From Acuticoccus sp. MNP-M23 (lineage in GTDB: Bacteria; Pseudomonadota; Alphaproteobacteria; Rhizobiales; Amorphaceae): a stretch of 64,000 nt of DNA. Positions 1 through 64,000 of this stretch are shown here, one piece after another. The translations under genes and the position numbers were made by a program. Position 1 is the stretch's first letter; every line of letters begins with the position of its first letter. The stretch spans positions 2,596,501 through 2,660,500 of the forward strand of contig NZ_CP133480.1 in NCBI RefSeq assembly GCF_031195445.1, read 5' to 3'. The notes beneath the pieces are model-generated. The model made no database searches. It was not told the DNA's origin and worked only from the letters and a program-made list of their open reading frames with translations.

Positions 1-1
1 G

Positions 2-730
2 GCCACCGAAGACGAACTGGCTGAGGTCAAGACCGTTGCCAGCGAGCTGATTGAGAAAGCCAGAACCGGCCGTCAGACTGACTCCGTCATCGTCTTGCCG
101 GACCAGAGCAATCGGTATGACCCGGAAGAACGGGCGGATGAGACCAAGCTCGACGAAGACGGAGCAGACGAGGTCACCCATGATCGTACTCCTGAGCCCG
201 CTGAGGAGCAGGAAGGCGAACAAGCTGAGTGCGGTGAGATCCAAGCCGGTCGCGAGGCATGGGCTGAGGAAAAAGCCAACGCCGGAAGGAGCCGTGAACG
301 ATGGTTGAAGATCGGCCGTGCGCTGCAGATCGGCCGGGACCTCCACGCCAGCAATCGTGGCTTCAGCGAGTGGTGCCTCGAACACGGCTTCGACGACCTC
401 CACCGCAACGACCGGACGAATGCCATGTGGCTGGCCAACAACTGGGAGGAGGTCCAGGCGACGTTGCATGGTGACCGTGCGATGCCCTCGACCCCCGGCG
501 AGATCCGCCGCGCCTTCAACAAGGCCAAGAAGGGAGCCGAGAAGGGCGCGGACGGGGACGATAGCAGCCCCTCCAACAAGGAGGATGATGGTGACCGCTC
601 GGACGACAAGAAGACCACGTCCTCGCTTCAGAAGGTCATCAGCCGGATGACGCCAGAGCAGAAGGTCCAGCTGCTCGGCATTGCCGAAGGCATCCTCGAC
701 GAAGACTTCGCGCTGGTTATGGACGACTGA
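2..730 (+). CDS. Hypothetical protein of integrated element (5' truncated by window)
   Basis: The reading frame is open from the first bases of the window to the stop at 728-730, so the gene begins outside; a TTG at 95 is only an internal codon. The visible 242 residues have a charged, Asp/Glu-rich N-terminal part, a central segment with many Trp and Arg (SRERWLKIGRAL, then GFSEWCLEHGF) and a charged, probably disordered stretch before a short C-terminal helix. The central segment resembles the DUF3102-like proteins of phages and plasmids, in which a W..IG.AL helix is followed by an HTH-like region; this is a similarity by eye only. It lies 166 bp upstream of a helicase-like ATPase on the same strand and near a tRNA, so it is probably cargo or a replication/regulatory gene of the element. 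Function unknown. Confidence 0.6.
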   Translation, partial: ATEDELAEVKTVASELIEKARTGRQTDSVIVLPDQSNRYDPEERADETKLDEDGADEVTHDRTPEPAEEQEGEQAECGEIQAGREAWAEEKANAGRSRERWLKIGRALQIGRDLHASNRGFSEWCLEHGFDDLHRNDRTNAMWLANNWEEVQATLHGDRAMPSTPGEIRRAFNKAKKGAEKGADGDDSSPSNKEDDGDRSDDKKTTSSLQKVISRMTPEQKVQLLGIAEGILDEDFALVMDD

Positions 731-896
731 CCCGCAGGCGCTCGCCGACAGTTCGTCTCCGCGCGAAGACCACGGCTCGCCGCAAGGCGGCAACCACAAC
801 ACCCACACAACAACTGAAACGGCGCAGTGCGTCACCTCGCGGCCCATCGGGCTTCGGGGAGCGACGTGCTGCGCGCATGAGAAAGCACAACACCCC

Positions 897-2885
897 ATGA
901 AGACCGATATCGACAATTTCCTCGACCTCGCGCGGCGCTTCCACGCCCGGCGAGGCGGTGGAAACCTGACGCCCACCATGCTGAAGACGGGCAAAGCGCT
1001 CTACCACTTCTTCAATCAGGCCCAGAAGGACGCAGAGACAGGGATCAAGCGGATGCAGGTTGCTGCAGCGCCAACTGGATCGGGCAAGTCGACCGCCACG
1101 CTGGCGTACGCCGCTCACCTCTGGAGCACCCAAGGCAAGACCACCGTAATCCTCGTCGACACCATCCAGCAGGCCGAGAACATTTGGCAGGACGCTCGGC
1201 ACCTGTTCGCCGAGGAGGAGGCGTTCCGCTCCACCGTGAACGTGTTCACGTCGATGCATCGGGTCGACACCGATCCCCGGCGCCGGGAGACCGATTGCCA
1301 GAGCTACGGTATCCGGCCCACCAATCCGCCGATCGCCTTAAACGATACCGTGCGGGAGGGGGTCGCAGTCCTGGGCCTCCCCGAGTGGCCGATCCTCATT
1401 GCCACACAGCGCTTCTGGGTTGGCAAGAACGGCTGGAAGGCCACCGAGGGCCGGTCGCTGATCGTCCTCGACGAGTGGACCGGCCGGGTAGAGAACTACT
1501 CCCTCGCGATCGGCGACCTCAACAGGCTCCGCAACCTCTATGACCGCACGATGCTGGTCGACGAGGAGACCCGCGACCAGACCTCGCTCGACCTTGAGGA
1601 GATCTCCGGCCTCATCGACGCCGCTTACACGGAGGTGAAGGGCGAGGCTGGTCACAAGGGGCGGTACGTGCCGCTGCCGGTCGACCGAAGCGAGGCTGTC
1701 AGCCGTGTCGCCGATCGATGGCTCGCCGAGAAAGACAAGGCCCTCACCCCGCTGCAGAAGGCGGGCAAGGAGCTGGTCGAGAACGCGATGGGCTTCATCG
1801 TCGCCCTGGACAAGGGACAGGTGGTGAAGGCGAGGCACCAGCCGGATCGCGGGTACGGTGGCCAGTTCGTTGGCTACTGCGTCAGCTACGAGATCCAGCC
1901 GGGAATTGTCCTCCTTGATGCCACGGGCAGGCTGGATGGGATCGACCAGTTCACGTCGTGGCGTTCCAGCGAGTGCGCCGAGGTCCCGGTGATCGACTAC
2001 TGCAACCTGCAGCCAGTCATCGTCGACAAGCCGAAGGCGCTGGTCGACCCGAAGACGCTCTATGTGAAGGAGATCGTGGAGAACGAGGACGGTGCGCTGG
2101 ATGTCTGGAAGGACTGGGTCCTGTGGCTGATCCGGTCGACGATGCACGGTGACCATGCAACGGGGTTGGTCGTCCTGCCGAAGGCGTTGGAGAACCACTT
2201 CCCCCGCGCCCTGCGGGAGGAGTTCGGAGACAGGTTGTCGGTGATCCACTGGGGCCAGCATGTCGGGTCGAACGAGTGGAAGACGGCCGATGCGGTCTAT
2301 CTGCTCGAGGAGTTCCACCAGCCTCGAGACGTCCACATCAGCCACGTTCGGGCCCTTCAGGACGACGAAGAGGACCGGCGGCCCACCGCAGAGAACCTGA
2401 AGGACGCCCAGGGGCCCTCGCTGCGCGGCGACTACGACGCCTATCAGGACGGCCAGCTCCTGGCTTCTATGGTCCAGGCAGCCAGTCGCGGGAACGTCCG
2501 CAACCCGGATGCAGATGGTCGGTGTGGGGAGATGCGGCTGTACGTGGCGGGGCAGATCTTCCGTCTAGATCGTCACCTTCGGACTGGCTTTCCCGGTCAC
2601 CGTCCGGTGCGGTTCATCGCCTATGACGAGGGTTCAACTGGGCGGCTGCGGACGGCGAAGGGGATCTTGGAACGCCTCCTCGGCTTCTTTATCCGCGAGA
2701 AGGCCGGTGGGGTCTCCGAGGTGACCTACAACGACATCTCGGCTGCCTGCAGGGTCCCCCGGAGGAAGGTGACCGAAAGGCTCTCTCTGCCCAAGGTAGT
2801 CGAGTGGATGGAGGCGAACGGAGCAGAGCGTGTCGCCCCGCTCGGGCGTGGCAAGGTCGGTAAAGTGGTCTTCAGCTCGACCTGA
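897..2885 (+). CDS. SF2-helicase-like P-loop ATPase of integrated element
   Basis: A 662-residue protein if translation starts at ATG 897 (MKTDIDNFLD); the frame is open further upstream but that part looks non-coding. About 60 residues in is a Walker A loop, AAPTGSGKST, followed by a motif Ia-like strand (TTVILVDTIQQAENIW), a LIATQRFW segment and a Walker B/DExx motif LIVLDEW. In the second half QAASRGNVR resembles helicase motif VI, and the last 60 residues look like a winged helix or HTH (YNDISAACRVPRRKVTERL). This order fits a DEAD/DEAH-like nucleic-acid translocase. Together with the preceding truncated gene and the tRNA-Gln next door it is probably part of a phage-like or integrative element, perhaps for replication or defence. 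The precise family is not recognised. Confidence 0.7.
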   Translation: MKTDIDNFLDLARRFHARRGGGNLTPTMLKTGKALYHFFNQAQKDAETGIKRMQVAAAPTGSGKSTATLAYAAHLWSTQGKTTVILVDTIQQAENIWQDARHLFAEEEAFRSTVNVFTSMHRVDTDPRRRETDCQSYGIRPTNPPIALNDTVREGVAVLGLPEWPILIATQRFWVGKNGWKATEGRSLIVLDEWTGRVENYSLAIGDLNRLRNLYDRTMLVDEETRDQTSLDLEEISGLIDAAYTEVKGEAGHKGRYVPLPVDRSEAVSRVADRWLAEKDKALTPLQKAGKELVENAMGFIVALDKGQVVKARHQPDRGYGGQFVGYCVSYEIQPGIVLLDATGRLDGIDQFTSWRSSECAEVPVIDYCNLQPVIVDKPKALVDPKTLYVKEIVENEDGALDVWKDWVLWLIRSTMHGDHATGLVVLPKALENHFPRALREEFGDRLSVIHWGQHVGSNEWKTADAVYLLEEFHQPRDVHISHVRALQDDEEDRRPTAENLKDAQGPSLRGDYDAYQDGQLLASMVQAASRGNVRNPDADGRCGEMRLYVAGQIFRLDRHLRTGFPGHRPVRFIAYDEGSTGRLRTAKGILERLLGFFIREKAGGVSEVTYNDISAACRVPRRKVTERLSLPKVVEWMEANGAERVAPLGRGKVGKVVFSST

Positions 2886-2894
2886 TCGGACCAG

Positions 2895-2940
2895 AAGTGC
2901 CCCTCGTACCTAGGAGCGCCCCCAGCTATGGGGGGCACTT
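2895..2940 (+). terminator. Hairpin pair after the ATPase gene, possible terminator
   Basis: Ten bases after the ATPase stop, AAGTGCCCC (2895-2903) pairs perfectly with GGGGCACTT (2932-2940). A second, competing stem pairs CCCCC (2919-2923) with GGGGG (2930-2934) around the loop AGCTAT. Only a short T-run (2939-2941) follows, so this is at best a weak intrinsic terminator. Confidence 0.35.
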
Positions 2941-2974
2941 TCCCCTGTCGGGATGCAGCAGCATACGGCCTTCG

Positions 2975-3172
2975 ATGGTCCCCAAGTACCGCTGCATGGT
3001 GTGCTGGAACCACCTCCGCAACTTCCTCGACGAGGAGCGTTCCATGTTCGAGGTCCACGGTTTGAACCGTCGTGCCTTCAGCACTCCGCACATCGACCTG
3101 GACGCCGTCGAGACCCTCGCTGGGGATATCGACCGCTACGTGTTCGGCTATGCCCGCAAGGCGCCCGTTTGA
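2975..3172 (+). CDS. Possible small protein, doubtful
   Basis: An open frame of 65 codons starting at ATG 2975, containing a CMVCW segment and ending in an acidic helix-like tail (IDLDAVETLAGDIDRYVFG). A longer version from GTG 2897 would run through the hairpin above and is less likely. There is no convincing ribosome binding site and no recognised family. It occupies the otherwise gene-free stretch between the ATPase gene and tRNA-Gln; it may be a remnant of the integrated element. Confidence 0.2.
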   Translation: MVPKYRCMVCWNHLRNFLDEERSMFEVHGLNRRAFSTPHIDLDAVETLAGDIDRYVFGYARKAPV

Positions 3173-3187
3173 GACGCGGTGCATGCG

Positions 3188-3221
3188 TGGGTCTGCACTT
3201 GGGTCTGCAGATGGGTCTGCA
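3188..3221 (+). repeat. Three 10-bp direct repeats at 12-bp spacing near tRNA-Gln
   Basis: TGGGTCTGCA occurs at 3188-3197, 3200-3209 and 3212-3221, each copy identical and separated by two variable bases. The array lies 62 bp from the 3' end of tRNA-Gln, on the side of the integrated element. Short direct repeats in this position are typical of arm-type binding sites for tyrosine integrases; that role is inferred. Confidence 0.7.
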
Positions 3222-3283
3222 GCGAATCTAACCAGATCGCTAGGCCGTTGTAATTGCAGGGGAAAATTAGCATAACAGCAGGC

Positions 3284-3358
3284 TGGCTGGGGCGGATGGA
3301 TTCGAACCATCGCATGGCGGTACCAAAAACCGCTGCCTTACCGCTTGGCTACGCCCCA
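3284..3358 (-). tRNA. tRNA-Gln (anticodon TTG)
   Basis: Read on the minus strand the gene begins TGGGGCG and ends CGCCCCA, discriminator G, then an encoded CCA (3284-3286). The anticodon stem GCGGT/ACCGC closes a seven-base loop TTTTGGT with TTG at positions 34-36, reading CAA. The T arm contains GGTTCGAATCC. The 3' end points toward the integrated element, the usual orientation for a tRNA used as an attachment site. Confidence 0.95.
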
Positions 3359-3474
3359 ACGTCGGCCACCCGTTTAGCGAACATGACCGGGCACGGCAAC
3401 CGTTTGACGTGCGCCAATGCGTTCCGCTTCCCCGGCCGGGCCGGCCGCATTATGGTGGCGCAACAGGAGGCGGA

Positions 3475-4227
3475 ATGTCCACACTCACCAGCGGCGCGCG
3501 CGCGCCTTCGATCCTCAATCCCGGCCGCTTCGCCAGCCTGGCGGACCGGCTCGTGCCGTGGCTGGCCGGGCTGACGGCAATCGTCCTTGGCGTCGGCCTC
3601 TATTATGCGCTGTGGGCCTCGCCGGAGGATTACCAGCAGGGCGCCACGGTACGCATCATGTACATTCATGTTCCATCGGCTTGGATGGCAATGTTTACCT
3701 ACATGGTGATGACGTCGGCAGCGCTTGGCACGCTGGTGTGGAAACACCCGCTGGCGGACGTTGCGGCCAAGGTGGCGGCGCCCATCGGGGCGGTGTTCAC
3801 CTTTGCAGCGCTGGCCACAGGCTCGGTCTGGGGCAAGCCGATGTGGGGCGCATGGTGGGTCTGGGATGCACGGCTTACCTCGATGCTCATCCTGTTCTTC
3901 ATGTATCTGGGCCTGATTGCGCTGTGGCGTGCGGTGGACGAACCGGTGCGGGCGGCGCGCGTCACGGCCATCACCATTCTTGTCGGCGTCATCAACATCC
4001 CGATCATCAAGTTTTCGGTGGACTGGTGGAACACGCTGCATCAGCCCGCCAGCGTCATGCGGTTCGACGGGCCGACCATCGATGGCTCCATGCTGGTGCC
4101 GCTGTTCGTGATGGGCGGGGCGTTCATGCTGTTCTTTGCCACCGTGCATCTGGCGGCCATGCGCTCCGAACTCCTGCGGCGGCGCGCTCGGAGCCTGCGG
4201 CTGCGCACGGTCGAGGCCATGCGATGA
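3475..4227 (+). CDS. ccmC: Heme exporter/ligase subunit CcmC
   Basis: A 250-residue inner-membrane protein of cytochrome c maturation system I. CcmC loads heme onto the chaperone CcmE on the periplasmic side. The diagnostic tryptophan-rich heme-binding loop WGAWWVWDARLTS lies between predicted membrane helices, and conserved His residues occur in the flanking loops (IHVPSAW and HQPAS). Six hydrophobic segments fit the family. The start is ATG 3475, with AGGAGG just upstream; an upstream frame from 3409 lacks a good ribosome site. It is the first gene of a coupled operon, ccmC-ccmD-ccmG-Nudix. The ccmA and ccmB genes that often precede it are not present; tRNA-Gln and the integrated element lie there instead. 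Confidence 0.97.
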   Translation: MSTLTSGARAPSILNPGRFASLADRLVPWLAGLTAIVLGVGLYYALWASPEDYQQGATVRIMYIHVPSAWMAMFTYMVMTSAALGTLVWKHPLADVAAKVAAPIGAVFTFAALATGSVWGKPMWGAWWVWDARLTSMLILFFMYLGLIALWRAVDEPVRAARVTAITILVGVINIPIIKFSVDWWNTLHQPASVMRFDGPTIDGSMLVPLFVMGGAFMLFFATVHLAAMRSELLRRRARSLRLRTVEAMR

Positions 4228-4388
4228 CCGGGCAATACGCCGCCTACGTCATCAGCGCCTATGCCATCGGGGCTGCTTCGCTGGGCGGCATCGTCGCCTG
4301 GGTGGTGGTCGATCGCCGCTCTGCCCGCAAGGCGCTTGCCCGCGCCGAACGGGCCGCCGAACGCCAGGGTGCCGCCCGTGACCGCTAG
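4224..4388 (+). CDS. ccmD: Heme exporter accessory protein CcmD
   Basis: A 54-residue protein with one membrane helix (about residues 8-28, ending VAWVVVDRR) followed by a basic and acidic cytoplasmic tail rich in Arg and Ala. CcmD is the small subunit needed to release heme-loaded CcmE from the CcmABC complex. ATG 4224 overlaps the ccmC stop by four bases (ATGA), so translation is probably coupled. Size, topology and position between ccmC and ccmG make the call secure although the sequence is poorly conserved. Confidence 0.88.
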   Translation: MTGQYAAYVISAYAIGAASLGGIVAWVVVDRRSARKALARAERAAERQGAARDR

Positions 4389-4947
4389 CACGCGCGTTCT
4401 TCTGGCGCTGCCGCTGGTGCTGTTTCTTGCGCTGGCCGCCGTGTTCGCCTTTCGTGTGACCGACGGAGCGGACCGCACCGTCGTTCCGTCCGCGCTGATC
4501 GGCAAGACGGCCCCCGACACGGCGTTTCCGCCGCTGTCCGACGCGCACCCCGGTGTCGCCAGCGCCGACTTTGCCGGCAAGGTGACGCTCGTCAATGTGT
4601 TCGCGTCCTGGTGCGCACCGTGCCGGGTGGAGCATCCATACCTGATGGAGCTTGCCAGAACGCCGGGCCTTCAGACCGTGGGCCTCAACTACAAGGACCG
4701 CGTGACCGCAGCGCGCGACTTTCTGACTGAACTTGGCAATCCCTACGATGCCATCGGCGTCGATCCGGATGGGCGGCGCGTGATCGAGTGGGGCGTCTAT
4801 GGTGTGCCCGAAACCTATGTCGTCGGGCCGGACGGGGTGATCCGCGCCAAGCACGTGGGGCCGCTCACCGAGGAGGTGCTGGCCGGTGCGTTCGGCGATA
4901 CGATGCGCGCGCTTCTGGCGGACGCCGCGCCGGTTCCGGGCGCATGA
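4378..4947 (+). CDS. ccmG: Thiol:disulfide interchange protein CcmG/DsbE
   Basis: A 189-residue membrane-anchored periplasmic thioredoxin that keeps apocytochrome c CXXCH cysteines reduced before heme attachment. An N-terminal anchor (VLLALPLVLFLALAAVFAF) is followed by a thioredoxin fold with the active site WCAPC and the cis-proline region GVPETY. The start is GTG 4378, overlapping the end of ccmD by 11 bases; an upstream frame from 4261 would run antiparallel in logic to ccmD and is unnecessary. It continues the ccm operon and overlaps the Nudix gene by four bases. Confidence 0.95.
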   Translation: MTASTRVLLALPLVLFLALAAVFAFRVTDGADRTVVPSALIGKTAPDTAFPPLSDAHPGVASADFAGKVTLVNVFASWCAPCRVEHPYLMELARTPGLQTVGLNYKDRVTAARDFLTELGNPYDAIGVDPDGRRVIEWGVYGVPETYVVGPDGVIRAKHVGPLTEEVLAGAFGDTMRALLADAAPVPGA

Positions 4948-5456
4948 AGCCGTCATTCCGGGAGGCGACGCCGGATGGCGACACGCTGCCCCGGCAGCTC
5001 TGCGACCACTGCGGCTATGTGGCCTACGACAACCCGAAGATCGTGGTCGGCGCCGTGGTGCGCTTCGAGCGCCAGATCCTCCTCTGCCGCCGGGCGATTG
5101 AGCCGTCGCGCGGGAAATGGACGTTGCCCGCGGGATACATGGAGCATGGCGAGAGCCCGCAAGAGGGGGCCGCCCGCGAAGCCTTCGAGGAGGCGACGGC
5201 AGACATTTCCATCGAGGGGCTGCTTGCGGTCTACACCATCAAGCGGATCGGCCAGGTGCAGCTGATCTACCGTGCCCGGCTTGGGTCCGCGTCGTTTGCG
5301 CCGGGCCCGGAAAGCGAGGCCGTGCGCCTTTTTCCGGAGGATGCGTTGCCGTGGGACGATCTGGCGTTCCCGTCTGTCCACTGGGCGCTGACCCAGGAGC
5401 GGGCGGCGGGCGGCCCCTTCGTCAACCCCGAGGGCAGCGAGACGGCGCGGTTGTGA
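4944..5456 (+). CDS. Nudix hydrolase
   Basis: A 170-residue Nudix protein. The N-terminus has a half zinc-ribbon CDHCGYVAYDNPK, followed by the Nudix box from GYMEHGE to REAFEEATA, which matches GX5EX7REUXEEXGU except that the final Gly is Thr. This arrangement resembles the ADP-ribose/NAD-type Nudix enzymes with an N-terminal ribbon, though the second Cys pair is missing. Substrate unknown. ATG 4944 overlaps the ccmG stop (ATGA), so it is translated with the cytochrome c maturation genes; the functional reason is not obvious. Confidence 0.9.
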   Translation: MKPSFREATPDGDTLPRQLCDHCGYVAYDNPKIVVGAVVRFERQILLCRRAIEPSRGKWTLPAGYMEHGESPQEGAAREAFEEATADISIEGLLAVYTIKRIGQVQLIYRARLGSASFAPGPESEAVRLFPEDALPWDDLAFPSVHWALTQERAAGGPFVNPEGSETARL

Positions 5457-5616
5457 CTGGCTTCGACCGGCACCGGCCGGACGAGATTTTCTATCACCCG
5501 TCAGTGATTGGCGTTCGCCGGCGCAACCCCCTAAGTTGCGGTCATGGCCGGGCACGGGTCCGCGCAAGTTGCGCCGTATCGGCATCCAACTCTCACGATT
5601 TCGGAAGGAGTGCGCC

Positions 5617-6393
5617 GTGATTCACGTCATCCTCGGAGCGCTCACCGTCGCATCGGCCACCTTCGTCACGCCGGTGGCCGCGAACGCTGCGGATGCGCCG
5701 AGCGCCTTTGTGGAGCTTTTTACCAGCCAGGGGTGCGCTTCCTGCCCGGCGGCCGACGCACTGTTGCACAGGCTGGAAAAGGATGACGGCATTCTGGCTG
5801 TCACGCTGCCCGTCCAGCTCTGGGATTTTCTGGGTTGGGAAGACACGCTGGCCACCAAGCCGGCCACCCGGCGCCAGATGGAATATTCGAGAGCACGGGG
5901 CGACCGCGACGTCTACACTCCGCAAATGGTGGTGAACGGGCGCGAGGACGTGGTCGGCAGCGACCACGAGGCGATCCTCGACGTCGTGCGCGCCGCCGGC
6001 CGTAATCCGCTGCCTGTGCCCATCGACCTGGAGATCCGTTCCGGGGTTTTGCATGTGGACGTGGGTGCGGCCAAAACGCAGTTCGACAAGGCCAATCTCT
6101 GGGTCTTCATTGTCGACGAAAAGGTTGTCGTGCCGATCAGAGGGGGCGAGAACCGCGGCCGCAAGCTCACCTACCACAACGTGGTGCGGGAGATGCGCCC
6201 CATCGGCATGTGGACCGGAGGCGCGCTGACGCTGGACATTCCGCTGAGCGACATCGAGAAGCAGCCCCGTGCCGGCTGCTACGTGATTGCCCAGGTGGAA
6301 ACCTACAAGGGGCCGGGGCCGGTGATCGGCGCCGCCAAGCTCGACCGGCTGTTTCCTGCCCGACCCATCGCGCGGCGCAAGGCTGCCGACTGA
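5617..6393 (+). CDS. DUF1223 secreted thioredoxin-like protein
   Basis: A 258-residue protein starting at GTG 5617, eight bases after GGAAGGAG. An N-terminal signal peptide (about residues 1-23, ending AANA) precedes a domain with the CXXC-like motif SQGCASCPAAD and VELFTSQ, the hallmark of the DUF1223 family. These are exported or periplasmic proteins with a thioredoxin-like fold and unproven function. It stands alone on the plus strand, 160 bp after the Nudix gene. The following gene is convergent. Confidence 0.88.
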   Translation: MIHVILGALTVASATFVTPVAANAADAPSAFVELFTSQGCASCPAADALLHRLEKDDGILAVTLPVQLWDFLGWEDTLATKPATRRQMEYSRARGDRDVYTPQMVVNGREDVVGSDHEAILDVVRAAGRNPLPVPIDLEIRSGVLHVDVGAAKTQFDKANLWVFIVDEKVVVPIRGGENRGRKLTYHNVVREMRPIGMWTGGALTLDIPLSDIEKQPRAGCYVIAQVETYKGPGPVIGAAKLDRLFPARPIARRKAAD

Positions 6394-6431
6394 CGCCGTC
6401 TGATCCAGCGCCGGCGGCCGCGCTTCGTGCG

Positions 6432-6857
6432 CTATTCGTCGCCGAACGCTGCGTAGCTGACGCCGAGGATGCCGCCGTAAAGAAGGTTGAGCCCAAGCGT
6501 CATGGTGATGAACACCGGTGGCAGGTCGAGCGCGAAGATCTCGTGGCCCGACATGGGCATGAAGACCAGCATCATCGCCAGCCACGTGAGAACGCCGAAC
6601 CACAGGCCGCTGGCAAAGCCGCGGCCGGGCAGGATCGGCTCCAGCAGCGCAAAGACCAGCCCGTAAAGGCCGATGCCGATCAGAAGGTGCGTGACCCAGA
6701 CCGCCTGTTCGGTGGCCGGCAGGCCGATCCGCGCGTTGAACCCCTCGATGTCCTGAAGAATATCGAATTCGGGATAAAGGTCTAAACGCACGTTCATATA
6801 CATCAGCGTGGTGACCGCGATTGTCGCAATCAAGGTGGCAAAGAACGCGCGAGCCAT
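6432..6857 (-). CDS. Small multi-pass membrane protein (DUF6789-like)
   Basis: A 141-residue protein with four hydrophobic segments (near residues 3-22, 53-73, 80-100 and 112-135) and short loops, beginning MARAFFATLIATIAV. The pattern of an N-terminal helix followed by a loop with Asp and Pro residues and three more helices resembles the DUF6789 membrane family, but this is by eye. No catalytic motif is visible. It is transcribed toward the DUF1223 gene and away from the Crp/Fnr regulator. Confidence 0.75.
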   Translation of the reverse strand: MARAFFATLIATIAVTTLMYMNVRLDLYPEFDILQDIEGFNARIGLPATEQAVWVTHLLIGIGLYGLVFALLEPILPGRGFASGLWFGVLTWLAMMLVFMPMSGHEIFALDLPPVFITMTLGLNLLYGGILGVSYAAFGDE

Positions 6858-7174
6858 GAAATGCCCTTAACTTCAGACAGCTCTTTTAGTAAGCGATTGC
6901 CGATGAGCGTGCAACGCTCGGGCGTTATGGCCCTGGCCGGATCGAACCGGGTTCGTTCGTCGAGGCAATGGAATATAGCCGGGGCGCGCCCGGAAGGCAC
7001 CGGGAGTTTCTCCCCGCCGTGTCCGGCGCGGTTCGTTTGACTTCGCCGCCCCCCGCTCGATAAACCGATAGCGGGCAATGTTGATTGCAGTGAAAAACCG
7101 AACGGATTTCGACTACTCTGTGTGGTGAGTGAGTGCTGCCGGCAAAGGCATCTGAGTTTGAGAGACCATCGACC
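6858..7174. promoter_or_regulatory. Divergent intergenic region with an inverted repeat
   Basis: This 317-bp gap separates a minus-strand membrane protein gene from a plus-strand Crp/Fnr regulator gene and should hold both promoters. CCCGCT (7052-7057) and AGCGGG (7070-7075) form an inverted repeat with a 12-base centre, a possible operator. No canonical FNR box (TTGAT-N4-ATCAA) is seen. Confidence 0.3.
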
Positions 7175-7903
7175 GTGACTGAAAGCTGCCTGTTCTCGAA
7201 ACTCAGCAAATTCGTCGAGTTGAGCGAGGCCGATCGCCGTCTTCTGGCGGTGCTGGAAACCGACGAACGCTCCTACGAGAAGGAGCAACTCGTCAGGCGG
7301 ACGGGCGACCCGGTGACGGAAATGTTCGTGGTCAAGAGCGGTTGGCTGGTCTCCTATTCCATTCTGGCGGATGGACGCCGCCAGCTTCTGCGTCTGTTTT
7401 ACCCCGGCGACATTGTCGATCTGTCGGAAATTGCGCTGGAGCGGGCCCAGCACGACATCAAGTGCGTGACGGCGGCCACACTCTGCCCGTTCCCCAAAGC
7501 GGGGCTTGAACCGTTGATGGTGCGCTCGCCGCGGCTGACCGCGCTGCTGTTCTCGATGACGGTCAAGGAGTCGGCCGTCCTGCTGGACCGGATCCGCGCC
7601 ATCGGGCGCCTCAGCGCTTACGAGCGCCTGTGCTATCTCCTCCTCGAGATTGCGGACCGGCTTTCGCTGACCGTGCCCGACGTTGGCGACGGTTTCCGCT
7701 TGCCGCTGACCCAGGGCGAACTTGCCGATTTTCTCGGCCTCACCAACGTCTATGTGTCGAAGACGATTTCGCGCATCGAGCGTGACCGGCTGGTGCGCCG
7801 TCAGGGCAACCGCATCATCCTGCTGGATCCCGACCGGATGCGTGAAATCTGCGAGTATAATTTTTCGCACCAGATCGACACCAGCTGGTTTCCCGGCAAC
7901 TGA
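7175..7903 (+). CDS. Crp/Fnr family transcriptional regulator
   Basis: A 242-residue regulator. Residues about 15-130 form the cyclic-nucleotide-binding-like beta barrel (EMFVVKSGWLVSY, RLFYPGDIVDL), then a dimer helix, then a C-terminal winged helix with the recognition region LTQGELADFLGLTNVYVSKT. There is no cysteine cluster of the oxygen-sensing FNR type, so the ligand is unknown. GTG 7175 is preferred because the family usually begins close to CLFSKL; a GTG at 7133 would add 14 residues. It lies downstream of a divergent intergenic region and 60 bp before a glycosyltransferase gene. Confidence 0.9.
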   Translation: MTESCLFSKLSKFVELSEADRRLLAVLETDERSYEKEQLVRRTGDPVTEMFVVKSGWLVSYSILADGRRQLLRLFYPGDIVDLSEIALERAQHDIKCVTAATLCPFPKAGLEPLMVRSPRLTALLFSMTVKESAVLLDRIRAIGRLSAYERLCYLLLEIADRLSLTVPDVGDGFRLPLTQGELADFLGLTNVYVSKTISRIERDRLVRRQGNRIILLDPDRMREICEYNFSHQIDTSWFPGN

Positions 7904-7963
7904 CGCCATGCGCCGTGGCGCCTTTGCCGCGCGCGCTCCGGAGCGGGACGTGAGGAGCCTTTT

Positions 7964-9196
7964 GTGAAGGTTGTCTTCGCCAGCCATGGGTCGCTCGGCG
8001 ACCTCGTGCCCTTTCTGGAAATAGGGAAGGTGTTGCGCGAAGGCGGGCACCGCGTGGTGGTTGCGACCCACGATGCCCACCGCGGCGCTGTCGAAGGTGC
8101 GGGCCTGATCCATGCGCCAATGCGGCCGGACCGCCCGTCTGACGCAACATTTCACGCGCGCTTCATGCACCGCACCCGGGGGCCGGCGTTCGCTTACAGG
8201 GAATATCTTGTCCCCGCCATCGCGCAGAGCGATGCGGACCTGATGGCGGCCTGCGCGGATGCGAACGTGCTGGTCAGCGTGACCCTGGCGCTGGCTGCGC
8301 CGCTGGTTGCTGCGCGCACCGGCATTCCCTGGCTCTCAAGCGCGTTCCAGCCGGCGATGCTGTTCAGTGCGGAGGACCCGCCGCGGCTGCCGATGCTCCC
8401 CTTCATCAAGGGCCGGCCCTCTTACAACGCGTGGCTTCTGAAAAGCGCCCGGAAGGGGATCGAAAGCTGGGTGGCCCCGCTGCGCGCCTATCGACGCGCC
8501 GAAGGGCTGGGCGAGTATCCGGACCATCCGGTCTTTTCCGGTCAGCACTCGCCGGACGGGGTGCTTGCCTTGTATTCGCCGCTTCTGGGGGGGCTTCCCG
8601 CCGATGCGCCGCCCGGCACGGTGCAGACCGGCCAGGTGCTCCAGACCGGCGCGGCGCCGCTTGCGCCTGACATCGAGGCGTTTCTGGGCAACGGCCCGCC
8701 GCCCATCGTGTTCACGCTGGGGTCGGCGTCGGCGCACGCGGCGCGGCGGTTCTTCGTTCACAGTGCCGCGCATGCACGCCGGCTCGGCAAACGGGCGCTC
8801 CTCCTTGTCGGCCGGCCGGAAAACAGTGCGGGACTGCCGCTGGGGCCGGATCTGATGGCCGCTGCGGTCGCACCCTACCAGTCGGTGTTTCCGCGGGCGT
8901 CGCTGGTCGTGCACCAGGGGGGGATCGGCACCATTGCCCTCGCGATTGCCGCCGGAACACCCATGGTCCTCGTCCCGTTCTCGCACGACCAGCCGGACAA
9001 CAGCGCACGGGCCGTGCGCGCCGGCGTTGCGCGGGTGGTTCCCCGCTGGGCCTATGGCGGCCGCGGCGGTGCGGCCATTGCCGCCGTTCTGGCCGACCGG
9101 ATGATGGCCCGCACCATCCGCACCGCCGCGCCACAGATCGTGGCTGAAAGCGGTGCCACGGTCGCGGCTGCGAGAATTCTGGCGGCAGCGCAATAG
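7964..9196 (+). CDS. GT1-type (UDP-glycosyl-like) glycosyltransferase
   Basis: A 410-residue GT-B fold enzyme starting at GTG 7964. The N-terminus MKVVFASHGSLGDLVPFL is the glycine loop of the GT1/GT28 sugar transferases that glycosylate lipids, sterols or small molecules. Near residue 240 is the strand PIVFTLGSAS, and near residue 310 the donor-binding motif VVHQGGIGTIALAIAAGTP followed by PFSHDQPDN. The acceptor is unknown. The gene stands alone on the plus strand between the Crp/Fnr gene and a large intergenic stretch. Confidence 0.9.
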   Translation: MKVVFASHGSLGDLVPFLEIGKVLREGGHRVVVATHDAHRGAVEGAGLIHAPMRPDRPSDATFHARFMHRTRGPAFAYREYLVPAIAQSDADLMAACADANVLVSVTLALAAPLVAARTGIPWLSSAFQPAMLFSAEDPPRLPMLPFIKGRPSYNAWLLKSARKGIESWVAPLRAYRRAEGLGEYPDHPVFSGQHSPDGVLALYSPLLGGLPADAPPGTVQTGQVLQTGAAPLAPDIEAFLGNGPPPIVFTLGSASAHAARRFFVHSAAHARRLGKRALLLVGRPENSAGLPLGPDLMAAAVAPYQSVFPRASLVVHQGGIGTIALAIAAGTPMVLVPFSHDQPDNSARAVRAGVARVVPRWAYGGRGGAAIAAVLADRMMARTIRTAAPQIVAESGATVAAARILAAAQ

Positions 9197-9816
9197 GGTC
9201 CTGCACCGCACCCGGTTTGCGGAACAGTTCCGCAGTCGTGCGCATTTTCGCTTTTGATGGAAAGAACATTACAGGCCCGTGAGATTTTCTTCGCTCAAAA
9301 TCCAGACGGACTGCTGCTATTTCCGTCAGGCCTGTGTCGCGTGACCCTCACCAAACTGTTCTGCCGGAAACAATCGGGCGACGCGGCCGCCGGAGTCTGA
9401 GGCTTTGGCGGCGTGTCCGTTCCGGTCGCGGGGGAGCGGTGTTGCGACATGGCGACACGTGCTGGCCAATCACAGGCCACGCATAAATGATTTGATTGAC
9501 ATTGCCGGACTGATTCGAATTTCCGCCCGGAAAAACACTAAGGCGAAAAAGCGATTTGTCCGCATGGGTTTAACGTTACCAAATTCTTAGCCTGGATGAA
9601 TTTTCCGTGGGTCCTCACCGATAAAAACAGTGTGCTTCGTCTTCGATCCGCCAGCATGTACACGGTTGATCAAGATTTCGGCGCCGTTTTCCACAGCCGG
9701 TGGATAGCTGGTAAAAAGTATGCGGCGACGTTCCACCTTCGTTCAACCCTTTAGAATTGCGGTAAGATGAAGCGTGTCAAAAGACGCTAACCGCGTGAGT
9801 TGGCAACGGAGGCTTT
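9197..9816. other. 620-bp intergenic region, less GC-rich, no gene seen
   Basis: Short open frames here have no ribosome binding site or coding character. The stretch from about 9480 to 9770 is visibly poorer in G+C than the surrounding genes. A ribosome binding site ACGGAGG at its right end belongs to the next gene. No tRNA, hairpin terminator or convincing promoter was found. Confidence 0.5.
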
Positions 9817-10230
9817 ATGCTGATCGACGATTTTACATCTGCCGCCGATGGGGGATCCCCCCGTGCCCTCGACCTGTTCTGGTGGCAGGGGTACAGCAGC
9901 AATTACTATCTCACCTCAGTTTTCAGCCTCAAGGACTTCGACTGCTGCGAGCGCGGTTCGTTCATTCTTGTTCGTCGTGAGCCGGATGGAGCGCGGACAC
10001 CGCTTCTGGCCGGCGCGGCAGACTGTATCAGCGAAGATCTTTACGCCGTTCACGGCGACGCCATCTTGCGGGCAATCCGGGGCGGCGCCACCGAAATTCA
10101 CGTTAACCTTACTGCCGATAGCCGCGCCCGGACCAGATCCATGCTGAACGATCTGGCTGCCGGCTGGTCGATCCCACTGGTCGGTATGCCGCAGGCCGTG
10201 TCCACCGTTTCAAACCGCGTTCCAGCCTGA
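9817..10230 (+). CDS. Hypothetical protein, 137 residues
   Basis: ATG 9817 follows ACGGAGG by seven bases, a good ribosome site, and the frame has GC-rich third positions. The protein has no signal peptide or membrane helix. An aromatic stretch near the N-terminus (LFWWQGYSSNYYLTSVF) precedes a mixed alpha/beta region. No family is recognised. It is a single gene after a long intergenic region and 100 bp before the glycerate kinase gene. Confidence 0.65.
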   Translation: MLIDDFTSAADGGSPRALDLFWWQGYSSNYYLTSVFSLKDFDCCERGSFILVRREPDGARTPLLAGAADCISEDLYAVHGDAILRAIRGGATEIHVNLTADSRARTRSMLNDLAAGWSIPLVGMPQAVSTVSNRVPA

Positions 10231-10331
10231 TATTCCGGCAAGACTGATCCGGCGCGGCGGCGGGTGTTCGCCGGTCACTCGTCTTTACCACCCGCGGTCG
10301 CTGCGCGCTGCCGCGCTTCGAGGCTATTGCG

Positions 10332-11489
10332 GTGCACATTCTCATTGCTTGCGACAAGTTTCGCGGCAGCCTGACTGCGGCTGAAGCCAACGCAGCCATA
10401 GCGGCCGGCCTTGCGCAAAGCGCGCTGTCCGCCCACGCCACATTCGTCTGCCTTCCCATTGCAGACGGCGGCGAGGGCACCATCGATGCCCTGTCCGGCC
10501 CCGGTACCGCGCGCGTCGAGGGTGTTGCGCGCGGCCCGTTCGGCGGCACCGCGCCGGCGTATTTTGCCCATGATGCGGGGGCCGGGCGTGCCGTGATCGA
10601 GATGGCCGCCATCGCCGGACATGCGGCCGCGAAGGACGCTGGCTATGACCCCGACAAGGCCAGCAGCGTCGGCGTCGGCGATCTCATTCTGGCCGCGCTG
10701 GATGCGGGCGCCCACGAGATTGTGGTGGCGCTCGGCGGCAGCATCTCCGTCGATGGCGGGGCAGGGGCCCTCCACGCGCTCGGCGGTCGTTTCGCCGACG
10801 CTTCGGGCAAAGACCTTGGCATCCCGGCCGGTCGCGCGCTGGCGAGGGTTGCCGGCGTGGATCTTTCGGGACTCGATCCGAGGGCAGGCCGCGCGCGCAT
10901 CATCGTTGCGGCCGACGTGGATAATCCGCTGACCGGGCCCAACGGGGCTGCCGCGGTGTTCGGGCCGCAGAAGGGCGTGAAGCCGGAGGAAGTGGCGGCG
11001 TTCGATGCGGCGCTGGGCCATTTCGACGATATGGTGGCTGCAGCGCTTGGCCGGGGCAGCTACGCGGCCGAGCCCTTTGCAGGCGCCGCAGGCGGGATGA
11101 TGACCGGCCTCAGCGCCATTTCACCCACCACTGCGACGGATGGGTTCGCCCTGGTGCAGGCCCACCACAAACTGGAAGAGGCCATTCGCCGCGCTGATCT
11201 GGTGGTCACCGGCGAAGGGTCGCTGGATGGCCAATCGCTCGGCGGCAAGGGGCCGGTGGGCATTGCGCGCATGGCCATGGCCGCCGGGGTGCCGTGTCTT
11301 GCGTTTGCAGGCCGCGTTGCCGCTCAGCCCGATGCGCTGGGTGCAGCCGGCGTGACCGCGGCTTTCGCCATCGCGCAGGGGCCGCAAACACTGGACGACG
11401 CGCTGGGAAATGCCGCGCCGAGCCTCACCGTCACGGCGCGCGCCGCCTTTGCGCTTTACGAAAGCGCGCTCAGGCCGGGCGGACGATAG
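10332..11489 (+). CDS. Glycerate kinase (GarK/GlxK family)
   Basis: A 385-residue kinase converting glycerate to phosphoglycerate with ATP, in glyoxylate/glycerate catabolism. Family hallmarks visible are the N-terminal CDKFRGSLTA, PIADGGEGTIDAL, GVGDLILAALDAGA, VALGGSISVDGGAG, the FGPQKGV segment and VVTGEGSLDGQSLGGKGP near residue 300. The start is GTG 10332. Its 3' end overlaps the convergent DUF3429 gene by 20 bases. Confidence 0.94.
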   Translation: MHILIACDKFRGSLTAAEANAAIAAGLAQSALSAHATFVCLPIADGGEGTIDALSGPGTARVEGVARGPFGGTAPAYFAHDAGAGRAVIEMAAIAGHAAAKDAGYDPDKASSVGVGDLILAALDAGAHEIVVALGGSISVDGGAGALHALGGRFADASGKDLGIPAGRALARVAGVDLSGLDPRAGRARIIVAADVDNPLTGPNGAAAVFGPQKGVKPEEVAAFDAALGHFDDMVAAALGRGSYAAEPFAGAAGGMMTGLSAISPTTATDGFALVQAHHKLEEAIRRADLVVTGEGSLDGQSLGGKGPVGIARMAMAAGVPCLAFAGRVAAQPDALGAAGVTAAFAIAQGPQTLDDALGNAAPSLTVTARAAFALYESALRPGGR

Positions 11490-11931
11490 AGCCGAACGGG
11501 TCGACCCGCAGATCGCCAGCCTGCGACGCGACGAAGATCAGGCAGACCGAAACAACCAGCGTGAGAACGGCCCGAAGGCCGGCGTACCACCTTGGCCCGG
11601 TGCGCCGGAAGATCGCGATGTCGACGATGCCGATCATGATGAACGCACCAGCGAGCGCGAACAGGGCCACTGGCCGCGGCGCGAACACGGCCACAAAGCC
11701 CAGAAGCGGAGACACCACGGACCAGATGTAGCGCGCCCCACTGCCGCCCTGGAGCGCGATACCCCAGTGAACGCCGCCGAGGAAGCACAGGATGGCAAGG
11801 CCGTACACAAGGGCGGTGTAAAAGGCGATCGGTTGCAGGAACGGCGGCAGCACTGCGACGCCCACGGCCGCGGCAATGAAGGGCAGCAGTCCGGAAAGGC
11901 CGATGGCGATGGGCAATATTGGCCGGGACAT
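11470..11931 (-). CDS. DUF3429 membrane protein
   Basis: A 153-residue protein with four to five hydrophobic helices and the family motif FLGGVHWGIAL near residue 50. DUF3429 proteins are small inner-membrane proteins of unknown role found in proteobacteria. It starts six bases after the stop of the Alph_Pro_TM gene, so it is the third gene of an operon with the TSUP exporter. Confidence 0.85.
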   Translation of the reverse strand: MSRPILPIAIGLSGLLPFIAAAVGVAVLPPFLQPIAFYTALVYGLAILCFLGGVHWGIALQGGSGARYIWSVVSPLLGFVAVFAPRPVALFALAGAFIMIGIVDIAIFRRTGPRWYAGLRAVLTLVVSVCLIFVASQAGDLRVDPFGSIVRPA

Positions 11932-11937
11932 GGGTCC

Positions 11938-12708
11938 TCAATTTCTGCGGAAGACGACACCGCCCACATAGCCCGTGACCAGCGCGAGGACCACCACCGC
12001 CAGTCCGTAAACCAAAGGCGACTGGCGCGACAATTCGAACACCCGCTGCTCGACGCCGACCTTGGCGAGGGTGAAGCCGGTTTGCGCCACGTCCAGCGGA
12101 ACGCCGTCTGCGAGGAGGTAGATGGCGACCTGGTAGTCCCCGTTGTCGGCAACGCCCGGGATGGGAATGTTGGTGTGGAAGAAGGTGCGGGTCAGCTTCT
12201 CGACGGCGCCGATCCGCTTCAGGTGCAGGCCTTGCTCGGCCTGCTTTTCGGTAAAGGCGTTGTAGAAAACGGCGCTGCGGCCGGTGACGGGGCGGGCGGG
12301 GACCGCGACGCCCTCCTGCCGCGGCAATGCCTCGATCCATTCGGCCACCATTGCTTCTGTTCCGGCGGTGGTCAGCATCGCATAGTAGGACGGGATGGCC
12401 TTGAAGGTGGCGCCGTCGGAATTGATCCAGATGCCGAAACGCCGCGCCTTCTTCTGCACCAGCACGTCGTGCGGCGGGCCGTTGACCACCACCAGAACCT
12501 CGTAGCCGCCGGCGCGCGACACGGTCGTCGCGTCGCGTTCGATCACCCCGAACAGGGAAATGTTGGCGCCCTGAAACTCGGAGCTGATGTTGACGAGATC
12601 ATTGGACAGCGAAACGACCAGCTGCTCCGCGTCTGCGGGGGCGGCCATCATGAAAAAGGCCGCGGCAAAGGCGGCCCGTGGGCCAGGCAGGGAAAGCCAG
12701 CGCCTCAC
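11938..12708 (-). CDS. TIGR02186 / Alph_Pro_TM family protein
   Basis: A 256-residue protein with a signal peptide (residues 1-27, ending AAPADA), a large periplasmic beta-rich domain (EQLVVSLSNDLVNISSEFQGANISLFG) and one C-terminal membrane helix (LVYGLAVVVLALVTGYVGGVVF). This matches the alphaproteobacterial TIGR02186/Alph_Pro_TM family, whose function is unknown. Its start overlaps the stop of the upstream TSUP exporter by four bases. Constant association with such exporters suggests a partner role in sulfur-anion or metabolite export; that is inference. Confidence 0.88.
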   Translation of the reverse strand: MRRWLSLPGPRAAFAAAFFMMAAPADAEQLVVSLSNDLVNISSEFQGANISLFGVIERDATTVSRAGGYEVLVVVNGPPHDVLVQKKARRFGIWINSDGATFKAIPSYYAMLTTAGTEAMVAEWIEALPRQEGVAVPARPVTGRSAVFYNAFTEKQAEQGLHLKRIGAVEKLTRTFFHTNIPIPGVADNGDYQVAIYLLADGVPLDVAQTGFTLAKVGVEQRVFELSRQSPLVYGLAVVVLALVTGYVGGVVFRRN

Positions 12709-13640
12709 TGGCCGAGCACCGTGATGGAGAACAGGCTGGAGGGCGGCAGCACGAGGTTGAGGGCAAAGCGGACCCCCACCGCCAGCACCAGAAGGCCGAG
12801 GAGCGCGCGCAGCTGCTCGCCCCGGATGGCCTGACCCAGCGACGCGCCTATCTGCGCACCGATCACGCCGCCAATCATGAGGATGAACGCCAGAACGCCG
12901 TCCACCGTCTGCGAGGCGACCGAATGGCTGACTGTGGCGATGCTCATGACGCCGACGATCTGCAGCAGCGACGTCCCCACCACCACCGACGTGGGCACCT
13001 TCAGAACGTAGATCAGCGCCGGAACCATGATGAACCCGCCGCCGATGCCGAGCAGCGTGCCCAGAAACGAGATGCTGAGCCCGAGGCCGATCACCGGCAG
13101 CACCGAGATGTAGAGGCGCGAGCGGCGAAAGCGCACCTTGAGCGGCAGGTGATGGATCCAGCCATGACCGCCGCCCCGCCGTGCGGGGGGCTGGACGCCG
13201 CCGCGGCGCTTGGCGGCGCGGGCCCGCAACATGGCGCGGACCGACTCGTTGAGGGTCAGCCCGCCGATTGTGGCGAGAAACACGGTGTACGAAATCGCGA
13301 TGACCAGCGTCAGCTGACCAAGGGAGCCCAGAAGCGCGAAAAGCTCCGCGCCCGCATAGGCACCAACGGCGCCCGAGAGGGTGAGGATGGCCGCAAGTTT
13401 GAGGTCCACCTGCCCGCGCCGGAAATAGGCGAGTGCCCCGGAGGTGGAGCTTGCCACGATCTGCGGTGTCACCGAGGCCACCGCCACAGCCGGCGGGATG
13501 CCGGAAAAGATCAGGAGCGGCGTCATCAGGAAGCCGCCGCCGACGCCGAAAAGGCCGCTGATCAGGCCAACGGCGCCCCCCATCGCCAGGATCATCAGGA
13601 TGCCGATCGGCATTTCCGCGATGGGGAGATAGAGCGCCAT
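12705..13640 (-). CDS. TSUP (TauE/SafE) family anion exporter
   Basis: A 311-residue permease beginning MALYLPIAEMPIGILMIL, with eight or so hydrophobic helices and the two family repeats marked by GLFGVGGGFLMTP and LGIGGGFIMVP. A basic cytoplasmic loop rich in Arg (about residues 140-180) separates the halves. TSUP proteins move sulfite, sulfonates or related organic anions. ATG at 13640 is chosen; the frame extends to 13700 without support. First gene of a three-gene operon with an Alph_Pro_TM protein and a DUF3429 protein. Confidence 0.92.
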   Translation of the reverse strand: MALYLPIAEMPIGILMILAMGGAVGLISGLFGVGGGFLMTPLLIFSGIPPAVAVASVTPQIVASSTSGALAYFRRGQVDLKLAAILTLSGAVGAYAGAELFALLGSLGQLTLVIAISYTVFLATIGGLTLNESVRAMLRARAAKRRGGVQPPARRGGGHGWIHHLPLKVRFRRSRLYISVLPVIGLGLSISFLGTLLGIGGGFIMVPALIYVLKVPTSVVVGTSLLQIVGVMSIATVSHSVASQTVDGVLAFILMIGGVIGAQIGASLGQAIRGEQLRALLGLLVLAVGVRFALNLVLPPSSLFSITVLGQ

Positions 13641-13760
13641 CAGATGCTCACGGCATGGGCAGGATGAAACGCGCTGCGCCGCGGGCAGCACACCACACAT
13701 CGGACGAAAGGATCAGGGGCCATCGGGAACCGGCGTTGGAGGCCTTGTGCAGAAAACCCG

Positions 13761-14807
13761 TTACCGGGCCGGAAGGGCAACAGCGAAGACCGTGCCACGA
13801 ACAAGATTGACCACGCCCATCACGGTGCCGCGCAGGATGCGCAGGCCAATGAGCCCGGCAAGCCAGGCGACCATGCTCCACAGGAACGCAATCAGAAGCC
13901 GCAGCCCGCGAATGCCAACGCGGAAGCTGCGCAGCGCCGTCTTGCCTGTCAGCTCCACCACGGCGCGCGAGCGGCGCCCGAAACGGCCGGTGAAGGTGGC
14001 AAGGTTTTTCGCATCATCGCCGGTGCGCACGAAACGCATCAGCTTGACCGCATTGGCCGCACCGGCGTTGCCTGCCATGGTGTTGACCGCGCCGACGGTG
14101 GCGGAAAGCTCGGCCCGTGCCGCGGTTCGGGTCAGGCCTGCGCCATTGCCGCCGGTGCGCACCACGGCGGGTGCGGCCGGGCCGGTTGCTGCCCGTGCAA
14201 GACGCACCAGGCGCTGGGAGAATGCCAGCGTGAGGTTGCCGGTGCGCTTTGCAACCTTGAGCACCGAAACGCCTGCCTTGAACACGAGCGAGGAGCCGCC
14301 TGTGGCAATGACCGCACCTTCGGCCGCGATGCCGATGGTGGCGAGCGCCAGCAGGAACTCCGAATATTCCTGCCCGGTGGCAGCTTTTCCGCCCTCGGAG
14401 ATGATGTCGCGCACATCGCCCACAACGGTAAGGTCGGACACGACGGCGCCGGCAAGGCCAGCCCCGCTGTCGGCGTTGCCGGTCACGTAGGCGCCGGCAA
14501 AATCGGTGGCGTTGCGCAAGATGGTCGCCATGGTGCCCTGCGCTTCGAACAGCGCGTCTTCGGTGCTTGGCGCCAGCGGCTTGCCCAGTTCGCCGGCGAG
14601 CGCCGCATATTGCTCGGCCCCGTCGACGTCGCCTTCGTCGAGGGCAGCGCGGACACGCTGGTCCAGCGTGTCGCCGCTGGTGGCGGCCTGCAGCTCGACG
14701 CGGATGGCCCGCTCGTCAATGCCCGTGGAAAGGCGCGGCACCGCGAGAGCCAGAAAGGCGACGGTCCCGAGAGACAGCACGAATGCGGCCGATAGCAAAC
14801 GCCTCAC
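13761..14807 (-). CDS. Hypothetical membrane protein, 348 residues
   Basis: The protein has an N-terminal signal or anchor (residues 5-25), an acidic region (LDEGDVDGAEQYAALAGEL), a Gly/Ala-rich hydrophobic stretch around residues 140-180, and a C-terminal hydrophobic pair (LLIAFLWSMVAWLAGLIGLR then GTVMGVVNLVRG). The middle is basic and Thr/Ala rich. No enzymatic motif is seen and no family is recognised; similar-looking lone membrane proteins occur in Hyphomicrobiales. Single gene, divergent from the aminotransferase. Confidence 0.7.
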   Translation of the reverse strand: MRRLLSAAFVLSLGTVAFLALAVPRLSTGIDERAIRVELQAATSGDTLDQRVRAALDEGDVDGAEQYAALAGELGKPLAPSTEDALFEAQGTMATILRNATDFAGAYVTGNADSGAGLAGAVVSDLTVVGDVRDIISEGGKAATGQEYSEFLLALATIGIAAEGAVIATGGSSLVFKAGVSVLKVAKRTGNLTLAFSQRLVRLARAATGPAAPAVVRTGGNGAGLTRTAARAELSATVGAVNTMAGNAGAANAVKLMRFVRTGDDAKNLATFTGRFGRRSRAVVELTGKTALRSFRVGIRGLRLLIAFLWSMVAWLAGLIGLRILRGTVMGVVNLVRGTVFAVALPAR

Positions 14808-15023
14808 CGGGTCTCCTTTCGCGCCATGGGCTTCACTGTCCTGCAGCGCAGCGTAGCGGATAATGTTTGCGTGTGCACCGCAGTTCTTCGCAATTGCGAG
14901 GATCGCGGCGGATCCGGAACATATGTAATGCTAAATTCCCCAAGGTGAAGAAGCGGTGAACACCGCGTTGTCTTGGCGCCTTCGGCATGTAATGGCCGCG
15001 GCAGCATGAAGTTGGAGACTAAG

Positions 15024-16193
15024 ATGGGCGATCTGTTGGCCGGCCTACGTCCGGCAGCGCGTGGGGTTCCGGTCAGCGGCATCATCGATGCGGTGAACCA
15101 TGGGCGCGACAAGCCGGGCGTCATTCCCCTCTGGGCCGGCGAGGGCGACCTGCCCACGCCGCGCTTCATCGTGGAAGTGGCGCAGAAGGCGCTGGCCGAC
15201 GGCGAAACCTTCTATACGCACCAGCGCGGCATCCCGCCGCTGCGCGAGGCGCTGGCGGCCTATCACGAGCGCCTTTATGGCCGCCCGTTCGATCCGGACA
15301 GCTTCTTCGTCACCGGCTCGGGGATGCAGGCGATCGCGCTTGCCCTGTCGTTGACGGCCGGGGCGGGGGACGAGATCCTTGTGCCGACGCCCACCTGGCC
15401 CAACGTGATGGGCGCAGCCTTCGCGCTGGGTGCAAGGCCGGTGCCGGTGCCCATGCGCGAGGAGGATGCGGTCTGGCATCTGGTGATCGAGGATCTGGAA
15501 ACGGCGCTGACGCCGGCGACCCGTGCCATCTTCCTCAATTCTCCGGCCAACCCCACCGGGTGGACCGCCACCAGAGACAAGCTGGAGCAGGTGCTGGCGT
15601 TTGCCCGCAAGCACGACCTGTGGATCATTGCCGACGAGATCTATGCCCGTTTCGTCTACGGCGATGCGCCACGCGCCGACTCGTTCCTCGACATTGCGGA
15701 GCGCGATGAGAAGATCATCTACGTCAACACCTTCTCCAAGAACTGGGCGATGACGGGCTGGCGGATGGGGTGGATCCACGCGCCGGTGGAGCTCAAGCAG
15801 ACCATCGAGAACCTGATCCAATACTCGACCTCCGGCGTGGCGCCCTTCATGCAGCGCGCTGGCGTGGTCGCGCTGAACGAGGGCGATTGGTTCGTCGAAC
15901 ACACCATCGCGCGCGCCCGGGCAGGGCGCAGCGTGGTGAGCAGCGCATTCGAAGGCAACAACCGCATCACCTACGCAGCACCCGACGGTGCGTTTTACGC
16001 GTTCATCAAGGTTGCAGGGCTGACCAATGCGCGCGAAGCTGCGTTTCGACTGATCGACGAGGCGAAGGTCGGGACTGCCCCCGGCACAGCCTTTGGCGCC
16101 AACGGTGAAGGCTTCGTGCGAATCTGTTTTGCACGGAGCGAAGACAGTTTGCGCGACGCAATGGGCCGGATCAGCGCGTTTCTGACAGACTGA
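15024..16193 (+). CDS. PLP-dependent class I/II aminotransferase
   Basis: A 389-residue fold-type I aminotransferase. The visible marks are LWAGEGDLPTP near the N-terminus, ILVPTPTWPN, the NSPANPTG loop, IIADEIYARFVYG with the PLP-contacting Asp and Tyr, and the Schiff-base lysine in TFSKNWAMTGWRMGW. FVRICFARSE near the end carries the carboxylate-binding Arg. Substrate cannot be fixed; aspartate or arginine-type aminotransferases are closest in pattern. ATG 15024 follows GGAG by six bases and is preferred to ATG 15006. Confidence 0.92.
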   Translation: MGDLLAGLRPAARGVPVSGIIDAVNHGRDKPGVIPLWAGEGDLPTPRFIVEVAQKALADGETFYTHQRGIPPLREALAAYHERLYGRPFDPDSFFVTGSGMQAIALALSLTAGAGDEILVPTPTWPNVMGAAFALGARPVPVPMREEDAVWHLVIEDLETALTPATRAIFLNSPANPTGWTATRDKLEQVLAFARKHDLWIIADEIYARFVYGDAPRADSFLDIAERDEKIIYVNTFSKNWAMTGWRMGWIHAPVELKQTIENLIQYSTSGVAPFMQRAGVVALNEGDWFVEHTIARARAGRSVVSSAFEGNNRITYAAPDGAFYAFIKVAGLTNAREAAFRLIDEAKVGTAPGTAFGANGEGFVRICFARSEDSLRDAMGRISAFLTD

Positions 16194-16485
16194 GTGGAAA
16201 AACCGGGCGCAACCCGAAAGTTATCCCCGGTTGCAATATATTGAGATTACTGCGCGATCGGGTGCTGCCTCTTTGGAGCTTGTGTCAAACTTGCAGCAAC
16301 GGAGGATTGTTCGCTTTCTGTTATCCCCTCACTCACTCATTTGTGCGAATATCTGCTTGCTCCTCCCTCAACTGGGGTTCGGCCACTAGCGCCGGACCCC
16401 TTTTTCGTGTCAGCCGCCCGATTCTGCCGGCATCGCAGCTTGTGGCCGATTGCCTTTTGCCGCGCGGCCAGTCAGAACCCACTCG

Positions 16486-16860
16486 CCAGCCGGTTGGACG
16501 GCCGCTCCGGCAAGGGCTGAAAGGTCGCCGGGGAGGAAAGTCCGGGCTCCACGGAAACACGGCGCCGGGTAACACCCGGCGGGGGCGACCCCAGGGAAAG
16601 TGCCACAGAAAACAGACCGCCGGTTCCTTCGCGTGCCGGTAAGGGTGAAACGGTGGGGTAAGAGCCCACCGCGCGGACGGTAACGGACGCGGCATGGTAA
16701 ACCCCGCCGGGAGCAAGACCGCATAGGGGTGGTAGGCTGTTTCCGGCCGATGCCACTCGGGTAGGTCGCGTGAGGCGTTCGGCAACGAACGTCCCAGATG
16801 AATGGCCGTCACGTTGGGGTTCGCCCCAGCCATACAAAACCCGGCTTACAGACCGGCTGG
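16486..16860 (+). ncRNA. rnpB: RNase P RNA (bacterial type A)
   Basis: The catalytic RNA that removes tRNA 5' leaders. The P1 helix is CCAGCCGGT at 16486-16494 pairing with ACCGGCTGG at 16852-16860. Universally conserved blocks are present: GAGGAAAGTCCGGGCTCC at 16533-16550, the CACAGAAAACAGACCGC block near 16604, GGTAAGGGTGAAACGG near 16640, and the CCGGCTTACAG element before the 3' end. Length about 375 nt is normal. Flanking termini are approximate by a few bases. Confidence 0.95.
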
Positions 16861-17134
16861 CACCCTCCCATCCCATTAGCTTCGTTCTCCTATCGCATTT
16901 TTGCATGTGTTGAGAACGTTGCTGCCAGTATTTCTGCTGAATGTTGGCAAGTCACTGCGTATAGCTGCTTCGCGCAGAACTGCGAAAATTCCACCAAACA
17001 AACTGCTCTCTTTGTGGTTGTATGTGTACGACGCTGATGCGAAGCGTATCACCCACAAAGCGCATCCAATTGCTTTGTTCCGTTATAATGTCTGGGGACA
17101 TGAAGTATTACCAGGCGTTGACAGCTTTGTCTGC

Positions 17135-17160
17135 AGATACCGGCGTGTAGGCCGGTGTCT
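17135..17160 (+). promoter_or_regulatory. Hairpin in the flagellin leader
   Basis: AGATACCGGC (17135-17144) pairs along its whole length with GCCGGTGTCT (17151-17160), one pair being G-U, around a six-base loop GTGTAG. It lies 85 bases before the flagellin start. In alphaproteobacteria the flagellin 5' untranslated RNA is a control point for FlbT/FlaF; whether this hairpin serves so is inference. Confidence 0.5.
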
Positions 17161-17245
17161 ATAAAGTTGAGCGGGTGAAAATGATTATTCACTCATATCA
17201 GAAACGGGCGCTGTGACGTCCATGCGTAGAGTAAGGTAACAGACG

Positions 17246-18154
17246 ATGAACAATTCTGTCGGCGCGATGAATGCGCTCACTGCCCTTCGGTCCCTCAATA
17301 ACGACATTGAAACCACCACCAAGCGCATCGCAACCCAGATGAAGATCGCCGACGCCAGTGATGGCGCCGCCTACTGGTCGATTGCGCAGACCGCCCGCTC
17401 CGAGGTTGGTATCCTCGGGCAGGTCAAGACCTCGCTTGCATCCGGCAAGGGTGCACTCGATGTCGGGGCCGCCGCGGCGGCTGGTGTGAGGGAAAACCTC
17501 CAGACGTTGCGTGACGTGCTGGTCTCCGGCCTCACCATGGGGGCGGACCGTGCGTCACTGCAGGAGCAGGTCGACGGCCTCATCTCGCAGATGCAGACCC
17601 TGGCCAACAGTGCTGACTTCAACGGCACGAACCTCCTGTCGGTCGACAATGCGGCGGCGTCCTACAGCGCCACGTACTCGACCGTGGCGGGTGTCGCCAA
17701 CAATGCGGGCGGCACGCTGACGGTCTCGACGATTGACCTCGACGTGACGGTCACCGCGGCAATGGATGCCACTGGTGACGGGTTCCTGGACCTGTCGCGG
17801 ACGGTCGGCGGTACCAGCTCTGATGTCCTCACGATCGACATCAGTGCGCTGACCGACGCTGCGGCCGATATCACGACGCTGACGGAGACGATCTCGATCG
17901 TCGATGCAGCGATCGAGGATGCGATCTCGGCAGAGACCGCAATCGGTGTGGCCCAGAGCCGCATCGGGTCGCAGGGCGACTTCGTGCAGGCGGTGATCGA
18001 CGCAAAGGAAGCGGCGATTGCCTCACTGGTCGAAGCCGATCTGGAGGAAGAGGCAGCCCGCCTCACGGCGCTTCAGACCAAGCAGCAGCTCGCTGTGGAA
18101 GCGCTGTCGGTGGCCAACGCCAACTACACCCAGGTCCTGGCGCTGTTCCGCTAG
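17246..18154 (+). CDS. fliC: Flagellin
   Basis: A 302-residue flagellin, the flagellar filament subunit secreted through the type III export gate. The N-terminal D0/D1 region is typical (NALTALRSLNNDIETTTKRIATQMKI is spread over residues 9-34, with SDGAAYWSIAQTARSEV after it) and the C-terminal D1/D0 helices end in ANANYTQVLALFR. The central part is short, Thr/Ala/Val rich and low in charge, as in small alphaproteobacterial flagellins lacking D2/D3. A ribosome site AAGGTAAC precedes ATG 17246. No flaF, flbT or other flagellar gene is adjacent, so this is a lone flagellin gene between rnpB and the division cluster. Codon use matches a highly expressed gene (mostly C-ending codons). Confidence 0.95.
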   Translation: MNNSVGAMNALTALRSLNNDIETTTKRIATQMKIADASDGAAYWSIAQTARSEVGILGQVKTSLASGKGALDVGAAAAAGVRENLQTLRDVLVSGLTMGADRASLQEQVDGLISQMQTLANSADFNGTNLLSVDNAAASYSATYSTVAGVANNAGGTLTVSTIDLDVTVTAAMDATGDGFLDLSRTVGGTSSDVLTIDISALTDAAADITTLTETISIVDAAIEDAISAETAIGVAQSRIGSQGDFVQAVIDAKEAAIASLVEADLEEEAARLTALQTKQQLAVEALSVANANYTQVLALFR

Positions 18155-18202
18155 GCCTCTGGCTGAGAATGGTTCGGGCCACCCGCCCGGGCCTTCCAGA
18201 AA

Positions 18203-18288
18203 GGGAGCCGTGCCCCTGGGTGCGGCTCCCCGGGCCGGAACTCCGGTCCGGATGGCATCAGATGGCCCGCGCTTCGGTGCGGGCCATC
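18203..18288 (+). other. Structured flagellin 3' untranslated region
   Basis: Two strong stem-loops precede the terminator. GGGAGCCG (18203-18210) pairs with CGGCTCCC (18223-18230). GATGGCCCGCGC (18261-18272) pairs with GTGCGGGCCATC (18277-18288), closed by a C(UUCG)G tetraloop. Neither has a U-run, so they are not terminators themselves; they may stabilise the abundant flagellin message. Confidence 0.7.
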
Positions 18289-18299
18289 ACCCTCAAAAG

Positions 18300-18327
18300 G
18301 CCCGGGCTCACCGCTCGGGCTTTTTTT
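18300..18327 (+). terminator. Rho-independent terminator of flagellin
   Basis: GCCCGGGC (18300-18307) pairs with GCTCGGGC (18313-18320) around TCACC and is followed at once by seven T residues (18321-18327). It ends the flagellin transcript before the mraZ promoter region. Confidence 0.93.
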
Positions 18328-18623
18328 CGTCCGGCGGTACCGTCTGGCGCCTTGCCGGGCCATGGGCCGCCGCCCCACCGTGTGGGCGCGCGCCGCCGCT
18401 CAATGCGGCTGGAAATTAATGTCCGGGGCTGGGCTTTTGCCCCACTTCCCAGCCATGCCATTCCAAGGCCTTTATTAACAGTGTGTTAGGGTGAGGGCGG
18501 CACTTTGCTGCCAGTCAGGCTGCGCTGTGGAGTGGATCCGCCGCCACCCCATATGGTTGATCAGTCGTTGACGCCCCATGAAAGCCCATGGTATCCCAGC
18601 TCATCCCGCAAGAGGTGACCGCG
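18328..18623. promoter_or_regulatory. Probable promoter region of the division cluster
   Basis: This 296-bp stretch lies between the flagellin terminator and mraZ and should hold the main dcw promoter. GGCTGGG (18427-18433) and CCCAGCC (18448-18454) can form a stem. G-rich direct elements such as GTGTGTTAGGGTGAGGG near 18480 could be MraZ-binding repeats, since MraZ represses its own operon through short G-rich repeats, but the match is not exact. Confidence 0.35.
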
Positions 18624-19079
18624 GTGCATGGGTTCGTCTCGCACTTCACCAACAAACTGGACGCGAAGGGGCGGGTCTCAATCCCGGCGTCCTTTCGTTC
18701 TGCGTTGGCCAAGGATGGCTTCGAGGGTCTGTATACCTTCAGGTCTCCGCACGTCCCGGCTCTTGATGCGGGAGGTAATGCGCTGCTGGCGGAAATCGAG
18801 CAGAAGCTCAGCAGTCTGCCGAAGTTGACGATCGAGTACGACATGATGGCGACCGCACTGTACGGCGCCTCCGATATTATGAAGATCGATGCAGAGGGGC
18901 GCTTTCTTGTGAACGAAGACATTCGCGCTCTCACTGGAATCACCAAGCAGGTGACGTTCGTCGGTCAGGGTTACAAGTTTCAGATCTGGGATCCGGAGCG
19001 GTTCGAGGCGCATCGCGCCGAGGCGATGAAGCGCGCCCTCCAGTCCTTCAGCGGTCCCGCAGGCGGTGTTCCGCAATGA
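18624..19079 (+). CDS. mraZ: Transcriptional regulator MraZ
   Basis: First gene of the dcw cluster; a 151-residue AbrB-fold protein with two MraZ repeats that forms a ring and represses its own operon. The first repeat contains [16 protein letters not shown] and the second [14 protein letters not shown], both with the conserved D.KGR/D.EGR pattern. GTG 18624 is preferred: AGAGGTGA lies at the right spacing upstream and the protein then begins at the conserved first repeat. ATG 18588 would add 12 residues with no ribosome site. It overlaps rsmH by four bases. Confidence 0.92.
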
Positions 19080-20065
19080 CATGGGAAATCACCCCACCGG
19101 GCGCCCACACCCCCGTCATGCTGCGTGAAGTGATGGAAACCCTGGCGCCGCAGCCGGGCGAGACCATTGTCGACGGCACGTTCGGTGGCGGCGGCTACAC
19201 CCGCGCCATTCTGGCCGCCGGTGCCGCCGTGATCGCCATCGACCGCGACCCGGCCGCCATCGCGCGCGCCGCGACGCTTGCGACCGAAATGCAAGGCCTC
19301 ACCGTGGCCGAAGGTCGCTTCGGCGCGCTGGACGATCTGGCGCGGGCGGCGGGGCACGACAAGGTCGACGGCATCGTTCTCGACATCGGCGTGTCCTCGT
19401 TCCAGTTCGACGAGGCCGACCGCGGCTTCTCCTTCCGCTTCGATGCGCCGCTCGACATGCGGATGGGCGGGGAGGGGCCGAGTGCGGCCGACTTCGTCAA
19501 CCATGCCGACGAGAGCGGCCTTGCGCACCTGTTCCGCACCTACGGCGAGGAGCGCCGCGCCGGCGCGCTTGCCCGCGCCATTGTCGCCGACCGGCCCTTC
19601 CATACGACGCTGGAGCTTGCCAGCCTTTGCGAGCGGGTGATCCGCGCCAGCCGTGACGGGATCCATCCCGCCACGCGCGCCTTCCAGGCGCTGCGCATTG
19701 CGGTGAACGACGAACTGGCCGAGCTTGCCAGCGCCCTTCGCGCCGCGCAGGAGATCCTGCGCGAAGGCGGGCGGCTGGTGGTGGTCTCGTTCCACAGCCT
19801 GGAAGACCGGATCGTGAAACGGTTCCTCGCCGACCGCACCAAGGTGCAGGCCGGGTCCCGCCACGCCCCGGTCGCCAATCCCGCCGAGCCGCCGTTCTCG
19901 TCGCTGACCCGCAAGGCGCTCCTGCCGGCCGAGGACGAGACGCGCGTCAACCCGCGCGCCCGGTCCGCCAAGCTGCGTGCCGCGCTGCGCACCGGCGCTC
20001 CATCCATTCCACTCGATCCAGCCACGCTCGTTCCGGCCGTTCGCCTGAAAGGGGTCCCGTCATGA
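19076..20065 (+). CDS. rsmH: 16S rRNA (cytosine(1402)-N(4))-methyltransferase RsmH
   Basis: A 329-residue SAM-dependent methyltransferase that N4-methylates C1402 in the ribosomal P site. [10 protein letters not shown] at the start, the SAM loop [40 protein letters not shown] and the late [13 protein letters not shown] are all family signatures. ATG 19076 overlaps the mraZ stop by four bases and the gene overlaps ftsL likewise. Confidence 0.97.
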
Positions 20066-20397
20066 AACGCTCCATGAGAAGCCTCGTTCTGGCGCTTGCG
20101 CTCGCCGCAGCAACCGTCAGCGCGTCCACTGTCTTCATCATGAAGAAAGACGCTGAGCGCGATGCGCGAGCAATCGGTGAACTAGATCGAAAGATTTCAG
20201 CCGAGAAGCAAAGAATCAGCGAACTTCATGCAGAGTGGAGTGCGCTTGATAATCCCGCACGGCTCCAGGCGCTGGTTGATCGTCATCAAGACGTTCTACG
20301 CCTGAAGCCGATCAAGGCAGAACAGATCGCATCCGCCGCCGACATCGTGAAGGCAGCGCAGCGCAAGGCACAACAGGACGGGGAGGGCAGCCAATGA
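20062..20397 (+). CDS. ftsL: Cell division protein FtsL
   Basis: A 111-residue bitopic membrane protein of the divisome (FtsQLB subcomplex). One N-terminal helix ([20 protein letters not shown]) is followed by a periplasmic coiled coil with heptads ([26 protein letters not shown] spread over residues 33-60). It is identified by topology and position between rsmH and ftsI, since FtsL sequence is poorly conserved. The middle third uses more A/T-ending codons than its neighbours. Confidence 0.88.
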
Positions 20398-22067
20398 GAT
20401 CCAAACGCCACGACAACGGCGCCCGCGGTCGCATCGCCCTCGCCATTATCGCCTGCATCGGCATCTACGGTGCCATCGGTGCGCGCCTGGTGACGCTTGG
20501 CATGGCGCCGGCGGAAGCTGCGCAGGGGTTGCCCATCAACCCGCAGGACGAAGTTCAGGCGTCCCGGCCCGACATTGTCGACCGCAATGGCGAGGTGCTG
20601 GCCACCGATCTTGCCACCGCATCGCTGTATGCCGAGCCGCGTAACATCTCCGACGTGGATGAGGCGGTGGAGCAGCTGACCGCGCTGCTGCCGGAGCTTG
20701 ATCCGGGCAATCTGCGCACGCTGCTCGGCACCGACCGCGGCTTTGAGTGGCTGAAGCGCGAAGTGAGCGGGCGGCTGCGCGAGAAGATCCACAATCTCGG
20801 CCTGCCGGGTGTCGGTTTTCTCACCGAAACGCGCCGCTTTTATCCGGGCGGTCCGGCGGTCGGCCACATCGTCGGCCACGTCAATATCGACAATGCGGGC
20901 ATTGCTGGCCTGGAAAAATCCATCGACGGCAGCGGGCTGCGCGCGCTCCAGGCCGCAGGACTGGCACGCAAGGGGCAGGCGATGGCGCCGGTCCGGCTGT
21001 CGCTGGACCTGCGCGTCCAGCACGCCGTGCGCGATGAACTCTCCCGCGCCATGGAGCGCTACCGGGCGATTGCCGCTGTAGGCATCGTCCTCGACGCGCG
21101 CACCCTCGAAGTGGTCGCGATGTCCTCCCTGCCGGATTATGACCCCAACCGGCCCGAGCAGGCGCTGGACGATAAACGGATGAACCGCGCGCTGACCGGC
21201 GTGTTCGAGCTGGGCTCCATCTTCAAGTCGTTCACCATGGCGAGCGCCCTCGACGCGGGCACAGTGGCGCTCGACACCAAGGTGGATGCCCGTTACCCGC
21301 TCACAATCGGCCGCTTCACCATCAAGGACTTCCACGCCAAGCGCCGCTGGCTCGATGTGGGCGAGGTGTTCAAATACTCGTCCAATATCGGCACGGCGAA
21401 GATTGCCAAGGCGCTGGGCAAGGAAAAGCAGCAGGCCTACCTGCGCACGCTCGGCATGTTCGACCGTGTGCGCACCGAGCTGCCGGAGGCTGCGAAGCCG
21501 CTGGTGCCGCGCCGCTGGGCCGACATCACCGCCGCAACCGTCTCCTACGGCCACGGTCTTTCGGTCACGCCGATGCACGCGGCCGCCGCTGCCGCCGCGA
21601 TCCTCAATGGCGGCATCTACGCCAACCCCACCTTCTACCCCCGCTCCGAGGCGGAGATGTTGAAGGTCGGCCACCGGGTGATCTCCGAAGACACCTCGCG
21701 CAAGATGCGCGGCCTCTTCTACCTCAACGCACAGGAAGGCTCCGGCCGTCAGGCGCGGGTTCCGGGCTACAATGTCGGCGGCAAGACGGGCACGGCCGAA
21801 AAGGTGGTGAACGGCGGGTACTCCGACAACAAGAAGGTCAACTCCTTCCTCGCCGCGTTCCCGATCGACGATCCGCAGTACATCGTCCTCGTGACGCTGG
21901 ACGAGCCGAAGCCGGAGAAGGGCAAGACCACAGCCACCGCCGGCATGAACGCTGCGCCCACCGTCGCGAACATCGTCAGCCGGATCGGCCCGATGCTGTC
22001 CGTCGAGCCCCTTTTTCAGGATGATGACGCCGTCGCGCGCGCCATCGAAGTGGCTTACCAGGAGTAG
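20394..22067 (+). CDS. ftsI: Peptidoglycan D,D-transpeptidase FtsI (PBP3)
   Basis: A 557-residue class B penicillin-binding protein that cross-links septal peptidoglycan. One N-terminal membrane helix, then a pedestal domain (RPDIVDRNGEVLATD) and the transpeptidase domain with SxxK as Ser275-Ile-Phe-Lys278, SxN as Ser329-Ser-Asn331 and KTG at Lys464 (GGKTGTAEK). All three catalytic motifs are intact. ATG 20394 overlaps ftsL by four bases; murE follows after four bases. Confidence 0.97.
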   Translation: MRSKRHDNGARGRIALAIIACIGIYGAIGARLVTLGMAPAEAAQGLPINPQDEVQASRPDIVDRNGEVLATDLATASLYAEPRNISDVDEAVEQLTALLPELDPGNLRTLLGTDRGFEWLKREVSGRLREKIHNLGLPGVGFLTETRRFYPGGPAVGHIVGHVNIDNAGIAGLEKSIDGSGLRALQAAGLARKGQAMAPVRLSLDLRVQHAVRDELSRAMERYRAIAAVGIVLDARTLEVVAMSSLPDYDPNRPEQALDDKRMNRALTGVFELGSIFKSFTMASALDAGTVALDTKVDARYPLTIGRFTIKDFHAKRRWLDVGEVFKYSSNIGTAKIAKALGKEKQQAYLRTLGMFDRVRTELPEAAKPLVPRRWADITAATVSYGHGLSVTPMHAAAAAAAILNGGIYANPTFYPRSEAEMLKVGHRVISEDTSRKMRGLFYLNAQEGSGRQARVPGYNVGGKTGTAEKVVNGGYSDNKKVNSFLAAFPIDDPQYIVLVTLDEPKPEKGKTTATAGMNAAPTVANIVSRIGPMLSVEPLFQDDDAVARAIEVAYQE

Positions 22068-22071
22068 TCCG

Positions 22072-23484
22072 ATGCGCCTCGGCGACCTCGCACCGGATCA
22101 ACATCCGAGCGCGACGACTGAAATCACCGGCATCACCGCCGACAGTCGGGCGGTCCTGCCGGGGATGATCTTTGCGGCGCTGAAGGGCGCGCGCGTGGAC
22201 GGCACCGCGTTTGTGGCAGACGCGCTTGCGCAAGGGGCGAGTGCCGTGCTGTGCGCAGACGATGCCAGCGTCAGCGCGCCGGTTGTCCTGCGCGATGGCG
22301 ACCCCCGCCGCCGCCTGGCGCTGATTGCGGCGGCCCTTGCCGGCCGTCAGCCGCGCACGATCGTCGCCGTCACCGGCACGGCAGGCAAGACGTCGGTCGC
22401 CGAGTTCACGCGCCAGATCTTTGCGGCATCCGGCTACAAGGCCGTCAGCATCGGCACGCTCGGCGTGCGCGGTTCCGTCGACGTGCCGGGCGGGCTCACC
22501 ACGCCGGATCCGGTGGCGCTGCACACGCGGCTTGCCGAAATCGCCGCGGCCGGGGTGGAGCGCGTCGCCATGGAAGCGTCCAGCCACGGCATCGACCAGC
22601 GCCGCCTCGATGGCGTGGTTCTGGCCGCCGCCGGCTTCACCAACATCGGCCGCGACCATCTCGATTATCACGCCGACCTCGAAGCCTATCTTGCTGCCAA
22701 GCTGCGTCTCTTCTCCGAGCTTTTGCCCGATGGTGCACCCACCGTGGTGGATCCCGACACGCCGGGTGGCGACCGGGTGCTGGCGGTTGCCAAGAAGCCG
22801 CAGACCGTGGGCCGCGATGGCGACCTCATCCGCCTCCACCGGGCCCGTGCCGTTCCCGGCGGGTCGGTGCTGGACCTTGAGTGTTCGGCCGGCAGGTTTG
22901 AGGTGACGCTGCCTCTGATCGGCGGCTTTCAGGTGGAAAACGCACTGGTTGCGGCGGGGCTCGCCATCGTGTCCGGCATGGGCGAAGAGGCGGCACTCGG
23001 CGCAATTTCCGCGCTTGCGGGCGCGCCGGGGCGGCTTGAGCTGATCGGCCGTGCGAGCGGTGCCCCGGTGTTTGTGGATTACGCCCACAAGCCTGAGGCA
23101 ATTACCGCGGCGCTGGCGGCAGTACGCCCGAGCGTGAAGGGCCGGCTGATTGTGGTGATCGGCGCAGGCGGCGACCGTGACCATGGCAAGCGCCCGCTGA
23201 TGGGGGAAGCTGCCACCAGAAGCGCCGACGTGGTGATCGTCACCGACGACAACCCCCGCTCCGAAGATCCTGCCACAATCCGTGCCGCCATTCTGGCCGC
23301 TGCACCCGGCGCCACCGAAATCGGCGACCGCGGCGAAGCCATCTCCACCGCCGTGGCGATGCTGCGCGACGGCGATGCGCTGGTCGTTGCCGGAAAAGGG
23401 CACGAAGAGGGCCAGACGGTGGCCGGCGTGGTCCAGCCCTTCAGCGACCGTTCAGCCGTGCTCGCCGCACTCGCAGCCCTATGA
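22072..23484 (+). CDS. murE: UDP-MurNAc-tripeptide synthetase MurE
   Basis: A 470-residue Mur ligase adding the third stem residue to UDP-MurNAc-L-Ala-D-Glu. ATP loop VTGTAGKTS, the central EASSHGIDQRR and the C-terminal DDNPRSED are present; the DNPR sequence is the mark of meso-diaminopimelate specificity. ATG 22072 (MRLGDLAPD) follows GGAG by seven bases; the longer frame from 22021 overlaps ftsI and is rejected. Overlaps murF by four bases. Confidence 0.96.
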   Translation: MRLGDLAPDQHPSATTEITGITADSRAVLPGMIFAALKGARVDGTAFVADALAQGASAVLCADDASVSAPVVLRDGDPRRRLALIAAALAGRQPRTIVAVTGTAGKTSVAEFTRQIFAASGYKAVSIGTLGVRGSVDVPGGLTTPDPVALHTRLAEIAAAGVERVAMEASSHGIDQRRLDGVVLAAAGFTNIGRDHLDYHADLEAYLAAKLRLFSELLPDGAPTVVDPDTPGGDRVLAVAKKPQTVGRDGDLIRLHRARAVPGGSVLDLECSAGRFEVTLPLIGGFQVENALVAAGLAIVSGMGEEAALGAISALAGAPGRLELIGRASGAPVFVDYAHKPEAITAALAAVRPSVKGRLIVVIGAGGDRDHGKRPLMGEAATRSADVVIVTDDNPRSEDPATIRAAILAAAPGATEIGDRGEAISTAVAMLRDGDALVVAGKGHEEGQTVAGVVQPFSDRSAVLAALAAL

Positions 23485-24848
23485 ACAAGATCTGGACTCT
23501 CAAAACACTCAGCCATGCCGCCGGCGGCCGCCTCGAAGGCGCGCCGGAAGACACCCCCGTGTCCGGCATCTCCATCGACACCCGTACCCTTGGCCCCGGC
23601 GATGCGTATTTCGCGATAAAGGGCGTGCGGATGGATGGCCATCAATTCGTGCCGGCGGCTCTGGCGGCCGGTGCATCCGCCGCCGTCGTCTCGCACGGGG
23701 AGGCCGACCGTGCCATCCACGTTGACGATGTGCTGGCTGCGCTGGAGCGCGTCGGGATTGCCGCGCGGGGGCGGCTTGGCGCGGAGACCCCCGTGGTTGC
23801 CGTGACCGGCTCCGTCGGCAAGACCGGCACCAAGGAAATGCTGCGGCTGGCGTTCGGCCCCGGCACCCACGCCGCTGCGGCCTCCTACAACAACCACTGG
23901 GGCGTGCCGCTCACCCTGTCGCGCATGCCCGCAGACGCATCGGCCGGCATCTTCGAGATCGGCATGAACCATGCTGGCGAAATCACGCCGCTGACGCGGA
24001 TGGTGCGCCCCCACATTGCAATCATCACCACCGTGCAGCCGGTGCATCTGGAATTCTTCGACAGTGTCGACGGCATTGCCGACGCCAAGGCCGAGATCTT
24101 CGAGGGGCTGGATGAAGGCGGAACGGCCATCGTCCCGGCCGACATTGCGCAGACCGGGCGCCTCGTTGCCGCTGCCCGCGAAAAGGCCGCGCGCGTGGTC
24201 ACGTTTGGCGCGCCGGATGCTGACGTTGCGCTTGTCGCCTACGATCCGCAGTCCGGCGCTGCCGATGCGCAAGCGTTCGGAACGCGGGTGCGCTACACCA
24301 TCCGCGGCGGCGCCCACATTGCGCGCAACAGCCTTGCCGTGCTGGCAGCACTTCACGCCGCAGGCCGCCCGTTTGATGCCATCGACGCACTGTCCGGCTG
24401 GTCGGCGCAGAAAGGCCGAGGGCGCCGCGTGATGCTTGATGTGGCCGGCGGGCAAGCCACCCTCCTGGACGAAGCCTACAACGCCAATCCGGCATCCATG
24501 GGCGCCGCCATCGTATCGCTGGGTGCAACACCCGCGACAAGGCGGATCGCCGTTCTGGGCGACATGCTCGAGCTTGGCGCCACCGCACCCGATCTTCACC
24601 GTGGACTGGTGCCTCTGCTCGTCGATGCGGGGGTCCGAATCGTCCATACCGTAGGGACGATGACGAGCCACCTGACCGACAGTCTGCCGTTCGAGATGCG
24701 TGGCCTCCATTGCGAGGATGCCGCTGCCATGGCCGAAGCCCTGCCACCTCTCGAACCGGGCGATGCGTTGCTCGTCAAAGGGTCCAACGCGGTCGGTCTT
24801 GGCCGTGTGGTCGAGGCGGTCGAAACCCGCACCGGACAGGAGCGCTGA
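23481..24848 (+). CDS. murF: UDP-MurNAc-tripeptide-D-alanyl-D-alanine ligase MurF
   Basis: A 455-residue Mur ligase that attaches D-Ala-D-Ala to complete the UDP-MurNAc-pentapeptide. The N-terminal substrate domain has SIDTRTLGPGDAYFAIKG, the ATP loop is TGSVGKTGTKE, and EIGMNHAGEI, YNANPASM and LGDMLELG are family signatures. Its stop is directly followed by the mraY start with no gap. Confidence 0.96.
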   Translation: MNKIWTLKTLSHAAGGRLEGAPEDTPVSGISIDTRTLGPGDAYFAIKGVRMDGHQFVPAALAAGASAAVVSHGEADRAIHVDDVLAALERVGIAARGRLGAETPVVAVTGSVGKTGTKEMLRLAFGPGTHAAAASYNNHWGVPLTLSRMPADASAGIFEIGMNHAGEITPLTRMVRPHIAIITTVQPVHLEFFDSVDGIADAKAEIFEGLDEGGTAIVPADIAQTGRLVAAAREKAARVVTFGAPDADVALVAYDPQSGAADAQAFGTRVRYTIRGGAHIARNSLAVLAALHAAGRPFDAIDALSGWSAQKGRGRRVMLDVAGGQATLLDEAYNANPASMGAAIVSLGATPATRRIAVLGDMLELGATAPDLHRGLVPLLVDAGVRIVHTVGTMTSHLTDSLPFEMRGLHCEDAAAMAEALPPLEPGDALLVKGSNAVGLGRVVEAVETRTGQER

Positions 24849-25934
24849 ATGTTTGAGCTTCTGTCGCGGCTTGCGGGCGAATTCGCCCCGCTCAACGTCT
24901 TCCGCTACATCACGTTCCGCACCGGCGCAGCGCTGATGACGAGCCTCTTCGTCACCTTCATGTTGGGTCCGTGGATCATCCGCATGCTGCGCGTGCGGCA
25001 GGGCAAGGGCCAGCCGATCCGTGAGGACGGGCCGGCAAGCCACCTTCTCACCAAGCGCGGGACGCCCACCATGGGCGGCCTGATGATCCTGTTCGGAATG
25101 CTGGTGTCGACGCTCCTGTGGGCCGACCTCACCAACCTGTACGTCTGGCTCATCCTCTACGTTACGCTCGGCTTCGGGGCGATCGGCTTCTACGACGATT
25201 ACCTCAAGGTCCGCCGTGCGACCCATGGCGGGTTCTCCGGGCGGATGCGGCTCCTGCTGGAGGCGGTGATTGCGGTCAGCGCCACCATCGGGTTCATGCA
25301 GCTGGAGTCGGCGGGTCTGTCGTCGCGGCTGGCGGTGCCCTTCTTCAAGGACATCCTGATCAACCTTGGCTACTTCTTCCCCGTGTTCGCGATGATCGTG
25401 ATTGTCGGCGCAGGCAATTCGGTGAACCTGACCGACGGTCTCGACGGCCTCGCCATCGTCCCGGTGATGATTGCGGCCGGCTCCTTCGGCTTCATCGCCT
25501 ACCTTTCCGGCAACGCGGTGTTCGCCGACTACCTGCAGATCCAGAATGTGGCGGGCACCGGCGAGATTGCCGTGATCTGCGGCGCGGTGATCGGTGCCGG
25601 CCTCGGCTTCCTGTGGTTCAACGCGCCGCCTGCCGCAATCTTCATGGGCGATACCGGCTCGCTCGCGCTGGGCGGGATGATCGGCGCCATTGCGGTTGCG
25701 ACCAAGCACGAGATGGTGCTCGCCATCATCGGGGGCCTCTTTGTGGTGGAGGCGGTGTCGGTCATCATCCAGGTCTGCTCGTACAAGCTCTTCGGCAAGC
25801 GCGTGTTCCGCATGGCGCCGATCCACCACCACTTCGAGCAGCTGGGCTGGACCGAGCCGCAGGTGGTGATCCGCTTCTGGATCATCGCCTTCGTGCTGGC
25901 GCTGATCGGCTTGTCCACGTTGAAACTCCGGTGA
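24849..25934 (+). CDS. mraY: Phospho-MurNAc-pentapeptide translocase MraY
   Basis: A 361-residue polytopic membrane enzyme that transfers phospho-MurNAc-pentapeptide to undecaprenyl phosphate, making lipid I. Around ten helices are predicted. Family motifs: [15 protein letters not shown] with the active Asp pair, [13 protein letters not shown], and MAPIHHHFE near the C-terminus. Its stop overlaps the GTG start of murD (GTGA). Confidence 0.97.
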
Positions 25935-27325
25935 TTGCCGTCGAAACCTTCGAGGGCAAGCGCGTCGCCGTGTTCGGCCTCGCGGGCTCCGGTCTCGTCA
26001 CCGCCCATGCCCTTGCGGCGGGCGGCGCGGAGATCCTGTGCTACGACGACAAGCGCGAGCGCGTGGACGCGGCGAATGACGCCGGCCTGCCGACGGGCGA
26101 CCTCCGCGTTGCCGATTTTGCCGCGTTCGACGCGCTGGTCCTGTCGCCGGGCGTGCCGCTGACCCACCCCGCACCGCACTGGACGGTGGAGCGTGCGGCC
26201 GCCGCGGGCGTGCCCGTGGTGGGCGATGTCGCCCTGTTCGACGGGGAACGGCGGGCGCGGTTCCCCGAACTGGCGCTGGCGGCCATCACCGGCACCAACG
26301 GCAAGTCCACCACCACGGCACTTCTGGGGCACATCCTCGGGGCGTTGGGGCTCGGCGCGCAGGTGGGCGGCAACATCGGCCGCCCGGTGCTGGATCTCGA
26401 CCCGGTGCCCGGCATCGCCGTCGTGGAATGCTCCAGCTACCAGATCGACCTGGCGCCCGGCCTCACGCCCGACGTTGGCGCGCTCCTCAACCTCTCGCCC
26501 GACCATATCGACCGTCACGGCACCTTCGAGAACTACGCTGCGGTGAAGACGCGGCTGGTCGAGGGCAGCCGGCAGGCCGTGATCGGCGTTGACGATCCCC
26601 ACTGCGCCGCCATCGCCCATGCGCTGGAGGAAGCCGGCAAGCCGGTCCACCGGATTGGCGTTTTCGCCAGCGTCGACGAGGCTGCCGGTGCGCTCGGCCG
26701 GTCCGGCGTTGCGTCGGTCGGCGACGCGCTCTTTGTGCTCACCGGGGGAACGGCAGACCCGGTTGGCAGCCGCGCCGGCATCGGCTCCCTGCGCGGTGAC
26801 CACAACGGGCAGAATGCCGCCGCTTCAATTGCGATCGCCATGGCGATGGGCGCTGACCCCAAGGCAGCGGCTGACCAGCTTGCCAGCTTCCCCGGCCTCC
26901 AGCACCGGATGGAGGAGGTCGGCACCCGGAACGGTGTCATCTTCGTCAACGATTCCAAGGCAACCAACGCGCAGTCGGCGCGGCAGGCGCTGGCAAGCTT
27001 TACCAATGTGCACTGGATTGCCGGCGGCGTGCCCAAGACCGGCGGCATTGCCGAGCTGGCGGATTTGTTCGGCCGGGTGAACGCCGCCTATCTCATCGGT
27101 CAAGCGGCCGACGATTTTGCCGCAACCCTTGAAGGCAAGGTGAACGCAGCGCGGTATGCGGGCCTCGAGCAGGCGCTGGATGCCGCCATCGCCGCGGCCC
27201 GGCCCGGCGACGTCGTTCTTCTGTCGCCCGCCTGCGCCAGCTTTGACCAGTTCCGCTCGTTCGAAGCGCGCGGCGATGCATTCCGCGCGCTCGTCAAGGC
27301 GCGGATCGAGGCAACGGATGCGTAA
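25931..27325 (+). CDS. murD: UDP-MurNAc-L-alanine-D-glutamate ligase MurD
   Basis: A 464-residue Mur ligase adding D-glutamate. The Rossmann-like N-terminal domain starts [11 protein letters not shown] and has [12 protein letters not shown]; the ATP loop is [10 protein letters not shown], and [18 protein letters not shown] and NDSKATN follow. GTG 25931 overlaps the mraY stop by four bases and is the only start that fits the domain boundary. A 107-bp gap, the largest break in the mur block, separates it from ftsW. Confidence 0.95.
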
Positions 27326-27432
27326 GGCCTGTCCCATCCGTTCGGCGATCAGCCGGTGCCACGGGCCATCCTGCACAATGAGACCGACTGGGCGCCGCCT
27401 CGTTCGGCTGCGGTCCATCGAGGGAGCGAACC

Positions 27433-28581
27433 ATGGTTAGTCGCGCTGAAAACACCGAGTTTGCCCGCTGGTGGTGGACCGTGGACCGGGTTCTGCTCAT
27501 CACCCTTCTGGCGCTGATGGGCATCGGGCTGATGCTGTCGTTCGCAGCCTCGCCGCCGGTTGCCGAAAAGCTGGGCCTTGGCAGCTACCACTTCGTGCAG
27601 CGCCACGTCCTGTTCGCCATTCCGGCGGTGATCCTGCTCGTCTCGCTGTCGTTCCTGACGCCGCGGCAGGTCCGCCGGGTGGCGCTGGTGGTGTTCATTG
27701 CCGCGCTTGGCGGCATCATCCTCACGCTGTTTGCCGGCGTCGAGGTGAAGGGGTCGCGGCGCTGGATTTCGCTCGCCGGCTTTTCGTTGCAGCCCGCCGA
27801 GTTCATCAAGCCGGCCTTCGTGGTGCTGACGGCGTTCCTCTTCGCCGAAGGCTCGCGCCGGCCGGACCTGCCGGGCCGGCTTCTGGCGCTGTTCCTGCTT
27901 GCCATCGTCATCGCGCCGCTGGTGGCACAGCCCGACTTCGGCCAGGCGATGCTCATCGCCATCACCTGGAGCGCGATGATCTTTCTGGCCGGGCTGCAAT
28001 GGCGCTGGGTGTTCGCGCTGGGCGGTATCGGCTTTGGCGGCATCGTGTCGGCCTATCTCTACCTGCCGCACGTCACCCAGCGGGTGAACGCGTTCTTCGA
28101 CCCGTCGGCGGATGCCAACTATCAGGTCAACCGCTCCATCGAATCGTTCATGCGCGGCGGCTGGTTCGGCGAAGGCGCGGGCGAAGGCATCGTCAAGCGC
28201 CGCCTGCCGGACAGCCACACCGACTTCGTGTTCGCCGTGACCGCCGAGGAGTTCGGCATCATCGCCTGCGGCCTCATTCTGGCGCTGTTCACGGTGATCG
28301 TCCTGCGCGGCCTGTCTCACGCATTCAAGGAAACCGACGAGTTCGTCCGCCTCGCGCTGTCCGGCCTCATGCTTCTGTTCGGCGGGCAGGCGTTCATCAA
28401 CATGGCGGTCAACCTTCAGCTGATGCCGGCCAAGGGCATGACGCTGCCGTTCCTGTCCTATGGCGGCTCGTCACTTCTGGCGGTTGCGCTGACCATGGGC
28501 TTTGCTCTGGCTCTGGCACGGCGCCGCCCTGGCCGGGTGCGCTTTACCGCAGCGCGGTCCACCCGCGAGGCGTTTGCGTGA
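27433..28581 (+). CDS. ftsW: Septal peptidoglycan polymerase FtsW
   Basis: A 382-residue SEDS glycosyltransferase that polymerises lipid II at the septum together with FtsI. About ten membrane helices. Conserved SEDS features visible: GSRRWISL before helix 4, LQPAEFIK, the catalytic-site Asp in QPDFGQAM, GEGAGEGIVKRRLPDSHTDF and LPFLSYGGSSL near the end. ATG 27433 follows GGGAG. Overlaps murG by four bases. Confidence 0.96.
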   Translation: MVSRAENTEFARWWWTVDRVLLITLLALMGIGLMLSFAASPPVAEKLGLGSYHFVQRHVLFAIPAVILLVSLSFLTPRQVRRVALVVFIAALGGIILTLFAGVEVKGSRRWISLAGFSLQPAEFIKPAFVVLTAFLFAEGSRRPDLPGRLLALFLLAIVIAPLVAQPDFGQAMLIAITWSAMIFLAGLQWRWVFALGGIGFGGIVSAYLYLPHVTQRVNAFFDPSADANYQVNRSIESFMRGGWFGEGAGEGIVKRRLPDSHTDFVFAVTAEEFGIIACGLILALFTVIVLRGLSHAFKETDEFVRLALSGLMLLFGGQAFINMAVNLQLMPAKGMTLPFLSYGGSSLLAVALTMGFALALARRRPGRVRFTAARSTREAFA

Positions 28582-29648
28582 GGGCGCTTCTGGCAGCAGG
28601 CGGCACCGGCGGGCATCTGTTTCCAGCGGAGGCCATTGCCGCGGTTCTCGGCGCGCGGGGCCATCAGGTCGCGTTGATGACGGACGTGCGCGCAAAGACG
28701 CTGGTTGCCCAGTTTCCGGCCGAACGCGTGGACTTTCTGCCCGCTGCCACGCCGCGGGTGAAAAACCCCGTTGCGTCGGCCAAGGCGCTTCTGGTGCTCG
28801 GCGGTGCGGTCCTGAAGGCGCGCAAGCTCATCAAGGCATTCGGGCCGGATGTGGTGATCGGCTTTGGCGGCTACCCGACAATTCCGCCGCTCAAGGCCGC
28901 GCAGACGCTGGGCCTTGCCACCGTGGTGCACGAGGCAAATGCCGTCCCGGGCAAGGCCAACCGCTTTCTCGCAAACAGCGCGACCATCTTCACGGCCTTT
29001 CCCGAAACGCCCGGTTTCGGCAAGCCGACGACCTTTGTGGGAATGCCGGTTCGCCAGGCGGTGAAAGCCGCCGCCCGGCCGTTTGAGGCACCCGGCGACA
29101 CGCTGCGTCTCCTCGTGTTCGGCGGCAGCCAGGGCGCCCGGATCTTCGCCGACATCGTACCCCCGGCACTCTCCGCGCTCTCGCCCGAGCACCGGGCGAT
29201 GCTGAGGATCACCCAGCAGTGCCGTCCGGAAGACCTTGAACGCACCCGCGCAGCCTACGATGCGGCGGGCATTGCGGCCGATCTTGCGCCCTTCTTCACC
29301 GATCTGCCGCAGCGGATGGCGGACGCGCATCTTGTGGTGTGCCGCTCCGGCGCATCCACCGTCGCCGAGCTTGCGGTGATCGGCCGGCCCTCGCTTCTGG
29401 TGCCGCTGCCGGGCGCGCTCGATCAGGACCAGGCCCACAATGCCGAGGCGCTTGCCGCTGCCGGCGGGGCCATCGCCGTCCTCCAACCCGAATTCACCGC
29501 AGAGCGGCTCACCGCCGAAATCGGCAAGCTCCTGACCGCCCCGGCATGGTTGGCGCAGGCAGCGGACGCGGCACGCGGCTTCGGCCGGCCCGACGCTGCG
29601 GAGCGCTTCGCCGATGCGGCCGAAAACGTCGCAAAGGCCAAGCCATGA
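28578..29648 (+). CDS. murG: UDP-GlcNAc:lipid I transferase MurG
   Basis: A 356-residue GT28 enzyme making lipid II on the inner membrane. GTG 28578 begins [17 protein letters not shown] with the first glycine loop; [11 protein letters not shown] and [12 protein letters not shown] follow in the N-domain, [11 protein letters not shown] begins the C-domain and [11 protein letters not shown] with [12 protein letters not shown] binds the UDP-GlcNAc. Overlaps ftsW (GTGA) and murC (ATGA). Confidence 0.96.
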
Positions 29649-31051
29649 CCCCCACCATGAAGATGACCTCCGCCATCGGCCCGGTCCATTTCGTCGGCAT
29701 CGGCGGGATCGGCATGTCCGGCATAGCCGAGGTGCTCCACAATCTCGGCTACACCGTGCAGGGCTCCGACATTGCCGAGAGCCCCAACGTTCTCCGCCTG
29801 CGCGACAAGGGGATCGACGTTGCCATCGGCCATGCGGCGGAAAACATTGCCGGCGCCACGGTGCTGGTCGTCTCGTCCGCGGTGAAGAAGGACAACCCGG
29901 AGCTGATGGCAGCGCGCGCCCGGCTCCTCCCCATCGTCCGCCGCGCGGAGATGCTGGGCGAACTGATGCGGCTCAAGCAGGCCATTGCGGTGGGCGGCAC
30001 CCACGGCAAGACCACCACGACGTCCCTGGTGGCGACCTTGCTGGAAGCCGGCGGGCTCGACCCGACTGTCATCAATGGCGGCATCATCAACGCCTACGGC
30101 ACCAACGCGCGCCTTGGTGCGGGCGACTGGCTTGTGGCAGAGGCCGACGAGAGCGACGGCACCTTCGTCAAGCTGCCGGCCGACATCGCCATCGTCACCA
30201 ACATCGACCCCGAGCACCTCGACCATTACGGCACGTTCGACAGGGCGCGCGACGCGTTCAAGCAGTTCGTCGAGAACGTGCCGTTCTACGGCTTTGCCGT
30301 GATGTGCCTCGACCATCCGGAAGTGCAGGCCATGGTCGGCCGGATCGAGGATCGGCGGATCATCACCTACGGCGCCAACCCGCAGGCCGACGTGCGTTTC
30401 ATGAACGTGCGCCCCGGCACCCGAACCGTGTTCGATGTGCGCATCACCGACCGTGTGACCGGCGAAGTGCGGATCCTCGAAGGCCTCACGCTGCCGATGC
30501 CGGGCATTCACAATGTCTCCAACGCCACCGCCGCGGTGGCCGTGGCGGACCGGCTTGGCATCGACACTGCCGCCATCGTGAAAGGCCTCGACGCGTTCCG
30601 TGGCGTCAAGCGCCGGTTCACCCATGTGGGTGACTGGAACGGCGTTGCGATCTTTGACGACTATGCCCATCACCCGGTGGAAATCCGTGCCGTTCTGGGT
30701 GCCGCGCGGGAAGCGGCTGCGGGCAAGGTCATCGCCGTGGTCCAGCCACACCGCTACAGCCGCCTTCAGGCGCTGTTCGACGATTTCTGCGCCTGCTTCA
30801 ACGATGCGGACACCGTGATTGTCACCGACGTTTACCCGGCCGGCGAAGAGCCGATTGCGGGTGCCGAGCGGGACGATCTGGTGGCGGGACTTGCCGCCCG
30901 CGGCCACCGCAACACCGTCGCACTGGCCGGCCGGGACGACCTGGCCGCCGTCGTCCGCGAACATGCCGAACCCGGCGACATGGTGGTCTGCCTCGGCGCC
31001 GGGTCAATCACCCGCTGGGCCGAAACGCTCCCCAGGGAGCTGGCGCAATGA
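29645..31051 (+). CDS. murC: UDP-MurNAc-L-alanine ligase MurC
   Basis: A 468-residue Mur ligase adding the first L-Ala. [17 protein letters not shown] at the N-terminus, the ATP loop [31 protein letters not shown] and [10 protein letters not shown] are diagnostic. ATG 29645 overlaps the murG stop by four bases, and the gene overlaps murB likewise. Confidence 0.97.
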
Positions 31052-31980
31052 GCCTTTTCGAGACTCTCAAGGGCGTTGCCCGCGGCCGTTTGAGCGAAAA
31101 TGAGCCGCTGGCAGCCTTCACCTGGTTCCGCGTCGGCGGACCGGCCGAGATCCTGTTTTCGCCGGCCGACGAGGCTGATCTTGCCGCGTTCATGAAGGCG
31201 TTGCCCGCGGGCGTGCCGGTCACGGTGCTCGGACTTGCGTCCAACACCCTGGTGCGGGACGGCGGCGTCGAAGGCGTCGTCATCCGCCTCTCGCCAAAAG
31301 GGTTCGGCTTTGCCCGAGCGGAGGGAAACCGCATGAGGGTGGGGGCTGCCCTGCCGGACGTGAAGGCCGCCCGCGCTGCCGCCGACGAATCGCTGACGGG
31401 GCTTGAATTCTTCCGCGGGATTCCAGGCTGCATCGGCGGTGCGCTGCGCATGAATGCCGGGGCCTATGGCGGCGAGACGCGCGACCGGCTTGTGTCGGCC
31501 CGCGCGGTCGACCGCCACGGCGAAATCCACCAGCTTTCCAATGCGGATTTCGGCTTTTCCTACCGCCATTCCAGCGTTCCGGCGGATTTCATCTTCACCG
31601 AGGCGACCTTTGAGGCCGTCCCCGGCGACCGCGACGTGATCCTGGCCGCCATGGACGAGATCACCGAGAAGCGGGAGGCGACCCAGCCAGTCAAATCACG
31701 CACCGGCGGCTCCACCTTCAAGAACCCGCCGGGCGAGAAATCCTGGCAGCTGATCGACGCTGCGGGCGGGCGCGGCCTCACCGTGGGCGGGGCGCAGATG
31801 TCCGAGCTCCACTGCAATTTCATGCTCAACCTCGGCGATGCCACCGCCGAGGATCTGGAACGTCTCGGCGAGACGGTTCGCGGCCGGGTGCGCGCCAATT
31901 CCGGCGTCGACCTGGAATGGGAAATCAAGCGCGTCGGCCGTTTTGTGGGCGCGCCGGTGCCGGAGTTCATCGCGCCATGA
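31048..31980 (+). CDS. murB: UDP-N-acetylenolpyruvoylglucosamine reductase MurB
   Basis: A 310-residue FAD enzyme of the second committed step of peptidoglycan precursor synthesis, reducing the enolpyruvyl group with [18 protein letters not shown], the FAD loop [35 protein letters not shown] and [10 protein letters not shown] are present, followed by the helix [10 protein letters not shown] with the C-terminal region. ATG overlaps with murC and ddl on both sides. Confidence 0.96.
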
Positions 31981-32888
31981 AACACGTTGCCGTGCTGATG
32001 GGCGGGCAAAGCGCCGAACGCCCGGTGAGCCTTGCGTCCGGAAAGGCCTGCGCAGACGGGCTTGAGGAGGCGGGCTACCGCGTCACCCGGATCGACGTTG
32101 CAGAAGATCTTGTGGATAAGCTGAAGTCCGTCAGACCCGAAGTGGCGTTCAATGCATTGCACGGCCCGATGGGCGAAGACGGCTCCATCCAGGGCCTCCT
32201 CGAATTTCTCGGCATTCCCTACACCCATTCCGGGGTGATGGCCTCGGCGCTGGCGATGGACAAGGGGCGCGCCAAGGCGGTTCTGGCCGCTGCCGGAATT
32301 CCGGTGGCCGAGCATGTGACGTGCACGCGCTTCGAGGCGGCGCAACGGCATATGCTGCCGCCACCCTACGTTTTGAAGCCTGTGGCGGAGGGATCGTCGT
32401 TCGGCGTTCTCATCGTGCGCGAGGGGGCCAACCGGCCGCCGGACGAATTGTCGGGCGATGAATGGCCCTACGGCGATGCGATGATGGCCGAGAAATTCGT
32501 CGACGGGCTGGAGCTGACCTGCGGCGCTTTCGGCGACACGGTCTACGACATCATCGAGATCGAACCGGTGTCGGGCGCCTTCTACGGCTTCGAGGCGAAG
32601 TATGCGCCGGGGGGCTCCAACCACACGCTCCCGGCGCGAATTAAACCAAATATTTACCAGGATATACAAAAGTACACCCTACTGGCTCATCGTGCCCTGG
32701 GGTGTCGCGGTGTCTCACGAGCCGACTTTCGCTATGACCCCGAGAAAGACGAACTCGTTTGTCTGGAAGTGAACACGCAACCCGGAATGACGGAAACCTC
32801 GCTGGTGCCAGAAATGGCAGCGTACGCGGGCGTCAGCTTTTCCGCGCTCGTCGCAGCGCTGGTGGAGGACGCAAGTTGCCGGCGTTGA
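31977..32888 (+). CDS. ddl: D-alanine-D-alanine ligase
   Basis: A 303-residue ATP-grasp ligase making D-Ala-D-Ala for MurF. VLMGGQSAERPVSL, HGPMGEDGSIQGLLE, HSGVMASALAMDK, KPVAEGSSFGV and the metal-binding CLEVNTQPGMTETSLVPE are all present. The stretch coding for IKPNIYQDIQKY (32640-32680) is strikingly AT-rich with ATA, CTA and AAA codons, unlike the rest of the gene. ATG 31977 overlaps the murB stop; ftsQ begins within the end of ddl. Confidence 0.96.
   Translation: MKHVAVLMGGQSAERPVSLASGKACADGLEEAGYRVTRIDVAEDLVDKLKSVRPEVAFNALHGPMGEDGSIQGLLEFLGIPYTHSGVMASALAMDKGRAKAVLAAAGIPVAEHVTCTRFEAAQRHMLPPPYVLKPVAEGSSFGVLIVREGANRPPDELSGDEWPYGDAMMAEKFVDGLELTCGAFGDTVYDIIEIEPVSGAFYGFEAKYAPGGSNHTLPARIKPNIYQDIQKYTLLAHRALGCRGVSRADFRYDPEKDELVCLEVNTQPGMTETSLVPEMAAYAGVSFSALVAALVEDASCRR
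32640..32690 (+). promoter_or_regulatory. AT-rich patch inside ddl, possible ftsQAZ promoter
   Basis: Only 12 of the 40 bases at 32641-32680 are G or C in an otherwise GC-rich gene. It lies about 200 bp before ftsQ. In Escherichia coli the ftsQ promoters lie inside ddlB, so an internal promoter or regulator site here is plausible; no clear -35/-10 pair can be assigned. Confidence 0.25.
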
Positions 32889-33763
32889 GGTCCCGTGCCG
32901 GCAGGCTTGCAAGCGCTGCACCCGGCCGCCTTCTGGCGGTGGCGGTGCTCGTGGGCAGCTGCGGTGCCGGGCTCGCCTATTCCGAGGACCCCGCGCGGAT
33001 GTGGGACGCCGTCGGCCGCGCGGGCTTCAACCTGCGCGAAATCAAGCTCAAGGGGCAGGAGCATACGTCCGACAGCGCGATCATCGCCGCCGTCGGGCTC
33101 GGCCCTGGCGTGACCCTGCTGGGCCTCGACGTGGAGGCCGCACGTGCCCGTCTGGAGGGTTTGCCCTGGGTGAAGACGGCCGCTGTGCGCAAGTCGCTGC
33201 CCGACCGGCTTCTGGTGGAGATCGAAGAGCGGGAGCCGTTCGCGCGGTGGCGCTGGAGCGGCCACGAGGTGGTGATCGACCGGCACGGCAACGTCCTCGC
33301 TGACGACGTGCCGTCCCGTTACCGGAGCCTTCCGCTGGTTGCCGGTGCGGGGGCCAACGATGTGGTCGAATCGATTCGCGAGGTTCTGTCCGCCGACCCT
33401 GCGCTGGACGAGCGGGTGGCTGCGGCAATCCTCGTCAACGAAAGGCGCTGGGATTTGCGGTTGAAGAATGGCGCAACGGTCCGTCTGCCGGCCGATCAGC
33501 CCGAGGCGGCGCTCGCCCGTCTCGCCAGCATCGAGGAGCGCCAGCCGCTTCTGGGCGTTGGCGAGGTTGTGGTCGACATGCGCCTGGCCGACCGCACCTC
33601 GGTGCAGCTTCAGGCTGCCAGCGCGACAGAGGACGAGGGCGAACGGCCCGCGTTGCAGGCGGAGCCTGTGGCGCAGGATGCGCTGGCCGCGGCCATTGCC
33701 AACGCGACGGTGAGCTATGACGACCCCCTCGCGAGGGCCATCGCGGAGGCCATGAACCAATGA
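32876..33763 (+). CDS. ftsQ: Cell division protein FtsQ
   Basis: A 295-residue bitopic divisome protein. A basic cytoplasmic N-terminus, one membrane helix (LLAVAVLVGSCGAGLAY) and then the POTRA domain (IKLKGQEHTSDSAIIAAVG, WVKTAAVRKSLPDRL, EREPFARW) and a beta domain. TTG 32876 is chosen because GGAGG lies seven bases upstream inside ddl; TTG 32885 overlapping the ddl stop is the alternative. The gene overlaps ddl by 13 bases and ftsA by four. Confidence 0.93.
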   Translation: MPALRSRAGRLASAAPGRLLAVAVLVGSCGAGLAYSEDPARMWDAVGRAGFNLREIKLKGQEHTSDSAIIAAVGLGPGVTLLGLDVEAARARLEGLPWVKTAAVRKSLPDRLLVEIEEREPFARWRWSGHEVVIDRHGNVLADDVPSRYRSLPLVAGAGANDVVESIREVLSADPALDERVAAAILVNERRWDLRLKNGATVRLPADQPEAALARLASIEERQPLLGVGEVVVDMRLADRTSVQLQAASATEDEGERPALQAEPVAQDALAAAIANATVSYDDPLARAIAEAMNQ

Positions 33764-35070
33764 ACGTGATGGATTTCCCCGGTCGTGGAGACGGTGCGCG
33801 CTGCCATGTGAAGCCTGGTCGCTCCTCCATCGCTTGCGTCCTCGACGTCGGCACCAACAAGATCGCCTGCCTGATTGCCCGGCTGAAGCCGGCTTCGGAA
33901 GAAACGCTGCTGGCCGGCCGGACCCACGCCATCGAGGTGATCGGCTACGGCTACCAGCAATCGCGCGGCGTGAAGGGCGGCATGATCGTCGATCTCGACA
34001 AGGCCGAGCACGCCATCCGGCGCGCGGTGGATGCTGCCGAGCAGATGGCGGGCGTGACGGTCGAATCGCTGATCGTGACCCAGACATCGGGCCGGCTTTC
34101 GTCCGAGGCATTCGGCGCCAAGGTCGACCTCGACACCGGCGCCGTGCGCGACAATGACATTCGCAAGGTGCTCGCCGCGTCGGGCCGGCACCAGATCCGG
34201 CAGGGCCGTTCGGCGCTGCATGCACTGCCCATCGGCTATACGCTGGACGGTCAGGGCGGCATTCGCGATCCGCGCGGTATGATCGGCGACAATCTCGGTG
34301 TCGACATCAACCTCGTCACGGCAGACAGCGCCGCGCAGGACAACCTCGTTCTGGCGATCAACCGCTGCCATCTCGACGTGGAGGGCATCGTCGCGACGCC
34401 GTACGCCTCGGGCCTCGCCTCGCTGGTGGATGACGAGGGCGAACTCGGCGCCGTGTGCGTGGACATCGGCGGTGGCACCTCGTCCATCGCGATCTTCTCG
34501 GAGGGGAACCTCGTGCATGTGGATGCCGTCGCCATCGGCGGCCATCACGTGACCATGGACATTGCCCACTGCCTGTCGATCCGCCTCGACGAGGCGGAAC
34601 GGCTGAAGACACTCGAAGGCTCGGCGATTGCCGCCTCTGCCGACGAGCGCGACACCCTCACCATCCATCCGGTGGGCGAGGACTATGGCGCCGCGCCGCA
34701 GGTCATCCCGCGGCTGACGCTGAACCAGATCATCCGGCCACGCGTGGACGAGATTGTCGAACTCATTCGCGACCGCCTCGTCGAGTCGGGATTTTCGGGG
34801 CGGATCGGCCGCCGCGTGGTCCTTACCGGCGGCGGAAGTCAACTCACCGGACTGCCGGACGTGGCGCGCCACGTCTTCGGCCGCCCGGTCCGTCTCGGGC
34901 GCCCGCTCGGCGTCAAGGGATTGCCGATTGCGGCCCGCGGCGCGGCGTTCAGCGCCGTGGTCGGGCTTCTCATCTATCCGCAGCTCGCTCCGGCGAGCCT
35001 GTTCTCAGCCGGCACCCAGTCCACGGGCTACATCGCCCGCATGGGCCGCTGGCTGAAGGAAAGCTTCTAA
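33760..35070 (+). CDS. ftsA: Cell division protein FtsA
   Basis: A 436-residue actin-like protein that tethers FtsZ to the membrane. Actin-fold motifs: LDVGTNKIACLIARL (phosphate 1), the 1C/SHS2-like region with RGVKGGMIVDL, CVDIGGGTSSIAIF (phosphate 2) and VLTGGGSQLTGLPD (adenosine loop). The C-terminal amphipathic helix ARMGRWLKESF is the membrane target sequence. ATG 33760 overlaps ftsQ by four bases; ftsZ follows after 91 bp. Confidence 0.97.
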   Translation: MNVMDFPGRGDGARCHVKPGRSSIACVLDVGTNKIACLIARLKPASEETLLAGRTHAIEVIGYGYQQSRGVKGGMIVDLDKAEHAIRRAVDAAEQMAGVTVESLIVTQTSGRLSSEAFGAKVDLDTGAVRDNDIRKVLAASGRHQIRQGRSALHALPIGYTLDGQGGIRDPRGMIGDNLGVDINLVTADSAAQDNLVLAINRCHLDVEGIVATPYASGLASLVDDEGELGAVCVDIGGGTSSIAIFSEGNLVHVDAVAIGGHHVTMDIAHCLSIRLDEAERLKTLEGSAIAASADERDTLTIHPVGEDYGAAPQVIPRLTLNQIIRPRVDEIVELIRDRLVESGFSGRIGRRVVLTGGGSQLTGLPDVARHVFGRPVRLGRPLGVKGLPIAARGAAFSAVVGLLIYPQLAPASLFSAGTQSTGYIARMGRWLKESF

Positions 35071-35161
35071 CCTGAGCGTTCGCGCTCAAACGAAAACAAC
35101 GCGGCTCAGGCCGTAATCTTGGCGCCCGGTTCGGGCAAAGTGACGAGAACAGGGGGCAATC

Positions 35162-36805
35162 ATGTCGTCCAACCATCTGAAGACGCCCGACCTCACAGAG
35201 CTCAAGCCGCGCATCATGGTGTTCGGCGTCGGCGGTGCAGGCTGCAACGCGGTGAACAACATGATCGAGGCCGGCCTTGCCGGTTGCGACTTTGTTGTCG
35301 CCAACACCGATGCACAGTCGCTCAACCTCTCGAAGGCGGAGCGGGTGGTTCAGATGGGCATCGCGGTGACCGAGGGCCTCGGTGCCGGTTCCCAGCCTGA
35401 CGTCGGCCGCGCCGCCGCCGAGGAAGTGATCGACGAGATCGCCGACCATCTGTCCGGCTCGCACATGGTGTTCATCACCGCGGGCATGGGCGGCGGCACC
35501 GGCACGGGTTCGGCCCCGGTGGTCGCCCGCGTTGCGCGTGACCAGGGCATCCTCACCGTTGGCGTCGTGACCCGCCCGTTCCAGTTCGAGGGCGCACGCC
35601 GCGCCAAGCTGGCAGACGCCGGCATCGAGGAACTCGCCCAGCACGTCGACACGCTGATCGTGATCCCGAACCAGAACCTCTTCCGCATCGCCAATGCGCA
35701 GACCACCTTTGCCGACGCCTTCGCGATGGCCGACCAGGTGCTCTACTCCGGCGTTGCCTGCATCACCGATCTGATGGTCAAGGAAGGCCTCATCAACCTC
35801 GACTTTGCCGACGTGCGCTCCGTCATGCGCAACATGGGCAAGGCGATGATGGGCACCGGCGAGGCCTCCGGCGAGGGCCGCGCGCTCCAGGCCGCCGAGG
35901 CCGCCATCTCCAACCCGCTGCTTGACGAAACCTCCATGAAGGGCGCCCGCGGCCTTCTGGTCTCCGTCGTCGGCGGCAACGACCTGACGCTGTTCGAGGT
36001 GGACGAAGCCACCACGCGCATCCGCGAAGAGGTTGACGACGACGCCAACATCATCTTCGGCGCGACGTTCGACGACAGCCTCGAAGGCGTCATCCGCGTC
36101 TCCGTGGTGGCAACGGGCATCGACCAGGATCCGGCCAACGTCATCGAGCCGCCGAAAGACACGCGCGTCGTCTCCTTCGCGGACCGGGCCGCCAAGAAGC
36201 AGACCCCTGATTCAGGTGCGGCGGTTGCCATCGCCGATCCGGGTGAAGCTGCCTTGGCCGCCGTCGCAGCGGGCCTTGAAGACTTCGACCTGGATCCGCA
36301 TGCGCTGGAGCCCATCGAGGAAGCCGAAATCTTCGACGAAGCCGCTGCGCAGGCTGAGTTCGACGACGAGTTCGACGAGCCGGTCGCGGTTCCGGACCTG
36401 CGCGCCAACCGTACCCGCGCCCCGGACTATGGCGACTACCCCGCCGCGGACGAACGCCGCCCGATGGGTCTGCTGCGCCGGATCGCCAGCGGCCTGTCGC
36501 GCCGCGAAGAGGAAGACGCGGACGATTTTGCCCCCGCGCCGCAGACCCGCCCCGAGCGCCGCCGCGCCCAGGCTGCGCTGCCGGCACCGGAGCAGCGCCC
36601 CGCCGCGCCACAGCTGGACCAGGCCTACATGGATGAGGCAGCCGACGGCGCACCCGCACCGCGCCGCGCCCGCCCCAAGGCAGAAGCGCCGCAGCGCCGC
36701 GCCCGGACGGAGGCTGAGCCTGTGTCCCGCACGCGGCAGGCCCAGCGCCCGATGGACGACGATCAGCTTGAAATTCCGGCGTTCCTGCGCCGGCAGGCCA
36801 ACTGA
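35162..36805 (+). CDS. ftsZ: Cell division protein FtsZ
   Basis: A 547-residue tubulin homologue forming the Z-ring. [14 protein letters not shown] starts the GTPase domain, the tubulin signature GGGTGTGS is residues 110-117, and [12 protein letters not shown] and NLDFADV follow. After about residue 320 comes a long linker of over 200 residues rich in Ala, Arg, Pro and acidic residues, ending in the conserved tail [16 protein letters not shown] that binds FtsA. AGGGGGC lies before ATG 35162. The stop TGA (36803-36805) overlaps the apparent CTG start of lpxC. Confidence 0.98.
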
Positions 36806-37629
36806 TCCTCCAACGCACACTGCGCGAGCCTGTCTCGCTCAAAGGCATCGGCGTCCATTCGGGCGCCGATGTTTCTGTTTCTGTGGCCCCCGGCACACAG
36901 GGCGTGCGCTTTCACCGGGACGGCGGCAGCGTTGCCGCGTCCTGGCGCAATGTCAGTGCCACGCGCCTTGCCACAGTGATCGAGGCCGGCGGAACGCGGG
37001 TCATGACGGTGGAGCACCTGATGTCGGCCCTGTCCGCGCTCGGCGTCTGGAACGCCGATGTGACCCTTGAGGGCCCCGAGCTTCCCATCATGGATGGCAG
37101 CGCCCGTCCGTTTCTGGATGCGTTGGCCCCGTTGGTCGCGGATGCGGGCAGGGTGGCGCCCTTTCGCGTTCTCCGCCCGGTCTCGGTGAGTGACGGAGAT
37201 GCCTTTGCGGCGCTCCTGCCGTCGAACACGCAGCGTTTTGATGTGGGGATCGACTTTGCAGCGCCGGTGATCGGCCTCAGCCGTGTGACCTTCGAGCTGG
37301 GGCGCGACGATTATGCCCGCGACATTGCGCCCGCCCGCACCTTCGGTCCGCTGAAGGACGTGGAGCGGATGCGCCGCAAGGGCTACGCCAGGGGCGCTTC
37401 GCTGGACAATGCGGTGGCTGTGGACGGCGACCGGGTCGCCAACCCCGAGGGCCTGCGCTTCTCCGACGAGTTTGCCCGCCACAAGCTGCTGGATGCCATT
37501 GGCGACCTGGCGCTGGCGGGCGCGCCGATCCTTGGCGTCTACCGCAGCCACAAGGCGGGGCACCGTCTCAACTACAGGCTTCTGGCGGCGCTTTTCGGGT
37601 CGAACGAAAACTTCACAATTGATCGTTAA
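36802..37629 (+). CDS. lpxC: UDP-3-O-acyl-GlcNAc deacetylase LpxC (apparent CTG start)
   Basis: The zinc deacetylase of the committed step of lipid A synthesis, 275 residues if it starts at CTG 36802. Zinc ligands are intact: His72 ([10 protein letters not shown]), His227 and Asp231 ([10 protein letters not shown]), plus the general acid His254 (KAGHRLN). The conserved N-terminal strand [19 protein letters not shown] is encoded from 36811, upstream of the first ordinary start codon in frame (GTG 36883), and the frame is closed by a stop at 36769-36771 with no ATG, GTG or TTG between. CTG 36802 overlaps the ftsZ stop as CTGA, the same geometry as the ATGA junctions elsewhere in the cluster; ATC 36805 is a less likely alternative. 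Confidence 0.93.
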
Positions 37630-37733
37630 TTGCAGCTATTATCAGTTGCGCTAGTAAGGGGTGCGCGGCGGGCGTTGGAATGCGTTGCCAGCGCTGCTAC
37701 ACGGTGTCCCTGCGTTTTGTTGGAGTGTTTGCG

Positions 37734-38555
37734 ATGAGCCTTGGCATCAGGATGGCAGCCGTTCTTGCGCTCGGCCTCAGCGTTGCGGCCTGCGGCGGCG
37801 GACGGGTGGAAGAACTTGCCTTCAACGACACGCCGCCAGACCAGCTCTACAACGAGGCGCTGGTGCTGATGAACGAGGGCGATGTGCGCACCGCCCAGAT
37901 CAAGTTCGAGGAGGTGGACCGGCTCCACCCCCACACCGAATTTGGCCGCAAGAGCCAGATGATGCTGGCCTTCACCAGCTATTCGCGCGGGAAATATCCC
38001 GAGGCGATCAACGCCGCCAAGCGGTTTCTGGCGCTGCACCCCAACCACGAGGATGCCGCGTACGCGCAGTACATCATCGGCAATTCCTACTACAAGCAGA
38101 TCCCGGACGTGACGCGCGACCAGCGCGAGACCGAGCAGGCGCTCGCTGCGTTCCGCATCCTGATCGAGAAATACCCGGACAGCGAATATACGCCCGATGC
38201 GCGCAACAAGGTGCTGGCGGCAGAAGACCAGCTGGCCGGCAAGCAGATGGAAGTGGGCCGCTACTATCTGGAGCGGAACGACAACCTTGCCGCCATCAAC
38301 CGCTTCCGCAATGTGGTGGAGAACTACCAGCAGACGCGGCACGTGGAAGAAGCGCTATTCCGCCTGACCGAATCCTACTATGCGTTGGGGCTGACGCAGG
38401 AGGCGCAGACTGCGGCCGCCGTGCTCGGGCACAATTTCCCGGACAGCAAGTGGTACCGCGATTCCTACGCGCTCCTGGAAAAAGGCGGTTACTCGCCGAG
38501 CGAAGCCAAGGCAAGCTGGATCAGCCGGGCGTTCTCAAGCATCAACGTGCTCTGA
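37734..38555 (+). CDS. bamD: Outer membrane assembly lipoprotein BamD
   Basis: A 273-residue lipoprotein of the BAM complex that inserts outer-membrane beta barrels. The lipobox LSVAAC follows a short signal peptide, then five TPR-like helical pairs ([51 protein letters not shown]), the last two being typical BamD signatures. ATG 37734 follows GGAG by eight bases. The 104-bp gap after lpxC suggests its own promoter. Confidence 0.95.
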
Positions 38556-38606
38556 CCAGACCCCAGGCGAGGCAAGGCGAGTACGCCAAACGAGGGCGTT
38601 CGAGGC

Positions 38607-40265
38607 GTGCTGTCACGGTTATCCATCCGTAACATCGTCCTGATCGAGGCGCTGGACCTGTCCTTCGCGCCGGGCTTCACCGTGCTCACGGGGGAGACCG
38701 GTGCTGGCAAGTCCATCCTGCTCGATGCGCTGTCGCTTGCGCTGGGCGCAAAGGCAGAAGGCGGGCTGGTGCGACGCGGCGAAGACAAGGGCGCGGTGTC
38801 TGCAACCTTTCTCGTCACACCGCTGCATCCCGCCGTCGCGCTTCTTGCCGAGATGGACATCGAAGTGGAGGATGACGCAATCATCCTGCGCCGCACCCTG
38901 ACGGCGGATGGCAAGGCGCGCGGCTTCGTCAACGACCAGCCGGCCAGCGCGACGCTGATGAAATCACTGGGCACGATGCTGGTGGAAGTGCACGGCCAGC
39001 ACGCCGACCGGGGTCTGATCCAGCCTGCCGCGCACCGACGGCTGGTGGATGCCTACGGCACGCTTGGCGCCGAATGCGAGCATCTGGGCACTTTGTGGCG
39101 CGGCCTGAAGGATGCCGAGGAAGCGCTCGCCGCCCACGAGGCGAAGCTGGCGGCTGCCCGCGACGAGGTGGATTATCTCCGCGCCTCGGTTGACGAATTG
39201 ACCAGGCTCGACCCCGAACCCGGCGAGGAAGAGCGCCTCTCGGTGGACCGCAGTGCCATGGCGGCGGCCGAAAAGGTGGCGGGCGATCTGGCCGAGGCCG
39301 CATCGAGCCTTGAGGGGCCGAAGTCGCCCATCCCGTCGCTGGCGGGCGTCCTGCGCAAGCTGGAGCGCAAGATGAGCGGCGCCGAAGATAAGCTCACCCC
39401 CGTGATGGACGCGCTCGCCGCAGCGCTCGATGTGCTGGAGGAGGCGCGCACCACCATCGCGGATGCCCAGCGCAGCCTCGACTACAACCCCGGCGCAATG
39501 GAGGGGCTGGAAGAGCGATTGTTCGCGCTGCGTGCGGCGGCCCGCAAGTTCAAGGTGCCGGTGGACGACCTTGCAGCGCTTGCCGCAAAAATGGCGGACG
39601 ACCTTGGCGATATCGACGCCGGCGAGGAGCGCCTTGCCGGGCTTGCCTCCGCGGTCACTGCTGCGGAGCAGGCGTACCGCGATGCAGCCGCCACCTTGTC
39701 CGACAGGCGCCTTGCCGCCGCCAGCGCACTGGAGGCGGACATTGCGCGTGAGCTGGCGCCGCTGAAGCTGGACAAGGCGCGCTTCACCGTGCGTCACAGC
39801 GAGGCGGAGCCCGCCGCCGAGGGCATCGACCGCATGGAGTTCTACGTTCAGACCAACCCCGGCTCGCCGCCGGGCCCCATCCTGAAGGTGGCATCCGGCG
39901 GCGAATTCTCGCGCTTTCTGCTGGCGCTCAAGGTCTCGCTCGCCGACCGCGGCTCCGCCTCCACCATGATCTTCGACGAGATCGACACCGGCGTGGGCGG
40001 CGCGGTGTCGGACGCGATCGGCGCGCGGATGGCCCGCCTGTCGGAGGCGGTGCAGGTGATTGCCGTCACCCACGCGCCGCAGGTGGCGGCAAGGGCCGAC
40101 AATCACCTTCTGATTGCCAAGAGCCACACAGGGTCTGCCACAACGCAGACGGCGGTGGAGCAGATCGAGGGCGAAGCGCGCAAGGAAGAGATTGCGCGCA
40201 TGCTGGCCGGCGCCGTCATCACCGACGAGGCGCGCGCCGCTGCCGTGCGCCTGATCGAAGCCTGA
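38607..40265 (+). CDS. recN: DNA repair protein RecN
   Basis: A 552-residue SMC-like ATPase acting in double-strand-break repair. MLSRLSIRNIVLIEALDL and the Walker A GETGAGKS (residues 29-36) start the head, long coiled coils rich in Ala, Glu and Leu fill residues 150-370, and the C-terminal head has the signature ASGGEFSRFLLAL and Walker B MIFDEIDTGVGG. GTG 38607 start. The usual alphaproteobacterial order bamD-recN-ligA is kept. Confidence 0.96.
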   Translation: MLSRLSIRNIVLIEALDLSFAPGFTVLTGETGAGKSILLDALSLALGAKAEGGLVRRGEDKGAVSATFLVTPLHPAVALLAEMDIEVEDDAIILRRTLTADGKARGFVNDQPASATLMKSLGTMLVEVHGQHADRGLIQPAAHRRLVDAYGTLGAECEHLGTLWRGLKDAEEALAAHEAKLAAARDEVDYLRASVDELTRLDPEPGEEERLSVDRSAMAAAEKVAGDLAEAASSLEGPKSPIPSLAGVLRKLERKMSGAEDKLTPVMDALAAALDVLEEARTTIADAQRSLDYNPGAMEGLEERLFALRAAARKFKVPVDDLAALAAKMADDLGDIDAGEERLAGLASAVTAAEQAYRDAAATLSDRRLAAASALEADIARELAPLKLDKARFTVRHSEAEPAAEGIDRMEFYVQTNPGSPPGPILKVASGGEFSRFLLALKVSLADRGSASTMIFDEIDTGVGGAVSDAIGARMARLSEAVQVIAVTHAPQVAARADNHLLIAKSHTGSATTQTAVEQIEGEARKEEIARMLAGAVITDEARAAAVRLIEA

Positions 40266-42443
<2,178 letters not shown>

Positions 42444-42467
42444 ACGCCGGGCTGCCGTGGCGCCTCG

Positions 42468-43175
42468 TCAGCCGCCGGCGCTGCCGGTTGCCTCATCAGC
42501 GGGCCTAGCGCGCCGGGTGATGACAAGATCCCGCCCGTCGGTCCGCAAGCCCTCCAGCGCTGCGAGAAGGGCGTTGTCCATCGGATTGGCGGCTTGAATC
42601 CGCGGCACCCCGGTCTTGCGCGGAAAAGGCATCCCCCGCGCCTTGAACGGGTGGGGGCCGAAATCTGTCGGCTTCACCTCCAGAACTCGCGCAAGCACCT
42701 CGACGAAGGGGCGGAGGTTCTCCGGATCGCCGATCAGGAACGGGCCTGCCTTGATGCGTGCAACAGCGGCCTCCACACTCGGCTCCTCGCCATCGGGGGA
42801 CAAGACACGGGTGGTCGCATCGCGGATGGTCTTTGCGAACGGCAGGTCTTCTTCAAGCACCTCGCGCGGCATGAATGCATGCGTGAGGGCATGGTGCGGG
42901 TGCGCCTCGTTGTTCACCGCAGTTGACCACTGGCGCATGGACCGCGTGCCCGGATCGTCCAGCACCATGGCAAAGAAGCGGACGCCGCGCAGCGCATAGA
43001 CCTTGTCGAACGGCAAAGGTCCGCCGATGACCTTGAAGCGTTTCGCGATGCCGGGCTTGAGGTCGTCGACAGTGAGATTGCGATCGAGCCAGCCCACCGC
43101 GTCCGCTCCCAGCGCCCGCTTGAAGGCTTCGTATGGGTTGTCCACGGACCCGAACATAGTCTGAAACACGATCAA
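42468..43175 (-). CDS. Hypothetical protein, 235 residues
   Basis: A soluble protein with no signal peptide or membrane helix. It has mixed alpha/beta character (YEAFKRALGADAVGWLDRNL, GVRFFAMVLDDPGTRSMRQW, NNEAHPHHALTHAF) and a Gly/Ala-rich basic tail. Several His and Asp residues cluster in the middle (EAHPHHALTH) but no known motif is matched. Good third-position GC bias supports a real gene. It is convergent with ligA, only 24 bp apart, and divergent from tRNA-Ala. Confidence 0.75.
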   Translation of the reverse strand: MIVFQTMFGSVDNPYEAFKRALGADAVGWLDRNLTVDDLKPGIAKRFKVIGGPLPFDKVYALRGVRFFAMVLDDPGTRSMRQWSTAVNNEAHPHHALTHAFMPREVLEEDLPFAKTIRDATTRVLSPDGEEPSVEAAVARIKAGPFLIGDPENLRPFVEVLARVLEVKPTDFGPHPFKARGMPFPRKTGVPRIQAANPMDNALLAALEGLRTDGRDLVITRRARPADEATGSAGG

Positions 43176-43378
43176 CGGGACTTCTCCATCTTTCTGAGGC
43201 TTGCCGCATCACGGCTATCCGGCTCCTGCGGCTTACGCCAAGATGGCGCGCTTCGGCACCCCTGTCATGCCCGGCCGGGGCGCATGTTGCTGGCACAGGC
43301 ACATTTTCGGGCCACCCATCCGCGTGGACGTCCGCCAATATTGACTTTGCCTGCAGGCGATAACATACCGCCATCGTC

Positions 43379-43454
43379 GGGGCCGTAGCTCAGTTGGGAG
43401 AGCGCTGCAATCGCACTGCAGAGGTCAGGGGTTCGAATCCCCTCGGCTCCACCA
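43379..43454 (+). tRNA. tRNA-Ala (anticodon CGC)
   Basis: A complete 76-base cloverleaf: acceptor GGGGCCG/CGGCTCC with one G-U pair, anticodon stem CTGCA/TGCAG around loop ATCGCAC with anticodon CGC reading GCG, T arm with GGTTCGAATCC, discriminator A and encoded CCA at 43452-43454. It stands 57 bp before the GDP-fucose synthase gene. Confidence 0.95.
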
Positions 43455-43511
43455 CGCCAACAGCGTTCCCGGTCCTGATAATTCGCGTGCTCCAATCACA
43501 AAGGTTGGCCC

Positions 43512-44465
43512 TTGCAACAACTCCATACCCTGGCCGGCAAACGCGTCTTTGTGGCGGGCCATCGCGGCATGGTCGGGCAGGCGATCGTCCGCGCGCTCGG
43601 CGCCGAAAACCCCGCCGAAGTTCTGACCGCCACACGCAACGAGCTTGACCTCAGGGATCGTGCGGCCGTGAAAACCTGGCTTGCCGCCCACAAGCCAGAC
43701 GTCGTCTTTCTGGCAGCAGCACGGGTTGGCGGCATTCTGGCGAACGACACCTATCCGTCAGAATTCCTGTTCGACAATCTGGAGCTGGAGACTGCCGTCA
43801 TTCGCGGCGCGTTCGAGGCGGATGTGGAGCGGCTCGTGTTCCTCGGCTCGTCGTGCATCTATCCGAAGATGGCGCCGCAGCCCATGGCGGAGGATGCGCT
43901 CCTCACCGGTCCGCTGGAGCCCACCAACGAGTGGTACGCCATTGCCAAGATTGCCGGCATCAAGATGTGCCAGGCGCTGAAGCGGCAGTACGGCGCGCAC
44001 TACATATCGGTGATGCCCACCAACCTTTACGGGCCGGGCGACAATTTCGATCTGGCATCCAGCCATGTCATCCCGGCGCTGATGCGCAAGGCGCACGACG
44101 CGAAGGTGGCGGGCGCGCCGCAGATGGTGATCTGGGGATCGGGCCAGCCTCGCCGCGAGTTCATGCATGTGGACGATTGCGCGTCCGGCATCCTCCACGC
44201 GGCGCGTTTTTACGATGGCTACGAGCACATCAACATCGGCCTCGGCACCGACGTGACCATCCGCGAACTTGCCGAACTGGTGATGGACGTGGTGGGCTAC
44301 ACCGGCGCACTGGTCACCGATCCCACCAAGCCGGACGGTACCCCGCGCAAGCTGATGGACGGCGCCCGCCTCAAGGCGCTGGGGTGGCAGCATCAAATCT
44401 CCCTTCGCGAGGGGCTCGCATCCACATATGACTGGTTTGTCGAGCACCACGCAGCCACCGCATGA
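43512..44465 (+). CDS. fcl: GDP-L-fucose synthase (GDP-4-keto-6-deoxymannose epimerase/reductase)
   Basis: A 317-residue short-chain dehydrogenase/reductase making GDP-L-fucose for surface glycans. The NADPH loop is VFVAGHRGMVGQAIV, the catalytic serine region is LGSSCIYPK, YxxxK is WYAIAKIAG, and PTNLYGPGDNFD plus WGSGQPRREFMHVDD are family marks. TTG 43512 start. The GDP-mannose dehydratase gene gmd that should supply its substrate is not adjacent. Two glycosyltransferase genes follow on the same strand. Confidence 0.94.
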   Translation: MQQLHTLAGKRVFVAGHRGMVGQAIVRALGAENPAEVLTATRNELDLRDRAAVKTWLAAHKPDVVFLAAARVGGILANDTYPSEFLFDNLELETAVIRGAFEADVERLVFLGSSCIYPKMAPQPMAEDALLTGPLEPTNEWYAIAKIAGIKMCQALKRQYGAHYISVMPTNLYGPGDNFDLASSHVIPALMRKAHDAKVAGAPQMVIWGSGQPRREFMHVDDCASGILHAARFYDGYEHINIGLGTDVTIRELAELVMDVVGYTGALVTDPTKPDGTPRKLMDGARLKALGWQHQISLREGLASTYDWFVEHHAATA

Positions 44466-44493
44466 AGAGCGCACCGACCGAGCAGGTTTCCCG

Positions 44494-46023
44494 TTGAGTC
44501 TTACCGTTGCAACCGTCGCCCTGAACGCGGCCGAAGAACTCCCCCTGACCCTCGAAAGCATTCTCGGTCAGGACTATCCTGACATCGAGCTTCTGGTGGT
44601 CGACGGGTCGAGCTGGGACGATACGCCAGAGGTCCTTTCCCGCTACCGGGACGACATCGACCGGCTGGAAATCATCGAGGACGCCGGGATCTTCGATGCC
44701 ATGAACCGGGCCGCTGCCATGGCCGGCGGCGAGATGGTCCTGTTTCTCAACGCGGGCGATCTCTTCCACAGCGCGGACACCGTGACCCGGCTGATGGCGC
44801 GGCGGCACACCGATGCCGACATCGTCTACGGCAACCACATCTATCGCAAGAATGGCCGCGAGATGTTCCAGCAATCCTGGGATTTCCGCGCGGCAATGGC
44901 GGGCTTGCGCAGCGGGCGGATCACGCCGGAGTGGATCGCCCGCTTTCCGGCGCACCAGGCCACCATGACACGCACCACCCTCCTGCGGGAAAAGCGCTAC
45001 GACACAGCCTTTCGCGTCTGCGCCGACCACGACTTCTTCCTGCGCGCGGTGGAGGCTGGCGCCACGCCGCAATTTGTGGACGAGATCGTGGCGATCTACG
45101 CAGGCGGCGGCTTTTCGGACCAGCGGCACGACCTGCTCAAGTTGGAGTGGAACGCGCTGCACCGGCGCTTTTCGGCCGATCCTGCCGGCGTCGACGCCTA
45201 CTATTATGGCGGGGCCTCCCCGTTCCGCGGCACGCGTTCGCTGGCGGCAGGCGAGGCGATTGTCGGCCTTTCGGTCGAACGGAAGGCGGACCTTGCCCGT
45301 GCAATCAACCACCCTTACCGCTTTTTGTCGGGCGACGGGGCGCGCTTCCTTACCCCCACCGGCACCAACGCCACCGGCCTTCAGCTGCGCGGCACCAATC
45401 CGTTCACGAACCAGATCCTGAACGCCTTCGTGGACGGGCAGTCCATTGCGCAGGTGGCGGTACCCAAGGGGAGCTTTGCCGTCGATCTGGTGTTCGAGAT
45501 GCCGCTTCCCGGCGGCACTGTCGTGGAGGTCATGTCCGACCACGCCGAGCCGTTCGATGCAGGGTCGGGGCTGGTTTCGCTGGCCGTGCGCGAGTTCGAG
45601 TTCAGCGGCGACGCGACCACATCGCCGCGGCCGGCCGGCGCCAAGGTCGCCTTCAACCGCACCACATCGGCCGAAAACGCCGAGCTTCTGGGCGCAGGCT
45701 GGTACCAGTTCGAGCCGACCTTCATCTGGTCGCGCGGGGTGAAGAGCGAGGTGCGGCTTTCGTCGATGGATTCCATCTCGGCTCTCGTTGTCGACATGCG
45801 GCCCAACCCCGTGGTGAAGAACCAGAGCTGCACCATCAGCGTCAACGGCATGGTCGTTGCGGAAGGCCCGCTGAGCGGCGGTGCGATCAGCGCGGATGTG
45901 GGGCACCTCTGGCGCAAGGGCGGACAGGACAACATGGTCCATATCCAGCCTTCGGCTTCGGCCAGCGTCGGCGGCGATCCGCGCGACCTCGGCGTCGCTC
46001 TCGTCAGCATCCAGCTGCGCTAA
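44494..46023 (+). CDS. GT2 glycosyltransferase with long C-terminal extension
   Basis: About 509 residues. The first 200 form a GT-A fold: VATVALNAAEELPLTLESIL, LVVDGSSWDDT, the FLNAGDLFHSADT segment near residue 92, and a YGNHIYRKNGREMF loop. Residues after about 240 form an unrecognised beta-rich region with Asn, Gly and Val, which may bind carbohydrate or mediate oligomerisation. TTG 44494 is preferred because AGG lies seven bases upstream and the GT fold begins there; ATG 44428 would overlap fcl by 38 bases and add a low-complexity head. Probably adds a sugar to a surface glycan made with GDP-fucose. Confidence 0.85.
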   Translation: MSLTVATVALNAAEELPLTLESILGQDYPDIELLVVDGSSWDDTPEVLSRYRDDIDRLEIIEDAGIFDAMNRAAAMAGGEMVLFLNAGDLFHSADTVTRLMARRHTDADIVYGNHIYRKNGREMFQQSWDFRAAMAGLRSGRITPEWIARFPAHQATMTRTTLLREKRYDTAFRVCADHDFFLRAVEAGATPQFVDEIVAIYAGGGFSDQRHDLLKLEWNALHRRFSADPAGVDAYYYGGASPFRGTRSLAAGEAIVGLSVERKADLARAINHPYRFLSGDGARFLTPTGTNATGLQLRGTNPFTNQILNAFVDGQSIAQVAVPKGSFAVDLVFEMPLPGGTVVEVMSDHAEPFDAGSGLVSLAVREFEFSGDATTSPRPAGAKVAFNRTTSAENAELLGAGWYQFEPTFIWSRGVKSEVRLSSMDSISALVVDMRPNPVVKNQSCTISVNGMVVAEGPLSGGAISADVGHLWRKGGQDNMVHIQPSASASVGGDPRDLGVALVSIQLR

Positions 46024-46033
46024 GGGGATGGGC

Positions 46034-47080
46034 ATGAAGATCTGTTTCGTCGGCCACACGTTCCACGAGCGCACCGGGTCCACCCGGTTCATCCAGAGCC
46101 TTCTGGCCGAATTGGGCACGGTCACCGTGCTTCACTCCTCGCCCGACGATCCGCGCCTGTCGGACGACACGGCTGTGGAGACATACCTCAAGGAAGATTT
46201 CGACCTCTGGGTCTTCCTGCAGACCGAATATGTGGCAGCGCGGCTTCTGCCGCTCGGGCTGCGCAACGCGGTCATCATCCCCATGTATGACGGGGCGTGG
46301 AGCCATTCGGACGACTACTGGCGCCAGTTCATCAACTGCCGCTTTGCCACCTTCTCGCGCACGCTCCACAGCCACCTGCAGCGGCTGGACCAGCGCAGCG
46401 CCTCGTTCGAATACTGGCCGGAGCCCGCGGCCCCGGTGGCGCGGAACACGGCGCCCGAAACGTGGTCGGCGTTTTTCTGGGAGCGCAAGCCGCAGGACGT
46501 GCCGAGCGCGCGGACCGTGGCCAAGCAATGCCGGACGTTGAAGATCGGCAGCCTCCACGTCCACGCCGTGCCCGATTTTCCGCACGAAGCGGCAAGCGCC
46601 CACAGCTATCGCCGCCGGGACACCTTGGAGGGCGTTGCCCTCACCACGTCGGACTGGTTCGACGACAAGGCCGAGTTTGCGGCGGTGAGCGGGGCGCCGC
46701 TGTTCCACTTTGCGCCGCGCCTGCGCGAAGGGATCGGCATGATGACGCTGGAGGCGATGGCGCGCGGGCAGATTGTGGTGGCGCCCGACAGGCCGACCGC
46801 CAACGAATATATCGGCCACAGGTCCAGCGGGATTCTTTACGATCCGGAGCGGCCGCTGGCATTGCCGGAGCTGTCGCAGGGCGAGGCGGAGGACATCAGC
46901 GCTGCCGCGTGGTCCCGCGTCGAGTTCGGGCACCGTGCCTGGACCCAGGATCGTGAGCGGCTGATCTCGTTCCTGCTGGATGACGGGCGGCGCTGGCCGA
47001 ACACGGATTCTTCAGCCCATTTCGGCCTGAAGATCCGGCAGGCGGCGCGGTCCCGCAAACTTAGCTCCCTTGCGAAGTAA
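46034..47080 (+). CDS. Glycosyltransferase, GT4/GT-B-like
   Basis: A 348-residue protein starting MKICFVGHTFHERTGSTRF at ATG 46034, six bases after AAGGGG. The C-terminal half carries the GT4-type donor motif REGIGMMTLEAMARGQIVVAP with the conserved Glu, followed by PTANEYI. The N-terminal half is less typical, so acceptor and donor are unknown. It is the last gene of the fcl glycan group, 10 bp after the GT2 gene. Confidence 0.8.
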   Translation: MKICFVGHTFHERTGSTRFIQSLLAELGTVTVLHSSPDDPRLSDDTAVETYLKEDFDLWVFLQTEYVAARLLPLGLRNAVIIPMYDGAWSHSDDYWRQFINCRFATFSRTLHSHLQRLDQRSASFEYWPEPAAPVARNTAPETWSAFFWERKPQDVPSARTVAKQCRTLKIGSLHVHAVPDFPHEAASAHSYRRRDTLEGVALTTSDWFDDKAEFAAVSGAPLFHFAPRLREGIGMMTLEAMARGQIVVAPDRPTANEYIGHRSSGILYDPERPLALPELSQGEAEDISAAAWSRVEFGHRAWTQDRERLISFLLDDGRRWPNTDSSAHFGLKIRQAARSRKLSSLAK

Positions 47081-47228
47081 CCTCGTTGCAAAGAAGCTTG
47101 CGCTGGGCTTGTGGATTTAGTCCTCACATTTGGGGGTTGACTGGCTTTCATCTGCAGAATCAGCAATTATAACCTTTGACGCGGCGAGAGTGCGCCATAG
47201 TTGCGCCGCTAACAGGGGATTAGCGGAT

Positions 47229-48425
47229 ATGAGCGAAGCAGACGTCACCCGAGACCAGGGACGCATCAAGGAATGGGCCGAAGCGCGCGGCGGGCGACCG
47301 TCGATCGTCAAGGACACTGCCAACAACGGCAAACCTGGCGCCTTGCTCCGGTTCGACTTCGGCAAGAAGGACGACTCGCTGGACGAGATCGACTGGCCGA
47401 AATTTTTCGACATGATGGACAAGTACGGTCTGGCGCTTCTCCTGCAGGAGACCACCAAGTCCGGCAACAAGAGCCGCTTCTGCAAATTCGTCGACGCGGC
47501 CGATCACGGGCTTGAGAAGGCCCCGGCGAAGAAGCGCGCGTCGGCCAAAAGCGCCAGCGCCGCAAAGCCGGCTGCGAAAACGTCGGCCAGCAGCAAGGCG
47601 GCGCCAGCCTCGAAATCCTCCGCGGCGAAACCGAAGGCCACCAAGGCGGCGGCGTCCAAAACGAGCGCATCGGCCGGGTCCAAGATGAACGGCGCCAAGG
47701 CACCGGCATCGGGCTCCAAGTCGACTTCGAAGTCGGCGGCAAAGCCATCGGCCCCCGCCAAGAAAACAAGCGCCAGCAAGGCGGCGAGCAGCACATCGGC
47801 ATCCGCCAAATCACCGGCCAAGACCGCATCCAAATCCTCCGCCGGGACCGCTGCATCCAAGAAAACAACGACGAAGGCATCGTCTTCCGCGAGCGCATCG
47901 TCGAAATCCACCGCAAACGCCAAGCCTGCCGCAAAGTCGGCGTCGTCCGCCAAGGCCGCCACCCCGAAAAAGGCCGCCGCGTCCGGCAAGGCCGCGACGG
48001 CAAGCAAGAGCAAGGCCGCACCGTCGGCAAAGTCCGCTTCATCCGCAAAGGCCTCGCCCGCGGCAAAATCCACGAAAGCGCCGGCCAAAAAGGCAAAGGC
48101 TGATGCTGCGGCCGGTGAAGCACGGCTGAAAAAGGCCAGCGCCGACGACGATGCGCAGACCACTGTCGATCACACCCGCATTCGCGAATGGGTGGAATCG
48201 CGTGGCGGCCGGCCGACTCACGTGGCCGAAACCGGCACCAAGAAAGGCAAGCTCGGCATCCTGCGGATCGACTTCGGCAAACCCGACGAGGGCCTTGCCG
48301 CAGTGCCCTGGCCCAAATTCCTGAAGGCGTTTGACGACAACAAGCTCGCCTTCCTGTTCAAGGAAAAGACCGCGACCGGCAAGGTGAGCCGGTTCAACAA
48401 GTTCGTCTCCCGCGACGACGCCTGA
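47229..48425 (+). CDS. Duplicated small-domain protein with histone-H1-like linker
   Basis: A 398-residue protein. Residues about 9-91 and 314-398 are two copies of one domain: each has RIxEWxExRGGRP, then [14 protein letters not shown], a WPKF segment, LALLLQE/LAFLFKE and SRFxKFV. Single copies of this domain occur as small proteins in many bacteria, sometimes misnamed glucan branching enzyme; its role is unknown. Residues 95-313 are a low-complexity chain of Lys, Ala, Ser, Thr and Pro ([11 protein letters not shown]-like), similar to histone H1 tails and bacterial HU/AlgP-like tails, so nucleic-acid binding is likely. ATG 47229 follows AGGGGAT. It has its own promoter region (47081-47228) and a convergent neighbour. 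No signal peptide is present, so it should be cytoplasmic. Confidence 0.85.
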
Positions 48426-48713
48426 ATTCGGCAGTTCCGCCGGCCAGATCTTTCGCGCAGCGCTGCACCGGATGCCGCGCTGCGCGAAGGACTGGCGTTG
48501 CGCCGTACCCTGCGGAGGCCGAAAGGTCGCACAACACGGCACCGCCGCAGCTGCCCGGCCATGGTTTCGTCGCCTGCGTCCTTCATTAAACTCACGGCTT
48601 GCCCCGCACCGGGACGAAGCCAAATGCAAACGGGCGGCACCAAGGCCACCCGCTGCTACGCTCTATTGCCGTAATTTTTGAGAGCGGGGCGCGAGCCGCC
48701 CCGGACGCCGACG

Positions 48714-49370
48714 TCAGACGACGGCGATGGCCAAGACGACGCCGAGCGCCACCAGAACGCCGAGCCAGACCAGCGGCGGAATTCGTGTAGACGATTTCTC
48801 CGCGCTGCCCGCGTCCGCTGCGGTGGGGGCGGGCGCTGCAGGCGGCGGGGCGGATGCTGCCGGCGCTGCCGCTGCGGCAGCCACCGGATCTTCCGGCACG
48901 GGGTCGCCAACGGCAGGCTCCGGCTCGGCGCCCTTGCTCAGGATTTCCGACAGGTTCTGGAAAAAGTCGGCCGCATATTTTCTCGCGGTGGAATCCACCA
49001 GGCGCGAACCGAGCTGCGCCAGCTTGCCGCCGATATTGGCCTTGGCGTTGTAGGTCAGGATGGTGTCGTCGCCATCTTCGGCCAGCACGACTTCGGCCGA
49101 ACCCTTGGCAAAGCCCGCCACGCCGCCCTTGCCTTCGCCCACCAGCGTGTAGCGCTCGGGTGCCACGGGGTCGGTGATCTTCACCACGGCGTCAAATGTC
49201 GCCTTTACCGGGCCAACCTTGGCTTCCACCTTGCCGGCAAGCTCGTCGTCGCTGATCTTGGTCAGCTCCTTGCAGCCTTTCACGCAAGCCTGCAGGATTT
49301 CGGGGTCGTGCAGGGCCTTCCACACGGTTTCACGCGGCGCCGGGATGCGGTGTTCGCCAGTCAGTTCCAT
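48714..49370 (-). CDS. coxG: CoxG-like SRPBCC protein with C-terminal membrane anchor
   Basis: A 218-residue protein: an SRPBCC (START-like) domain in residues 1-145 (MELTGEHRIPAPRETVWKAL, DPEILQACVKGCKEL) followed by an Ala/Pro-rich linker and one C-terminal membrane helix (LVWLGVLVALGVVLAIAVV). This is the CoxG architecture; CoxG tethers carbon monoxide dehydrogenase or related molybdenum hydroxylases to the membrane or delivers electrons. A molybdenum hydroxylase operon lies 10 kb away at 59768-63425, but the genes are not contiguous. Confidence 0.88.
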   Translation of the reverse strand: MELTGEHRIPAPRETVWKALHDPEILQACVKGCKELTKISDDELAGKVEAKVGPVKATFDAVVKITDPVAPERYTLVGEGKGGVAGFAKGSAEVVLAEDGDDTILTYNAKANIGGKLAQLGSRLVDSTARKYAADFFQNLSEILSKGAEPEPAVGDPVPEDPVAAAAAAPAASAPPPAAPAPTAADAGSAEKSSTRIPPLVWLGVLVALGVVLAIAVV

Positions 49371-49401
49371 TGGTGTCCTCCAGTGCGCGCAACATTTGTC
49401 A

Positions 49402-49677
49402 TCATGCGTCTCTCAATATCGTAAAGCCTTCAACGGGCGGAAGGTCGACGGCATCCAGCCCGACCGAGGTCACGGCCGCGCCGGGTGGTCCCTTGCGGCA
49501 GGCCACCAGCATCTCGTCCACAACCTCGTTGCGGCCATAGAACAAGGCTTCCACCCGCCCATCCGCAAGGTTGCGGACATAGCCGGCAAGACCGCGGTCT
49601 TCGGCTTCGCGCCGGCACCAGTCGCGGTAGCCGACGCCCTGCACATGGCCTGAAATCAGAAAGCGCGTCGCCATCAT
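49402..49677 (-). CDS. acyP: Acylphosphatase
   Basis: A 91-residue enzyme hydrolysing acyl phosphates. The motif SGHVQGVGYRDWCRREA carries the catalytic Arg and VRNLADGRVEAL the catalytic Asn. ATG 49677 overlaps the stop of the propionyl-CoA carboxylase alpha gene upstream on the same strand (a second ATG is at 49674), so translation is coupled, as often seen in alphaproteobacteria. Confidence 0.92.
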   Translation of the reverse strand: MMATRFLISGHVQGVGYRDWCRREAEDRGLAGYVRNLADGRVEALFYGRNEVVDEMLVACRKGPPGAAVTSVGLDAVDLPPVEGFTILRDA

Positions 49678-51653
49678 TCGAACTCCAGGATCGGCGCGTC
49701 TACCGCAAGGCTGGCGCCCGGTGCAACGTGAACGGTCTTGATCTTGCCGGATCGTTCGGCGCGCAGGACGTTTTCCATCTTCATCGCCTCGATCACGGCA
49801 AGCTGCTGCCCGTCCTCCACATTGTCGCCCGCTGCAACGTCGATGGATACCACCAGGCCGGGCATGGGGCAGAGGACCGTCTTGCCGCTGCCGGCGGTGC
49901 TTTCCTCCGGCAGATGGCGCATCAGGTCGGCCACGCGGGGGCTGGCGATCCGCGCGGTCGCGCGCATGCCGCGCCACGTCATCGCGCTGCGGCCGCGGCG
50001 CCTGTCGAGGCCCATAATGATGCGCCGCCCGCCGACCGCGCCGCGCCAGACAGCGTGCTCGATGCTCTCGATCACCACGTCCAGCGCCATGCCGTCGATC
50101 ATGATGCGCCAGGTGTCCCAGCTGCCGGCGAGGCCAGCGTCGATCCGCACATCGTCGGCAAAGACGGCCGACAATTCAGCGGGGGCGGGCGAGGGGTGCG
50201 GGCCGAAGCCCGAGCGGCGCTGGCTTTCGCGCGCATGGGCCGCGAAGGCGACGGCGGCCATGGTGCGCCGGTCGTCGTCGCCCAGCGCCGCGGTGCCGGT
50301 CCCGTCGAACTCCTGCGCGATGAATGCGGTCGACAGCGCGCCCTCGCGCCAGCGCGGATGCGCCATCAGCGCCGACAGGAACGTGCCATTGTGGCGGATG
50401 CCTTCGATGGCAACCTCGTCGAGCGCCTCGGACATGGCCTCCACCGCCAGGTCGCGCGTCGGCCCGTGGGTGATGACCTTGGCGATCATCGGGTCGTAGA
50501 AGCGGGAAATTTCGGAGCCTTCGACCACGCCTGTGTCGATGCGCACGGTGGTCTCGCCGGCGCGTTCGGCCGGGAAGGCGAGACGGCGCAGGCGTCCGAT
50601 GGAGGGCATGAAATTGCGGTCGGGGTCCTCGGCGTAGAGGCGGCTTTCCACCGCCCAGCCGCTGGCGCTTATGTCGTCCTGCTCAAGCGAAAGACGCTCG
50701 CCGTAGGCAACGCGGATCATCTGCTCCACAAGGTCCACGCCGGTGATGAGCTCGGTCACCGGGTGTTCCACCTGAAGGCGGGTGTTCATCTCCAGAAAAT
50801 AAAACTCGGCGTCCTGGCTTGCGACGAATTCCACCGTGCCTGCCGAATCGTAATTGACCGCTTTCGCCAGCGCGACGGCCTGCGCGCCCATGGCGGCGCG
50901 GGTCTCGTCGTCCAGCAGCGGGGAGGGGGCCTCCTCCAGCACCTTCTGGTTCCGGCGCTGAATGGAACATTCGCGCTCCAGAAGGTGGATCACGTTGCCG
51001 TGCTTGTCGCCCAGCACCTGAATTTCGATGTGGCGCGGGTCGACGATGAACTTTTCCACGAAGACGCGGTTATCGCCGAAGGAGGCGGCCGCTTCGGAAC
51101 GGGCGCGGTCGAAGCCTTCCTTCACCTCGGATGCGCTGTGGGCAATGCGCATCCCCTTGCCACCGCCGCCGGCGGACGCCTTGATCATCACCGGATAGCC
51201 GATTGTCTCGGCCACCTCGAGCGCATCCTCGGCGCTGGTGAGGGCTCCCTTGCCGCCGGGGACGGTGGAGACGCCCGCGGCCTCGGCGCGCAGCTTGGAT
51301 TCGATCTTGTCGCCCATGGCGTCGATGGCGTCGGCGTTGGGGCCGATGAAGACAATGCCGGCGTCCGCCAGCGCCTTGGCGAAAGACGCGCGCTCGGACA
51401 AGAAACCATAGCCGGGGTGGACGGCTTCTGCGCCGGTCCGGGCGCAGGCGTCCAGAATGGCATCAATCTTGAGGTAGGAGTCCGCGGCGGGCGACGGGCC
51501 AATGTGGACCGCTTCGTCCGCCATCTCCACGTGGGGTGCGTGACGGTCGGCGTCGGAATAGACGGCGACCGTGGCAATCCCCATCCGCTGCGCCGTCTTC
51601 ATGATGCGGCAAGCGATCTCGCCGCGATTAGCCACCAAGATCTTTGCAAACAT
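49674..51653 (-). CDS. pccA: Propionyl-CoA carboxylase, biotin-containing alpha subunit
   Basis: A 659-residue biotin carboxylase plus biotin carrier. MFAKILVANRGEIACRI opens the biotin carboxylase domain; KASAGGGGKGMRI is the ATP loop, VEKFIVDPRHIEIQVLGD, RECSIQRRNQK and EMNTRLQVEHPVTE are family motifs. After a BT domain the C-terminal carrier has PMPGLV and the biotinylation site EAMKMEN. It carboxylates propionyl-CoA (or acetyl-/methylcrotonyl-CoA) with the beta subunit at 53323-54885. The beta gene is separated by a plus-strand lrgAB pair. ATG is 51653; divergent from lrgA. Confidence 0.93.
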   Translation of the reverse strand: MFAKILVANRGEIACRIMKTAQRMGIATVAVYSDADRHAPHVEMADEAVHIGPSPAADSYLKIDAILDACARTGAEAVHPGYGFLSERASFAKALADAGIVFIGPNADAIDAMGDKIESKLRAEAAGVSTVPGGKGALTSAEDALEVAETIGYPVMIKASAGGGGKGMRIAHSASEVKEGFDRARSEAAASFGDNRVFVEKFIVDPRHIEIQVLGDKHGNVIHLLERECSIQRRNQKVLEEAPSPLLDDETRAAMGAQAVALAKAVNYDSAGTVEFVASQDAEFYFLEMNTRLQVEHPVTELITGVDLVEQMIRVAYGERLSLEQDDISASGWAVESRLYAEDPDRNFMPSIGRLRRLAFPAERAGETTVRIDTGVVEGSEISRFYDPMIAKVITHGPTRDLAVEAMSEALDEVAIEGIRHNGTFLSALMAHPRWREGALSTAFIAQEFDGTGTAALGDDDRRTMAAVAFAAHARESQRRSGFGPHPSPAPAELSAVFADDVRIDAGLAGSWDTWRIMIDGMALDVVIESIEHAVWRGAVGGRRIIMGLDRRRGRSAMTWRGMRATARIASPRVADLMRHLPEESTAGSGKTVLCPMPGLVVSIDVAAGDNVEDGQQLAVIEAMKMENVLRAERSGKIKTVHVAPGASLAVDAPILEFE

Positions 51654-51700
51654 CGTCAGCCCTTCGCCACGTCTCCCGTCCCGTTGTAGGGGAGTGGCTC

Positions 51701-52069
51701 ATGGCAAGTCCAACCGAAAGGCACAGCCACATGATCAACGCGCTCGTTGTCCTCCTTGGCTTTCAACTTGGCGGGGAGGTGCTGGTCCGCTTGCTCGACC
51801 TGCCGATCCCCGGTCCGGTTCTGGGGGGCGGGGCGCTGGCTGCGGCGCTGCTCATCCGCGGCCGGATCGGCACCGAGGTGGCGGCGGTCTCGCACACCAT
51901 CCTGCGCAACCTCTCTCTCTTGTTCGTGCCTGCTGCGGTCGGGGTGATCGAGTACCGGGACATCTTCACCCAGTACGGTCTGCCGCTGGTGTCGGCGCTG
52001 GTGATCTCGTCGATCACGGCGCTGGCGGTATCGGCGCTGGTGTTCCGCTGGGTGGCGGGCAGCCGATGA
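51701..52069 (+). CDS. CidA/LrgA family holin-like protein
   Basis: A 122-residue protein with four membrane helices (LVVLLGFQLGGEVLV, PIPGPVLGGGALAAALL, LSLLFVPAAVGVIEY, SALVISSITALAVSALV) and the family motif PIPGPVLGG. LrgA/CidA proteins work with an LrgB partner as pyruvate/metabolite transporters or control of murein hydrolase export. ATG 51701 follows GGGGAG by six bases. It overlaps the lrgB gene by four bases. Confidence 0.88.
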   Translation: MASPTERHSHMINALVVLLGFQLGGEVLVRLLDLPIPGPVLGGGALAAALLIRGRIGTEVAAVSHTILRNLSLLFVPAAVGVIEYRDIFTQYGLPLVSALVISSITALAVSALVFRWVAGSR

Positions 52070-52785
52070 TCCCGGAAAACGTCAACGACCTTTGGGTCTA
52101 TCTCGCCGAGCGGCCGCTCACCTGGCTGACGCTCACGGTCAGCGCCTACGCGCTGGCCGATGCGCTCGCGCGGCGAGCCAACCGGCACCCGGCGCTGAAC
52201 CCTGTGGTGATCGCTGCGCTCATCATCATCGCACTGCTCGCGATCACCGGCACCGACTTCGACACCTATTTCGAGGGGGCGCAGTTCGTTCACTTCCTGC
52301 TCGGCCCGGCAACGGTGGCGCTGGCCATCCCGCTGGTGGAAAACTGGGCAACGGTCCGCCGGGCGGCACGGCCCATTGCGGCGGCGCTGGCGGCAGGGTC
52401 GATCACAGCGGTCACCGTGGCGGTGGGGATCGGCTATGCGTTCGGCTTGCCGCGGGACGTGCTCGTCAGCCTGGCGCCAAAATCCGTCACCACACCCATC
52501 GCGATGGGCATTGCCAGCACGCTGGGCGGCATCCCGCCGCTGACGGCGGTGCTGGTCATCCTCACAGGCATCATCGGCGCGGTGGTCGTCACGCCGCTCA
52601 TGAACGCGCTGCGGATCAAGGACATGCGCGCCCGCGGGTTTGCGGCGGGCATCACCGCCCATGGCATCGGCACGGCGCGGGCGTTTCAGGTCGACCCGCT
52701 GGCGGGGGCCTTCGCGGGGATCGGAATGGCGCTGAACGGCGCGGTGACTGCGCTCATTGTGCCATTGTTCCTGTCGTTGTTCTGA
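52066..52785 (+). CDS. LrgB family protein
   Basis: A 239-residue polytopic membrane protein of the LrgB/CidB family: LLGPATVALAIPLVEN, SLAPKSVTTPIAMGI, GGIPPLTAVLVILTGI and ITAHGIGTARAFQ are family signatures. It acts with the upstream LrgA-like protein; ATG 52066 overlaps its stop. The pair sits in reverse orientation between the two propionyl-CoA carboxylase genes. Confidence 0.93.
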   Translation: MIPENVNDLWVYLAERPLTWLTLTVSAYALADALARRANRHPALNPVVIAALIIIALLAITGTDFDTYFEGAQFVHFLLGPATVALAIPLVENWATVRRAARPIAAALAAGSITAVTVAVGIGYAFGLPRDVLVSLAPKSVTTPIAMGIASTLGGIPPLTAVLVILTGIIGAVVVTPLMNALRIKDMRARGFAAGITAHGIGTARAFQVDPLAGAFAGIGMALNGAVTALIVPLFLSLF

Positions 52786-53322
52786 CCGGCGGTGTGGCCG
52801 GTAGAGCGGCGCCCACGCCCAGCGCAAAAAGGGCTTCCGACATGGCGAGATTACGCACGCCCCGGGCACAGGCGGTGATGCCGTGCCGGGCAATCAGCGC
52901 CATGGTGGCCTGTGCAAATGCGCCGGCCGCCATGTCCTGCGCCATCGCGCGCGCCGTCTGGTTCGAGAGTTTGGCAATCCTGAAGGGGCCGCTGCGCATC
53001 CGCTCCATGTCGGCAAAGCTGAAATCCCAGTCGCCGAAAATGAGCCCGACACCGGTTTCCTTTCCGCCAAGCCGGTCGATCAGCCTCGTGTCGGTTTAGG
53101 CAGGCATTGGCAGGCGCAGATGCGTTTCGCTGCGACCCACGTTCGCGAGAGCGGGATATTCTTCAGGAAGTCCGCCACGAGCGGCGTGGCCTCAGCCAAC
53201 TTGTTCAGTGCGTCCTGCGTTGCCACTCGATGACCCGGTGTTGCGACCGGTGTCGCAGTGCGGCGCGCTTCGGCATCAAGGCAGCGGTGGGCCTCCTTCG
53301 GCAGAGAAAGCGGGGTTATTGG
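52754..53322 (-). pseudogene. Degraded coding sequence, frameshifted
   Basis: On the minus strand two adjacent reading frames look coding but neither makes a whole protein. The first, up to the stop at 53080-53082, reads VATQDALNKLAEATPLVADF and KNIPLSRTWVAAKRICACQC. The second, beginning after a stop at 53096-53098, reads GVGLIFGDWDFSFADMERM, SGPFRIAKLSNQTARAMAQ and IARHGITACARGVRNLAMSE. A one-base frame change near 53090 would join them. The family is not recognised. It lies between lrgB, whose end it overlaps, and the propionyl-CoA carboxylase beta gene. Confidence 0.4.
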
Positions 53323-54885
53323 TCATAGCGGAATATTGTCATGCTTGCGCCAGGGGTTCTCCAGCGTCTTCTCGCGCAGAAGCCGCAGCGCCCTTGCAAC
53401 ACGGCGCCGGGTCGAGTGCGGCAGGATGACTTCATCGATGAAGCCTCGTTCGGCGGCGACAAACGGGTTGGCAAAGCGTGTTTCATATTCCGAGATACGG
53501 GCCGCAAGCCGCTCCGGGTCATTCCTGTCTGCCCGGTACAGGATTTCTGCAGCACCTTTCGGCCCCATCACCGCAATCTCGGCGGTGGGCCAGGCATAGT
53601 TGATGTCGCCGCGCAGGTGCTTGGACGCCATCACGTCATAGGCGCCGCCATAGGCCTTGCGGGTGATGACGGTGATCTTCGGCACGGTGGCCTCGGCGTA
53701 GGCAAACAGCAGCTTGGCGCCGTGCTTGATGAGGCCGCCATATTCCTGCGCCGTTCCGGGCAGGAAGCCCGGCACATCCACGAACGTCACCAGCGGGATG
53801 GAGAACGCATCGCAAAAGCGCACGAAGCGGGCCGCCTTGCGCGAGGCATCCGAGTCGAGAACGCCGGCAAGCGTTAGCGGCTGGTTGGCGACGAATCCTA
53901 CCGTCCGCCCCTCGATCCGGCCAAATGCGGTGATGATGTTCTTGGCAAAGGCCGGCTGGATCTCGAACAGCTCGCCTTCGTCGGCGGTTTTCTCCAGAAG
54001 CTCCATCATGTCGTAGGGCGCGGTCGCAAGGTCGGGGATCAGCGTGTCGAGCGAGGGTTCGACACGGTTTGCGGGATCTTCGGTCTCAAGCTCCGGCGGC
54101 TCGACGACGTTGGAGGCGGGAAGCAGGTCGATCAGCCGGCGCACGTCGGTAAGGGCGGCAATGTCGTCGTCATAGGCGTTGTCGGCGACAGACGAGCGTG
54201 CGGTGTGAACGTCGGCCCCGCCCAGTTCCTCCGCGGTCACGGTCTCGTTGGTGACGGTCTTCACCACCTCCGGGCCGGTGACGAACATGTAGCTCGACCC
54301 CTTCACCATGAAGATGAAGTCCGTCATTGCCGGGGAGTAGACGTCGCCGCCCGCGCAGGGGCCCATGATGACCGAGATCTGCGGAATGACGCCGGAGGCG
54401 AGCACGTTGCGCTGGAACACCTCGCCATAACCGCCAAGCGCGGCAACGCCTTCCTGGATGCGCGCGCCACCGGCATCGAACAGGCCGATGATGGGTGCAC
54501 GGTTGCGCAGCGCCATGTCCTGGACCTTCATGATCTTCTGGGCATGAGTCCACGAAAGCGAGCCGCCGAAGACAGTGAAGTCCTTGGCGAAGACGAAGAC
54601 GGTGCGGCCGTTGATGGTGCCCCAGCCCGTCACCACGCCGTCGCCGGGGAACTTGTTGTTCTCCATGCCGAAATCGGTGCAATTATGCTCAACGAACATG
54701 TCGAACTCTTCGAACGAGTTCTCGTCGAGCAACACCTCCAGACGTTCGCGGGCGGTGAGCTTGCCGCGCTCGTGCTGGGCATCGACCCGCCGCGCGCCGC
54801 CGCCGGCCCGCGCTTCCTCGCGCCGCCGCTCAAGTTCGATGAGAACGTCCTTCACGTCGTGGCCCCGTTTGTCATGTTCGCCCAT
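53323..54885 (-). CDS. pccB: Propionyl-CoA carboxylase beta subunit
   Basis: A 520-residue carboxyltransferase. [71 protein letters not shown] and [17 protein letters not shown] are characteristic and contain the acyl-CoA and carboxybiotin oxyanion holes. It pairs with the alpha subunit at 49674-51653 to convert propionyl-CoA to methylmalonyl-CoA. ATG 54885 start; preceded by a 262-bp gene-free stretch. Confidence 0.95.
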
Positions 54886-55147
54886 TGCCGGGTCTTGCTG
54901 CTGTCGCGCGGTTTTTCAGAAGCGGGCGCCGGCGGATTGTGTCCGCAAACCATCGCCTGAAGCTCCTGCCAAAATCGCGCCCGGCCCTGCAAAGCCCTTT
55001 ATCCGTCGACCGCAATGACGGTCGCACCGCCCGTTTTAACGGCGCCGGGAAATTATCCCCCGCGCCGAAGCTGAACGCTACCGGCTCGGCACTGCTTTTC
55101 ACAAGGACCATGACAATCTTTGCCGCGGCGGGCGATGCGCCGAAGGC

Positions 55148-55891
55148 TCAGGCCTCGCGCAGGATGAAGGCGGCGGCGTCGGCGTCCTTTTTGCGGTCGT
55201 TGCGGCGGGCGGCGGCCTGTGCGTCGGCGCCCCACTGGTCGATGTTCCAGTCCTCGTCCACATGGGCAGCCTCCCATGCCGCCTCGAGGTCAAGCGCTTC
55301 TGCGGCAACGGCCAGGGCAATCAGCGCGCTTCCGGTCAGGGTGGAAAGCTGGTGGAGGGCGGCCAGCCGCAACGGATCGTCCGGCAGGGACGCCTTTACC
55401 GCCCTGGCCAGACCCTCGTCCTGGTTGATCGGCATGACGCCCGCCGTGAGGCGCAGCGTCGTGCCGAACCGCGCTTCGGTGTGGCGCACCACGGGGTCCC
55501 ATGCCGCATTCTGGCGGGCGACCAGACCGTCCGGCCGGTCCGCGCGGTAGACGATGAGGTCGTTGCCGGCGATGGCGACGAGATCGTCCTGGACGCTGGC
55601 GACTGCCGCGGCAACACCGTCTATGGCGGTGTTGACGAGACGCGTCACCGGCATGGTCAAAGGCAGGATGTGTGTTTGCTGCGCGTCCCATTCGGCGGCC
55701 ATTGCGCTGGCGATGGGGGTGCGCATCTTCAGCTGCGCGCGGGCGGGCGTGCGCAGTGTCCGTCCGTCGAGCAGGATCAGCGCGTGGCCGTCGTCCTCCT
55801 CGCGCAGGCTGACGTCCGTGTAGAAGCGCTTCAGCGGTTCGGGGACGTCCGGACCCTTGCGGCCCGCGCCATTCTTCGGTTCGTCGCTCAT
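55148..55891 (-). CDS. ATP12 family ATP synthase assembly chaperone
   Basis: A 247-residue protein. KRFYTDVSLREEDDG starts the ATP12 domain, then ILLDGRTLRTPA, EWDAQQTHILPLTMP and the central ALAVAAEALDLEAAWEAAHVDEDWN, all family marks. Eukaryotic Atp12 binds the F1 alpha subunit; alphaproteobacterial homologues are assumed to act similarly. The start is the ATG at 55891 (MSDEPKN); it overlaps the HAD phosphatase gene upstream by four bases, the usual alphaproteobacterial order. Confidence 0.92.
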   Translation of the reverse strand: MSDEPKNGAGRKGPDVPEPLKRFYTDVSLREEDDGHALILLDGRTLRTPARAQLKMRTPIASAMAAEWDAQQTHILPLTMPVTRLVNTAIDGVAAAVASVQDDLVAIAGNDLIVYRADRPDGLVARQNAAWDPVVRHTEARFGTTLRLTAGVMPINQDEGLARAVKASLPDDPLRLAALHQLSTLTGSALIALAVAAEALDLEAAWEAAHVDEDWNIDQWGADAQAAARRNDRKKDADAAAFILREA

Positions 55892-56574
55892 GGTGCCACC
55901 AGTCCTGCAATTGCGGCTGGCAGGTCCGCCATGGTGCCGGCAATGGTGTGCGCACCGGCGGCCTCCAGCCGTTCCGGCGGCTGATAGCCCCACGACACGC
56001 CAACCGCAAATGCACCGGCTGCGCGCGCCATCTGCATGTCGAACGCACTGTCGCCCACAACCACGGTGCGCGCCGCGTCGCAGCCGCTCTCCGACAGCGC
56101 CTGCAACACCATGTCCGGCGACGGTTTGGACGCGGCATCGTCGGCGGTCTTGGTGGTGACGAAGCGGCCTTCCAGCCCGTGCTGGCGGATGATCCGGTTG
56201 AGCCCGTTGCGCGATTTGCCGGTGGCAACGCCAAGCAGCGTCGCCTCGCCGGACACGCTGTCCAGCATCCGCATCACGCCCGGATAAAGCGGTTCCATCG
56301 CCGCCTCGCGCGTCGCGGCCTCGCGGTAGATGTTCTTGTAGGCGGTGACCAGCTCGTCGTGGACGGCCGGATTTTCGGCGTGCAGCGCTTCGATGGCGAA
56401 GGGGAGGGAGAGGCCGATGATAGCGCGCACCGCCTCGTCATCCGGCGGGGTCAGGCCGTGGTGCGTGAAGGCGGCCTGCATGGTGCTCACGATGTGCGTG
56501 CCGCTGTCCACCAGCGTGCCGTCACAATCGAACAGGATCAGCCGAAGCGTGCTCAAGTCAGTCTCCCCGGGCAA
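55888..56574 (-). CDS. HAD-superfamily hydrolase (phosphoglycolate phosphatase-like)
   Basis: A 228-residue HAD subfamily IA phosphatase. Motif I is LFDCDGTLVDS, motif II ATGKSRNG, the motif III lysine is in KPSPDMVLQAL and motif IV is VVGDSAFDMQMA. The cap is the small helical type. Sugar phosphates or phosphoglycolate are likely substrates. It precedes the ATP12-type chaperone gene, with which it is translationally coupled. Confidence 0.92.
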   Translation of the reverse strand: MPGETDLSTLRLILFDCDGTLVDSGTHIVSTMQAAFTHHGLTPPDDEAVRAIIGLSLPFAIEALHAENPAVHDELVTAYKNIYREAATREAAMEPLYPGVMRMLDSVSGEATLLGVATGKSRNGLNRIIRQHGLEGRFVTTKTADDAASKPSPDMVLQALSESGCDAARTVVVGDSAFDMQMARAAGAFAVGVSWGYQPPERLEAAGAHTIAGTMADLPAAIAGLVAP

Positions 56575-56579
56575 TTGCC

Positions 56580-58193
56580 CTAGAACTTGCCGTCATAGGC
56601 GCGGCGGCCGATTCGCACACACAGCAACGTGAATGTGGGCCGCGAGAGGGCAGCGGCGGCCTCGCTGGCGAGGGTCTCGGTGTCGTCGATCCACACGCCG
56701 TGGCCGCCCATTGCGCCCGCCACGGCAACAAGGTCCGTGGCGGAGAAATCGACGCCCGTGTTGCCGAGCTGCTGGCCGCGCTGCTTCATTTCAATCAGCG
56801 ACAGGCTGTCGTCGATCAGGACCACAACGGGCACGGCAAGGCCGAGGTCGCGCACGGTGGCAAGGTCGCCGAGGACCATTTCAAGGCCGGCATCACCGAC
56901 AAACGCGGTCACGGGTGTCTCGGGGGCGGCCTGCTTGTGGCCGGCCGCCAGCGCCACCGCGCAGCCCATGGTGCAAAGGGCGGAGGACTGGAGCATCGTG
57001 CGCGGCGCCGGGCAGTCCCAGATCTGGCTGAGAAGGATGCGGTGTGCCCCGGAATCGGCGGTGATGACCGTCTCCGCCGGCAGGACCTTGCGCAGGGCGT
57101 GGAACGCTGCGGCGGGGCCCCAGCCGCCGGTCTCGGCCGCAAAGGTTTCACGCAGCGCATTGCGCACCTTGCGGGGCGTGGCGTCCGGCCAAGTGGGGTG
57201 GTGGGCGCTGCCATTGGTGAGCGTGTCGAGAACTGCGGAGACCGAACCGTACAGTGTCACCTGCACCGAATGCATGCCGTGGGTGCGGACCACCGGCGTC
57301 ACGTCGATCACGCGCGCATCGTCGGGCCACGGGTCGCGCCATCCGGCGCGCATCTCGATCGGGTCGTAACCGGCAAGGACGATGCAGTCGGCCTTTGCAA
57401 TCAGCGGCATCAGGTGCTTGTCGGCAAGGGGGGAGAGGCCGGCGCCGCCGATGGCAAGCGCGTCGGTTTCCGCAATGAGGCCCTTGCCCTTGTAAGTGGT
57501 GATGACCGGCGCGCCCACCGAGCGCGCAAAGCGCACGAGCGCATCGCTGGCGCCGTCGTTCACCGCGTCGAGCCCGGCAATCACCAGCGGGCGCTCGGCT
57601 TCCCCGAGCCACTTGCGGGCACGCTGCAGCTCCGGTCCATCGGCGGGGATGAAGCTGGCGCCAACCCCGGCAGGCGCGGATGCGGAACCCCTGGCGGCCT
57701 CTTCGGCAACACGGATCGGCACGTCGATGTGGACGGGGCCGGGCTGGCCGGTGGCAGCCAGCACCAGCGCCTTGTCCATCACCTGGTTGAGGCTTGAGGT
57801 GGCGGCGCGGAAGGTGGCTTTCACAATGCCCGCAAGAAGCGCCTGATGGTCGAACACCTGATGGGTGTAGGTGTCGGCGTCGCCGGCATCGAGGCAGCCG
57901 GTGAGCACGATCAGCGGCACCCGGTCCTGATGGGCGTTGGCAATGACGTTGACGGCGTTGGCAAGGCCCGGCCCGATGGTGGCGACAAGGATCGCCGGGG
58001 CGCCGGTGGCGTGCCATGTGCCCTCGGCCATGAACCCGGCAAAATTCTCGTGCTTGGTGAGGTGGAACGCAATGCCGGCTGCGGTCAGCGCGTCGATGAT
58101 GGTGAGGACCTCGCCGCCCGGAATGCCGTAGGCGTGGCTGCACCCGCTGGCGGCGAGCTTGCGGGCGATGATGTCGGCGTTGCGCAGGGTCAC
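56580..58193 (-). CDS. Thiamine diphosphate-dependent enzyme, acetolactate-synthase-like
   Basis: A 537-residue three-domain ThDP enzyme. The N-terminal Pyr domain has YGIPGGEVLTIIDAL and the catalytic Glu in KHENFAGFMAEG, the middle domain resembles a DHS-like FAD/ADP fold, and the C-terminal PP domain has VGDAGLEMVLGDLATV then VVLIDDSLSLIEMK, where the usual Asn of the Mg/ThDP motif is Asp. This fits the acetolactate synthase/benzoylformate or oxalyl-CoA decarboxylase-like group; the product is unknown. Only three bases separate it from the CoA-transferase gene upstream, so both act together, which favours an acyl-CoA substrate. Confidence 0.85.
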   Translation of the reverse strand: MTLRNADIIARKLAASGCSHAYGIPGGEVLTIIDALTAAGIAFHLTKHENFAGFMAEGTWHATGAPAILVATIGPGLANAVNVIANAHQDRVPLIVLTGCLDAGDADTYTHQVFDHQALLAGIVKATFRAATSSLNQVMDKALVLAATGQPGPVHIDVPIRVAEEAARGSASAPAGVGASFIPADGPELQRARKWLGEAERPLVIAGLDAVNDGASDALVRFARSVGAPVITTYKGKGLIAETDALAIGGAGLSPLADKHLMPLIAKADCIVLAGYDPIEMRAGWRDPWPDDARVIDVTPVVRTHGMHSVQVTLYGSVSAVLDTLTNGSAHHPTWPDATPRKVRNALRETFAAETGGWGPAAAFHALRKVLPAETVITADSGAHRILLSQIWDCPAPRTMLQSSALCTMGCAVALAAGHKQAAPETPVTAFVGDAGLEMVLGDLATVRDLGLAVPVVVLIDDSLSLIEMKQRGQQLGNTGVDFSATDLVAVAGAMGGHGVWIDDTETLASEAAAALSRPTFTLLCVRIGRRAYDGKF

Positions 58194-58196
58194 GGG

Positions 58197-59480
58197 TCAG
58201 CCTTTCGCGGCGAGATCGCCGAGGTCGACCACCCCCGCCTTTGCCAGAGCGTCGATTGCATCGTCGTCCATGCCCAGAAGTTCGGTGAGCACTTCGCGGC
58301 TGTGCTCGCCGCGCATCGGCGGCCGGCGCCGATAGTCCACCGGCGTGTCCGACATCTTGATGGGGTTGCCGATGGTGCGGGCAATGCCGTCGGCGGCCGC
58401 CGGATGATCGTGGGTGACCACGGCGCCGCGGGCCGCGGCCTGCGGCTCGGCAAAGGCTTCCGGAATGGTGTTGATGGGGCCGATGGGCACGCCCAGCGGC
58501 GCCAGCACCGCCATCCACTCGGCCCGTGTGCGCTGCGCGGTGAGCCGGGCGACGTTCGCCTCCACCGCATCCCGGTTGCGCACCCGTGCGGCGTTGGTGG
58601 CAAAACGGGGGTCGGTCGCAATGCCAGGCTCGCCGGCTGCGGCGCAGAATTTGGCGAACTGACCGTCATTGCCGATGGCCAGAATGAACATCCCGTCGGA
58701 CGCCGGAAAGGCGTTGTAGGGCACGATGGTGGGATGCCCGTTGCCGCGGCGGATCGGCGTGTCGCCGCTCATCAGGAACGAGGCGCCCTGGTTGATCAGC
58801 CAGGCGAGCTGCGTGTCGAACAGCGACAGGTCGATGTACTGACCCCGGCCGCTGACGCTGCGGCCCTGGAGCGCGGCCAGCATGGCAACCGCGGCGTACA
58901 TTCCCGTCATCACGTCGGCGATGCCGACGCCCACCTTCTGCGGTGTGCCGCCCTTGTCGTCGGCCTCGCCGGTGACGCTCATGATCCCGCCGCGGCCCTG
59001 CGCCATGAAGTCGTAGCCGGCGTGGCTGGCGAGCGGCCCGGTCTGCCCGTACCCGGTCACCGAGGCATAGATCAACTTCGGGTTGATCGTCGACAGCGCG
59101 GCATAGTCCAGCCCCATGCGCGCCGCGCCACCGACCTTGAAATTCTCGATGGCCATGTCCGCCTTTGCCGCGATCGCACGGACGATGTCCTGCCCCTCGG
59201 GTTTCGACAGGTCCAGCGCCAGCGACCGCTTGTTGCGGTTTGCCGCGAGGTAGTAGGCGCTTTCGGCGGTTTCCCGGCCATTCTCGTCGGTGAGAAACGG
59301 GGGGCCCCAGCGGCGCGTGTCGTCGCCGACACCGAAGCGCTCGATCTTGATGATGTCGGCACCGAGATCGCCCAGAAGCTGTGTTGCGGTCGGTCCGGCA
59401 AGGATGCGCGAAAGGTCGAGGACGAGAATTCCGCTCAGCGGCCCGGTAGGCGCAGCGGCGGGGTCGGAACGGTCAGCCAA
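58197..59480 (-). CDS. Class III CoA-transferase (CaiB/BaiF family)
   Basis: A 427-residue CoA-transferase. LSGILVLDLSRILAGPTATQLLGDLGAD at the N-terminus is spread over residues 15-42; RNKRSLALDL and ENFKVGG follow, and the catalytic Asp lies in HAGYDFMAQGRGG. GQYIDLSLFDTQLAWL is another family mark. The acid partner could be oxalate, a dicarboxylate or an aromatic acid. It is the first gene of an operon with a ThDP enzyme and is divergent from the molybdenum hydroxylase operon, with a shared 287-bp promoter region. Confidence 0.92.
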   Translation of the reverse strand: MADRSDPAAAPTGPLSGILVLDLSRILAGPTATQLLGDLGADIIKIERFGVGDDTRRWGPPFLTDENGRETAESAYYLAANRNKRSLALDLSKPEGQDIVRAIAAKADMAIENFKVGGAARMGLDYAALSTINPKLIYASVTGYGQTGPLASHAGYDFMAQGRGGIMSVTGEADDKGGTPQKVGVGIADVMTGMYAAVAMLAALQGRSVSGRGQYIDLSLFDTQLAWLINQGASFLMSGDTPIRRGNGHPTIVPYNAFPASDGMFILAIGNDGQFAKFCAAAGEPGIATDPRFATNAARVRNRDAVEANVARLTAQRTRAEWMAVLAPLGVPIGPINTIPEAFAEPQAAARGAVVTHDHPAAADGIARTIGNPIKMSDTPVDYRRRPPMRGEHSREVLTELLGMDDDAIDALAKAGVVDLGDLAAKG

Positions 59481-59767
59481 GTCGATGCTCCCGGGGCGTT
59501 GCGGCGCACATACGCCGCCCGTGCGCGGTCCGAGTCAACCCGCACGGCCGGCAAACGGACGGACGCGCAGAATCGTGATCGGCAGGGACGGGACATCCGG
59601 TGCTTTGCGCCGGGCGCACCTGCGCGCGGTGCCGCATTCGTCACCAAAGAGTTAAAAAAGGCTGGATAACCTCTGGTTTCGCGCCGGGGCCGGAGGGCTG
59701 ATCCTTGCCTCGCCTGCCCCTCCCGCCTCAATGTCTGTGACGTTCAAAGTGCCCTGGGAGGTGTGAC
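59481..59767. promoter_or_regulatory. Divergent promoter region of CoA-transferase and molybdenum hydroxylase operons
   Basis: A 287-bp gap between two divergently transcribed operons. No inverted repeat or canonical promoter stands out, though the sequence from 59640 to 59680 is AT-richer. A common regulator for both operons would have to bind here. Confidence 0.35.
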
Positions 59768-60625
59768 GTGCGGCCCGCAGCCTTCGATTATCATGCGCCG
59801 GCGACGATCGACGAGGCGGTCGCACTTCTTGGCGTGCATGGTGCGAATGCGCGCGTGATCGCCGGTGGTCAAAGCCTTGTGCCTGCCATGACGGCACGGC
59901 TTGCACGGCCGACCCACCTCATCGACATCAACCGCCTGCCCCGCGCCGAACGTCCCGCCATCGCCGGCGGTCGACTGCGCATCCCGCCGCTGATGCGACA
60001 CGTCGACTTCGAGGTGCCGGTGGCGGACAGCCCGCTGGGCGCTGTTCTTGCAGAGCTGTCGGCCGCCATCGGCCAGCTGGCGGTGCGCATGCGCGGGACC
60101 TTCTGCGGGGCGATCGCCAATGGCGATCCGGCATCGGAGTGGTGCCTTGCCGCCGTGGTTCTGAATGCCGACGTGATCGTCCGCTCCAAGGCGCGCGGTG
60201 TGCGCACCATTGCCGCAAGCGCCTTCTTCGAGACGATCCTCACCACCGTGATGGCCGACGACGAGCTGGTGGTGGAGGTGCAACTGCCGCTTCTGGCCGA
60301 CACCACGCGCTTCGGCTTCTCCAAGATTGCCCGGCGGCACGGCCACTATGGCGCCGCCCTCGGCCTTTGCATCTACGACCGGGACGAGACGCGCATGCGC
60401 GATGTGCGGATCGGCGTCGGTGCGGTGGAGGCGGTGCCGCGCCGCCTCTCCGTTGTGGAGGCGCTGCTGGAGCGGCAGGAGCCGAGCCTGCGGCTGTTCC
60501 GCCAGGCGGCGGACGCTGCGGCCGACACGGTTTCACCGATCGACAGCGCGCCGGACGATATCAGCCACAAGCGCGATCTCACGCGGACGACGGTCCGCCG
60601 TGCCCTGGAGGCATCGCTCCCATGA
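59768..60625 (+). CDS. FAD-binding subunit of molybdenum hydroxylase (CoxM-like)
   Basis: A 285-residue medium subunit. AFDYHAPATIDEAVALL and the FAD loop VIAGGQSLVPAMTARL are typical, followed by the second FAD region GTFCGAIANGDPASEW and FSKIARRHGHYGAALGL. It passes electrons from the iron-sulfur subunit to a quinone or other acceptor. GTG 59768 start. The gene overlaps the iron-sulfur subunit gene by four bases. Confidence 0.9.
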   Translation: MRPAAFDYHAPATIDEAVALLGVHGANARVIAGGQSLVPAMTARLARPTHLIDINRLPRAERPAIAGGRLRIPPLMRHVDFEVPVADSPLGAVLAELSAAIGQLAVRMRGTFCGAIANGDPASEWCLAAVVLNADVIVRSKARGVRTIAASAFFETILTTVMADDELVVEVQLPLLADTTRFGFSKIARRHGHYGAALGLCIYDRDETRMRDVRIGVGAVEAVPRRLSVVEALLERQEPSLRLFRQAADAAADTVSPIDSAPDDISHKRDLTRTTVRRALEASLP

Positions 60626-61104
60626 GAAACATCCAGATGACACTGGACGTGAACGGCGCCGAGCACACGATTGTGGTGGAGCCGCGCACGGCGCTGGTGG
60701 ATGCGCTGCGCGACAATCTCGGCCTCAAGGGCACGCCCGCCGGCTGCGAAGGCGACTGCACCGGCGCCTGCACGGTGCTGGTGGACAACGAGCCGATCCG
60801 CGGTTGCCTGATGTTTGCGGTGCAGGCCCACGGCACGTCCGTCGCGACCGTTGAGGGGTTGTCGGACGGGGTGACGCTCAACGCCTTGCAGGAAGCGTTT
60901 GTGGAGGCCGGGGCCGTTCAGTGCGGCTACTGCACGCCAGGCTTTCTGATGCTGGCCTCCGGTGCGCTCGCCCGCACACCGGACATGGACGACGCGGCCA
61001 TTGCCGCACTGGTGGCGGAAAACATGTGCCGCTGCGGCGCCTACGACCGGATTGAAACTGCGATCAGGACCGCCCGCAACGCGCTCAAGGTCCACGCTCT
61101 ATGA
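60622..61104 (+). CDS. 2Fe-2S subunit of molybdenum hydroxylase (CoxS-like), variant first cluster
   Basis: A 160-residue small subunit with two [2Fe-2S] clusters. The plant-type ferredoxin cluster has Cys42, Cys46, Cys50 and Cys62 (AGCEGDCTGACTVLV, then IRGCLMF). The family spacing is C-x4-C-x2-C; here it is C-x3-C-x3-C, with Thr at the usual second Cys. The second, helical cluster is normal (CGYCTPGF and CRCGAY). ATG 60622 overlaps the FAD-subunit stop and the gene overlaps the large-subunit gene by four bases. Confidence 0.93.
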   Translation: MRNIQMTLDVNGAEHTIVVEPRTALVDALRDNLGLKGTPAGCEGDCTGACTVLVDNEPIRGCLMFAVQAHGTSVATVEGLSDGVTLNALQEAFVEAGAVQCGYCTPGFLMLASGALARTPDMDDAAIAALVAENMCRCGAYDRIETAIRTARNALKVHAL

Positions 61105-63425
61105 AGCACGTTGGCCGGTCCTTCCAGCCGGCAGGCGCCCGTGGTCCGGTCAGCGGACGCGCGCGCTACGCCGGAGACATCGACCTGCCGCGCATGCTGC
61201 ACATGCGGCTTGTGCGTGCGCCGGTGGCGTTCGGCCGGATCGTGCGGATCGACGCGGACGCTGCCCGCGGCGTGCCCGGCGTGGTGGCCATCTGGACGGC
61301 GGACGATGCGGTCCTGCCGCCGGTCCCCGTGCGGGTGATGCCGAGCGAGGCGTTCGAGGCCTATTGCCAGCCGGTGCTGGCGGCCGGAACCGTGCGCTAT
61401 GTGGGCGAGCCGTTTGCTGCCGTGTTCGCCGAGAGCGCGGGCGCTGCCGACGACGCGGCCGAGCTGGTGATTGCCGACATTGATCCCTACGAGCCGCTGC
61501 TGGACGCCACCGCCGATGCCACCCTCCTGTCCGGCGATCTGCGGGCCACCGAATGCGCCACCGTGCGCAAGGGGTTCGGCGATGTGACCCGCGTCTTTCA
61601 CAATGCGGACCGGGTGGTGGAGCGGCGGGTGAGCCTTGCGCGCGATGGCGCCATGGCGCTGGAGCCGCGCGTGGCGCTTGCGGCATGGGATGCCGACCGG
61701 GAGGTGTTGCGCCTGTGGGGCGGCGGCCGCGCCATTCACCAGACCCGTGAAGCCATTGCGACCATGATGGGCCTTGCCGATGAGCAGGTGGAAGTGGAAA
61801 GCGCGCGCTCCGGCGGCAGCTTCGGCAGCCGCGGCGAGCTTTGCGCCGAAGACATGCTGGCCAGCCATGCCGCCCGCAGCCTTGGCCGGCCCGTGCGGTG
61901 GATCGAGGATCGCCGCGAGCAGCTGACCGCCGCCGCGCAGGCGCGCGGCATGGAGGCGCTCGCCCGTGTCGCGCTGGACGACAAGGGCCGTTTCCTGGCG
62001 CTGGACGTGGAATTCTGGATCGACCAGGGAGCTTATCTGCGCGCCGAAGGCACCATGGTCGCCGACCTTGTGGCCGCCATGTTGCCCGGCCCCTATGCGC
62101 TGGACGCCTACCGTGCCGTGGGCCATGTGCGGATGACCAACAAGCCGCCGGCGGGTAGCTTCCGCGGTGCAGGCCGCGTGGAGGCAACCTTCATCCGCGA
62201 GCGGCTGATCGACGGCGTTGCCGACGCCATCGGCCGCGATGGGTGTGCTTTGCGCTGCGCCAACCTTGCACCCGCGCAGCAGAGCGAGGCGCGCAGTGTT
62301 GAGACACTGAAGAGCGCCGTGGCCCCCGAAGGCGTGGCGCATGACGATCTTCTGGCGCAGATGACCAAGCGCTTTTCCCTCGATATCGTGCGCAGGCGTG
62401 CGCAGGACCGCCGCGGTCAGGGCGAACTTGCGGGGATCGGCACGGCCTTTTTCACCGAGCCGTCGGATCTCGGTCCGTTCGACCATGTGCGCATTGCCGC
62501 CGATACCCGCGGCAACCTTGAAGTGGTGACGGCCGCCGCCGAATTCGGTCAGGGCACCACCACCGCCATTGCACAGATTGTCGCCGACATTGTGGGCGTC
62601 GATCTCGACCGGATCCGCGTGACCACCGGGCGAACGGACAGGCTGGGACAGGGCGGCGCACGCATCCTGTCCTCCGGCCTGGCGCTTGCCGGAACGGCGG
62701 CGCAGTACGCCGCGGAGTCACTGCGCGACAAGATCGTCCATGCCGCTGCGCGGATGATGGCGGTGCCGGCCGACCGGCTGTCCGTTCGCTCCGGCCGCAT
62801 TCGCGAGGCGGACCGGCATTTCGGCACCGCGCTTGAACTTGGTGCGCTTGTTCGGGCCTGCGCGCCCGGCACGGTGTTTGCCGGTCCGGACGGCACGGGC
62901 CTTCAGGCCGAGGGCTGGTGCCTGTCGGACGGGATGACCACGTCCCACGGTCTCGCCATTGCGGCGGTGGAGATCGACGAGGCGACCGGCTTCATCAAGG
63001 TGCCGCGGGTGTTCATCGCCTGCGACGTGGGCAACGCCATCAACCCGGACCTCATCACCGCGCAGATCGAGGGCGCGGTGTTGCAGGGCACGGCGGGGGC
63101 GCTTTCGGCGGCGCTGCCGGTGGGCCCGTCAGGTGATCCGCTGGCGCAGACGCTGGCGGACTATGGGATGCCCACCGCGGCAGAGCGGCCCGTTGTGGAG
63201 GTGCTCCTGTCGGAAGAGGCGCCGACGCTGCAAAACCCGCTCGGCATCAAGGGCGTTGGTGCGGCCGGCATTGTCGGGATCGGCGCTGCCATTGCCGCGG
63301 GCATCGATCAGGCACTTGGTGTCTCCGGCTTTGCGAACAGTCTGCCGGTCCGCCCGGCTGCGGTCCGGCTCCATCTGCGCCAGCGCGCGGATGCCGAACG
63401 GGCGGCAATGCGGCGCACCGCCTGA
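61101..63425 (+). CDS. Molybdenum hydroxylase large subunit lacking the catalytic Glu
   Basis: A 774-residue xanthine dehydrogenase/aldehyde oxidase family subunit binding the molybdopterin cofactor. GRARYAGDIDLPRMLHMRL begins the a/b hammerhead domain; GGSFGSRGEL replaces GGGFGxK, GSFRGAGR corresponds to the AYRGAGR loop of form II (not AYxCSFR of CO dehydrogenase), and EFGQGTTTAIAQ is the MPT contact. Near the C-terminus GIKGVGAAG has Ala721 where the family has the proton-abstracting Glu of GVGEAG. The rest of the fold appears intact and the operon is complete, so this may be an unusual or non-hydroxylating enzyme rather than a decayed gene. No CoxD/E/F-type maturation gene is nearby. Confidence 0.9.
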   Translation: MKHVGRSFQPAGARGPVSGRARYAGDIDLPRMLHMRLVRAPVAFGRIVRIDADAARGVPGVVAIWTADDAVLPPVPVRVMPSEAFEAYCQPVLAAGTVRYVGEPFAAVFAESAGAADDAAELVIADIDPYEPLLDATADATLLSGDLRATECATVRKGFGDVTRVFHNADRVVERRVSLARDGAMALEPRVALAAWDADREVLRLWGGGRAIHQTREAIATMMGLADEQVEVESARSGGSFGSRGELCAEDMLASHAARSLGRPVRWIEDRREQLTAAAQARGMEALARVALDDKGRFLALDVEFWIDQGAYLRAEGTMVADLVAAMLPGPYALDAYRAVGHVRMTNKPPAGSFRGAGRVEATFIRERLIDGVADAIGRDGCALRCANLAPAQQSEARSVETLKSAVAPEGVAHDDLLAQMTKRFSLDIVRRRAQDRRGQGELAGIGTAFFTEPSDLGPFDHVRIAADTRGNLEVVTAAAEFGQGTTTAIAQIVADIVGVDLDRIRVTTGRTDRLGQGGARILSSGLALAGTAAQYAAESLRDKIVHAAARMMAVPADRLSVRSGRIREADRHFGTALELGALVRACAPGTVFAGPDGTGLQAEGWCLSDGMTTSHGLAIAAVEIDEATGFIKVPRVFIACDVGNAINPDLITAQIEGAVLQGTAGALSAALPVGPSGDPLAQTLADYGMPTAAERPVVEVLLSEEAPTLQNPLGIKGVGAAGIVGIGAAIAAGIDQALGVSGFANSLPVRPAAVRLHLRQRADAERAAMRRTA

Positions 63426-63428
63426 CAC

Positions 63429-64000
63429 TCAGGCGCTCCGCCCGAACCGGCCGGCGCGATAGGGCATAGGGTCGGCAAGCGGCTGTTCTCCCGTCAGCAT
63501 CTGCGCCAGAAGTTCGCCGGTGACCGGGCCGAGGGTGAAGCCCAGATGGTGGTGGCCGAAATTGCCCCACAGCCCGTCCGGCCCAAGTCTGCCGATCACG
63601 GGCAAAAGGTCCGGCAGGCAGGGGCGGGCGCCAAGCCATGGGGTCTCGTCGAGCGCATCGCCGATGGGGAAGATCGTGCGCGCATCGGCTTCGGCGCGCA
63701 TCAGTTGCACCGGCGTTGGCGGATCGTCCCGCCGCGCAAACTCCGCGCCGCTGGTGATCCGCAAGCCCCGCGCGTTGGGCGTAAGCACGTAGCCGCCCGC
63801 CTCGTCGGCAACCAGATGGTTGAGCACGGCATTTCCCCTCGGGGCATAGTGGCGGTGGTAGCCGCGCTTGACGCCGAGCGGCAGCGAAATGCCGAACCGC
63901 GACAGCACCGCGTCCGACCATGGACCGAGGCACACCACCGCCTCGCGCGCTGTAACGGCGCCGTCGTCCGAGGCGACCCGGTAGAGGCCGTCCTTGCGGG
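63429..64000 (-). CDS. FAD-dependent D-amino acid dehydrogenase-like protein (5' truncated by window)
   Basis: The reading frame is open to the window edge on the minus strand, so the N-terminal FAD Rossmann domain lies outside. The visible 190 residues are the DAO/DadA C-terminal part: VVCLGPWSDAVLSRFG, LPLGVKRGYHRHY, the substrate-domain strand RITSGAEFARRDD, ARPCLPDLLPVIGRLG and the FAD-binding end GNFGHHHLGFTLGPVTGELLA. Oxidation of D-amino acids or related amines is expected. Convergent with the molybdenum hydroxylase operon, three bases apart. Confidence 0.88.
   Translation of the reverse strand, partial: RKDGLYRVASDDGAVTAREAVVCLGPWSDAVLSRFGISLPLGVKRGYHRHYAPRGNAVLNHLVADEAGGYVLTPNARGLRITSGAEFARRDDPPTPVQLMRAEADARTIFPIGDALDETPWLGARPCLPDLLPVIGRLGPDGLWGNFGHHHLGFTLGPVTGELLAQMLTGEQPLADPMPYRAGRFGRSA

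Follow-up and report, generated by a model that had tools for sequence, protein, structure and literature searches.

Enzymes of the xanthine oxidase family are held to use a glutamate near the C terminus of the molybdenum-binding large subunit to deprotonate the Mo-OH ligand ahead of attack on the substrate carbon. This Glu is regarded as a key catalytic, strictly conserved residue of the family. The closest described system to the locus reported here is KdhL, the large subunit of 6-hydroxypseudooxynicotine dehydrogenase (a ketone dehydrogenase; PDB 7dqx), which is the nearest solved relative by sequence (E-value 1.9e-111). Activity of KdhL depends on Glu748, Trp551, and Glu345, and the E748A substitution abolishes it completely (PMC8305194). 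In computations on the same enzyme, N1 of the substrate itself accepts the Mo-OH proton (PMC8305194). A second precedent is mouse AOX1, where the E1265Q variant is inactive though it retains 60% of its Moco (PMC2671166). A search of the open-access literature, with most subscription papers outside its reach, returned no prior report of natural loss of this Glu in the family.

We analyzed a three-gene operon within a 64,000-nucleotide window of the Acuticoccus sp. MNP-M23 genome (Table 1). ATGA overlaps join the FAD gene to the 2Fe-2S gene and the latter to the molybdenum gene, and the large-subunit open reading frame, last in the operon, contains no internal stop codon. An earlier interpretation of the DNA, made from its letters alone (the sequence-only reading), had described an intact frame in a complete and coupled operon with Ala in place of the catalytic Glu, and both descriptions hold. 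The C-terminal motif region of the large subunit reads GIKGVGAAGIVG, including Ala721, and this residue aligns with Glu748 of KdhL (7dqx_A) in an ungapped motif. The change is thus the one made in KdhL E748A, at the corresponding residue. The AlphaFold model of the large subunit (mean pLDDT 81.9) has 7dqx as its best fold match (Z 46.3, rmsd 2.6, 731 residues), and the predicted fold matches solved xanthine oxidase family members over nearly the full length. The operon encodes a three-subunit complex that is related to KdhL and has the xanthine oxidase (molybdenum hydroxylase) fold. The FAD-2Fe-2S-Mo gene order is kept in orthologues of Acuticoccus and its sister genus. Many Glu-bearing relatives have the order FAD, second large subunit, 2Fe-2S, large subunit, placing two different Mo subunits in adjacent genes (observed at L055, L063, L112, L053, L040, L035, L041, L078, and L095). 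Divergent from the operon, and adjoining it across Acuticoccus, lies a pair of genes for a CaiB-type CoA transferase and a TPP enzyme (56580-59480), with identities within the genus of 68-80% and 70-75%, respectively.

Table 1. Operon genes and motifs, numbered from the first letter of the window.
Feature	Position	Strand	Description or basis
FAD subunit gene	59768..60625	+	GTG start, 285 aa; PF00941 and PF03450 above cut-off
2Fe-2S subunit gene	60622..61104	+	160 aa; PF01799 and PF00111
Distal [2Fe-2S] motif, C42-x3-C46-x3-C50 (Thr47) instead of C-x4-C-x2-C	60745..60771	+	Small-subunit alignment
Molybdenum large subunit gene	61101..63425	+	774 aa; PF01315, PF02738, and PF20256 above cut-off
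Moco loop GGSFGSRGE	61812..61838	+	Residues 238-246; aligned with KdhL GGSFGVKG
Active-site loop SFRGAGR	62157..62177	+	Residues 353-359; aligned with KdhL AYRAPG loop
Codon 721, GCG (Ala), at the catalytic Glu position	63261..63263	+	ORF translation; alignment to KdhL

Likeness to KdhL extends to the division into FAD, 2Fe-2S, and Mo subunits and to the retained GGSFG loop and loop arginine. Unlike KdhL, the window protein has Ala721 for Glu748, Gly317 for Glu345, and Ile522 for Trp551, as well as Leu523 for Ser552 and Ala357 for Pro385, Ser552 and Pro385 both being placed at the cofactor in KdhL. A KdhL-type enzyme was rejected because three essential residues are replaced, and with identity of only ~31% the likeness supports no claim about the substrate. 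The fold is shared with CoxL of aerobic CO dehydrogenase (8uem_A, 1n60, 1n61), but SFRGAGR stands in place of AYRCSFR and the catalytic Glu is absent; the protein is not a CoxL, since the Cu-binding loop cysteine is missing. Xanthine dehydrogenase/oxidase and aldehyde oxidase likewise have the same fold and cofactor-binding domains, but they carry the catalytic Glu (bovine Glu1261, mouse AOX1 Glu1265), and the animal enzymes are single chains rather than separate subunits. The top-scoring NCBIfam model for each subunit belonged to glyceraldehyde dehydrogenase (alpha, beta, and gamma), an assignment rejected because the scores fall far under the curated cut-offs (427 vs 790, 173 vs 350, and 153 vs 290 bits). 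Among the family hallmarks, the hammerhead and two Moco-binding domains are present in the large subunit according to Pfam and the predicted model, and the FAD-binding subunit expected of three-subunit members is encoded in the same operon. The catalytic Glu of GxGE near the C terminus is replaced by Ala721, and the eight-cysteine, standard-spacing pattern for two [2Fe-2S] clusters is broken in the window genome by the shifted distal motif. The complex is a variant of the xanthine oxidase family that falls outside its functional definition on the catalytic Glu and, here, on the distal cluster motif as well.

We then considered position 721 across homologues. A search of genome contigs gave no matches with a single-protein query and 80 loci with an alignment query; a plasmid collection searched at 1e-100 gave none. 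Glu occupies the column in 168 of 178 scorable homologous matches, some of them redundant, and the 10 non-Glu rows sit in three places of the tree. The other large-subunit matches from the window's own genome carry Glu wherever the motif is covered, one of them (L010) reading GEPP; an in-frame TGA in L010 proved to be the end of that gene. Six further Acuticoccus genomes, separately assembled and each representing one species, contain orthologues. None of the seven orthologues has Glu: the residue is Ala in the window, Thr in G003, Asp in G006, G002, G004, and G005, and Arg in G001. In the sister genus, one genome (G008) has Glu and another (G009) has Gly. The GxKGxGx motif is ungapped against both the relatives and 7dqx, which rejects an alignment shift hiding the Glu, though a residue elsewhere in the chain might still substitute for it in space.

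The seven Acuticoccus large subunits form one clade (SH-aLRT 100) in a maximum-likelihood tree, obtained by a quick search and with the Arg-bearing row on a long branch. This tree requires at least three changes between Glu and non-Glu and at least six state changes overall at site 721. Given that Glu is found in all outgroups, the Glu/non-Glu changes are read as losses. The best explanation of these alignments is that Glu was lost early in Acuticoccus and that the site then drifted, Ala being one drifting state. The sequence-only reading proposed finding out whether close homologues all have Ala; what they share is the missing Glu. Its emphasis on Ala is not supported, since Thr, Asp, or Arg stands at the site in close orthologues and no new residue has been fixed.

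Beyond this site, the conserved core has loosened. A set of 96 Glu-bearing relatives defines 115 columns with conservation of ≥97%; departures from these number 26 in the window protein, 14-42 in the other Acuticoccus proteins, and four or fewer in each relative. Because those relatives had helped define the 115 columns, a fairer control is provided by L115-L121, which were kept outside the reference and are about equally divergent (mean identity 42-46%, vs 41.5% for the window protein). Measured this way, the window protein breaks 34 of 133 conserved columns and the control proteins 12-15, so core positions are loosened about twofold relative to equally divergent relatives. Some changes are nevertheless held: K210R and H182D are fixed in all seven Acuticoccus large subunits, A523L/V is held across the clade and E670T nearly so, while other core changes vary freely. 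H316 is replaced by Glu or Asp in six of the seven, and the Thr721 species lacks E316. Cofactor residues Gly242, Arg355, and Lys717 are kept, as is Phe241 in six of seven. The sequence-only reading had described the surrounding motifs as preserved, with GGSFGSRG as a departure. The Moco loop is indeed present, but its wording is not unusual (GGSFGVKG in KdhL, GGGFGIRGEL in the nearest Glu-bearing relatives), and preservation does not extend to the many loosened invariant positions or, in the window genome, to the 2Fe-2S ligand spacing.

This spacing shift is confined to the window genome; the arrangement is standard in the small subunits seen from other Acuticoccus species. Judging from the cysteine pattern, the shift may impair the distal 2Fe-2S cluster. 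A compensating frameshift pair was rejected as its source, since, as judged by eye, neither alternative frame across 60751-60762 recovers the usual motif. Proximal-cluster cysteines are complete in all small subunits aligned. In two other Acuticoccus species (L028 and L032), Gly takes the place of Gln in QCGFCTPG near the proximal cluster, and L028 also differs beyond its last cysteine pair (CRCTDAH).

For the large subunit across six Acuticoccus species, codon models gave an omega of 0.146 (lnL -11246, vs -11758 at omega = 1). With kappa free, the estimates for the large, FAD, and 2Fe-2S subunits were 0.148, 0.156, and 0.052, respectively; among the controls, a Glu-bearing paralogue (a large subunit without neighboring FAD and 2Fe-2S genes) gave 0.117, and the syntenic CaiB and TPP genes gave ~0.10. 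All of these omegas are approximate because dS is near saturation in distant pairs, and a closer trio (G006, G004, and G002) gave the same order, with 0.125 for the large subunit vs 0.094 for the paralogue. Reading frames are intact in all seven Acuticoccus orthologues despite ~50% divergence. The large-subunit gene is under purifying selection, and neutrality is rejected. A frameshift or pseudogene is thus rejected, in agreement with the sequence-only reading that the gene is not decayed. Large-subunit identity is 50-57% for most pairs of the six species, vs 69-74% for the paralogue, with the trio of close species higher in both sets. The operon is not indispensable, because it is absent from the syntenic site in another Acuticoccus genome (G007; L211, 8507-9795), which keeps the TPP, CaiB, GTP-cyclohydrolase-II-like, and small-protein genes and lacks the operon between the last two.

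What the complex does can be approached from the inactivity of KdhL E748A and AOX1 E1265Q; read most simply, these variants imply that the Acuticoccus complex has probably ceased to be an ordinary hydroxylase. Without a base, the Mo-OH group would not be activated, and ordinary hydroxylation would be lost or very slow. Because selection acts on all three subunits, another role is implied. We hold, with middling confidence, that the general-base Glu was lost early in the genus and that purifying selection then retained the complex for a function that does not involve Glu-assisted hydroxylation. The complex might serve as a non-hydroxylating partner, for example in ligand binding or in passing electrons through its 2Fe-2S/FAD part; an impaired distal cluster would lean toward a binding or structural role in the window genome. 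The missing Glu in seven of seven species, the dead KdhL variant, the loosened core, and the rejection of neutrality all agree with such a role. Against it, Asp in four of the seven orthologues could serve as a weaker base, and the retention of Gly242, Arg355, Lys717, Phe241 (six of seven), and the proximal cysteines would be surprising in an inactive enzyme. The clade-wide fixation of R210 and D182 likewise hints at remodeling over loss.

Remodeling is the main rival explanation, under which the complex would still be a hydroxylase but would draw its base from the substrate or another acid. It is a possibility to be taken seriously, though not the outcome we would expect. Asp721 could act as the base in four species, and elsewhere the role might fall to E316 or D182 (both specific to Acuticoccus), to the conserved E246, or to the substrate. 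Fixation of H182D and K210R in all seven, the H316 replacements in six, strong purifying selection, and the computed proton path to substrate N1 in KdhL are consistent with this proposal, but KdhL E748A is dead despite that path (PMC8305194). In addition, E316 is missing from the Thr721 species, the seven proteins have no conserved replacement in common, and neither Arg nor Thr can be a base.

Slow degeneration, in which a dispensable hydroxylase is being lost, its active site first and its genes next, is unlikely. It would account for the loosened core, the shifted 2Fe-2S cysteines of the window genome, the absence of the operon from G007, and divergence faster than that of the paralogue, but it sits poorly with omega of ~0.15 (0.05 for the 2Fe-2S subunit), with strongly rejected neutrality, and with seven intact frames. 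A sequencing error or private mutation, which the sequence-only reading had named as a threat to its claim, is highly improbable, since Ala itself is known from one strain but six other species in separate assemblies also lack Glu, which rejects a one-species mutation at the clade level.

If the complex does act without Glu-assisted hydroxylation, the annotation "xanthine dehydrogenase family" need not mean hydroxylase activity. The orthologues also offer a natural set of variants (Ala, Thr, Asp, and Arg, plus Glu from the sister genus) for probing the fold without Glu.

A separate clade of large subunits carries Gln at the catalytic Glu position in 13 of 13 members (L194, at G004:C1:1195412-1197616, L176, L181, L192, L193, and L213-L220), five of them from Acuticoccus and eight from other alphaproteobacteria. 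T511H, S514A, E544Q, and A713T (L194 numbering) are fixed alongside Gln. Neither the flanks of the 13 members nor longer stretches around five of them yielded an FAD or 2Fe-2S subunit, an absence that is not telling by itself because the Glu-bearing paralogue family also lacks neighboring partners. The uniformity of Gln may make this clade the more promising one in which to seek truly altered chemistry. A broader and rather doubtful proposal is that Acuticoccus has a functional complex performing Mo-centered chemistry without a protein-supplied Glu base, the base coming from the substrate or relocated acids, with the Gln clade as a second independent solution; if true, nature would here contradict the rule that the family cannot do without this Glu. 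Asp also occurs at the site, within an altered KSGGDPG motif, in L137 and L138, an independent and distant pair from another alphaproteobacterial family.
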